Assembly: GCA_022768005.1 (NCBI GenBank)
Contig: JALEMF010000016.1
Span: 1 to 39,386, forward strand
Direction: 5' to 3'
Source of the DNA: Bacteroidales bacterium
GTDB taxonomy: Bacteria; Bacteroidota; Bacteroidia; Bacteroidales; Muribaculaceae
DNA length: 39,386 nucleotides
Part shown: positions 1-39,386 of the stretch, piece by piece
Layout: each line of letters opens with the position of its first letter
Numbering within the stretch: the stretch's first letter is position 1
The notes under the pieces: generated by a model
Databases searched by the model: none
What the model was told of the DNA's origin: nothing
Seen by the model: only the letters and a program-made list of their open reading frames with translations
Translations under genes and position numbers: made by a program

Positions 1-140
1 TACTGAACTACTTCATCGAACGTCAGACAAATGCCTCAGCAGAATCACTGAACTCAAAAATCAAATGCTTCCGGGCACAAGTGAAAGGAGTCAGAGATAT
101 ACCTTTCTTCATGTATCGTTTAGCAACAGTTTTGGGTTAG
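1..140 (+). CDS. Transposase, C-terminal end only (cut by window edge)
   Basis: An open frame enters from the left edge (first full codon at base 3) and ends at TAG 138-140, giving about 45 residues. The peptide contains ERQTNASAESLNSKIKCFR followed by VKGVRDIPFFMYRL. This N-A-x-A-E-S-x-N-x-K-I-K pattern with the final FF(L/M)(Y/F)R block is how DDE transposases common in Bacteroidetes end (ISAon1/ISL3-like types); the Glu is probably the last catalytic acid. The rest of the element lies outside the window. The bases just after the stop (about 141-180, with CACCCTCCCCACAGGG) may include the right terminal inverted repeat, which cannot be confirmed without the left end. The family is inferred from the tail only. 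Confidence 0.75.
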   Translation, partial: LNYFIERQTNASAESLNSKIKCFRAQVKGVRDIPFFMYRLATVLG

Positions 141-391
141 CATCCGTACACCCTCCCCACAGGGTTTGTCGGTTGCGCCAATAAAGATTTTGATATAGAA
201 TTTCTATGCTGAGCGACATCTTTGGAAATCATAAAAAGTTTGGTTAGTAAATTTGTAAAAAAGTTTATTGGTGCAAATTTAACTTTTTTATGGCGAAAAA
301 AAAGACTATTTATTCTTGGTATTTGACTGATAAAAGTTGTTTTGTTGTCCGATTTATACGAATTAGACACTTTTTTTTCGTCATTATACAC

Positions 392-422
392 AAAAAAAAA
401 GACGGCTGAATTCTCAGCCGTC
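392..422 (-). terminator. Rho-independent terminator of the tRNA-Met gene
   Basis: On the minus strand GACGGCTGA and its complement TCAGCCGTC form a near-perfect palindromic stem (401-422), followed directly by nine T residues (complement of the A run 392-400). It lies 4 bases past the CCA end of the tRNA, so it terminates a single-gene tRNA transcript. Confidence 0.9.
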
Positions 423-426
423 TGCT

Positions 427-501
427 TGGTGGCGGGAGGAGGACTCGAACCTCCGACCTTTGGGTTATGAGCCCAACGAGCTGCCACTGCTCCACCCCGC
501 G
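427..501 (-). tRNA. Initiator tRNA-Met (anticodon CAT)
   Basis: The minus strand reads CGCGGGGTGGAGCAG at the 5' end and TCCTCCCGCCACCA at the 3' end, with anticodon loop CTCATAA. The T arm is GGAGG-TTCGAGT-CCTCC and the CCA tail is genome-encoded (427-429). Two hallmarks mark it as the initiator. The anticodon stem carries three consecutive G:C pairs (GGG before the loop, CCC after it). The first acceptor position is unpaired (C1 opposite C72), the feature that keeps initiators off EF-Tu and allows formylation. It is preceded by a strong Bacteroidota promoter and followed by a terminator, so it is monocistronic. Confidence 0.95.
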
Positions 502-515
502 ATGTTTTGGTAGTG

Positions 516-546
516 CAAAGGTACAACCTTTTTTATTAGCAGGCAA
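516..546 (-). promoter_or_regulatory. Promoter of the initiator tRNA
   Basis: On the minus strand the -7 box TACCTTTG (516-523) matches TAnnTTTG. A TTG (544-546) lies 20 bases upstream, the Bacteroidota sigma-A arrangement. The tRNA 5' end is 15 bases downstream of the -7 box. Confidence 0.85.
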
Positions 547-580
547 GTTAAATAATGTTAAATAAACATTAAGAGGCTCT

Positions 581-607
581 GACTCGTCCGACAAGTCCGA
601 CTCTTCT
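581..607. repeat. 9-base-period GTCCGAC repeat, copy 1
   Basis: Three successive 9-mers, GACTCGTCC, GACAAGTCC and GACTCTTCT, share a GTCCGAC core. Bases 586-601 (GTCCGACAAGTCCGAC) are a one-mismatch inverted copy of 1911-1926. The same motif recurs at 3090-3116 and 14777-14834. It lies in the non-coding stretch between the tRNA promoter and the DUF1016 gene. Its function is unknown. Confidence 0.65.
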
Positions 608-652
608 AAAAATTTTTCTCCGAAAATCCTACCCCCCTTCGGAAATAATCCT

Positions 653-660
653 TAACTTTG
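653..660 (+). promoter_or_regulatory. Possible -7 element for the DUF1016 nuclease gene
   Basis: TAACTTTG matches TAnnTTTG and is followed by a leader of roughly 100 bases before the ATG at 771. No convincing TTG is seen 19-21 bases upstream, so this is a weak call. Confidence 0.4.
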
Positions 661-770
661 TTATGGTAACAAAGTTCCATTTAAAAATATACTCTGACAG
701 CAAGTCAAACTTAAAAGGTCTTTTTACTGATTATTGACACCAATTCGAATAAACTTAAAATGGACTCACT

Positions 771-1763
771 ATGATTACAGATGACATAATTCACATCATA
801 AAAGAATCACGTAGTAACGCTGTCAGGTCAGTAGATTTCTGTCGTGTTTTGATGTATTGGCATATAGGACAAAGAATTGTTGAAGAAGAACAATGTGGAA
901 ATATTCGTGCCGAATATGGAATCGGACTTATTAAAAATCTTGCTAATCAACTCGAACCTCAGTTCGGCAGCGGCTTTTCATACCGTCAACTCAATTTCAG
1001 CCGCCAGTTCTATCTTGAATACCCAAAAGTGAACGCACTGCGTTCACAATTTAACTGGACTCAGTACCGCACACTTATTCAGATATCAGATAAAGACAAA
1101 CGAGCGTACTACGAACTTGAAGCAGCAAATAATAATTGGACTGCAAGGGAAATGGAAAGACAAATTCATTCAATGCTATATGAACGACTATTATTAAGCG
1201 CCGACAAAGAGTCCGTTTTGGCAGTTGCAAGACGAGAAAGAATACCGGAATCACCCAATGAGATTATAAAAGATCCTATGGTGCTTGAATTTCTTGGTTT
1301 AAAGAAAAATGCACATTACTACGAATCAGAACTTGAAACTGCATTAATTGACCATTTACAAGAATTTCTTCTTGAACTCGGTAATGGATTTACATTCGTT
1401 GCACGTCAGAAAAGACTTATCCTTGAAGATGACGAGTTTTTTGCTGACTTGGTATTTTATAATAGACTAATGAAGTGTTTTGTTATTATTGAATTAAAGA
1501 CTGGAAAGGTAACTCACCAAGATTTAGGTCAACTTCAAATGTATGTCAACTATTACGATAGGTATGAAAAGTCTGTTGATGAAAACCCGACTATCGGCAT
1601 ACTTCTTTGCTCTGAGAAAAATGACACATTAGTCAAAATGTCACTTCCGGAAGATAATAATACGATATTAGCCTCAAAATATCAACTTTATCTACCTACT
1701 GAACAACAACTCATTGATGAAGTTGAAAAAGTTAAATCAGAACTTGGAAGAGACTCTTTATAA
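771..1763 (+). CDS. YhcG/DUF1016-family PD-(D/E)XK nuclease-domain protein
   Basis: A 330-residue protein with the two-part layout of the YhcG family. The N-terminal DUF1016 domain (about residues 5-150) includes VLMYWHIGQRI and the YGIGLIKNLANQL and FSYRQLNFSRQFY stretches. The C-terminal half is a PD-(D/E)XK nuclease-like domain. The likely catalytic set is D226 (in ADLVFY) and E241-x-K243 (in IIELKTGK), with Q254 in the following helix (QLQMYVNYY). Length is near the family's usual 330-380. Members are scattered by horizontal transfer, often beside restriction-modification or mobile genes, and their role is not firmly settled. Here no restriction partner is visible. The gene sits next to a transposase tail and is flanked by inverted GTCCGAC-type repeats. 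The bases after the stop still look protein-like, so the present C-terminus may be shortened. Confidence 0.88.
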   Translation: MITDDIIHIIKESRSNAVRSVDFCRVLMYWHIGQRIVEEEQCGNIRAEYGIGLIKNLANQLEPQFGSGFSYRQLNFSRQFYLEYPKVNALRSQFNWTQYRTLIQISDKDKRAYYELEAANNNWTAREMERQIHSMLYERLLLSADKESVLAVARRERIPESPNEIIKDPMVLEFLGLKKNAHYYESELETALIDHLQEFLLELGNGFTFVARQKRLILEDDEFFADLVFYNRLMKCFVIIELKTGKVTHQDLGQLQMYVNYYDRYEKSVDENPTIGILLCSEKNDTLVKMSLPEDNNTILASKYQLYLPTEQQLIDEVEKVKSELGRDSL

Positions 1764-1900
1764 GAATCAATACCACAAATTGAACTATACGGAACCGCCG
1801 AGCTTTGCGAACAGAAAAAAAGAAAACGGTCATAAGACTCCTAAAGGAATTCTTTGACCGCTTCTATGATATCTCAGGTGGAGAATTTTTCAGAGAGTAA
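1764..1900 (+). pseudogene. Coding-like remnant downstream of the DUF1016 gene
   Basis: Directly after the TAA at 1761-1763 the same frame stays open for 23 more codons and includes IPQIELYGTAELCEQKK. It then enters an A-rich run (about 1815-1828). A second frame takes over there and reads VIRLLKEFFDRFYDISGG up to a TAA at 1898-1900. The composition looks like real protein broken by one stop and one frameshift in the poly-A tract. It may be the lost tail of the upstream gene or a scrap of another gene. No family is recognised. Confidence 0.35.
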
Positions 1901-1910
1901 ATGGGAGGAA

Positions 1911-1928
1911 GTCGGACTGGTCGGACTT
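1911..1928. repeat. 9-base-period GTCGGAC repeat, copy 2
   Basis: Two 9-mers, GTCGGACTG and GTCGGACTT, lie in tandem between the convergent DUF1016 and Gly-rich genes. The copy is inverted relative to 586-601 with a single mismatch in 16 bases. Confidence 0.65.
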
Positions 1929-1943
1929 TTCCTGATTTCCTAA

Positions 1944-2951
1944 TCATCCTATTATCAAATTAGTGTAATATCTGATACCTGAGCCGTAGTTATAGACTGA
2001 TTGGAATTCGAGGGTGATGTATTGATTGTCATAGCCCCACCATGTCACTCTTCTGCCGTTTGCTATTGACTGTGAAACTGCCGGTGCACCGTACATATTG
2101 TAAAGTTGATTGTAAAGATTATTGTAACGGTAGCCATCATAGTTTGACGTTGAATAACTGAATTGCGATGATGCAAGGTAGCCGTTGTTATAGTAAAGCA
2201 TCACATCGGGCCAAGTGTAATTATATGCATTCAGATTTCTCATATACAGATAGTTGTCAGCATATCCGTCAACGTAATAGTTGCGAGCGAGGAAAATGTT
2301 TACTGAATTATCAAATGCCACTCCGAGTGCCACTCCCAATATTGCTTGCAATGGACTGATATGGCAATGCGGACGATAATGTACAGGTGGTGCAGGACGA
2401 TGATAAGGACAAGGAGCAGGACGATAAGGACGTTGTGGAGGACGATGTATGTGTCCGTAGTGATTGCCGCCATAACCCGGACCCGGTCTGTAACCGCCAT
2501 GGTCATGATGGTATCCGTCGTGTCCGCCGTGATTGTGTCCGTAATCAGGACGACCGCCGTTATTACCCGGACGGTAACCGCCGTTATCAGGTCTGCCACC
2601 ATAGTCAGGACGTCCACCGTTATTACCCGGACGATAACCGCCATTATTGCCGCCATTATTGCCATTACCCGGACGGTAACCGCCGTTATCAGGTCTGCCG
2701 CCATGGTCAGGACGACCACCGTTATTACCCGGACGGTAAGAAGAACCTTTATCACCTCCGTTATCTTGATGACGATTATCTCTATTACCATTGTTACCAC
2801 GGCTCGGACGGTTAGGTTGACTGCCTTGTCTTCCGCCACGGTCACGCTGTTCGCTGCCATTACGCGAGCCTCTTTCAGAAGCGGATATTTCCGGTATCAT
2901 CATTGCACCGCAAACGAGGCAGATTGTCATAATGTAAAAAAATCTTTTCAT
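1944..2951 (-). CDS. Secreted Gly/Asn/Arg-rich repeat protein, function unknown
   Basis: A 335-residue protein. Residues 1-25 form a signal peptide with a hydrophobic core and likely cleavage after ISA. Residues 26-200 are low complexity: Gly, Asn, Arg, Asp, Tyr, then His and Pro. They contain about three copies of a 20-residue unit YRPGNNGGRPDYGGRPDNGG (residues 72-141). The part after residue 200 has ordinary composition: a short hydrophobic stretch (LQAILGVALGVAF), then a Tyr/Asn-rich tail with VTWWGYDNQYITLEF. The layout suggests an exported, disordered surface or periplasmic protein anchored by its C-terminal domain, but I recognise no family. A promoter-like box lies just upstream at 3029-3036. 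The opposite strand and other frames also stay open here only because the repeat lacks stops. Confidence 0.75.
   Translation of the reverse strand: MKRFFYIMTICLVCGAMMIPEISASERGSRNGSEQRDRGGRQGSQPNRPSRGNNGNRDNRHQDNGGDKGSSYRPGNNGGRPDHGGRPDNGGYRPGNGNNGGNNGGYRPGNNGGRPDYGGRPDNGGYRPGNNGGRPDYGHNHGGHDGYHHDHGGYRPGPGYGGNHYGHIHRPPQRPYRPAPCPYHRPAPPVHYRPHCHISPLQAILGVALGVAFDNSVNIFLARNYYVDGYADNYLYMRNLNAYNYTWPDVMLYYNNGYLASSQFSYSTSNYDGYRYNNLYNQLYNMYGAPAVSQSIANGRRVTWWGYDNQYITLEFQSVYNYGSGIRYYTNLIIG
2529..2738. repeat. In-gene tandem repeat, about 60-base unit
   Basis: The DNA encoding residues 72-141 of the Gly-rich protein contains two full 60-base copies, one shortened 42-base unit and one diverging copy. The recurrent blocks are ACCGCCGTTATCAGGTCTGC and TTATTACCCGGACG. 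Such arrays can change copy number by slippage or recombination, altering protein length in steps of 20 residues. Confidence 0.7.
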
Positions 2952-3028
2952 TGTCGTAATGTTTAAAAGTGAACTTTCTGTTTTTCTTTCTATGATGAAA
3001 AATTAATCGTTAAGTTTAATACAGACTG

Positions 3029-3036
3029 CAAAAATA
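3029..3036 (-). promoter_or_regulatory. Possible -7 box for the Gly-rich protein gene
   Basis: The minus strand reads TATTTTTG, matching TAnnTTTG, about 78 bases before the ATG at 2951. No clear TTG is seen 20 bases upstream, where the HxlR terminator hairpin lies instead. Confidence 0.45.
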
Positions 3037-3043
3037 AGACAAA

Positions 3044-3074
3044 AATGCGAAAAATTTTCCCTTTCAGGAAAATT
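3044..3074 (-). terminator. Terminator of the HxlR regulator gene
   Basis: The minus strand forms AATTTTCC-TGAAAG-GGAAAATT (3053-3074) followed by further T residues. It lies 46 bases past the HxlR stop. The stem is AT-rich, so moderate strength is expected. Confidence 0.6.
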
Positions 3075-3089
3075 AAAGAGAATGATTGA

Positions 3090-3116
3090 GTCAGACCGGT
3101 CGGACGGGTCGGACCT
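3090..3116. repeat. 9-base-period GTCGGAC repeat, copy 3
   Basis: Three tandem 9-mers, GTCAGACCG, GTCGGACGG and GTCGGACCT, end 3 bases short of the HxlR stop codon. Orientation is the same as at 1911-1928. Confidence 0.65.
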
Positions 3117-3119
3117 TTC

Positions 3120-3494
3120 CTAAGCCATTTTTGCTTTATCGTACTCTGCCCTATCCTTCATAATGCCTGTCATATTATCGAGCGACCAGTTTACAAGGTT
3201 TTCAAAGACAGGAATAAATGTCATTGCACGGGGAGTGAGCATATATTCCACTTTCGGCGGAACTTCAGGATAAATCTTCCTGCTCACAAGCCCGTCTGCC
3301 TCCAGAGAGCGCAAAGATGAAATGAGGACTTTTGACGAAATGTCCGGAATCTTCTTCAATAAAGCGGAAAAACGTGTGTTACCGGAATTTTTAAGCGTGT
3401 AAATAATCACTAACTGCCACTTGCCGCAAATACGCGAAAGAATATTGCGGATAGGACAATCCTGAAAAATAATTTCTTTTATCTGACGTGCCAT
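3120..3494 (-). CDS. HxlR-family winged-helix transcriptional regulator
   Basis: A 124-residue, single-domain winged helix typical of HxlR proteins (usual length 100-130). Residues 10-30 (FQDCPIRNILSRICGKWQ) hold the family's N-terminal Cys (C13) and the CGKW segment. NTRFSALLKKIPDISSKVL is the recognition helix region, and YPEVPPKVEYMLTP is the wing. Several relatives (YodB, HypR) sense electrophiles or disulfide stress through the N-terminal Cys; a redox role here is inference from C13 and C23 only. The gene is divergent from the cupin gene at 3720. Its own promoter box is overlapped by an inverted repeat (3512-3534), which suggests autoregulation. Confidence 0.9.
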   Translation of the reverse strand: MARQIKEIIFQDCPIRNILSRICGKWQLVIIYTLKNSGNTRFSALLKKIPDISSKVLISSLRSLEADGLVSRKIYPEVPPKVEYMLTPRAMTFIPVFENLVNWSLDNMTGIMKDRAEYDKAKMA

Positions 3495-3511
3495 AACTTA
3501 TTAATATTCTC

Positions 3512-3534
3512 ATTAGTGTACAAAAGTAACTAAT
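3512..3534 (-). promoter_or_regulatory. HxlR gene promoter with overlapping inverted repeat
   Basis: The minus-strand -7 box TACTTTTG (3521-3528) lies about 27 bases upstream of the HxlR ATG. It sits entirely inside an inverted repeat ATTAGT-N11-ACTAAT (3512-3534). A dimeric winged-helix regulator bound here would block initiation, so an operator for autoregulation is a reasonable inference. Confidence 0.55.
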
Positions 3535-3611
3535 ATCCGAAATATACGCCAACCCACCAATGTTAAACAATTATAAAAATGATTTTGTTAACACATTGAA
3601 AGTCAACAAAA

Positions 3612-3627
3612 GTTACCTCGAGGTAAC
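3612..3627. promoter_or_regulatory. Perfect 16-base palindrome, candidate operator
   Basis: GTTACCTCGAGGTAAC is a perfect palindrome between the divergent HxlR and cupin genes, about 20 bases upstream of the cupin -33 element. Position and symmetry suit an HxlR-family dimer site, but the half-site differs from ATTAGT at 3512-3534, so the two sites may serve different proteins. Confidence 0.5.
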
Positions 3628-3647
3628 GTAGTAACTCGAAAGTAAGT

Positions 3648-3682
3648 TCTTGTATACAACACTTTCCGTTCATAATTTTGCA
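3648..3682 (+). promoter_or_regulatory. Promoter of the cupin gene
   Basis: TTG, 20 bases, then TAATTTTG: a full match to the Bacteroidota sigma-A promoter. A TTG start codon earlier in the cupin frame falls inside this -7 box, so translation must begin downstream at the ATG at 3720. Confidence 0.75.
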
Positions 3683-3719
3683 TCGTCAAAACGAAATAAC
3701 AACTAAACATCAATTCAAT

Positions 3720-4169
3720 ATGAAAACTCCAAAAACAATTATCAGCGCAGCAAACGTAACTGCTGCAAACTTCGGTAAATTCTCCAATCTTAACGATTAC
3801 GTTCTTGAACTCGGACCGGAAGTAAAAATCCCGGGCAAAGTTTTCGGTGGCGGAGCAGTAGGAGCAACAGGCGGTGAATTTTCATTCCAATCATTTGCAC
3901 CGGGCAGCGAAACCGGTTTTCTCCATACACATAAAAATCACGAAGAACTCTACTTCTTCCTCAGCGGAAAAGGTGAATTCCAAGTAGATGGCGAAGTATT
4001 CCCTATTGAAGAAGGCAGCGTAGTGAGAGTAGCACCTGACGGCAAACGCTCAGTTCGCAACAACGGTAACGAACCGCTCGTAATGCTCTGCGTACAGTAC
4101 AAAGGTAACACATTTACTGCTGAAGATGCAAATGACGGAAATATCCTCAGCGAAAAAGTAAACTGGTAA
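3720..4169 (+). CDS. Small single-domain cupin protein
   Basis: A 149-residue protein with one cupin fold. Motif 1 is H69-T-H71-x3-E75 (FLHTHKNHEELYFFLSGKG), with the metal-site His pair and Glu. Motif 2 reads EEGSVVRVAPDGKRSVRNNG, in which the usual final His ligand is a Ser (S111), flanked by Arg residues. Metal binding may therefore be weakened or three-coordinate. There is no signal peptide, so it is cytoplasmic. Small cupins of this type act as isomerases, dioxygenases or sugar-binding proteins; the activity here cannot be assigned. It is transcribed divergently from an HxlR regulator and has its own promoter and terminator, so it is the likely regulated target. The ATG at 3720 is chosen because an upstream TTG codon lies in the promoter. 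Confidence 0.85.
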   Translation: MKTPKTIISAANVTAANFGKFSNLNDYVLELGPEVKIPGKVFGGGAVGATGGEFSFQSFAPGSETGFLHTHKNHEELYFFLSGKGEFQVDGEVFPIEEGSVVRVAPDGKRSVRNNGNEPLVMLCVQYKGNTFTAEDANDGNILSEKVNW

Positions 4170-4200
4170 TCACAGGTCTCCCCTCATAACCAAACTATAC

Positions 4201-4233
4201 AGGCTGTGTCAATACTGATGCAGCCTATTTTTA
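4201..4233 (+). terminator. Terminator of the cupin gene
   Basis: AGGCTG...CAGCCT stem (4201-4226) with an inner TCA/TGA pairing, followed by ATTTTTAT. It lies 32 bases after the cupin stop. Confidence 0.7.
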
Positions 4234-4249
4234 TCCTTAATCAACTATT

Positions 4250-4293
4250 CCTATTCGTCAAAACCGTGCAAATGCACAGAATTTACGAATAGG
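4250..4293. repeat. Large stem-loop 1 in the cupin-exonuclease gap
   Basis: CCTATTCGT (4250-4258) pairs perfectly with ACGAATAGG (4285-4293). Inside is a second stem GTGC-AAAT-GCAC. No T run follows, so it is not an obvious terminator. The gap 4170-4495 holds this, the cupin terminator and a second hairpin (4340-4379), but no gene. Confidence 0.6.
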
Positions 4294-4339
4294 GTTCGGT
4301 TTTAACTCCTAAAACGGTAACTATTCAGCGAAAATCGTC

Positions 4340-4379
4340 CATTACCAAAAGTTGCTAATATTGGCACTTTTTGGTAATG
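4340..4379. repeat. Large stem-loop 2 in the cupin-exonuclease gap
   Basis: CATTACCAAAAGT pairs with ACTTTTTGGTAATG (one bulge) and the stem extends through TGC/GCA to an AT-rich loop, giving about 15 base pairs. No terminator-like T run follows on either strand. Confidence 0.6.
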
Positions 4380-4495
4380 AGATAGCTACTCGCATCTAAA
4401 AAAATACGGGCTATGACGTAATTTTACACATTGATTTCCGTTAAATAATGGAGCGACACGGTAAGTATGTGCTCACCTTTAATTTTCACATTATA

Positions 4496-4990
4496 ATGAA
4501 AAATTTTGCAGCAATAGACTTTGAGACAGCAAACCAACACCGTTCAAGCGTGTGCAGCGTAGGTGTAGTGATAGTGCGCAATGGAAAAATCGTAGATGAA
4601 TATTACAGTCTTATCTATCCTTATCCTGAATTTTTCACACGCTTCACCACAGCCGTTCACGGACTTACGATGGAGGACGTGGAAGATGCACCAATATTTC
4701 CTCAAGTGTGGGAAGAAATAGAGCCGAAAATAGAAGGGTTGCCACTCGTGGCGCATAACAGCCCCTTTGATGAAGGTTGCCTCAAAGCCGCATTCCGGGA
4801 ATACGGAATGAAATACCCTTGCTACACGTTTTACTGCACTTGCACAGCGGCTCGCCGACATTTCGGCAATAAACTGCCTAATCATCAATTAGACACGGTA
4901 TCAGCCGCCTGCGGGTTCGACCTCTCAGCCCATCATAATGCTCTTGCAGATGCTGAAGCGTGTGCGGCTATCGCCTTAGAAATTCTTTAG
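4496..4990 (+). CDS. DEDDh 3'-5' exonuclease (DNA polymerase III epsilon-like)
   Basis: A 164-residue protein made of a single RNase T/DnaQ exonuclease domain. ExoI is AIDFETA (D8, E10), ExoII is VAHNSPFDEG (D92), and ExoIII is HHNALADAEA (H147, D152). This gives the full DEDDh set for two-metal hydrolysis of DNA or RNA 3' ends. No polymerase-contact or helicase domain is attached, so it is a stand-alone trimming or proofreading-type enzyme rather than a certain Pol III subunit. I start at the second Met (MKNFAAIDFE). The 16 codons upstream of it carry no family similarity and would place the fold too far in. No clear TAnnTTTG promoter is seen. Confidence 0.88.
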   Translation: MKNFAAIDFETANQHRSSVCSVGVVIVRNGKIVDEYYSLIYPYPEFFTRFTTAVHGLTMEDVEDAPIFPQVWEEIEPKIEGLPLVAHNSPFDEGCLKAAFREYGMKYPCYTFYCTCTAARRHFGNKLPNHQLDTVSAACGFDLSAHHNALADAEACAAIALEIL

Positions 4991-5000
4991 CATACACGAC

Positions 5001-5041
5001 AAAAAAGCGAGGCATATCAACTGATACACCTCGCTATTTTA
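5001..5041. terminator. Bidirectional terminator, exonuclease / FadL-type porin
   Basis: Stem AGCGAGG...CCTCGCT (5006-5035), with A5+ on its left and ATTTTAT on its right. It serves the two convergent genes. Confidence 0.8.
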
Positions 5042-5056
5042 TATTTAAAATATTTA

Positions 5057-6394
5057 TCAGAACCAGAAAGAAACACCGATTGCAGGGCAAGCTGCATTCA
5101 CTTTATAGTCTGCAGTAAATTCCTTAACGTAATTCGGTGAACCTGCTGCCTTGAGGAGCAAATCCTCGTAAGTGCAAGTAGCATTATCGCGACCGAGACC
5201 TGCAACGTACAGCATAGAGAAATCTATTGCAAAATTCTTTACAGGACGGAATGAAAGACCTACAGACGGCTCTATTTTAGTCATACCCGGAGTTTCCGGA
5301 TTGTAGCAATCCTGATGCATAGGCGCAGTGTCAATCATAAGTCCCGCACGAAGGTCAAGACGATTTGTAGCTGCCCACTGCGCACCGAGGTGATAAGTCA
5401 TAGAGTTCTTATAGTCCTTCAAGATATGCTGGTTAAAACCTTGAAGTTTTTCACTTAAGAAATCAATGTTCAAGTCTTGGTATTGCTTCCAGAAAGAGAG
5501 TTGGAAATCGGCAGCAAGAGTAAGCGACTTGATTGGCTTGTAACTAACACCGAAGTTAAGCACGGATACGCAAGGCATTTCTGCCCTGAAGTCTGCTTCA
5601 TTGATAAGTCCTACTTTTTCTTCAAGAATATATTTAGCCAAATCGTTAGCGTAACTTACAGTAGCAGTACCGGCCGCAACTTTCATCATCATCTTGGAAC
5701 GATAATTCAAGCCGAGTGACCATTGGTCGTTAATATCATAAAGCACACCTACATTGTAGCCCAGAGCAACGTCAGCAGTACCTTTAAGGTTCACTGATGC
5801 AGGAACAATATCTCCGAAGCGCTGTTGTACTCCTTGCTGAGCAAGCATATAGTCAAGAGTAGTAGGAGAAATAAGTCCCTTGTTAAGGTCAACTTTACCC
5901 CAAGTAATCATAAGACCTGCGCCGACAGACAAGTTCGGGAGTATTCTCCAGGAAGCAGTAGGCTGCACAGTGTAAGTGGACAGTTTTACCTTTTGATTAA
6001 GCAATGCACCGTCCCAGTCATTAGTCCAGTTGATATTACTTCCGTAGGGAGTATAAAAGGATACACCCACCTTCAAATTATCATAAACGGAAAAACCGAG
6101 GTTAAAACTCAATGGAGTGCTTGCGGGATTATCAGCCTTGAATTCTTCGCCTTCAGGATTAGTAGCCTTAGCAGTGGCAAAGATTGCGGTAAAAGAGCCG
6201 TTAAAGTCAATTTTCTTATTCATAAAACCCATACCTGCAGGGTTAAAGAACATACTTTCAGCTCCGAGCTTTAGTGCTGTACCGGTATGTCCCATACCAT
6301 TTTGTCTCGCACTGAGGGAATTTACCTGGTATCCCTCCGCATAGAGAGAAAGTGTAGTCGCAATCGCTGCGAACAATGTAGCTATTTTCTTCAT
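5057..6394 (-). CDS. OmpP1/FadL/TodX-family outer membrane transporter
   Basis: A 445-residue outer membrane protein. The signal peptide (MKKIATLFAAIATTLSLYA, cleavage before EG) is followed by the FadL N-terminal segment SLSARQNGMGHTGTALKLGAES and the conserved FFNPAGM. Beta strands then alternate, with repeated aromatic girdles, to the terminal strand ending in SFWF. The C-terminal aromatic is the usual barrel signal. FadL relatives admit hydrophobic substrates such as long-chain fatty acids or aromatics by lateral diffusion; the substrate here is not readable. It has its own promoter (6424-6431) and terminator, so it appears monocistronic and independent of the SusCD operon behind it. Confidence 0.92.
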   Translation of the reverse strand: MKKIATLFAAIATTLSLYAEGYQVNSLSARQNGMGHTGTALKLGAESMFFNPAGMGFMNKKIDFNGSFTAIFATAKATNPEGEEFKADNPASTPLSFNLGFSVYDNLKVGVSFYTPYGSNINWTNDWDGALLNQKVKLSTYTVQPTASWRILPNLSVGAGLMITWGKVDLNKGLISPTTLDYMLAQQGVQQRFGDIVPASVNLKGTADVALGYNVGVLYDINDQWSLGLNYRSKMMMKVAAGTATVSYANDLAKYILEEKVGLINEADFRAEMPCVSVLNFGVSYKPIKSLTLAADFQLSFWKQYQDLNIDFLSEKLQGFNQHILKDYKNSMTYHLGAQWAATNRLDLRAGLMIDTAPMHQDCYNPETPGMTKIEPSVGLSFRPVKNFAIDFSMLYVAGLGRDNATCTYEDLLLKAAGSPNYVKEFTADYKVNAACPAIGVSFWF

Positions 6395-6423
6395 AAAATA
6401 GGATTATTAATTAAAAACGGCTG

Positions 6424-6431
6424 CAAAGGTA
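6424..6431 (-). promoter_or_regulatory. -7 box of the FadL-type gene
   Basis: The minus strand reads TACCTTTG, about 30 bases before the ATG. The -33 region is weak (TTAG rather than TTG). Confidence 0.7.
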
Positions 6432-6527
6432 CTCATTTTTGTCCTAAGAACCTAACATTTTGTTCTATTTTTCATATTTTGTGGTCAGATTTCAACTTTA
6501 TAGTATAAATTGTGTCAGAAACAAGTA

Positions 6528-6565
6528 AAAAGGAAAGAGGCCACATCAATGCGATGCGACCTCTT
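6528..6565 (-). terminator. Terminator of the susC-susD operon
   Basis: On the minus strand AAGAGG(T)CGCATC pairs with GATG(T)GGCCTCTT (6535-6565), followed by TTCCTTTTTAC. It lies 30 bases past the last gene. Confidence 0.8.
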
Positions 6566-6595
6566 CAATTAATTTTATTTACTAACTAAATATTA

Positions 6596-8335
6596 TCAAA
6601 ACAATTTAGTCTTGTTAGGATTGATGCACACACCGAGTATAGCATCACTTGTTTCACCATAGCGGAAACATTTCTTCTTATCAGGGTCGTAGTAAACGAT
6701 ACCTTGACCAAGACGAGATGCATCATTTGCTACAGGACGGAAACCGAAGTAAACACGACCTGTTTCCTTATCAAGGGCGAGCTGACTGGTGTAAACACCT
6801 TCATCAGCAGTAGTATTGATCGGGTCTGCCTCCATAGCTATTTTAACAGTAGCATCTCCCATAGCAACAGTACTGTTGTAATCAGGCAAGTTGTACACGT
6901 TAAGACCTTCATCAGCAGCAAGACGCCAGATGTAAAGTTGCTTACGTTCTTCATCGATAGTGAATGTACGAAGTTTAATACCTTGGCAAATGATCTGGTA
7001 AGGTGATTCAGCCTTATCGGCATCAGCCTTGGTAGTATAGATATCAGAGTCTTTGAAACGGAAAATACCGTTACCTGAATAGTTCTTAGCCCAATACCAC
7101 ATACCCTTTGAATCACGATAGTGACCTGCTGAGATGGCACCGTAAGCAATACCGCGTCCGTAGTAAGGAATATATTCATTATGGAATGTGTATTCAGAAC
7201 GTTGACCTGTAGATGTAGCACCTACGACTTCACCGCGAGCGGTAAGGTCAATAGCACTTACACCCTGGTTACGGTCAGAGTAATACAACTTACCGTTTGC
7301 AACGAAACCTTGGAACGGGTCATTGAATGCATATCCGCCGACGTTGGTGATAACAGTGTTAACACCTGTACCGTCAACACGCATAGCAGTGATAAGACCG
7401 TCACCGAGTGTACCTGATTCGTCGTTTACGTAGTAATATTGTTTACCGGCATCAAGAATGTAAATCCAGCCTTCCTTAACTTTCGCACCCTCTTCGTTTT
7501 CTATCTCAACTTCACCGTAGCAGATGTTGAAAGGAGAGTTACCGGATTTGACACCCATATCGAATGGCATCACCTTAGTACCCTTAGGAAGTAAAGAAGA
7601 ATCGATAAGTTTGATAGCCTTGATATTACCATCGCGCTGAGCGTAGTAAAGTGTAGGAGCCTCAATAGAAGAACCAACTTGTACGTTCAAGTAAGCATCT
7701 TCAAGACGGCGGTTTTCACCATCAAGGTCAAAGTATGTCTGGATTTCAATCTTTTGAGAACCTATATTCTTGAAAGAAACTTCACCCGGATATTGAACAG
7801 TGCCATCGCTTTCAGCATAGCCTGTAAATGAAGTGATAGGCTTACCGTTAGCATCAACAGTACCGTCCGGGAAAGTCCATTCGTAGCGTACTCGAAGGTT
7901 TTCAGGGTTCGGAAGAGCAAGTTTGAATGAAACCTTAGTGTCATTGATTTCAATAATGTCTGTTGACTGGCTCTCGATAGAAAGAGAAGGAGCAATGTCA
8001 AAAATCATAAGAGGCTCTTCTTTGTAGCCAACTCCGTCAAGAGTTAATCTTACAGTGTATTGACCTGCTTTAGCGTATTTGTGAACCGGATTTGCTTCAG
8101 TAGAAGTAGTACCGTCACCGAAGTCCCAAGTGAATGTTCCCGTTTTAGCGGAAGTGTTGGTGAACTGAATACTCGAAACTACGTAATAGTCGAGCGTGTA
8201 TTGGTCGCCATCAACACTATAACTAAAGTCAACATCCTCTGAAGGAATGTTAATATAGTCTGCTTCTTTGTCAACGCAGGCAGTCATAGCGACTGCAGCT
8301 GCGAAGAAAAGGGCTATTTTATTAAATAATTTCAT
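6596..8335 (-). CDS. PKD-domain surface lipoprotein of the SusCD operon
   Basis: A 579-residue protein. The lipoprotein signal has lipobox AMTAC with the modified Cys at C20. Residues about 35-110 form a PKD (Ig-like) domain with the signature WDFGDG (70-75) and NPVHKYAKAGQYTVRL. The rest is beta-rich, with blade-like segments such as LYYAQRDGNIKAI, GKLYYSDRNQGVSAID and KQLYIWRLAADEGLNVYNL. That is compatible with a beta-propeller-like ligand-binding module, an inference. No catalytic motif is seen. It is the last gene of susC-susD-lipoprotein-PKD, 32 bases after its neighbour. Such tail-end lipoproteins usually bind the polymer imported by SusC/SusD at the cell surface. The substrate is unknown. 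Confidence 0.82.
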   Translation of the reverse strand: MKLFNKIALFFAAAVAMTACVDKEADYINIPSEDVDFSYSVDGDQYTLDYYVVSSIQFTNTSAKTGTFTWDFGDGTTSTEANPVHKYAKAGQYTVRLTLDGVGYKEEPLMIFDIAPSLSIESQSTDIIEINDTKVSFKLALPNPENLRVRYEWTFPDGTVDANGKPITSFTGYAESDGTVQYPGEVSFKNIGSQKIEIQTYFDLDGENRRLEDAYLNVQVGSSIEAPTLYYAQRDGNIKAIKLIDSSLLPKGTKVMPFDMGVKSGNSPFNICYGEVEIENEEGAKVKEGWIYILDAGKQYYYVNDESGTLGDGLITAMRVDGTGVNTVITNVGGYAFNDPFQGFVANGKLYYSDRNQGVSAIDLTARGEVVGATSTGQRSEYTFHNEYIPYYGRGIAYGAISAGHYRDSKGMWYWAKNYSGNGIFRFKDSDIYTTKADADKAESPYQIICQGIKLRTFTIDEERKQLYIWRLAADEGLNVYNLPDYNSTVAMGDATVKIAMEADPINTTADEGVYTSQLALDKETGRVYFGFRPVANDASRLGQGIVYYDPDKKKCFRYGETSDAILGVCINPNKTKLF

Positions 8336-8367
8336 AGTGAATGAATGTTATTATGTAGTTTGACGTA

Positions 8368-9450
8368 TTAGTTGATTGTAATTTCACGCTTATCTGATGC
8401 AATACCTTCATTGCCTTCAGTGTCATATACGTGGAACTCAGCCTCAAGAACGTAATTACGATTAAAGTTAACAGCGTAAGACTTGTTAGCAGTATCGTAA
8501 ATCCATTCTTCGAATGAAATCAACTCAAGGAGTTGCTTGAATGCAGGATAGTATTCCGGACGTACTGTTGAAACGATAGCACCGGCATCGTCATCGTAGC
8601 GGCAGAATACCCAGTTACAAGATTTGTAAACAGGATAGTAGTTAATGCCTTCAATCGGTTCATAGTCCTTAGCCACTTCATGATAAACTTTTTTGCCTTG
8701 TTCATCAAGAGTAATATAGTAGTAACCTACGATACCTGCATCGTAAGCGGTAGTAGTAGTGAACCAACGGTCAGACTTGTCACCCGCACCGTTATCGGAC
8801 TTCATCTGAATGTCTGTAGGAAGATTAACACCGTGAGCGGCATTAGCTTCAGCAAACTGTTCATTTGTGAACGGATAGTTGATGTAAGCGTATTTAAGTG
8901 CTTCGTAGTAAGTGTCATCTTTAGTAAGATAATCCACTACAGTCTTCTTAAACTCGTCAGCAAAGCCTTCAGGGAAGAAACCGTCGAACTTGAATTGGTC
9001 CCAAGTGGCAACGTTAGCCCAAGTGACAGGAGACAAAGTAGAAGAAGTAGGAACTTGTCCTGAGATTACGAATTCGTGTCCGTCCCATTCAGCAAGAGAG
9101 TGAGCGAAAGATACTACGCTTTGATTAGTGCGGACAACGTCAGAGTTAGCCACTGATTGTGAATACTTGAGAGTAGTTCCGCAGAGCTTCACTGTTGCTT
9201 CAGCAGTTTCATTACGAGTGATTTTGTACCACACTTCACTGTGATCAGGCACGTGCTTGTCCTCAGTGTAGTATTTACCTTTGAACTCGAAATTTTCACC
9301 GGCTTTACATGCAGTGGAAGTAACTTCCCAATAGCAAGTCGGGAGTCTTTCACCCATTTCCGTTTTGTCTTTGAACAAATCGTGCTTAGCGCAAGAAGAG
9401 AGAGCGACTAATGCAAAAGCCAGAATACTTGATTTATATAATAATTTCAT
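8368..9450 (-). CDS. Surface lipoprotein of the SusCD operon, family not recognised
   Basis: A 360-residue protein with a lipoprotein signal (lipobox LSSC, Cys at residue 20). The remainder looks like two or three beta-sandwich domains with a helical insert near residues 170-215. Notable segments are TCYWEVTSTACKAGENFEFKG at the mature N-terminus and a final strand-rich block NRNYVLEAEFHVYDTEGNEG. I do not recognise a named family. Its place between susD and the PKD lipoprotein (42 and 32 bases) and its lipobox make a surface-exposed accessory binding protein of the uptake complex the best reading. No hydrolase motif is visible. Confidence 0.75.
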   Translation of the reverse strand: MKLLYKSSILAFALVALSSCAKHDLFKDKTEMGERLPTCYWEVTSTACKAGENFEFKGKYYTEDKHVPDHSEVWYKITRNETAEATVKLCGTTLKYSQSVANSDVVRTNQSVVSFAHSLAEWDGHEFVISGQVPTSSTLSPVTWANVATWDQFKFDGFFPEGFADEFKKTVVDYLTKDDTYYEALKYAYINYPFTNEQFAEANAAHGVNLPTDIQMKSDNGAGDKSDRWFTTTTAYDAGIVGYYYITLDEQGKKVYHEVAKDYEPIEGINYYPVYKSCNWVFCRYDDDAGAIVSTVRPEYYPAFKQLLELISFEEWIYDTANKSYAVNFNRNYVLEAEFHVYDTEGNEGIASDKREITIN

Positions 9451-9492
9451 ATCGTTTTATCGTTAAATGTTGATTATAAAACTTTTTACGAG

Positions 9493-11355
9493 TTATTCTT
9501 CAGTCAAACTTTTGCGTGTGCCTGCCTGTTCCGCCCAAATCATAGGCTTGCGGAGCCATTGATAGTTCTTGTAAGCACCAAGACGTTCAAGTTCTTGTCT
9601 GTTGTACTTATCTTCAGTTTCAGGGTCGTAGTTTAGACGTTGAATCCAAGTATTTTCCTTTTCAGCTTCAGTCAAACCGTCAACCCAATATGCAGAATAG
9701 AGGTTGTAAGGACGACGAAGTGTAGGATAAATGATTTCTTGAGCATCACCGATACCGTAGTTGTTACGCTTGTCAGAGAAGTGATAACGACGCATATCAG
9801 TGAATTGTTCCGGTTGCATATACATTGAGATGTATTTCTGCTCCATAAGGTCAGAAAGAGTGTAGTTTGCTTCATCAAAGAACCAATGTTTGTTACCTAC
9901 TTCAGTACATGCTTTTGTCTTAGGAGTTACAGAACTTGCCAAGTTCTCAAGGAACGCAGTTTCAATGTGTTCAAAACGTAAGCGGTTTGTTTGGTTAACT
10001 TTTTCGTTAGTGTTAGGCACACAACCTTCACCCGGGTAAAGACCCTCATTGTCTGCAAGGAAACGTTCAAGGTGACGTTCAATATTGTGTTGAGTAGCCT
10101 CTTTAGCGAGTTGACATGCACGAGCTTTATTGCCCATCCAGTACTGTGCTTCTGCCTGAATGAAGTAAAGTTCTTCCATTGTGAACAAGCAGTTGTAAGC
10201 ATCATTTCCGCCTGCGTATGCACCTGCGTAAAGTTTCGGATAGTGTGCTTGCTTGTAAGTAGAACCTGCACCGATGTTGTTTTCAAGGCAACGGTACATT
10301 ACACTTGGAGAAGATACAGTTGCTGATTTAGGACCTGATTGCGGTACCATAAGCAAGAACAAACGAGGGTCAGTACCATAACCGTTATCACGGTTCCAAG
10401 TACCTTGGTTGTCAGTTCCCGGGTTAAGAAGACCGAGAAGGTCAACAGCGAAGAATTTAGAAGGAACTGCTGAAGTAAGTTCGTTTGCACGAGATTCCCA
10501 CGAGTTGATTTTAGGTTGGCTTTCACTCCAAGGAGCGTTTTGTTCACCTGTACCGCCTGAGAATACGTAACGAGGTTCATTACCGAACCATGCACCGTAA
10601 CGAAGGTCACCTGAACGCCAAATATCTATAGCCTTTTGAGCAGCATCGTAAATAGCCTGGCAAGTAGCGGCACTTGTATCAATGTTAGGAATATTGCGAA
10701 GAAGAAGACGAGCCTTGATAGCATATACAAGACCTTTCCACATCTTAAGGTCACCTGCATAGATGCGGTCCATAGTTTGAGAAATAGGAAGGTTTGATGG
10801 ATTGTTGATATAGTTATCGTCTTCGTAAAGTTTGCACAACTCATCAATTTCTTCAAACATATATTTATATATAGATGCTTGAGTATCGTATTTAGGTGCA
10901 TTTGAGAGGTAAGCCTCAGTACGCGGCATATCACCGAATGCATCAGTAGTGAGCTGCATTGACATCAACTGGATAGTGCGGGCAATCAATTCAAAGTTCG
11001 GAGAATTAACGGACCTGGAATTTTCAATAAGAATATTACCGTTACGGCCGATATCGTAGAAGTGACGACGCCACTGCGGGTGACGGTTCATTGAAAGAAA
11101 CTCCCAACCGCTCTTATATGCGTAAGAACCGGTCTGGCTTTTACCCATAGTGGTGAGGCACTGTGACAAGTAGATGTAATATTCTGCATGGTCATATACG
11201 GATTGATTTGCATAGAAAACCAATACCGGAAGTGCTTGACTCGGTTCGTTGGTGTGAGCCTTGTCCGGGTTGACATTGTCTTTAAGAACATCTTCACAAC
11301 CGGTGAGGCTTATCCCCAACAGAAGAGACAGTGCTATATATTTTAATTTATTCAT
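9493..11355 (-). CDS. SusD/RagB-family nutrient-binding outer membrane lipoprotein
   Basis: A 620-residue lipoprotein (lipobox SLTGC, Cys at residue 20) with the helical TPR scaffold of SusD proteins. Recognisable parts are LKDNVNPDKAHTNEP near the start, RTIQLMSMQLTTDAFGDMP (SusD core), DLKMWKGLVYAIKARLLLR (TPR helix) and LYFIQAEAQYWMGNKARAC. A C-terminal EQKYISMYMQPEQFTDMRR block follows. It forms the lid that captures a glycan or peptide over the SusC channel. It lies 26 bases downstream of susC and is cotranscribed. Length is typical of larger, less-characterised SusD types (500-650). With no glycosidase nearby, a peptide or non-glycan substrate is possible. Confidence 0.95.
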   Translation of the reverse strand: MNKLKYIALSLLLGISLTGCEDVLKDNVNPDKAHTNEPSQALPVLVFYANQSVYDHAEYYIYLSQCLTTMGKSQTGSYAYKSGWEFLSMNRHPQWRRHFYDIGRNGNILIENSRSVNSPNFELIARTIQLMSMQLTTDAFGDMPRTEAYLSNAPKYDTQASIYKYMFEEIDELCKLYEDDNYINNPSNLPISQTMDRIYAGDLKMWKGLVYAIKARLLLRNIPNIDTSAATCQAIYDAAQKAIDIWRSGDLRYGAWFGNEPRYVFSGGTGEQNAPWSESQPKINSWESRANELTSAVPSKFFAVDLLGLLNPGTDNQGTWNRDNGYGTDPRLFLLMVPQSGPKSATVSSPSVMYRCLENNIGAGSTYKQAHYPKLYAGAYAGGNDAYNCLFTMEELYFIQAEAQYWMGNKARACQLAKEATQHNIERHLERFLADNEGLYPGEGCVPNTNEKVNQTNRLRFEHIETAFLENLASSVTPKTKACTEVGNKHWFFDEANYTLSDLMEQKYISMYMQPEQFTDMRRYHFSDKRNNYGIGDAQEIIYPTLRRPYNLYSAYWVDGLTEAEKENTWIQRLNYDPETEDKYNRQELERLGAYKNYQWLRKPMIWAEQAGTRKSLTEE

Positions 11356-11381
11356 ATCTTTTTTGCTATTGAGGAAGATTA

Positions 11382-14300
11382 TTAGAATGTTAAGTTCACG
11401 TTAAAGTTGAAGCTGCGGAGTGATGGAACTGAGTAGTTATCAATACCCATGCTACCTGTACCTGATGCTACGCCTGACATGATTTGAGGGTCACTGCCGG
11501 TGTATTTGGTAAGAAGGAAGAGGTTACGTCCTGTGAGAGAACATTTAAGACCTTTGATTGGGTTTGAACCGCCGAGTTTCTTCATATACTTGCTGAAATC
11601 GTATGCTACTGTCACGTAACTCAAACGAATGTAAGAACCATCTTCGATAAAGTTTGAAGATACGTTGTAGAAGTAGTTGGAGATTGTCTGTTGGTCAAGA
11701 ATGATAGGCTTGGTGTTCGGAGCGTATGTTCCATCTGCTTGTTCTACTACGCCTTTGAAGATTGCTTCACGGTTACGATAGTTTTCAAGAATGTAAGCCT
11801 GACCGTTTGAAAGGAGTCCGCGACCTGTAACATTTGCAACGTCACCACCTACACGACCGTCAACGAGGAATGACACTGAAAGGTCTTTCCATGTGAAGTT
11901 AGAGCCGAAACCGAGCAAGAAGTCAGGTTCACGATTACCGATAAGCACACTCTTTGTAGGATTGATTTTAGGATAACCGTTTTCGTCACAGATTACTTGA
12001 CCGTCATCAGTTCTGAGGTAATCCTTACCTGTGATAGAAGTACTTGAACCGTTAAGGTAAGCAGATGCGAAGATATCACCGAATTGTCCACCTTGGATTT
12101 CAGTAATTCCGTCAGGCAATGATTTTACCTTACCGCGGTTAAGAGAGAAGTTAAGAGTTGCTGTCCATTGGAAGTCACGGTTTTGAATAATGTCTTGGCT
12201 GAGTGTTGCTTCAACACCTGTATTTTCAAGGACACCTTCATTACGTGTTTGCAAAATAGTACCTGCTGCCGGTGATACACGAACTGTCACAATTTGGTTG
12301 TCAGCAGTTGTTGAATAGTATGCCAGGTCAAGTCTTGTCTTTGAATTGAAGAAACGCAAGTCAGCACCAATTTCCCATGTTTTAATCATTTCAGGTTGCA
12401 AATTTTTATCCGCAATAGCAGTAGTCGGGTCTATTGAGAAACCACCGTCAGGGAATGTAGCCCATTTCTTATAAGAAGGAGTGAAAAGATAACTTGAACA
12501 GTCCTTACCTACTTTTGCCCAGTTACCACGGATTTTACCGTAAGAGAACCAGTCGTTATGCAAGTTGAAAAGTTCAGAGAAGATTACACCGGCAGTAAAT
12601 GACGGATAGAAGTAAGATTTTTTCTGTGCTTGTAGCAAGCGAGAAGTAGTATCAATACGTCCTGTCGCAGAAACTTGTACCATACCTTTGTAGTCATAAC
12701 GGAGTTCACCGAAGTAACCGTATTTATTCCAACTTGTGTGGTAAAGAGAAACGTTTGAAGTAGAGAACCAGTTGTCTGAGATATTATTTAATGAGTAGAA
12801 GTCACCGCCGAGAATAAATTCAGTACCGTCAATACCTGCTTCAAGTCCATTGTACTCAGTGTATTCACTACCGACGAATGCTGATACGTTGTGATCTTTT
12901 GTGATATCGTATGAATAGTTGATAAGACCTTGTACAACTAATTTATTACCTCTTGAAGGAGTGAAAGAATACGTACCCATACGTGAAGCGTACGATTCGT
13001 AAAGTGCACTATTCTTAAGTTCATCAAGTGAAACTGTAAATTCGTCACCTTTGAAACGTTGACGAGTATAAGAATCGTAAGTAGAGTGAGAACGGTCGTT
13101 ACTTACTTTTGCAGTAAACACGAGATTCTTGATTGGTTCCCAAGAAAGTGAACCGTTGAGGATAACACGCGTGCTTTCAGTCTTTGAATCGTCCATATAA
13201 CGGCTGTAATACGGAGATAGAGTAGCATTAATACGCTGACTGTCAGTAAGTGAAGCCCAATCGTCGTATCTGTTTGACCAGTTAGGATAACCTTCAAGTG
13301 TACGGTAGTCACTCATATCTTTGTTGACAGCCCAACCGTAGATAGTTGACATTGAGTTACCGAACCCGCGTGATTTTGTATCAACATAGTTAATTGAAGC
13401 CAAGGCCTTTACGGTTTTTGACAACTTGAATTCACCTTTAAGGAACATACCGAGTTTCTTCTTGTAGTCGTCGTGTACAACACCTTCAGCATCAAGGTAG
13501 TTAACAGAAGCGTAAGCAGAGAACTTTTCGCTACCGCCTGACACTGAGAAGTCATATTTCTGTTGGAAACCAGTACCGAGGAAGTTACCGAGGTTGTCAT
13601 AAACCTGCTCATCAGAATTAAGACGAGGACCCCAACCGCCTGCGCTGTTTGAAACGTAGAAACCGTTGCTACCAGGTCCGTAAACCTTTTGAAGATGCGG
13701 AGTGTTAAGCGTATTGGAAATTTCCCAACCACCTGATGCGGTAGTTTTCAATTCACCTGCTTTACCACTCTTGGTAGTGATAAGGATTACACCATTAGCA
13801 CCTTCAGTACCGTAAAGTGAAGAGGCTGCAGCACCTTTAAGTACACTCATCGTTTCAATATCATTCGGGTTGATATCAGCCATTGAAGTTGCTGAGCCGC
13901 TGATTGCCATACCATCGATTACGAATAGCGGTTGGTTGTTCTGAGTATTGTTTATTGAAGAAATAGAGCGGATAACGATTTGTGAAGCAGAGTTCGGAGA
14001 ACCGCCCGCCATACCTACTTGAACACCGGCAACCTTACCTTGCAATGTATTTACGAAGTTTGTACTTTGACCTGCAGTAAGTTCATCGCTGTTAAGTGCC
14101 TGAACGGCATAGTTCAATTTTTTCTTTTCTTGAACTTGTCCCATGGCTGTTACAACAACTTCTTGAAGAACTGTTGAATTTTCAGTCATTACAATGTCAA
14201 CCACATTTCGGCTGCCTACTTTCTCCGTAACGGTATTCATACCGACGTAAGTAAACACCAAAACTGCATCGTCGCTCTTGACGTCGATTGAATATTTTCC

Positions 14301-14462
14301 ATCTATGTCAGTGCTGGTACCCACCTGAGTACCTTTCACCATAACCGATGCACCAATCACCACGTCACCGTCACTCGCTTGTGTGACAGTACCTGTGACG
14401 GTGCGACCCATCATAGTCACCGTTACGATAGAAAACAACAGAAACAATAACTGTTTTTTCAT
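11382..14462 (-). CDS. SusC/RagA-family TonB-linked outer membrane transporter
   Basis: A 1026-residue receptor. A signal peptide leads into a carboxypeptidase-D regulatory-like domain (about residues 21-95, GTVTQASDGDVVIGASVMVK). The TonB-box-like EVVVTAMG follows at 101-108, then the plug domain with LFVIDGMAISG and SSLYGTEGANGVILITTKSG (to about 233). The large barrel ends in SFNFNVNLTF. It imports the ligand bound by the SusD partner, driven by TonB-ExbBD. It is the first gene of a four-gene operon with a 5' leader of about 160 bases. A -7 box lies at 14632-14639 and a long inverted repeat at 14538-14576. No ECF sigma/anti-sigma or hybrid two-component regulator is in the window. Confidence 0.96.
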   Translation of the reverse strand: MKKQLLFLLFSIVTVTMMGRTVTGTVTQASDGDVVIGASVMVKGTQVGTSTDIDGKYSIDVKSDDAVLVFTYVGMNTVTEKVGSRNVVDIVMTENSTVLQEVVVTAMGQVQEKKKLNYAVQALNSDELTAGQSTNFVNTLQGKVAGVQVGMAGGSPNSASQIVIRSISSINNTQNNQPLFVIDGMAISGSATSMADINPNDIETMSVLKGAAASSLYGTEGANGVILITTKSGKAGELKTTASGGWEISNTLNTPHLQKVYGPGSNGFYVSNSAGGWGPRLNSDEQVYDNLGNFLGTGFQQKYDFSVSGGSEKFSAYASVNYLDAEGVVHDDYKKKLGMFLKGEFKLSKTVKALASINYVDTKSRGFGNSMSTIYGWAVNKDMSDYRTLEGYPNWSNRYDDWASLTDSQRINATLSPYYSRYMDDSKTESTRVILNGSLSWEPIKNLVFTAKVSNDRSHSTYDSYTRQRFKGDEFTVSLDELKNSALYESYASRMGTYSFTPSRGNKLVVQGLINYSYDITKDHNVSAFVGSEYTEYNGLEAGIDGTEFILGGDFYSLNNISDNWFSTSNVSLYHTSWNKYGYFGELRYDYKGMVQVSATGRIDTTSRLLQAQKKSYFYPSFTAGVIFSELFNLHNDWFSYGKIRGNWAKVGKDCSSYLFTPSYKKWATFPDGGFSIDPTTAIADKNLQPEMIKTWEIGADLRFFNSKTRLDLAYYSTTADNQIVTVRVSPAAGTILQTRNEGVLENTGVEATLSQDIIQNRDFQWTATLNFSLNRGKVKSLPDGITEIQGGQFGDIFASAYLNGSSTSITGKDYLRTDDGQVICDENGYPKINPTKSVLIGNREPDFLLGFGSNFTWKDLSVSFLVDGRVGGDVANVTGRGLLSNGQAYILENYRNREAIFKGVVEQADGTYAPNTKPIILDQQTISNYFYNVSSNFIEDGSYIRLSYVTVAYDFSKYMKKLGGSNPIKGLKCSLTGRNLFLLTKYTGSDPQIMSGVASGTGSMGIDNYSVPSLRSFNFNVNLTF

Positions 14463-14537
14463 AATTAATTTGTCATTTAGTTTTATTTTGGATTAGGTAA
14501 TTAATTTTCCACCTATCAGGTTGGTATTTAAGGGGTT

Positions 14538-14576
14538 TGTCAAACGATTGTAAGTCGAATTCTGCGGTGTTTGACA
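14538..14576 (-). promoter_or_regulatory. Inverted repeat in the susC 5' leader
   Basis: TGTCAAAC and GTTTGACA are perfect 8-base complements separated by 23 bases, inside the predicted leader RNA and 76 bases before the susC ATG. It could fold as an RNA hairpin controlling expression, or be a DNA operator. No T run follows it in the direction of transcription, so it is not a classical attenuator. Confidence 0.45.
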
Positions 14577-14631
14577 GGACTGCTTTTTTTGCTGCTGACT
14601 TATGTTATACTTACTTGTTCTCTATTCTTGA

Positions 14632-14639
14632 CAAAGTTA
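14632..14639 (-). promoter_or_regulatory. -7 box of the susC operon
   Basis: The minus strand reads TAACTTTG. The -33 region has a TTTG 17 bases upstream, slightly short of the ideal spacing. It predicts a leader of about 160 bases. Confidence 0.6.
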
Positions 14640-14776
14640 CTCTATTTTTTTCAATTCAAACATATCTTTTTCATCAAAACTAACACCCTTTACGAATTAT
14701 AAACATATTTTCACAATAGCATTTATGTTAAAACCTTAAATTTTAACTATTAATACCTGAATAAAGAGTCAAACAA

Positions 14777-14834
14777 GTCATACCGGTCCGAAACGTCGGA
14801 CAAGTATGACTCATCGGACTACTCATCGGACTTT
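14777..14834. repeat. 9-base-period GTCGGAC repeat, copy 4 (longest)
   Basis: Successive units GTCATACCG, GTCCGAAAC, GTCGGACAA, GTATGACTC and ATCGGACTA are followed by ATCGGACTTTC at a 12-base step. Members are degenerate but keep the 9-base phase. The array lies between the susC and slyD promoters, 38 bases upstream of the slyD TTG. Confidence 0.6.
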
Positions 14835-14871
14835 CACTACTCGCAGGGCGTATTTTTTCTTGGCACAGTAA

Positions 14872-14901
14872 TTGCATTGTAAACTATTATGATTAACTTT
14901 G
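14872..14901 (+). promoter_or_regulatory. Promoter of slyD
   Basis: TTG (14872-14874), 19 bases, TAACTTTG (14894-14901): a full Bacteroidota sigma-A promoter about 50 bases before the ATG. Confidence 0.85.
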
Positions 14902-14952
14902 CAAAGAGTTATCTCAACGCAATATTTACTAATATAATATCAAATTTTATCA

Positions 14953-15555
14953 ATGGAAGTTATTAAACCGGGAAAGTACGTAGAATTAGGCTACGACCTT
15001 TACAGCATTGACGCTGATGGACACGAAACACTTATGCATCAGACAGATGCTGAAGATCCTGAAAGTTTTGTTTTCGGTGTCACAAGAGGTCTTATCAATC
15101 CTCTTGAAAAAGACCTTGACGGCAAAGCACAAGGTGACGAATTCGATGTTGTTGCCAAGCCGGCTGAAGCATTCGGCGAATACGATCCGGAGCAAGTTGC
15201 CACTCTTGAAAAGGGCATTTTTATGGTTGACGGCAAATTCGACAGTGAATTCATCAAGCCGGGTGCTTACGTGCCTATGATGACTGCTGAAGGTTTCCAC
15301 ATAACAGGACTTGTAAAAGAAGTTACAGGTGAAACAGTAATTATGGACTTTAATCACCCTCTCGCAGGCAAGGGTGTACGCCTTAAAGGTAAAGTTCTCA
15401 CGGTAAGAGACGCTACTCCGGAAGAATTACAGCCTTCTCACGGTTGCGGTTGCGGCTGTGGTCATGACCACGGTGACTGCGATTGCAATGACGATGATTG
15501 CGGCTGCAATGAAGGTCACGACCACTGCGGTTGCGGTGACGGTTGCTGCCACTAA
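14953..15555 (+). CDS. slyD: SlyD-like FKBP-type peptidyl-prolyl isomerase with metal-binding tail
   Basis: A 200-residue protein. The FKBP core is split around an insert-in-flap (IF) chaperone domain, as in SlyD: residues 1-65 contain PGKYVELGYDLYSIDADG and FGVTRGLINPLEKDLDG. The IF region (about 70-125) has AEAFGEYDPEQV and ITGLVKEVTGETVIMDFNHPLAGKGV. The last 40 residues are extremely rich in Cys and His (HGCGCGCGHDHGDCDC, then CNEGHDHCGCGDGCCH), the nickel/metal-binding tail of SlyD. The protein catalyses prolyl isomerisation in the cytoplasm and can buffer or deliver metal. It has its own promoter and converges on a ferritin gene through a shared terminator; a functional metal link is only suggestive. 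Confidence 0.93.
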   Translation: MEVIKPGKYVELGYDLYSIDADGHETLMHQTDAEDPESFVFGVTRGLINPLEKDLDGKAQGDEFDVVAKPAEAFGEYDPEQVATLEKGIFMVDGKFDSEFIKPGAYVPMMTAEGFHITGLVKEVTGETVIMDFNHPLAGKGVRLKGKVLTVRDATPEELQPSHGCGCGCGHDHGDCDCNDDDCGCNEGHDHCGCGDGCCH

Positions 15556-15573
15556 TAGTATTACCCCATAAAG

Positions 15574-15620
15574 AAAGCGGGTTGCATCATTCTTATCTGA
15601 TGCAACCCGCTTTTTATTTT
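15574..15620. terminator. Strong bidirectional terminator, slyD / ferritin
   Basis: AAAGCGGGTTGCATCA pairs perfectly over 16 bases with TGATGCAACCCGCTTT (15574-15613) around an 8-base loop. TTTATTTTT follows on the plus side, with an A-rich flank for the minus side. Confidence 0.92.
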
Positions 15621-15632
15621 TGATAGCAATTA

Positions 15633-16157
15633 TTATTCACCTGCAGTGGCAAGCGGTGCGGCTACTGTGTAAACACGTGCAGCAAGTTCCTGGTCAAGCA
15701 TATAGTGACCCATACCATTATCACCGATAAGACGGAATTTATCAATAAGAACTTGTGCATTTTCCTCTACCTCAACTTGTTCTGTTACGAACCATTTAAG
15801 ATTTTCGCGAGTAGCGTAATCTTTTTCTTCTTCAGCGAGAGCGAAAAGATTATTGATGAGTGAAGTCACCTTACGTTCATGTTCAAGAGTTGCCACGAAT
15901 GCGTCAAGCGGGGTATCCCATTTCACAGGGACTTCAGCGATAGGTTTAAGCACCACCTTACCTCCGCGACTGTTGATATAGTTCATAAAAATGAGTGCGT
16001 GGTCCTGTTCTTCCTTGAATTGAACTTTAAACCAGTTTGCAATGCCCGGTCTTCCGGCTGCTTCAAAGTTCATACCCATAGAAAGGTAAAGATAAGCAGA
16101 CCATAGTTCTGCATTAATTTGCTCATTGAGAGCATCTTCCATTTTTTTACTAAGCAT
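15633..16157 (-). CDS. ftnA: Bacterial non-haem ferritin (FtnA type)
   Basis: A 174-residue four-helix-bundle ferritin. The ferroxidase ligands are in expected places: E17 (NAELWSAYLYL, with Y24), E50 and H53 (FKEEQDHA), E94 (LEHERKV) and the E126/Q127 pair with E129-E131 (FVTEQVEVEE). Twenty-four subunits form an iron-storage shell that oxidises Fe(II) and protects against Fenton chemistry. It starts 28 bases after a lipoprotein gene with no promoter box in that gap. It is probably read from the upstream gltX-waaA-lipoprotein transcript or from a promoter further back. Confidence 0.96.
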   Translation of the reverse strand: MLSKKMEDALNEQINAELWSAYLYLSMGMNFEAAGRPGIANWFKVQFKEEQDHALIFMNYINSRGGKVVLKPIAEVPVKWDTPLDAFVATLEHERKVTSLINNLFALAEEEKDYATRENLKWFVTEQVEVEENAQVLIDKFRLIGDNGMGHYMLDQELAARVYTVAAPLATAGE

Positions 16158-16185
16158 AGTATTTTTGATTTTAAAACGTTGTATG

Positions 16186-16815
16186 TTAGTTAGCGGCTTG
16201 TTTGCGAATTACATATTTCTTGTCATGCACTTCGCAGACAAACGACTGATTGTCTTTATCCATTACAATATCTTCTACTTCAAGGAGTTCGCTCGCCTTG
16301 GTCATAAAGATAATTTTCATTCTGTCTGACACTGACTGTGCTATCGCATTCTTATAAGTCGCTGCAATGCTGTCACTTGCTGAGAATGGAGCATTTGGGA
16401 GCAGAATAGTTTCAGCCGGGAAATCCGCAACTACTGAAGCCGGGTCGTAAGATACCGTTATTTCATCATCATCTTTAACAAGCCAAGTACCTTTTGCGTT
16501 AATAGTACCTGATGCGGAAAAAGTAATAGCCTGAAGGAAACCTTGCTCGGAAGTGAGCGAGGAAGTCACGTTTACAAGACCGCTGAATTGCACTTCGCCT
16601 TCAAGTTTATCCGGTGTCCTGGTCACTACGAAAGTACGAACACATACCACGTTCGCATCTTTACCGCTTTCAATCTGTGTAGGCGGACACGTCCATGTTC
16701 CTTCAAGGTTTTCTGCAAGCATTTCCTTGCCATTGCATGATACGAACACTGAAACGCATACTATGACTACAATCAATAGCAATGCCGCTGATATTAAAAC
16801 TTTTTTATTTTTCAT
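16186..16815 (-). CDS. Predicted lipoprotein, function unknown
   Basis: A 209-residue protein whose first 27 residues form a lipoprotein signal (MKNKKVLISAALLLIVVIVC, lipobox VFVSC, Cys at residue 27). The mature part begins GKEMLAENLEGTWTCPP, like small lipocalin-like or stress-type lipoproteins that open with an L-x-G-x-W strand. It continues with beta strands (RTFVVTRTPDKLEGEVQFSG, ITFSASGTINAKGTW). No named family is recognised. The start at 16815 is chosen for its clean signal peptide; the frame runs open for 46 codons further upstream into waaA but without a plausible protein start. It lies between waaA (61 bases) and the ferritin gene (28 bases), in a likely operon. Confidence 0.78.
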   Translation of the reverse strand: MKNKKVLISAALLLIVVIVCVSVFVSCNGKEMLAENLEGTWTCPPTQIESGKDANVVCVRTFVVTRTPDKLEGEVQFSGLVNVTSSLTSEQGFLQAITFSASGTINAKGTWLVKDDDEITVSYDPASVVADFPAETILLPNAPFSASDSIAATYKNAIAQSVSDRMKIIFMTKASELLEVEDIVMDKDNQSFVCEVHDKKYVIRKQAAN

Positions 16816-16876
16816 CACCTTATTATATTTTAACAATATATATATAATATATATAACGAAATAGTCTGTAAAAAGT

Positions 16877-18133
16877 TTATTCGCAAGTGCCAAAAATGTG
16901 TCGGAAAATAATGTCGGTTGCACCGATATTCTCCTTAATATACTTCTTGGCAACTGTTGCCGCCTTTTCTCTTGCTTCAGAATCGGATACGAGCAGAGTC
17001 AGCACTTTTGACGTCTCCTGAGTGCTTTTGACACTGAATGCGCCTCCTGCCTTTATCAAGTCTTTTGCTTCCTTGAATTTATTATACTTGGGACCGAAAA
17101 CTATCGGCATTCCGTAAACTGCCGCCTCATTAATATTATGAATACCGGCACCGAAACCTCCTCCGATGTATGCGATTTTGCCGTAACGATATATTGTGGA
17201 AAGTTTTCCGAACGAATCTATTATCAATCCTCTGACGTCAGGGGCAATACCGGTTTTGATAAACTCTTTTTCGTATTCAGATAGAAACAATACTTTACCG
17301 GACTTGATAGAACTCTTCAGGAGTGCCAGACGGTGGTCATTAAATTCGTGAGGTGCTATAATAAATGTAATTTCCGGGTGAGAGTTAAGCCATGCAGTAT
17401 AGTGCAATTCATCTGCATGCCAACTGCTGCCGAAAATAATATCCACGCCTTTGCCTCCTCGCAATTCCTCTATTCCCGGGATATGTGCGGGAGAAGACAT
17501 AATCTGAGTAACACGATCAAAACGTGTGTCACCCGCGATTGTCACATTTGTAATACCTATAGAAGATAATAGCGCTGCGGACTCTTTGTCTTGCACAAAA
17601 AGATGCTTGTAGCATTTCAGCACTTCACGCATAAAGCCTCCGTAGCTCCTGAAGAAAAGTTGCGACGGACGGAATATGGCGGATATGATATATACCGGGA
17701 TATTTCTTCGTGAAAGTTCCTGAAGGTAGTTGCCCCAAAATTCGTATTTCACAAAAATTGCCATTGACGGATTCACGATGCCTATGAATTTTACGACATT
17801 TTCCTTAGTATCAAAGGGTAAATACGCCACGGCATCAACTTTGTCGTAGTTTTTTCTCACTTCGTAGCCCGAAGGCGAAAAAAAAGTAAGAAGAATTTTT
17901 GTCTGCGGATATTTCGCCTTTATCTGCTCTATCAGCGTCCTGCCCTGCTCAAATTCACCGAGTGACGCTGCATGAATCCAAATTGGTCTATCCTCGCTAT
18001 TAAAAATAGATGACAAGTAGTCAAAGGACTCTTGTTGTCCTCTGACCATCTGCGATACTTTATGACTTTTTATAGCTGCCAACTTAGCGGCGCCGGCAAA
18101 AATTCGAATTGCGGTGTTGTATAGCCAATTCAT
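16877..18133 (-). CDS. waaA: 3-deoxy-D-manno-octulosonate (Kdo) transferase
   Basis: A 418-residue GT30-type glycosyltransferase that attaches Kdo to lipid A precursor at the inner membrane. There is an N-terminal membrane-associated helix (MNWLYNTAIRIFAGAAKLAA), the family signature WIHAASLGEFEQGR with the catalytic Glu, and LTFFSPSGYEVRKNY. The FVKYEFWGNYLQEL and SAIFRPSQLFFR blocks follow, and the donor-binding C-terminal half contains YIGGGFGAGIHNINEAAVYG. Length matches Bacteroidales WaaA (about 410-425). It starts 19 bases after gltX, indicating cotranscription. Confidence 0.95.
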   Translation of the reverse strand: MNWLYNTAIRIFAGAAKLAAIKSHKVSQMVRGQQESFDYLSSIFNSEDRPIWIHAASLGEFEQGRTLIEQIKAKYPQTKILLTFFSPSGYEVRKNYDKVDAVAYLPFDTKENVVKFIGIVNPSMAIFVKYEFWGNYLQELSRRNIPVYIISAIFRPSQLFFRSYGGFMREVLKCYKHLFVQDKESAALLSSIGITNVTIAGDTRFDRVTQIMSSPAHIPGIEELRGGKGVDIIFGSSWHADELHYTAWLNSHPEITFIIAPHEFNDHRLALLKSSIKSGKVLFLSEYEKEFIKTGIAPDVRGLIIDSFGKLSTIYRYGKIAYIGGGFGAGIHNINEAAVYGMPIVFGPKYNKFKEAKDLIKAGGAFSVKSTQETSKVLTLLVSDSEAREKAATVAKKYIKENIGATDIIFRHIFGTCE

Positions 18134-18152
18134 TACAACCTTGAATAAGCAG

Positions 18153-19706
18153 TTATGCCTGAGGGAGTTTTATCCTTTCAATACCGAGTTCGATACGACG
18201 GATAGTTTCTTCTTTTCCAAGCAGTTCTGTGATGTCAAACATGTGTGGTCCTTTACATTCTCCCACAACTGTAAGACGGAACGCATTCATCACATTACCC
18301 AAGTGATAACCATGTTCTGCAATCCATGCAAGCACGATTTGTTCCTGCGATGCTGATGAAAAATCTTCAATACTCTTAAGTATATCAATAAGGTCTGAAA
18401 GAATAAGCGGCATCTGTTCTGACCAACGTTTCTTCACTGCCTTTGCATCGTAATCTACCGGCTCTACAAAGAAGAATTTACTTTGAGCCCAAAGGTCTTT
18501 CACAAAGTTTATTCTGTCTTTCACAAGAGCTACAACGCGTGTTATATATTCACTTGTAAACTTGTCTGTATCAACACCTTCACTCTTCAGCACAGGAATA
18601 AACATTTGTGCCAACTTTTCATTGTCAATCTGCTGGAGATAGTGGTGGTTGAACCACTTACCTTTTTCAAAATCGAATTTAGCACCTGAGCGTGAACATC
18701 TGTCGAATGAGAACTTTTGGATAAGCTCGTCCATTGACATTATCTCAGTATCATCACCCGGATTCCAGCCAAGCAGTGCGAGGAAGTTAATCACGGCTTC
18801 AGGGAGATATCCTGCTTCACGGTAGCCTGATGAAATTTCACCGCTCTTAGGGTCATGCCATTCAAGAGGGAATACAGGGAAACCGAGACGGTCACCGTCA
18901 CGCTTGCTAAGTTTACCTTTACCGTCAGGCTTGAGGAGCAACGGGAGATGTACGAATTGCGGCATTGTATCTCTCCAGCCGAATGCTTCGTACAGAAGAA
19001 CGTGAAGAGGAGATGAAGGCAACCATTCTTCACCGCGAATGACGTGTGTCACTTCCATCAAGTGGTCATCAACGATGTTTGCCAGGTGATAAGTAGGAAG
19101 GTCATCGGAACTCTTGTATAGAACCTTGTCGTCAAGGATTGAAGAGTTTATCACAACTTTTCCGCGGATAAGGTCATCTACTTCAACGTCTCTGCCCGGC
19201 TCGATAAGGAAACGGACAACGTATTTTTCACCTGCTGTAATAAGTGCGTCAACCTCTTCCTTACTCATAGAGAGAGAATTGCGCATCTTAAGCCTTGTAG
19301 TGGCATCGTACTGGAAATTAGGATTTTCAGCGTGAGCCTTTTCAAGTTCTTCAGGAGTATCAAAAGCGATATATGCTTTACCTGCATCAAGGAGAAGTTT
19401 TACGTGTTCACGATAAATATCACGTCTTTCACTTTGCTTGTAAGGACCGTATTTACCACCTTCCTTGACACCTTCGTCAATCTTTATTCCAAGCCAGTTA
19501 AGTGCTTCATTTATATATTCCTCTGCACCGGGAACGAAACGACGAGAGTCTGTATCTTCAATACGTAGTATCATTGTGCCGCCATGCTGACGAGCATACA
19601 AATAGTTGTAAAGCGCAGTGCGGACACCACCGATATGTAGCGGACCTGTAGGCGACGGAGCAAAGCGTACTCTTACAGGACGCGAATTATTATTATCGTT
19701 AGCCAT
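18153..19706 (-). CDS. gltX: Glutamyl-tRNA synthetase
   Basis: A 517-residue class I aminoacyl-tRNA synthetase. [20 protein letters not shown] carries the HIGH motif (H24-I-G-G), ILRIEDTD follows near residue 50, and KLSKRDGD (265-272) is the KMSKS loop. The C-terminal anticodon-binding domain runs from about residue 350. It charges tRNA-Glu with glutamate. The start at 19706 ([15 protein letters not shown]) places the Rossmann fold correctly. The frame is open 49 codons further upstream, but that extension crosses the promoter box (19731-19738) and the pgi terminator, so it is rejected. It is the first gene of a probable gltX-waaA-lipoprotein-ftnA operon. Confidence 0.97.
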
Positions 19707-19730
19707 TGTGTATAGTTTGTATATTGCGTA

Positions 19731-19738
19731 CAAAATTA
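19731..19738 (-). promoter_or_regulatory. -7 box of the gltX operon
   Basis: The minus strand reads TAATTTTG, 24 bases before the gltX ATG. The -33 region is weak (TTC). Confidence 0.65.
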
Positions 19739-19825
19739 CTAAAAAAAAGTGAATTTGTGAATTATTTATCACAAAATCTGAATATATACACCTAACCACC
19801 TGATTTTCAGACTTACAAATTAAAA

Positions 19826-19857
19826 GCAAAAAAGGTTGCGCCACTCGGCGCAACCTT
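19826..19857 (-). terminator. Terminator of pgi
   Basis: The minus strand forms AAGGTTGCGCC-GAGT-GGCGCAACCTT, a perfect 11-base stem with a 4-base loop, followed by TTTTGCTTTT. It lies 50 bases past the pgi stop. Confidence 0.92.
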
Positions 19858-19906
19858 GGGATTTCAGTGTTTTATCGGTAAAAAGATTCTTATTTACCTT
19901 AAGTGA

Positions 19907-21250
19907 TTAAGAAAGACGCGAGCGGATAGCCTCGGTTTCTTTCTCGTAACCGGGCTTGGCAAGGAGAGCAAACATATTTTTCTTATATGCTTCAACTCCC
20001 GGCTGATTAAACGGATTGACTCCGAGAATATAGCCGCTGATACCGCAGGCTTTCTCAAAGAAGTAAATAAGTTCACCCAGACATTCTTCACAAAGGGAAT
20101 CAACTGTGATGTGGATATTAGGTACGCCGCCGTCAACGTGTGCGATGCGTGTACCGAGTTCCGCCATCTTATTGACCTCGTCAACACGACGAGAAGCAAT
20201 ATAATTGAGTCCGTCAAGATTTGCCTCGTCAGTAGGAATAACGGCTTTGTGGCGTTGGTTTATCACAGAGATAACAGTTTCAAAGATAGTTCTCTCACCA
20301 TCTTGAATCCATTGACCCATAGAGTGAAGATCCGTAGAGTTATCCACAGCGGCGGGGAAAATACCCTTGTGGTCTTTACCCTCGGATTCGCCGTAAAGCT
20401 GTTTCCACCATTCAGCAAAATAGTGAAGTTTCGGGTTGTAGTTAACTAAGATTTCAATTTTCTTACCTGCAGCATAAAGTGCATTACGAGTCTTGGCATA
20501 AAGCATAGCCATATTGTCTTCAACACCTTGTGCAGTGGCTTTCTCCATTTTTCTTGCGCCTTCCACAAGTTTGCGGATATCAAAACCTGCAACTGCGATT
20601 GGCAAAAGACCCACAGGAGTAAGCACAGAGAAACGTCCGCCAACATTGTCAGCGATGACGTATGTCTTGTAGCCTTCTTCCGTAGCAAGCTGACGGAGTG
20701 CGCCTCGTTTTGCATCTGTGATTGCCACAATTCTCTTGGCAGCCTCAGTTTTACCGATTTGCGCTTCAAGTTGTTCTTTAAGCATACGGAAAGCAATAGC
20801 CGGCTCGGTGGTAGTACCGGATTTTGAAATAACTACGATACCGTATTTTTTATTCTTGAGATAAGAAGTAAGTTCGTAAAGATAATCCTCACCGATATTT
20901 TGACCGGCAAAGAGCACTGTAGTGCCATTATCTTGCTTGTAAGCGGCAAAACTGTCGGAAAGTGCTTCTATTACAGCTTTTGCGCCGAGATAACTGCCGC
21001 CGATACCGATTGCGACTACTACTTCACAGTTTGCTCGCATGTCATTTGCTGTCTTGATTATATCATCAACGAGAGCATCATCTGTAGTGGAAGGAAGATT
21101 TACCCAACCGAGAAAATCATTGCCTGCACCCGTACCGTCGTGGAGCATACGGAGAGCATCATCAGCCTTAGCTTCAAATGAATTGATATTATCCATACTT
21201 ACCGTAGCAAGCACGTTTTTGACATCAATGTTAATATTCTTCATCTTCAA
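19907..21250 (-). CDS. pgi: Glucose-6-phosphate isomerase
   Basis: A 447-residue cytoplasmic isomerase linking glucose 6-phosphate and fructose 6-phosphate. It belongs to the shorter bacterial PGI group (about 445-450 residues). [19 protein letters not shown] (78-96) and the SIS-fold phosphate loop SKSGTTTEP (142-150) are present. The catalytic region is [20 protein letters not shown], and the C-terminal [15 protein letters not shown] has the active-site Gln and Lys. Two in-frame ATGs (21250 and 21244, MKMKN) are equally plausible starts. It is monocistronic, with its own promoter and terminator, and divergent from the subtilase gene. Confidence 0.96.
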
Positions 21251-21276
21251 GTTGCTTTTAATTTGTGTTTATTTTG

Positions 21277-21284
21277 CAAATTTA
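21277..21284 (-). promoter_or_regulatory. -7 box of pgi
   Basis: The minus strand reads TAAATTTG, 26 bases before the pgi ATG. No good TTG is present at -33. Confidence 0.6.
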
Positions 21285-21327
21285 CAAAAAAAATAGCAGT
21301 TTTTAATCTTATAAAGCAAAAAAAGTG

Positions 21328-21335
21328 TAACTTTG
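21328..21335 (+). promoter_or_regulatory. -7 box of the subtilase gene
   Basis: TAACTTTG lies 30 bases before the ATG at 21366. It overlaps an earlier in-frame TTG codon (21333), which rules that codon out as a start. Confidence 0.65.
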
Positions 21336-21365
21336 CATTTGTACTCACATTTTAAAGATAAAATA

Positions 21366-23582
21366 ATGAAATCTTCTTTACTTAGTTTAGCGTTGTTAAT
21401 CGCAGCATCATCGTCAATGTTTGCTGCAGAAAAGATAAGCCCTATGGGATTAATGTTTCTTCAGAAGGCAAGTCTTGAAAAAAACATTACCGGTTCAAAG
21501 ATAATGACAGTCAATGGCTCTCAGTACGAGAAAGTACTTGTTACACTCAAAGAGGGTGCTACTGTTGATGACTTTGAGGGCTACGACATTGACTGCAATA
21601 TCGGTAACAAATTCTTAGTAGTAAACCTTCCAATTGACGAAATCCGCTCATTCTCTGAACTTGACGCTGTCAAGACTCTTACTTGCGGTGAAGTTTTCGA
21701 GCCGTGTCTTGACCAAGCTCTCAAATCCACTAAAATGGACATTGTCCACGCTGGAGGCGAAGGACTTCCTCAAGCATTTGACGGCACCGGTGTTATCGCC
21801 GGTCTCTTTGACACAGGCATAGACCCGAACCACGCAATGTTCCGCGGACCGGACGGCACATCTTACCGTGTAAAGAGATTCTTCAATATGGCAAACGGTG
21901 TAACTTACACTGATGAAACAATGTCAAAGGCTACTACTGACATGTCAACGGAATCACACGGTACTCACGTAGCCGGCATTATGGCAGGTCTTGGCGGTCA
22001 AAACGGTCAATATGGTGGAATTAAGAAAGTATTCGGTAAAGAAACAGCCACAAAAGTAACAGGTAACATTCCTTTCACAGGCGTTGCCTCCGGTGCAGAC
22101 ATCGCTATGGGCGGCGGCTCACTGACAATAGCAAACATCACGTCAGGCTGCAAAAAAATAGTTGACTATGCAAAATCCGTAGGAAAGCCTGCCGTCATTA
22201 ACTTATCACTCGGCCACGTTGTAGGTCCTCACGATGGTTCTTCGAATTTATGCCAAGTACTTGATGAATTAGGTAAAGATGCTATTATATTCGTATCATC
22301 AGGAAACGATGGAGAAACTGACTGTTCTCTAACTAAGACATTTACTGCTTCAGACAATAGCATCAAGACATTCATTGCTCCGAATAAGTCTGCATACGAT
22401 GCAACATCAGCATTCTGGGCATACGACAACAAACCGCTTTCATTCCAAATTGCCCTTTACAGCAAAAAAGGCGGAAATATTACCAAAACTCTTGATGTTA
22501 ACAATTCAATGATTCTTGCAGGTACTAATTACACAAATCCCGCTTATAGCCATGATGTAGATTTCAACAATGCTTTTTCTTCATCAAGTTATATCATTGT
22601 TGAAAAAGGTGTGGATTCAGTCAACAAACGTGCTTACATCACACTCAGCATAAGCTGGACACGCAACTTAAGCACTAACAGCAGCAACGATATCGTACCG
22701 CTGTTTATAGTAAAAGGTGCTGAGGGTCAGAAAGTTCTTGGTACAGTAACGTCTAAACTCGGTTTCTCAAACCTTGACCTTGCAGGCTTTGATAACGGTA
22801 ATGCAAAAGAATCAATTAACGATAACGCAACAGGTAAAAATATCATAGCAGTAGGTGCTTACAGTACACGCAGCACTTTCATCACTCTAAGCGGTAAAGT
22901 ATATGGATTCAATAATCCTGACATGTTGGGAGACGTAGCAAGTTTCTCTTCTTACGGAACTTCTTTTGATGGTAGAAACTTACCTAACATTTGTGGTCCG
23001 GGCTACCCTGTAATTTCTGCTTATAGCAGATATTATTACACTAGTCAAAACCTTACTGAAGATGATATCGAAGCAAAGGCAACAGTTAACGACCGCGATA
23101 ACCATTGGGGTCAAATGTCAGGCACTTCAATGTCTTCTCCATTCGTTGCAGGTGTAGGTGTAGTAATGCTCCAAGCAAACCCGAACCTCACGGTAAGCGA
23201 AGTAAGAAACATCATGATGGAAACTGCTACTAAAGACGAATACACCGCAAAGGGCGACCCAATCCAATGGGGTGCAGGTAAAATCAATGCACTTGAAGCT
23301 GTTAAGAAAGTTCTTGGTCTCGGCGGCGTAGGTGAAATCTTTGCAGATGAAAACACAAGACTCATTCTTACTCAGAGCGGCGACAAGCAGTACAACGTAT
23401 TCCTCGCAGGTGTTGACGAGTTTAACGCAACTGTTTACAATATGTCAGGCTCAGCCGTTAAGACAGTAAACTTCGCAGGCAACGAAGGAACTCTTGATGC
23501 TTCATCACTTTCTGCAGGCGTTTACGTCGTAGAAGTAAAGGCGGACAACGCTCACTTCACAAAGAAAATCGTAGTGAAATAA
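21366..23582 (+). CDS. Secreted subtilisin-like (S8) serine protease with T9SS sorting domain
   Basis: A 738-residue exported protease. The signal peptide (about residues 1-21, ending MFAA) is followed by a propeptide-like region to about 125, then the S8 domain. The catalytic triad is D149 (AGLFDTGID), H198 (ESHGTHVAGIMAG) and S588 (GQMSGTSMSSPFVAG), with oxyanion N314 (FVSSGNDGE). A long insert with beta-sandwich character (about 330-490) separates the Asn and Ser blocks. The last 75 residues (YNVFLAGVDEFNATVYNMSG ... LSAGVYVVEVKADN ... KKIVVK) are a type A T9SS C-terminal sorting domain. The mature enzyme is therefore expected on the cell surface or secreted through the Por system. It has its own promoter and terminator. 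No T9SS machinery gene is in the window. Confidence 0.93.
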   Translation: MKSSLLSLALLIAASSSMFAAEKISPMGLMFLQKASLEKNITGSKIMTVNGSQYEKVLVTLKEGATVDDFEGYDIDCNIGNKFLVVNLPIDEIRSFSELDAVKTLTCGEVFEPCLDQALKSTKMDIVHAGGEGLPQAFDGTGVIAGLFDTGIDPNHAMFRGPDGTSYRVKRFFNMANGVTYTDETMSKATTDMSTESHGTHVAGIMAGLGGQNGQYGGIKKVFGKETATKVTGNIPFTGVASGADIAMGGGSLTIANITSGCKKIVDYAKSVGKPAVINLSLGHVVGPHDGSSNLCQVLDELGKDAIIFVSSGNDGETDCSLTKTFTASDNSIKTFIAPNKSAYDATSAFWAYDNKPLSFQIALYSKKGGNITKTLDVNNSMILAGTNYTNPAYSHDVDFNNAFSSSSYIIVEKGVDSVNKRAYITLSISWTRNLSTNSSNDIVPLFIVKGAEGQKVLGTVTSKLGFSNLDLAGFDNGNAKESINDNATGKNIIAVGAYSTRSTFITLSGKVYGFNNPDMLGDVASFSSYGTSFDGRNLPNICGPGYPVISAYSRYYYTSQNLTEDDIEAKATVNDRDNHWGQMSGTSMSSPFVAGVGVVMLQANPNLTVSEVRNIMMETATKDEYTAKGDPIQWGAGKINALEAVKKVLGLGGVGEIFADENTRLILTQSGDKQYNVFLAGVDEFNATVYNMSGSAVKTVNFAGNEGTLDASSLSAGVYVVEVKADNAHFTKKIVVK

Positions 23583-23603
23583 AGATAATCACAATAAATA
23601 AAA

Positions 23604-23637
23604 AAGGCACTCCGCAAAACGGTGTGCCTTTTTTTAT
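23604..23637. terminator. Bidirectional terminator, subtilase / riboflavin synthase
   Basis: AAGGCAC and GTGCCTT form a stem with an inner CCG/CGG pairing (23604-23630). T7 follows on the plus side and an A run on the other. Confidence 0.88.
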
Positions 23638-23655
23638 TTTGAGGTATAACGCATT

Positions 23656-24258
23656 TTAGTGTTGCATAAGTCGAGCAAGGTATTTTCCGATAATATCAAA
23701 TTCGATATTTACAACATCTCCTACCTTAATATTGCAGAAATTTGTGTGAGTGAAAGTGTATGGGATAATCGCTACGCGGAAACTGTCTTTTTCACTGTCA
23801 CACACTGTGAGTGAAACACCATTCACTGTCACGGAACCCTTCTCCACTGTCACATAACCTTTAGAGACGAGGTCTTTATCTACAGTGTATTGGAACTTAA
23901 AGTATTTACTCCCGTCAACTTCTTCTATATCAACACACTTGGCGGTAGTATCCACGTGACCTTGAACGATATGTCCGTCAAGACGACCGTTCATCATAAT
24001 AGAGCGCTCAAGGTTGATGAGGTCGCCGGGTTTAAGTTGTCCCAAATTACTCCTGTCAAGCGTCTCCTGAATTGCAGTAACAACGTACGTTTTGTCATCA
24101 TTAACAGCCACTACAGTAAGGCACACACCATTATGCGCTACAGACTGGTCTATCTTCAATTCATCAGTAAACGTGCACTGAATCGTAAGATTTATATTTC
24201 CACCATTACGCTCAATCGAAACCACCTTTGCAGCTTCTTCAACTATTCCTGAAAACAT
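23656..24258 (-). CDS. ribE: Riboflavin synthase, alpha subunit
   Basis: A 200-residue enzyme that dismutates two 6,7-dimethyl-8-ribityllumazine molecules into riboflavin. It shows the internal duplication of lumazine-binding barrels: repeat 1 starts MFSGIVEE and includes VAHNGVCLTV; repeat 2 (from about residue 98) starts HIVQGHVDTTAKC and includes VTVNGVSLTV. MMNGRLDGHIVQGHVD joins them. Length is typical (about 200). The rest of the riboflavin pathway is not nearby. The gap to the yebC gene contains a terminator, so it probably has its own promoter, although no TAnnTTTG box is evident. Confidence 0.95.
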   Translation of the reverse strand: MFSGIVEEAAKVVSIERNGGNINLTIQCTFTDELKIDQSVAHNGVCLTVVAVNDDKTYVVTAIQETLDRSNLGQLKPGDLINLERSIMMNGRLDGHIVQGHVDTTAKCVDIEEVDGSKYFKFQYTVDKDLVSKGYVTVEKGSVTVNGVSLTVCDSEKDSFRVAIIPYTFTHTNFCNIKVGDVVNIEFDIIGKYLARLMQH

Positions 24259-24282
24259 AATAATATAATTAATTAACTGTCT

Positions 24283-24327
24283 ATAAAAATCCCGCTACGA
24301 GCAGTGATAACGTTTCGCAACGGGATT
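24283..24327 (-). terminator. Terminator after the YebC-family gene
   Basis: The minus strand pairs AATCCCGTTGCGA with TCGTAGCGGGATT (13 pairs including two wobbles, 24288-24327), followed by TTTTTATAG. It ends the pheT/yebC side before riboflavin synthase. Confidence 0.85.
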
Positions 24328-24367
24328 AATGAGTTATTTTTATTTAAGGGAAATGAGAGATAAATAC

Positions 24368-25102
24368 TTATTCAGCATCTTCCTCATCATCTTCCTTCAT
24401 ATTGTGGAACACGTTCTGAACGTCTTCGTCATCTTCAAGTTTTTCAAGAAGTTTTTCAATAGTAGCTCTTTGCTCAGCATTAACTTCTTTAAGTTCATGA
24501 GGAATACGTTCAAATTCGGCACTGACGATTTCAAAGCCGTTGCTTTCGAGATACTTCTGAATATTAGCAAATTCTTCAAAAGCACCGTAAAGCATAATTT
24601 CTTCTTCATCAGGAACGATTTCATCTACACCGTAGTCGATAAGTTCAAGTTCAAGGTCTTCAAGTGAAACACCTTCTTTAGCCTTGATTTTGAAAACGCT
24701 CTTATGGTCAAATAAGAAAGTGAGTGAACCTTGTGTTCCGAGGTTACCACCGAATTTAGTGAAGTAAGAACGAACGTTAGCCACGGTTCTTGTATTATTG
24801 TCAGTAGCTGCTTCCACGAAGATAGCAATACCAAAAGGTCCGTATCCTTCGTAAGTGATTTCCTTGTAATCGCCGGCATCTTTATCAGTTGCTTTCTTGA
24901 TAGCGCGTTCTACAGTGTCCTTAGGCATATTTGCAGCCTTGGCATTCTGAAGGAGTACGCGTAAGCGAGGGTTCGCAGAAGGATCTGATCCACTTGCTTT
25001 TACAGCGATTGTAATTTCTTTACCAATACGGGTAAATGTTCTTGACATATTACCCCAACGTTTGAGTTTTCTTGCTTTGCGGTATTCAAAGGCTCTTCCC
25101 AT
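24368..25102 (-). CDS. YebC/PmpR-family protein (DUF28)
   Basis: A 244-residue protein with the family's start MGRAFEYRKARKLKRWGNMS (usually MAGHSKWxxIKHRK in other phyla; this variant is the Bacteroidota form). The three-domain core is intact: ANPRLRVLLQNAKAANMPKDTVERAIKKA, then YEGYGPFGIAIFVEAATDN and FTKFGGNLGTQGSLTFLFD. An acidic tail ends EDDEEDAE. The family was described as transcription regulators (PmpR, YebC); more recent work links it to ribosome function at proline stretches (TACO1/YebC2 side). Which role applies here cannot be read. It lies 50 bases after pheT and may share its transcript. Confidence 0.93.
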   Translation of the reverse strand: MGRAFEYRKARKLKRWGNMSRTFTRIGKEITIAVKASGSDPSANPRLRVLLQNAKAANMPKDTVERAIKKATDKDAGDYKEITYEGYGPFGIAIFVEAATDNNTRTVANVRSYFTKFGGNLGTQGSLTFLFDHKSVFKIKAKEGVSLEDLELELIDYGVDEIVPDEEEIMLYGAFEEFANIQKYLESNGFEIVSAEFERIPHELKEVNAEQRATIEKLLEKLEDDEDVQNVFHNMKEDDEEDAE

Positions 25103-25152
25103 GAGTGTTGTTTATTTTATTGTGATATTATGATGTTTTTTAATTTTTTCTA

Positions 25153-27624
25153 TTATCTGAGTTCAGCTCCGAGTTGTTTTTTCAAATTGGTGATAATCTT
25201 GTTCATTATACCATCGATTTGCTTGTCCTGCATAGTCTTTTCATCATCTTGTAGAGTAATGGAAATAGCGTAGGACTTCTTACCTTGAGGTAAGTTTTTA
25301 CCTTCGTAAACGTCAAAGAGTTTCACGGAGCGGAGAAGTTTGCGTTCGCTTTCACGTACCACTGCTTCAATCTTTTCCATTGCCACAGCTTTGTCAATAA
25401 GGAGTGCAAGGTCACGAACCACAGGCTGAGTCTTAGGCAACGGAGTGAAAGTCACTTTGCTTCGCAATGACATTTGTACGAGAAGTTTCCAGTCAAGTTC
25501 GGCATATACCACTTCTTGCTTGATATCAAGTTTTTTGAGTTGCTGTTTTGACACAATACCCATACGTCCGATATGTTTACCTGCCTTTGTGTCAATAGAA
25601 AGTGCGGCAGCGAAAAGTTCATTATCGGCATTTTGTGCAATAACGATTTCTTTGCCGTTAATTCCGAGACGACGCAAAATGTTTGCTACGATTGCTTTCA
25701 AGTCATATATTGTAGCAGGAGTAGCAGCAGAGTTCCATGATTGTTGACGGATATTTCCGGTAAGCCAGATTGCGAGGCGAGAAGCTTCGCTGAATGGTGC
25801 GAGCGGGGCTTCGTCTGTTGACTGTGCTTCAGGATTGCAGAAATACACGTTACCGAACTCGTACATCATCAAGTCCGACAGACGACGGTTGACGTTATGT
25901 GCAATGGATTCAAGTCCGCCGAAGATGAGTGACTGACGCATCACGTTGAGGTCATTGCTGAGCGGATTGAGCAAGCGCACGCAGTTTGCAGCCGGATATG
26001 TCTTGAGGTCAGCGTAATATGCTTCGGCAGTAAGAGAATTGTTAAGAATCTCATTAAAGCCCTGTGCAGTCAACTGCTCTGAAATCATCTTCTGGAGGTC
26101 GTCGGCACTATCTGTTGCAGTCTTGAATGAAAGAGAAGCGTGAAGTGCCTGAGGCATTTCAACATTGTTATATCCGTAGATTCTCAACACATCTTCCACC
26201 ACGTCGCAAGGACGAGTTACGTCAACGCGGTAAGTAGGCACTGCAAGGTTAAGTGCGCCTTCTTCTCTTGACACGATTTGTATTTCAAGTGCTTTGAGGA
26301 TTGTGTCAACAGTTTCTACAGGAATATCTTTGCCCACGAGGTCATGGAGATATTTGTATTCAAGATGCACTTCTGCAGGTTTTACTTCCACAGGATATAC
26401 ATCAACGAAATCACCGGCAATTTCCCCGCCTGCGAGTTCTTGTATCATCTTAGCGGCAATCTTGAGTGCGTACATCGTGCCGTTTGGGTCAACACCGCGT
26501 TCAAAACGAAACGATGAATCAGTGCTGAGCTGATGACGGCGAGCAGTCTTACGTACTGATGTAGGGTTGAAGCAAGCGCTTTCGATGAATACGGAGGTAG
26601 TACCTTCCGTAACACCGGAGTCAAGTCCGCCGAACACGCCTGCGAGACACATCGGCTCTGCGTCGTTGCATATCATCAAGTCATGGCTGTCAAGTTTGCG
26701 TTCAACGCCGTCAAGAGTGGTGAACGGTGTACCGTCAGCACAAGTTTTCACAATAATTTTGCCACCCTTGATTTTATCTGCATCAAAGCAGTGCAACGGC
26801 TGGCAGAACGCGTGAAGGATAAAGTTCGTGATATCCACAATATTATTAATAGGACGGATACCTACGGCTGAAAGTCTGTCTTTAAGCCATTTAGGACTTT
26901 CAGCAACTTTTACGTCATGAATAGTAATGCCGCTGTAACGTGTGCAAACGTCTTTGCTGACCACGTCAACTGCAATAGGTGCTTTTGCCGACTTGTTTAC
27001 ATCAAATATCCCTGTCTCAGGCTTATGAAGCGATGCCTCAACACCTGATGCGATAAGTTTTGCGCACAAGTCGCGGGCTACGCCGTAATGCGATGCAGCA
27101 TCTATACGGTTCGGAGTAAGGTCAACTTCAAGAACGAAGTCTGAAGTGATGCCGTAATATTCGGCAGCCGGAGTACCCGGTTTAACCTCTTCTTTCAGCA
27201 CGATAATTCCATCGTGAGAAGTACCGATACCGATTTCATCTTCAGCGCAAATCATACCGAATGATTCAACACCGCGGATTTTAGACTTTTTAATTTTAAA
27301 TTCTTTGTCACCATCGTAAAGGACAGTGCCGACAGTAGCTACAACCACCGTTTGACCTGCAGCAACATTAGGTGCGCCGCAGACGATCTGAGTAGCATTA
27401 CCGTCACCAAGGTCAACTGTAGTGATGTGCAAGTGGTCACTGTCAGGGTGTTCAGTACAAGTGAGCACTTTACCGATAACAATTCCGCGAAGTCCGCCGC
27501 GGATAGATTCAACTTCTTCTACAGAACCTGTTTCAAGTCCGATAGATGTTAGTGCGGCAGCAAGTTCGTCAGGAGTGAGATTGAAATTGACGTACTCTTT
27601 AAGCCATTTGTATGAGATATTCAT
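25153..27624 (-). CDS. pheT: Phenylalanyl-tRNA synthetase, beta subunit
   Basis: An 823-residue subunit that pairs with PheS to charge tRNA-Phe. Domains in order: MNISYKWLKEYVNFNLTPDELA (B1); a tRNA-binding EMAP-type OB fold (about 40-150, IVIGKVLTCTEHPDSDHLHI); the B3/B4 editing region with GITIHDVKVAESPKWLKDRL; and B5 with PCDVVEDVLRIYGYNN. The catalytic-like core follows, then the C-terminal ferredoxin-fold anticodon-binding domain (VTFTPLPKTQPVVRDLALLI to the end). Length is that of Bacteroidales PheT (about 820). pheS is not adjacent, which is normal in this phylum. It has a full promoter at 27713-27743 and a leader of about 80 bases. Confidence 0.97.
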   Translation of the reverse strand: MNISYKWLKEYVNFNLTPDELAAALTSIGLETGSVEEVESIRGGLRGIVIGKVLTCTEHPDSDHLHITTVDLGDGNATQIVCGAPNVAAGQTVVVATVGTVLYDGDKEFKIKKSKIRGVESFGMICAEDEIGIGTSHDGIIVLKEEVKPGTPAAEYYGITSDFVLEVDLTPNRIDAASHYGVARDLCAKLIASGVEASLHKPETGIFDVNKSAKAPIAVDVVSKDVCTRYSGITIHDVKVAESPKWLKDRLSAVGIRPINNIVDITNFILHAFCQPLHCFDADKIKGGKIIVKTCADGTPFTTLDGVERKLDSHDLMICNDAEPMCLAGVFGGLDSGVTEGTTSVFIESACFNPTSVRKTARRHQLSTDSSFRFERGVDPNGTMYALKIAAKMIQELAGGEIAGDFVDVYPVEVKPAEVHLEYKYLHDLVGKDIPVETVDTILKALEIQIVSREEGALNLAVPTYRVDVTRPCDVVEDVLRIYGYNNVEMPQALHASLSFKTATDSADDLQKMISEQLTAQGFNEILNNSLTAEAYYADLKTYPAANCVRLLNPLSNDLNVMRQSLIFGGLESIAHNVNRRLSDLMMYEFGNVYFCNPEAQSTDEAPLAPFSEASRLAIWLTGNIRQQSWNSAATPATIYDLKAIVANILRRLGINGKEIVIAQNADNELFAAALSIDTKAGKHIGRMGIVSKQQLKKLDIKQEVVYAELDWKLLVQMSLRSKVTFTPLPKTQPVVRDLALLIDKAVAMEKIEAVVRESERKLLRSVKLFDVYEGKNLPQGKKSYAISITLQDDEKTMQDKQIDGIMNKIITNLKKQLGAELR

Positions 27625-27712
27625 TATACTATGTGATATTTTTTTTCGAAAAAAAACAGTGTTTAAACGGCTATCTTTTCACACATAACGAAATAAGACG
27701 CGTTTAATCGTG

Positions 27713-27743
27713 CAAATTTACAAAGAATACGTTGATTATGCAA
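27713..27743 (-). promoter_or_regulatory. Promoter of pheT
   Basis: On the minus strand TTG (27741-27743), 20 bases, TAAATTTG (27713-27720): a complete Bacteroidota promoter. The leader ends with TTTTTTTTCGAAAAAAAA, an 18-base palindrome (about 27640-27657) just before the start codon. Confidence 0.8.
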
Positions 27744-27770
27744 AAAATAATTTTAGAGTTCGAACAGGCA

Positions 27771-27834
27771 CAAAAAAAATTATCCGTCATCACGACGAAT
27801 AATCTCTTACCTTAAATCTAATACCATGAAAAAC
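27771..27834 (-). ncRNA. Candidate small transcript (about 60 bases) upstream of pheT
   Basis: Three signals line up on the minus strand. A -7 box TAACTTTG lies at 27840-27847. A 6-codon frame ATG-GTA-TTA-GAT-TTA-AGG-TAA (27807-27827, peptide MVLDLR) begins about 6 bases after the expected start of transcription. A hairpin ATTATTCGTCGTGATGACGG plus ATAAT (27779-27803) follows at once, with an A run on the plus strand giving T7-T8. This is a complete terminated unit, ending about 28 bases before the pheT -33 element. It could be a small RNA, or an attenuated leader whose readthrough reaches pheT. The frame has no Phe codons, so ordinary Phe attenuation is unlikely. Confidence 0.5.
27772..27803 (-). 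terminator. Terminator of the small transcript
   Basis: On the minus strand ATTAT-T-CGTC pairs with GACG-G-ATAAT around loop GTGAT, followed directly by T7-T8 (27772-27778 as A on the plus strand). Confidence 0.75.
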
Positions 27835-27839
27835 TTGTA

Positions 27840-27847
27840 CAAAGTTA
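27840..27847 (-). promoter_or_regulatory. -7 box of the small transcript
   Basis: The minus strand reads TAACTTTG. No clean TTG is present 19-21 bases upstream. Confidence 0.5.
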
Positions 27848-27950
27848 ATGCTTATATGTTATAAAACATAATTTATCACCACATTTTTCTTAGTATTTAA
27901 CATTATTTCATTATTAGGACTGAAAATCAACAGTTATTTACAGTTAATTA

Positions 27951-28121
27951 CTATACACAATTGCTTTCACAAGAGCAAACTGAGATTATTGGTTCATCAA
28001 GAGCTTCTTTAATAAACATCACGATTCTATCATTTAAAAATTGACAATACATTGGGTAAAAGACAACGTAATCAAAGAAAGTCGGAGATGTTCGGTCTGT
28101 AAAAAATTCAGAATATTTCCA
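27951..28121 (-). other. Orphan open frame, 56 codons, no clear start
   Basis: A stop-free minus-strand frame runs from a TAA just upstream of 28121 to TAG at 27951-27953. The only ATG that leaves a sizeable peptide (28052) gives 33 residues ending ALDEPIISVCSCESNCV. The upstream part reads TDRTSPTFFDYVVFYP. Composition is protein-like with several Cys residues, yet there is no promoter box, and the 5' half overlaps the hairpin at 28082-28153. It may be a gene remnant or chance. I recognise no family. Confidence 0.3.
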
Positions 28122-28153
28122 TTAAATCTCTATCACAGACTGCGCATCTCCGA
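28082..28153. repeat. 72-base two-part hairpin in the gene desert
   Basis: TCGGAGATG (28082-28090) pairs perfectly with CATCTCCGA (28145-28153). After a symmetric 3x3 internal loop, GGTCTGT pairs with ACAGACT (one wobble). The loop is about 34 bases and AT-rich. No T run is next to either side. The layout (stem, internal loop, stem, large loop) is more regular than expected by chance and suggests a structured RNA or a small inverted-repeat element. The remainder of 27625-28423 holds only the promoters and transcript listed, plus a doubled 10-mer GCCGAGACTC at 28238-28257. Confidence 0.5.
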
Positions 28154-28381
28154 AGCGCGAATATACAGGAAGTCTGTTTATCACCGAGCAGCACACTATA
28201 TACATGTACATTAAGTACTTACCGGGCGTTTCTTACAGCCGAGACTCGCCGAGACTCACTGATGATGTAGTTTTCACCTGATTTCTTTATTTAACATATC
28301 ATTTCTTCAACTTTAAATGAAAGAGCCGTGACTGCGATAAATAAATATCAGTGTATGAACTTACAGTACAATTATTTTTAT

Positions 28382-28389
28382 TAAATTTG
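28382..28389 (+). promoter_or_regulatory. -7 box of the TerB/J-domain - thyA operon
   Basis: TAAATTTG, 34 bases before the ATG at 28424. The -33 region is weak. Confidence 0.6.
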
Positions 28390-28423
28390 CAAAATAAACA
28401 CTTGTAAAAAATCACACTGAAAA

Positions 28424-29194
28424 ATGAGTTGTATTCTTGGCTTGATAGGCGGCGCAATAGGTAGTGCTATCGGAGGACCGATTGGTGCTTTCATCGGTTT
28501 TTGGATTGGCAGTTCCATTGGTAATTCCGACGAAGAACAAGCACAAAAAGTTAATTTTCAAGCACAAAGGCAGCAGCAAGCCGATAATTTTTTTGAAGCA
28601 TTGATGATGCTTTCGGCGCACGTTATCCTTGCAGACGGCAAGATCATGCATTCCGAAATGGAAACCGTCAGAAACTTTCTCAGAGTAAATGGATTCAACG
28701 AAACCATGGTGCTTCGCGGAGATCAATTACTCAAAAGTCATTTCGACTACTACAAGACTTACGGTCAATACAGCTGGGAAAACAGAGTCCGCACGGCTTG
28801 CTACGATGTTTCCGCAACATTACCTGTTGAATACCGAATCCAACTCATTTCTTACCTTGCCGAAATAGCCAAATCGGATAAGAAAGTTGACAAGGAAGAA
28901 ATTGATGCTATTCACTTCATCGCAGCCAACCTCGGACTTGAGCCATCTATCGCAGACCAATTCCTTTCAATATCCGACACTTACAGTTCACTTGAAGATG
29001 CCTATAAAGTATTCAACATCGCATCAAATGCTACAGACGATGAAGTGAGAAAAGCGTACCGTAAACTCGTCTTGCAGTACCACCCGGACAAAGTGGCTCA
29101 CCTCGGTGAAGAAGCAAAGGCTAATGCCACAAGGAAACTTCAGGAAATAAACAAAGCGCGTGACCTTATTTTTCAATCACGCGGCATGAAATAA
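28424..29194 (+). CDS. DjlA-like protein: membrane segment, TerB-like domain, J domain
   Basis: A 256-residue protein. Residues 3-33 are a glycine-zipper membrane segment ([20 protein letters not shown]). Residues about 55-180 form a TerB-like helical domain with the two acidic D-G-K type turns ([12 protein letters not shown] and [14 protein letters not shown]). Residues 191-256 form a C-terminal J domain with HPD at 220-222 ([12 protein letters not shown]). This is the architecture of DjlA, a membrane-anchored Hsp40 that stimulates the ATPase of DnaK at the inner membrane. The position of the J domain at the very C-terminus agrees. It is first in a run with thyA (22-base gap), so they are likely cotranscribed. 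That link has no known mechanistic basis. Confidence 0.88.
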
Positions 29195-29216
29195 TATTCT
29201 TACGATTACACTTGAC

Positions 29217-30014
29217 ATGAAACAATATCTTGACCTCCTGCAGCATATTCTCGACAACGGAGTTGACAAATCCGACAGAACGGGTACAGGCACTCGCAGC
29301 GTATTCGGCTACCAGATGAGATTTAACCTTGAAGAAGGTTTTCCGCTCATCACTACGAAAAAAGTTCATCTAAAATCCATTATCTATGAACTCCTGTGGT
29401 TTCTTCGCGGAGACACGAACGTCAAGTACCTTCAAGAGCATGGAGTGAGGATATGGAACGAATGGGCAGACCCTCTGACAGGAGACTTAGGACACATTTA
29501 CGGATACCAATGGCGCTCATGGCCGAACTACAACGGTGGATTTATTGACCAGATAAGTGAAGCCATTGAGACTATCAAGAACAATCCGGACTCAAGAAGA
29601 ATAATCGTAAGCGCATGGAATGTTGCGGACTTGGACAATATGAATCTACCTCCGTGCCACGCATTTTTCCAGTTTTACGTAGCAGACGGACGACTCAGCC
29701 TGCAACTGTACCAACGCAGTGCTGACACATTCCTCGGAGTGCCTTTCAATATCGCCTCTTACGCATTACTCCTAATGATGGTGGCACAAGTGACAGGGCT
29801 TAAAGCCGGCGACTTTGTACACACTCTCGGAGATGCACATATTTACAACAATCACTTTGAACAAGTAAAACTGCAACTCACTCGAGAGCCTCGCACATTA
29901 CCCAAAATGATACTCAACCCGGAAGTAAAAAATATTTTTGACTTCAAATACGAAGACTTCCGGCTTGAAGGCTACGACCCACACCCGCATATCTCCGGCG
30001 CAGTATCCGTATAA
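29217..30014 (+). CDS. thyA: Thymidylate synthase
   Basis: A 265-residue enzyme converting dUMP to dTMP with methylene-tetrahydrofolate. The catalytic Cys is C147 in [12 protein letters not shown]. The phosphate-binding Arg pair is R127-R128 ([14 protein letters not shown]), with folate/nucleotide contacts in [21 protein letters not shown] and [12 protein letters not shown]. The C-terminus [10 protein letters not shown] closes the site. Length and Cys position match the E. coli enzyme. The usual partner folA (dihydrofolate reductase) does not follow; a sodium symporter gene does, 41 bases on. Confidence 0.98.
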
Positions 30015-30055
30015 CAGCTAAAAAACGAATTATTAACTCCTTAAATCACAAATAA

Positions 30056-31516
30056 ATGACCCCATTAATCGTAATTCTGACAATAGCAGGCTACTTTGGT
30101 CTCCTACTGACAATTTCCTTTTTTGCATCAAGAGGAAGCGACAACTCTACTTTTTTTACCGGCAACAGACGAACTCCGTGGCCACTCGTAGCTTTTGCTA
30201 TGATTGGTGCCGCAATTTCCGGAGTGACATTCGTATCAGTCCCGGGAATGGTAGTAAACAGCGGATACTCGTACCTCCAGATGGTACTCGGATTCATAGT
30301 CGGATACTTTATAATAGCAGCAGTACTTGTGCCTATATTTTACAAGCACAATCTCGTGTCAATTTACGGCTATCTTGAGAACCGTTTCGGAACGTCAACT
30401 TATCGCACCGGAGCATGGTTTTTCTTCGTATCAAAAATGCTCGGCGCATCAGTTCGATTTCTCGTAGTGTGTGTAGTGCTTCAAAACTTGGTATTTGAAC
30501 CATTCGGTGTTCCTTTCGTTTTCAACGTAATAGCGACAATAGCATTAATATGGCTCTACACCGTCAAAGGAGGAGTTAAGACACTTATATGGACAGATAC
30601 CCTTAAAAGTTTCTGCCTCATTACATCAGTAGTACTATGTATTTACTTCATTGCGAAGAATCTCGGTTTCTCTATCGGCGAAATGATCTCCGCAGTAAAG
30701 GCTCACGAGACTTCACAAATGTTTTTCTTTGACGACCCTAAAGCCGGAACATATTTCTGGAAACAGTTCCTTGCCGGAGTATTTATGGCAATCGCCACAA
30801 ACGGACTTGACCAGGATATGATGCAGAGAAATCTCGCTTGTCGTGACTCTAAGGAAAGTCAGAAAAATATGATTGTAAGCGGAGTCCTGCAATTCTTCGT
30901 AGTAGCACTGTTCCTTGTTCTCGGCACAATGCTAATAATTTTCCTCACCACAAACGGAATCGAAATTCCTAAAAAGACTGACGAAATATTTGCCCTCGTA
31001 GCTACTAATCCTACTATGCCTGTGATAGTGGGTATCCTCTTCGTCCTCGGACTTATCGCAGCTGCATACTCGGCAGCAGGCTCGGCACTTACATCTCTCA
31101 CAACTTCATTTACCGTGGATATTCTTAACGGTGAAAAGAAATACGAAGATGAAAAATTGACAAAAGTTCGTAAGGCCGTACATATCGCTATGTCAGTAAT
31201 TATGGGACTCGTTATTATCTGCTTCTACTATGCAAGCGACCAAGACGCTATCAGCGCAGTCTATCAACTTGCGTCTTACACCTACGGTCCTATCCTGGGT
31301 CTCTTCACGTTCGGATTGTTCTGCAAACGCCCTGTAAGAGACGGTGCAGTACCGGCTGTGTGTATCTTAGCCCCGATAATCTCATGGTTCGTGCAAGATT
31401 TTCTCAAAAATCAGTTTGATTACCACACAAGTTTTGAACTTCTAATCATCAATGCGCTCATAACTATGGCAGGACTCCTCGTATTCTCCATCGGCGCTAA
31501 GAAAATTCAGAAATAA
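30056..31516 (+). CDS. Sodium:solute symporter (SSF family)
   Basis: A 486-residue integral membrane protein with about 13 hydrophobic segments. The SSF fold is visible in FFTGNRRTPWPLVAFAMIGAAISGVTFVSVPG and IIAAVLVPIFYKHNLVSIYGYLENRFG. MAIATNGLDQDMMQRNLACRD is the conserved TM6-7 area, and AAAYSAAGSALTSLTTSFTVD corresponds to TM8, where sodium-site Ser/Thr residues lie. It couples sodium entry to uptake of a small solute (sugar, amino acid, sialic acid or similar). The substrate is not predictable from sequence. It lies between thyA (41 bases) and a WYL regulator (18 bases), so it is part of the same transcript by spacing. Confidence 0.92.
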   Translation: MTPLIVILTIAGYFGLLLTISFFASRGSDNSTFFTGNRRTPWPLVAFAMIGAAISGVTFVSVPGMVVNSGYSYLQMVLGFIVGYFIIAAVLVPIFYKHNLVSIYGYLENRFGTSTYRTGAWFFFVSKMLGASVRFLVVCVVLQNLVFEPFGVPFVFNVIATIALIWLYTVKGGVKTLIWTDTLKSFCLITSVVLCIYFIAKNLGFSIGEMISAVKAHETSQMFFFDDPKAGTYFWKQFLAGVFMAIATNGLDQDMMQRNLACRDSKESQKNMIVSGVLQFFVVALFLVLGTMLIIFLTTNGIEIPKKTDEIFALVATNPTMPVIVGILFVLGLIAAAYSAAGSALTSLTTSFTVDILNGEKKYEDEKLTKVRKAVHIAMSVIMGLVIICFYYASDQDAISAVYQLASYTYGPILGLFTFGLFCKRPVRDGAVPAVCILAPIISWFVQDFLKNQFDYHTSFELLIINALITMAGLLVFSIGAKKIQK

Positions 31517-31534
31517 AATACCGCACTACAAGTA

Positions 31535-32419
31535 ATGGCAAGAGAATTATTCGGAAAATACGTGTGGCTTATGGACACTATTCGGAGGTGTAAAAGAGTC
31601 ACACGCAACGAAATAAATCGGTTGTGGCTTCTTTCTTCCATCTCGGATAAAAAGCCTATACCGCGCCGCACGTTCTGCAACTATCTGAAAGCCATACAGG
31701 ACCTGTTCAACGTCAACATAGAGTGTGACCCGAGTACGTTCGAATACTATATCAGCAACAGCGATGAATACAATGACTCCGTCACATCATGGCTGCTGAA
31801 CTCCGTTGCCGTCAGCAACGTCCTGACCGGTTCCTTGGACGTGGCAGACAAGATTTTTATTGAGGACGTTCCTTCCGCCAAGGAATTTCTTCACATAATA
31901 ATCGGTGCGCTGAGGGCTAACCACTCCATAAAGTTCGATTATCAATCGTACGACCATTCTCTGCCTAAACCCGGCATCGTCATTGAACCGTATTTCATCA
32001 AAATCTTTGAGCAAATATGGTACCTCACCGGTTACGTCCCGAAAGACAAGAAAATCAAGACCTACGCACTGGATCGAATGAAGAACGTGGCGGAAATGCA
32101 AGAAGAATTCAAGATTCCCGCAAATTTTGACGCCGAATCATTCTGCAAAAACTCTTTCGGAGTGATTTTCAACGAGAGTAAAGTCAGAACTGTCAGGCTG
32201 AAGTTCGATGACAGAACGGCTAAGTACCTTCGTGCATTGCCAATCCACTCCACTCAGACGGAAGACTGCGGAATATTCACCTACAAACTCCGCATCACCA
32301 TTGATTTTATAAACAAAATTCTCTCGTACGGTCCGCAAGTCACAGTACTTGAACCGGAAGAATTAAGAAAAATGGTAATCAAAAATCTTCAGGATACACT
32401 CAAAAATTACAATTTATAA
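31535..32419 (+). CDS. WYL-domain transcriptional regulator
   Basis: A 294-residue protein. The N-terminal 70 residues form a winged helix-turn-helix (VTRNEINRLWLLSSISDKKPIPRRTFCNYLKAIQDLF). Residues about 125-205 form a WYL Sm-like fold: IKFDYQSYDH, IEPYFIKIFEQIWYLTGYV (WYL signature with W-Y-L), and KIKTYALDRMKNV. A C-terminal WCX-type segment closes it (VTVLEPEELRKMVIKNLQDTL). WYL proteins respond to nucleic acids or nucleotides and regulate diverse systems, including DNA-damage and phage-defence genes. Here it closes the thyA-symporter run with an 18-base gap and has no defence neighbour, so control of its own operon is as likely as anything. Confidence 0.9.
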   Translation: MARELFGKYVWLMDTIRRCKRVTRNEINRLWLLSSISDKKPIPRRTFCNYLKAIQDLFNVNIECDPSTFEYYISNSDEYNDSVTSWLLNSVAVSNVLTGSLDVADKIFIEDVPSAKEFLHIIIGALRANHSIKFDYQSYDHSLPKPGIVIEPYFIKIFEQIWYLTGYVPKDKKIKTYALDRMKNVAEMQEEFKIPANFDAESFCKNSFGVIFNESKVRTVRLKFDDRTAKYLRALPIHSTQTEDCGIFTYKLRITIDFINKILSYGPQVTVLEPEELRKMVIKNLQDTLKNYNL

Positions 32420-32440
32420 CCGCTCGTCGCACCTTATATT

Positions 32441-32470
32441 TTGTTAATCACAATAAATTTATTAACTTAG
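32441..32470 (+). promoter_or_regulatory. Promoter of the carboxynorspermidine synthase-like gene
   Basis: TTG (32441-32443), 19 bases, TAACTTAG (32463-32470), one base off TAnnTTTG. It lies 53 bases before the ATG. Confidence 0.6.
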
Positions 32471-32523
32471 CATCGCTAAACAATTAGCGCAGATACATAA
32501 TTTCAAAAAAATATAATATCAAA

Positions 32524-33732
32524 ATGTCTAAAGTCATTATAATCGGCTGCGGAGGTGTGGGTACTGTTGTTGCTCACAAATGCGCACAAAATTCTGACGT
32601 CTTTAATGAAATCGTCATTTGCTCTCGCACATTGAGCAAATGTCAAGCAGTGGTTAAGGCTATCGGTAAGCCTAACGTTTCTGCCGACAGCGTTGACGCT
32701 GACAGCGTACCTCAACTCGTGGAACTTTTCAAAAAGCACAAACCGGATCTCGTGATAAACGTTGCACTGCCTTATCAGGATCTTACCATTATGGACGCTT
32801 GCCTTGAATGTGGTGTAAACTACCTTGACACAGCAAACTATGAGCCTAAGGACGTTGCACACTTCGAATATTCTTGGCAATGGGCTTACAGAGAAAGATT
32901 TGAAAAGGCAGGACTTACGGCTATTCTCGGCTGCGGTTTTGACCCGGGTGTAACCGGCGTAATGACTGCTTACGCTGCAAAACACCATTTCTCTAAAATG
33001 GAATACCTCGACATCGTTGACTGCAACGCAGGTGACCACGGTAAAGCCTTCGCTACGAACTTTAACCCGGAAATCAATATCCGCGAAATCACTCAAAACG
33101 GTCGTTATTATAAAGACGGAAAATGGATTACTACCGGACCACTTGAAATTCATGCTGAACTTAATTACCCTAACATCGGTCCGCGCGATTCCTATCTTCT
33201 CTATCACGAAGAGCTTGAATCACTCGTTATCAACTTCCCTACTATCAAACGTGCCCGCTTCTGGATGACATTCGGTAAAGAATACCTTACTCACCTCCGT
33301 GTTATCCAAAATATCGGTATGGCGCGAATTGACGAAGTGGAATACAAGGGTATCAAGATTGTGCCACTTCAATTCCTCAAAGCCGTTCTTCCTAATCCTC
33401 AGGACCTTGGAGAAAACTATCACGGCGAAACTTCTATCGGGTGTAGAATCTCCGGTCTTGACAAAGAAGGCAAACCGCTTACTTACTATATCTACAACAA
33501 CTGCAGCCACGAGGCTTCTTACCGCGAAACAGGCATGCAAGCCGTAAGTTACACCACAGGTGTACCTGCTATGACAGGTGCTATGATGTTCCTTACAGGA
33601 AAGTGGGTAAAACCGGGTGTCCATAACGTTGAAGAATTCGATCCTGACCCATTTATGGAACAACTTATGATTCAAGGACTTCCTTGGCACGAAATCAAGA
33701 ACTGCGACTTGGAAGTAGATGCAATAAAATAA
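32524..33732 (+). CDS. Carboxynorspermidine synthase-like (saccharopine dehydrogenase family)
   Basis: A 402-residue cytoplasmic oxidoreductase. Residues 1-30 are an NAD(P)-binding Rossmann start (KVIIIGCGGVGTVVAHKCAQ). VINVALPYQDLTIMDACLECGVNYLDTANYEP and TAILGCGFDPGVTGVMTAYAAKH follow, the catalytic-domain pattern of the saccharopine dehydrogenase family. Its best-known Bacteroidota member is carboxynorspermidine/carboxyspermidine dehydrogenase, of length about 400. That enzyme reductively condenses aspartate semialdehyde with putrescine or diaminopropane to make carboxyspermidine-type polyamine precursors. The partner decarboxylase (NspC) is not in the window. It has its own promoter and a shared terminator downstream, so it is monocistronic. 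Confidence 0.88.
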   Translation: MSKVIIIGCGGVGTVVAHKCAQNSDVFNEIVICSRTLSKCQAVVKAIGKPNVSADSVDADSVPQLVELFKKHKPDLVINVALPYQDLTIMDACLECGVNYLDTANYEPKDVAHFEYSWQWAYRERFEKAGLTAILGCGFDPGVTGVMTAYAAKHHFSKMEYLDIVDCNAGDHGKAFATNFNPEINIREITQNGRYYKDGKWITTGPLEIHAELNYPNIGPRDSYLLYHEELESLVINFPTIKRARFWMTFGKEYLTHLRVIQNIGMARIDEVEYKGIKIVPLQFLKAVLPNPQDLGENYHGETSIGCRISGLDKEGKPLTYYIYNNCSHEASYRETGMQAVSYTTGVPAMTGAMMFLTGKWVKPGVHNVEEFDPDPFMEQLMIQGLPWHEIKNCDLEVDAIK

Positions 33733-33748
33733 GTTACTGACATACACT

Positions 33749-33782
33749 AAAAAAGGCAGCACATCTGTGTTGCCTTTTTTGT
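33749..33782. terminator. Bidirectional terminator, carboxynorspermidine gene / radA
   Basis: GGCAGCAC-ATCT-GTGTTGCC (33755-33774), an 8-base stem with one wobble, flanked by A6 on the left and T6-T7 on the right. Confidence 0.9.
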
Positions 33783-33797
33783 TATACTTTATCAGTG

Positions 33798-35162
33798 TTA
33801 AGCAAACAATGCTCTGAATGCTTCCTCCACTTTTGCCACTTCCGTGATTTTGATTGTGCGTGATGAAGTGTCAATTCCTTTAAGGTTTCCTTTGGGAATA
33901 AGTATCTGTGACATACCGAGTTTTTCAGCCTCCATAATTCGCTGCTCGATACGTGTCACCGGGCGAATTTCACCGGATAAGCCTACCTCACCACTCATAC
34001 ACACGCCGTGAGGAATATTCATATCCACATTTGAGGACAGTATGGCACATATCACCGGTAAGTCAAGAGCCGGGTCATTGACTTTCAGCCCGCCTGCTAT
34101 GTTAAGAAACACATCTTTCTGTATTAACTTGAACCCTACTCTCTTTTCAAGTACAGCAAGCAGCATATTCATTCGCTTTGAGTCAAAACCTGTTACGGAA
34201 CGCTGAGGTGTACCGTATGCTGCAGAACTTACAAGTGCCTGAGTCTCTATAAGGAATGGTCTTGCACCGTCAATAGTAACACCAATTGCCACTCCGGAAA
34301 GATCTTCATCGCTCTGTGAAAGCAGCATTTCCGACGGGTTCTGCACTTCGCGCAGCCCTCTCTGACACATTTCGTAAATACCTATCTCGGAAGTGCTTCC
34401 GAAACGATTTTTTATCGAGCGAAGTATTCTGTACATATATTTGCTGTCTCCTTCGAACTGCAACACGGCATCTACTATATGTTCAAGCACCTTAGGACCG
34501 GCAAGGCTACCCTCCTTGGTGATATGACCGATAAGGATTACCGGCACTCCGCTTTCCTTTGCGTACTTCAACAGGCTGACTGCACATTCACGCACCTGAC
34601 TTACACTGCCTGATGCAGATTCAAGGTCATCAGAGGCGATTGTCTGGATAGAGTCAATAATTAGCAGTCCTGGCTTAATATCTTCAATATGCTCAAATAT
34701 ATTTTGTAGCGAAGTTTCTGTAACTATATAGCACGAATCGCTGACACGTCCGAGACGGTCGGCTCGCATCTTTAGTTGTACCGCACTCTCTTCACCGGAA
34801 ACGTAAAGCACGGTACGCGAACGGATTGAAAGTATATTTTGCAGTACAAGCGTGGACTTTCCTATTCCCGGTTCACCGCCTATTAGTACTAACGACCCGG
34901 GCACAAGACCTCCACCGAGAACTCTGTTCAGCTCACCGCTCGGCAATGTGATACGCACCTCCTCTGAAGCCTTTATTTCAGACACCTTTTGCGGTTTGCT
35001 TTTTCCGATACGTGACGTATTTACTATTCCCTTGTTTTTAGGCTGTACCTTCTCTTCCACCATACTGTTCCAAGCACCGCAGAAAGGGCAGCGACCTTCC
35101 CACTTTGGTGATTCACCGCCACACTCGGTACAGTACCACACCGTCTTTACGTTTTTAGCCAT
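33798..35162 (-). CDS. radA: DNA repair protein RadA (Sms)
   Basis: A 454-residue RecA-related branch-migration helicase used in recombinational repair. Order: a four-Cys zinc finger (C11, C14, C25, C28 in YCTECGGES...GRCPFCGAWNS); the RecA-type ATPase with Walker A GGEPGIGKST (95-104) and Walker B-like LLIIDSIQT (167-175); the RadA-specific KNRFG motif (251-255); and a C-terminal Lon-like domain (DVFLNIAGGLKVNDPALDLP). Every hallmark is intact and length is standard. It starts 12 bases after the trmH-type gene, so the two are cotranscribed. Confidence 0.97.
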   Translation of the reverse strand: MAKNVKTVWYCTECGGESPKWEGRCPFCGAWNSMVEEKVQPKNKGIVNTSRIGKSKPQKVSEIKASEEVRITLPSGELNRVLGGGLVPGSLVLIGGEPGIGKSTLVLQNILSIRSRTVLYVSGEESAVQLKMRADRLGRVSDSCYIVTETSLQNIFEHIEDIKPGLLIIDSIQTIASDDLESASGSVSQVRECAVSLLKYAKESGVPVILIGHITKEGSLAGPKVLEHIVDAVLQFEGDSKYMYRILRSIKNRFGSTSEIGIYEMCQRGLREVQNPSEMLLSQSDEDLSGVAIGVTIDGARPFLIETQALVSSAAYGTPQRSVTGFDSKRMNMLLAVLEKRVGFKLIQKDVFLNIAGGLKVNDPALDLPVICAILSSNVDMNIPHGVCMSGEVGLSGEIRPVTRIEQRIMEAEKLGMSQILIPKGNLKGIDTSSRTIKITEVAKVEEAFRALFA

Positions 35163-35174
35163 AACAATTTATAA

Positions 35175-35939
35175 TTACAACATTCTACGACGAAATTCCG
35201 AAACTATCACTGCGGTTGCCATTGACACATTCAACGACTCCACACACTCCGCATCTGCCGGGAATGGCGGGATATACAACTTGTGAGAAACACATTTCTC
35301 TACTTCGGCGCACATTCCTTTCCCTTCATTTCCCATCACGATAACGCCCGTGTTCTGAAGCGGCATTGAATACAAATTATCACCGCTGAGAGAAGTGCCG
35401 TAAACTGGCATACTCTCTTTAAGGCGACTCAAAGTCTCCGACAAATTGACGTAATACACTTTCACTCGCGCCATTCCACCCATAGTAGCCTGCACCACCT
35501 TGGGATTGAACACGTCAACAGTGTCATAAGATGCCAATATGGTATCTATTCCGAACCAGTCAGCAATACGCATTATCGTACCGAGATTTCCCGGATCCTG
35601 AACACGGTCAAGAGCCAATACCAATTTATCCTTCAAATCACCGGGAGAGCACTGTACAGGTAATTCAAAAACTCCGATTACAGGCTGAGGAGTGCGAAGC
35701 TGTGACATTCGCTCAATATCGTTATTCGTCACAATTATCACCTCCCTGCCGGCAATTTTATCCTTATTCTGTTCTATCCACTTATTAGTGGCGAAAAGAT
35801 AGCGAACACGAAAAGCATTTATCAATTCAAAAACGCACTTTGCCCCTTCTGCAACAAATAGTCCTGTCTCTTTTCGGCTGCGAGCATCTCCAAGCGACCT
35901 TACAAGTTTGCGTATATTATTAGTTAATTCCGGTGTCAT
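35175..35939 (-). CDS. TrmH/SpoU-family RNA 2'-O-ribose methyltransferase
   Basis: A 254-residue SPOUT methyltransferase. The N-terminal substrate-binding part has VRSLGDARSRKETGLFVAEG (the ARxRxxxGxFxxEG motif of rRNA/tRNA ribose methylases). The C-terminal knot holds motif 1 DRVQDPGNLGTIMRIADWFG, motif 2 VIVMGNEGKGM and motif 3 CVESLNVSMATAVIVSEF. Those bind S-adenosylmethionine and carry the catalytic Arg/Asn. The RNA target is not predictable. The ATG at 35939 (MTPELTNN) is chosen because the earlier in-frame start codon (TTG at 35963) overlaps the -7 promoter box. It is first in a two-gene unit with radA. Confidence 0.92.
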   Translation of the reverse strand: MTPELTNNIRKLVRSLGDARSRKETGLFVAEGAKCVFELINAFRVRYLFATNKWIEQNKDKIAGREVIIVTNNDIERMSQLRTPQPVIGVFELPVQCSPGDLKDKLVLALDRVQDPGNLGTIMRIADWFGIDTILASYDTVDVFNPKVVQATMGGMARVKVYYVNLSETLSRLKESMPVYGTSLSGDNLYSMPLQNTGVIVMGNEGKGMCAEVEKCVSHKLYIPPFPADAECVESLNVSMATAVIVSEFRRRML

Positions 35940-35960
35940 CAGAGAAAAAAATATATTTCT

Positions 35961-35968
35961 CAAAGTTA
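35961..35968 (-). promoter_or_regulatory. -7 box of the trmH-radA operon
   Basis: The minus strand reads TAACTTTG, 21 bases before the chosen ATG. No TTG at the right spacing. Confidence 0.65.
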
Positions 35969-36022
35969 CGCATTTTTTAACTGCCTGCTATATAATAAAG
36001 CCGGAAATTTAATCCGTAGTGA

Positions 36023-36050
36023 CGAAAATCGGTAAAATTGCCGTTTTTCG
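36023..36050. repeat. Inverted repeat between trmH and rnpB promoters
   Basis: CGAAAA-T-CGG ... CCG-T-TTTTCG is a near-perfect palindrome around TAAAATTG, lying in the divergent control region. Role unknown. Nearby TTTTCGCTAATT occurs twice (about 36045-36056 and 36098-36109), the second copy forming part of the rnpB promoter. Confidence 0.45.
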
Positions 36051-36103
36051 CTAATTGAAATCTAAAAATTCCGCTTAAACATTATTTTCTCGCAACTTTT
36101 CGC

Positions 36104-36111
36104 TAATTTTG
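36104..36111 (+). promoter_or_regulatory. -7 box of rnpB
   Basis: TAATTTTG lies 6 bases before the first base of the predicted RNA, exactly where a Bacteroidota -7 box should be for an RNA gene. Confidence 0.75.
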
Positions 36112-36117
36112 CACTAC

Positions 36118-36500
36118 AAAGCAGCCGGACGTCTCGTCGCTGACAAGATTTTTTACTTGTTTGAGGAAAGTCCGGGCAACATAGAGCACCATATTTCTTA
36201 ACGGGAAGTTATCGGCAACGGTAAAGGCAACGTGACAGAAAATAACCGCCACTGACGTGGTAAGGGTGAAAAGGTGGGGTAAGAGCCCACCGGGTGGCAT
36301 AGTGATATGCTGCGCCGCACGCCTTATGGGTTGCAAGGTCAAGTATACCGCCATTTAAGGGTTGCTCGCCCATTGGCGGGGGGTAGACTGCTATAGAACC
36401 GTGGCAACACGTTTCACAGATAAATGACGAGACGCTGATGTTGGCTCGCTCCGGCGATAGTGACTCAGCGACATAACCCGGCTTACAGTTCGACTGCTTT
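36118..36500 (+). ncRNA. rnpB: RNase P RNA (bacterial class A)
   Basis: The catalytic RNA that matures tRNA 5' ends. The universally conserved 5' block GAGGAAAGTCCGGGC (P4 strand 1 region) is at about 36162-36176. Further conserved parts are GGTAAGGGTGAAAAGGTGGG and GGGTAAGAGCCCACCGG (P11-P12 area) and CAGATAAATGACGA (P4 strand 2 neighbourhood, about 36418). The closing CATAACCCGGCTTACAG is near 36471. The ends AAAGCAG (36118-36124) and CTGCTTT (36494-36500) pair as P1, and the following T run makes P1 double as the transcription terminator. Length, about 380 bases, is typical. Confidence 0.96.
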
Positions 36501-36596
36501 TTTTATTTTACTATTCTACATATTTTAACATTCTTAAATGTAACCAAACCATATTCCGCTACGTCTATATCACAGAAACAAAAAACAGACGCAGAT

Positions 36597-37328
36597 ATGA
36601 AAAAAATATTCAAATACGCTATCGCATTAACGGCAATTCTCTTTATTGCAAGTTGTTCAAGTTCTCGTGAATATTCCGACGCAGACCATAAGATAACCAC
36701 TACAACGTTAGACGTCACATCTTTCAAGAGAATTGACGTTTCATCAAGCATTCAGGTGGTATATACTCAGAGCAAAGAATACTCCGCAAAAGTAGTTATG
36801 CCTAAATACGTCAATGAGTTTTTCAAATACAATAATAACGGAAACACCCTTGAACTTCACCTTGACAGAGGTTGGAACTTTGACGTGGATAGCGAAAATA
36901 TCGTGGTGTATATTTCAGCTCCTTGCATCACCGGAGTAAGCATTGCCGGGGCTTCCACTTTTAATGCCGAGAGCATCAATCAGCTTAACAAGCCGTTAAA
37001 TATCGAATGTGCAGGGGCTTCTTCCGTAACTATTGACAATTCTTTCGTGGAATGTTTGAATCTGGAGTGTGCAGGAGCAAGTGTATGCAACATCAATGTC
37101 AAAACTGCTGACGTTAACGCGGTTTGTGCCGGAGCTTCTAAAATAATTCTTTCAGGCAAGGCTAACAGAGCGAATCTCGAGGCTGCAGGCGCAAGCAGAA
37201 TTTACGCTAAGGAACTGAAGACTAAAAGCGGAGAAGTTTCTGCCGTTGGTGCATCTTCAATATCTTGCAATATTGACGAACTTAGTTCTAAAATTGCCGT
37301 TGGAAGCTCTTCCGTGGACAACAAATAA
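36597..37328 (+). CDS. GIN-domain (DUF2807) lipoprotein
   Basis: A 243-residue lipoprotein (lipobox FIASC, Cys at residue 20). It begins with the family's opening pattern FKRIDVSSSIQVVYTQSKEYSAKVVMP and then becomes a repeating beta-helix of short turns. It shows the typical recurrent A-G-A-S motif (IAGAST, CAGASS, CAGASV, CAGASK, AAGASR, AVGASS) at about 20-residue spacing. This is the head GIN / DUF2807 fold, common in Bacteroidota and of unproven function (an adhesin-like role has been proposed for relatives). It lies 36 bases upstream of an outer-membrane barrel gene, so the pair may act together at the envelope. Confidence 0.9.
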   Translation: MKKIFKYAIALTAILFIASCSSSREYSDADHKITTTTLDVTSFKRIDVSSSIQVVYTQSKEYSAKVVMPKYVNEFFKYNNNGNTLELHLDRGWNFDVDSENIVVYISAPCITGVSIAGASTFNAESINQLNKPLNIECAGASSVTIDNSFVECLNLECAGASVCNINVKTADVNAVCAGASKIILSGKANRANLEAAGASRIYAKELKTKSGEVSAVGASSISCNIDELSSKIAVGSSSVDNK

Positions 37329-37364
37329 TCACTGAATAAAAATATAAGAAACACTATAACTGAT

Positions 37365-38714
37365 ATGAAAAATTTATTCTTATCAGCACTCGCTATGTGC
37401 CTTTGTATATGCACATACGCTGAAGACGAAAAGACTGATACCATTGAGGCTCAGACACTTGCTGAAGTCACTATTGCCGCACCTAAAGTTATTCGTAAGG
37501 CAGATATGGACGTATATTACCCGAGTGTTTCCGCCGTTGAAAATTCCAAGAACGGATTACAAATCATTTCCAATCTGCGAATTCCTCAGCTGCTTGTGAA
37601 TGAACTTCAGAACAAAATCACTTCGGTAGGAAAAGACGTGCAAGTCAGGATAAACGGGCGAGTGGCTACTATTGAAGAGGTTCAAGCTCTGATGCCGGAA
37701 ACTATCAAGAGAGTGGAATGGATTGACAATCCGGGACTCAGATACGAAGGGGCTAATGCGGTGCTGAACGTTATAGTACGAAACCCGGAAGTCGGAGGTT
37801 CACTAATGTTAGATGCCACTCAAAGCGTACACAGCGGCTGGGGTACTTATCTTGCAGGACTTAACCTCAACTTCGGCCGTTCACAGTTTTCTATTATGGG
37901 AAACGGCAAACTCATCGCTGATTTCAACACTTCCAGAGACTATTACGAAACTATCACCTTCCCTGACGGCAAAAGTCTGACAAGAAAGGAAACGCCTGTT
38001 GACGGCAAACTTGACGGCTCTTCCGTTACCGGCAGACTCGGATACAGCTACATTAAGCCTGACACTACCGTCGTTTACGTTCAGTTCGGCTCTCACTGCA
38101 AGGTAAAGAGTTATTCTCGCTTCAACGGCAAAATGTCGCTTAGCGACGGCTCTGATGACATCTTTCTGACTAATATTCAAGATGGAAAAGGTTACACCCC
38201 TGCTCTATCTTTCTATTTGGAACAATATTTTGCTCACAAGCAAATGATTATCTTTAACTTAAGCGCATCTTTTTACACCGGACACACTTCTTCCGGATAC
38301 CTCGAGCAAGATATTAACAACAATATTCTCAACGATATAAACACTTACATCAAGGACCGTAATCAAGCATACGGCATTAAGGCAAATTACATTAAAAACT
38401 GGGACAAGTCTCGTCTCACCATCGGTGGTTCTTTCACGGCTAAACGAAATCGCTCTACTTACGTTGACCTTGACAACAGTGTTTTCCACCAGAGGCAGAA
38501 CATGACATATTTCTTCGGTGAATACTTTCAAAGGGTAAAATACGTCACTTTAACTGCCGGCATCGGTGCTGATTACTCTATTTTAAATTTCAGGAAACAG
38601 GAAAAGGAAATGACTCGTGGAACGTATCTCCACATTTTACCGCCACTTACAAGCCGAACAGCGTCTCACAGTTCCGACTTAATTTCTCCACTTGGCAAAA
38701 TACTCCCAATCTGA
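37365..38714 (+). CDS. TonB-dependent-receptor-like outer membrane beta-barrel protein, N-terminal part
   Basis: 449 residues up to a premature stop. The signal peptide (MKNLFLSALAMCLCICTYA) is followed by a short TonB-box-like stretch (TLAEVTIAAPKV) and a compact plug (about residues 45-145: VRINGRVATIEEVQALMPET, KRVEWIDNPGLRYEGANAVL). Beta strands of a large barrel then follow (TGRLGYSYIKPDTTVVYVQF, KANYIKNWDKSRLTIGGSF). There is no SusC-type carboxypeptidase domain, so this is the smaller outer membrane beta-barrel family. After about residue 415 the frame loses barrel character (TYLHILPPLTSR to the stop). A different frame continues the barrel from about 38600, so the gene is frameshifted. 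It is likely cotranscribed with the GIN lipoprotein. Confidence 0.85.
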   Translation: MKNLFLSALAMCLCICTYAEDEKTDTIEAQTLAEVTIAAPKVIRKADMDVYYPSVSAVENSKNGLQIISNLRIPQLLVNELQNKITSVGKDVQVRINGRVATIEEVQALMPETIKRVEWIDNPGLRYEGANAVLNVIVRNPEVGGSLMLDATQSVHSGWGTYLAGLNLNFGRSQFSIMGNGKLIADFNTSRDYYETITFPDGKSLTRKETPVDGKLDGSSVTGRLGYSYIKPDTTVVYVQFGSHCKVKSYSRFNGKMSLSDGSDDIFLTNIQDGKGYTPALSFYLEQYFAHKQMIIFNLSASFYTGHTSSGYLEQDINNNILNDINTYIKDRNQAYGIKANYIKNWDKSRLTIGGSFTAKRNRSTYVDLDNSVFHQRQNMTYFFGEYFQRVKYVTLTAGIGADYSILNFRKQEKEMTRGTYLHILPPLTSRTASHSSDLISPLGKILPI

Positions 38715-39386
38715 GCCAAACGAATGAAACTCCTCAGCAGATAGATGCCATTCAGTGGAGTATCGGCAACCCGAACCTTTCCACTCAATTTTCTTACAAT
38801 ATCGCTACAAAATACAGCTTCACACTACCGATTATCAGCGGTTCTTTCGGTGCTGAAGGTTATTTTATAGATAATGTCATTGCACCGTATATGTACTGGG
38901 AAGGCGACAGACTTATTAATTCCTACGAAAACGGAAAAGGTTTCCGACAATTCACTCTATGGTTTGCACCTGAAGTAACTGTGATCCCTCACTGGCTATA
39001 TCTTCAAGGCTCGGTAACTTACTGCGCAGAAAATTCACGCGGCGGGAACTACTCAATATATAATCACAACTGGAGCGGAAACGTTCAGGCTACGGTTTCA
39101 CACTACGGCTGTATGCTCTCCGTGATGTACAAACGCGCACAAAGACAACTCTACGGCGAAAGCATCATTTGGGGTGAAGATTGCACCTCAATAGACTTCG
39201 GATATAATTGGGAAAAATGGCAATTCGGTGCCGGGTGCTTTATGCCTTTCGGTAAATACGACCAAGGCAATATCTGCTACAACAAGTACAACAAAAAAGA
39301 ATTCCACCTCAAGCCGGATAGCCGATTCTTCTACATCAAAGTTGCCTACAACCTCCAGTGGGGTAAACAGAAAAAAGGTGTCAACA
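38615..39386 (+). pseudogene. C-terminal barrel of the same receptor, shifted frame, cut by window end
   Basis: In the frame two bases ahead of the upstream part, translation stays open from before 38615 to the window end. It reads as good barrel sequence: SWNVSPHFTATYKPNSVSQF, then NETPQQIDAIQWSIGNPNLS, LPIISGSFGAEGYFIDN and, near the end, FFYIKVAYNLQWGKQKKG. This is what should follow the first part. The switch falls in the A/G-rich run around 38592-38611 and would be repaired by adding one base there. It could be a real inactivating or phase-variable mutation, or a homopolymer error in the assembly. The natural end should lie just beyond the window. Confidence 0.8.

Follow-up and report, generated by a model that had tools for sequence, protein, structure and literature searches.

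A putative TonB-dependent receptor-like gene at the end of the window (the whole stretch of DNA analysed, 39,386 nucleotides) is divided between two reading frames, and is one base shorter at the point of division than its readable homologues. The reading we favour, with a probability of about 0.52, is that a single base was lost recently and that the sequenced population now carries a young pseudogene. An assembly or sequencing error follows close behind, so that the lean toward a real, recent inactivation is slight.

A barrel gene in two reading frames

The ORF at 37365-38714 on the forward strand codes for 449 amino acids; the barrel gene follows this frame for its first 408-409 codons, and homology to related proteins stops at about codon 408-411. 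A second frame, opening behind a TGA at 38570, has no stop as far as 39385 and contains about 268 residues corresponding to the rest of the barrel. The features of this region are as follows.

36597..37328, + strand: intact gene for a putative DUF2807 (GIN-domain) lipoprotein, 36 bp upstream of the barrel gene (Pfam PF10988, E=1e-21)
37365..38590, + strand: 5' portion of the barrel gene, read in the original frame, with signal peptide, plug-like domain and about 13 barrel strands
38585..38593, + strand: frame-switch interval, from codon-level comparison
38591..38610, + strand: A/G-rich run, read in the second frame from its start; Tandem Repeats Finder gives it a score of 33, with about three imperfect units of 7 nt
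38591..38714, + strand: tail of the 449-aa truncated ORF, read out of frame up to a TGA (38712-38714)
38594..39386, + strand: 3' portion of the barrel gene, read in the second frame and 45-48% identical to relatives (Pfam OMP_b-brl_3)

The frame switch reported in the initial annotation is therefore present, with two frames each carrying part of one barrel protein. The second frame had also been described as open to the window end, which is true because the contig itself stops at 39386, inside the gene and about 17 codons short of the end expected from relatives. Codon by codon, the upstream frame tracks the relatives up to the Phe of a Phe-to-Trp motif, and the residues directly after this Phe match in the second frame, placing the switch at about 38585-38593. 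It thus lies near the A/G-rich run, as had been claimed, but at the 5' edge of the run; the sequence GGAAACAGGAAAAGGAAATG, given earlier as the switch site, is already in the second frame by homology. The description of the site as homopolymer-type did not hold, since no run there exceeds A4, and A4 occurs 150 times in the window. The Phe-to-Trp stretch measures 26 nt in the window gene and exactly 27 nt (nine codons) in 95/95 loci with a readable motif. This comparison supports a deficit of one base relative to the readable homologues, and agrees with the earlier statement that one added base restores one protein.

The downstream piece matched the Pfam family PF14905 (OMP_b-brl_3) above the curated cut-off (E=2.7e-14; 53.5 bits, the cut-off being 27; covering positions 157-408 of the 408 in the profile), and the upstream piece by itself gave no Pfam match. 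Among the intact relatives, one (L007) scored 80.4 bits with the same profile, and another (L079) had no match to it at E 0.001. The predicted structure of the L079 protein (mean pLDDT 80.7) contained a plug region (about residues 52-145) and a long barrel. Its best Foldseek matches were the TonB-dependent transporters PhuR, Cir, HasR and BtuB, with E values down to 1.8e-18, TM of about 0.5 and high rmsd. A profile search against solved structures found no sequence relative. The structural model points to a TonB-dependent receptor fold, with an N-terminal plug and a barrel of about 22 strands, and the gene is predicted to encode a plug-plus-barrel outer-membrane protein, TonB-dependent transporter-like, of a Muribaculaceae-type genome. 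The PF14905 match and the predicted plug and barrel of the relative are shared with proteins of this family and fold in Bacteroidota; unlike these, the window copy is frame-broken, and its upstream piece alone has no Pfam match. When placed by homology on the predicted structure, the break falls in the turn after a barrel strand (L079 residues 399-414), roughly strand 13 of about 22.

Homologues and gene neighbourhood

Codons 1-411 of the upstream piece are 50-53% identical to intact relatives. Six gene copies from five further genomes of the genus matched both pieces, and each copy is one ORF of 696-726 aa. A strong match was found in 67 of 149 genomes of the family, nearly always as one ORF of about 690-740 aa, and 82 genomes had no strong match. 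On this comparison, the match of both pieces to a single continuous ORF in relatives makes the frame change far beyond chance. The named records with a homologue assign the family to Muribaculaceae (Duncaniella, Muribaculum, Heminiphilus, Paramuribaculum and others), and the closest homologues were about 50-57% identical in a single-protein scan.

One uninterrupted match was seen at 103 of 113 homologous loci, a count that includes some loci fetched twice. The remaining loci were cut by contig ends or carried large deletions or truncations, and a small frame change was found in the window gene only. Homologues divided at this point into two proteins, which the initial annotation had proposed to look for, were sought among these loci; none was split there by a small indel, and the single-gene reading therefore stands.

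Internal deletions or truncations of the barrel gene were located in three relatives (L144:3867-5148, L153:2676-3563 and L152:3140-3949). The L153 deletion (reference residues 218-615) is in frame and leaves an ORF of 295 aa; L152 retains only the first ~254 residues of the protein. The lesions in L152 and L153 sit in contigs of more than 2 Mb. These cases, together with the 82 genomes lacking a strong match, indicate that loss of the gene is tolerated in the family.

The neighbourhood of the barrel gene is not conserved. The DUF2807 gene adjoins it in the window and, according to Pfam, in L153; a tblastn search of 84 other loci (L153 not among them) gave no match for DUF2807 beside the barrel gene. 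In many relatives the gene upstream is instead Crp/Fnr-type-regulator-like (L073:3351-3911, L078, L122, L146, L097 and L129), and Pfam confirmed a cyclic-nucleotide-binding domain in that of L073. Elsewhere in the window, an RNase P RNA (class A) gene lies at 36121-36501, with an rRNA-methylase-like gene on one side and the DUF2807 gene on the other. An intergenic region of 800 bp holds, at 27770-27836, a match to the Rfam family BTncRNA_FopS, a Bacteroidetes small-RNA family, whose score only slightly exceeds the gathering score. The region 6596-14462 holds a CarboxypepD_reg/Plug outer-membrane receptor gene beside a SusD-like lipoprotein gene (a SusC/SusD-type pair), followed by further genes, including one for a PKD-domain protein.

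Age and origin of the lesion

Constraint on the two parts of the gene was compared on a fixed tree of 78 homologues and the window copy. In the upstream part the terminal branch of the window had a length of 0.75, in the downstream part one of 0.72. Their ratio of 0.97 is within the spread of the homologues (5-95%: 0.44-1.11), about 13% of which have an equal or higher value. Along practically the entire branch, then, the downstream half has been normally constrained. This, and the lack of a stop in about 268 codons, indicates that the lesion is either very recent or absent from the organism. An old pseudogene was ruled out on the same grounds, constraint being unrelaxed and further stops lacking. 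A separate C-terminal protein made by internal restart was also rejected, since ATG, GTG and TTG are all lacking from the second frame up to 38891 and no homologue shows a split at the break.

In the proposed course of events, an ordinary chromosomal gene for a TonB-dependent-receptor-like barrel would have lost one base recently. Translation would start normally and produce the plug and about 13 strands, followed by about 40 out-of-frame codons up to the stop at 38712-38714. The C-terminal barrel strand is required for barrel assembly. The product would be without its last third or more (about nine strands, the C-terminal one included), and no assembly in the outer membrane would be expected. 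The data show the frame break, the missing base, the intactness of the relatives and the recency; from the truncation we infer a loss of function, and we further infer that the organism itself carries the deficit. Among the 113 loci, only the window copy has the break. A check of the frameshift rate, in which ORFs of relatives were compared with 479 kb of the assembly (about 73 kb comparable, a part of the genome), detected the window gene as the only frameshift; a few signals consisting of stops alone resemble shadow ORFs on the wrong strand. This result indicates that the assembly is not full of indels. With a broken frame, intact relatives and little further decay, the gene has the features of a young pseudogene. 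It resembles recent bacterial pseudogenes with single-base frameshifts in its one-base deficit, its unrelaxed coding sequence and the intactness of its relatives, but differs from them in that a consensus error would give the window copy the same appearance.

An assembly or sequencing error, or a mixed-strain consensus, near the contig end is a serious contender, although we hold it somewhat less probable than even; the gene of the organism would then be intact and its product an ordinary barrel protein. Between the site and the contig end there is only 0.8 kb; the contig (39 kb) stops inside the gene and belongs to an assembly of 137 contigs (2.06 Mb, 92.75% complete), and support is usually weakest near such ends. 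Every readable homologue is intact at the site, and an artefact would equally leave the 268 downstream codons without a second lesion or relaxed constraint. The case for inactivation is further tempered by a comparison that rests on homologues only about 50-57% identical. Weighing against an error are the finding of no further frameshift in the roughly 73 kb compared and the lack of a long homopolymer at the site, while about 25 runs of at least 7 occur elsewhere in the window. Misassembly from a second copy was rejected: the genome has one close copy, leaving no template for misassembly, and the last 101 bases of the contig occur nowhere else in the genome.

Recent inactivation and sequencing error, two of the three origins offered in the initial annotation, thus both fit the data; the third, phase variation, found little support.

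Unlikely origins: phase variation and ribosomal frameshifting

It appears improbable that the break is bridged by -1 slippage (heptamers at 38582-38591) or toggled in the heptamer run, with the full barrel made sometimes or in part of the population. More doubtful still is a reversible ON/OFF switch driven by slippage of the A/G-rich heptamers alone, with the window as the OFF variant. Phase variation is common among surface proteins, and a weak 7-nt tandem repeat is located at 38591-38610, but its score barely exceeds the reporting floor of 30, its units are imperfect, and no homopolymer in it is longer than A4. It is not a pure repeat tract of the hypermutable kind. Published classes make most tracts this short proto-mutable or mutable, but place pentamers among the hypermutable repeats from three copies onward (PMC4235727, Table 1), so that the repeat by itself does not decide against slippage. 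The deficit of 1 nt, and not of one 7-nt unit, argues against it. The length of the region is the same in all 95 readable homologues, with no variation in repeat units seen among their sequences, and a tandem array near the site occurs in two only, with another period. According to PMC10939037 and PMC11892184, the best-documented form of phase variation in Bacteroidales of the gut is DNA inversion; inversion was rejected here, as the search for inverted repeats flanking the gene detected only weak, widely spaced ones and no convincing pair, and no long tract flanks the gene either. The gene is similar to phase-variable surface genes of the Neisseria and Haemophilus type in having a frame change beside a short repeat, but unlike them shows no long pure repeat, no repeat-unit difference and no length variation among homologues.

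Programmed -1 ribosomal frameshifting that yields the full protein is the least probable of the explanations considered, even though two overlapping X_XXY_YYZ heptamers (38582 and 38585), of a kind present at 0.4% of codons in the window, coincide with the switch and have the right frame, and a slipped product would keep the spacing of the relatives; the 79 nt downstream are less stable than shuffled sequences (z = +2.0) and form no stimulatory structure, the two heptamers are absent from the site in homologues, the nine GGGAAA-type heptamers seen at the site in homologues lie inside intact single ORFs, and loss of a base in short A/T runs would by itself leave such a heptamer.

Returning to the favoured reading of a recent one-base loss and to its closest competitor, what the window shows is either an ordinary broken gene or an artefact. 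The result matters mainly for annotation hygiene, in that two seeming genes at the contig end belong to a single barrel gene whose frame is broken in this sequence. Caution is due when contig-end breaks are included in counts of fragments and pseudogenes from draft genomes. If the break is real, the population would have lost one outer-membrane transporter-like protein, which would bear on its possible uptake.
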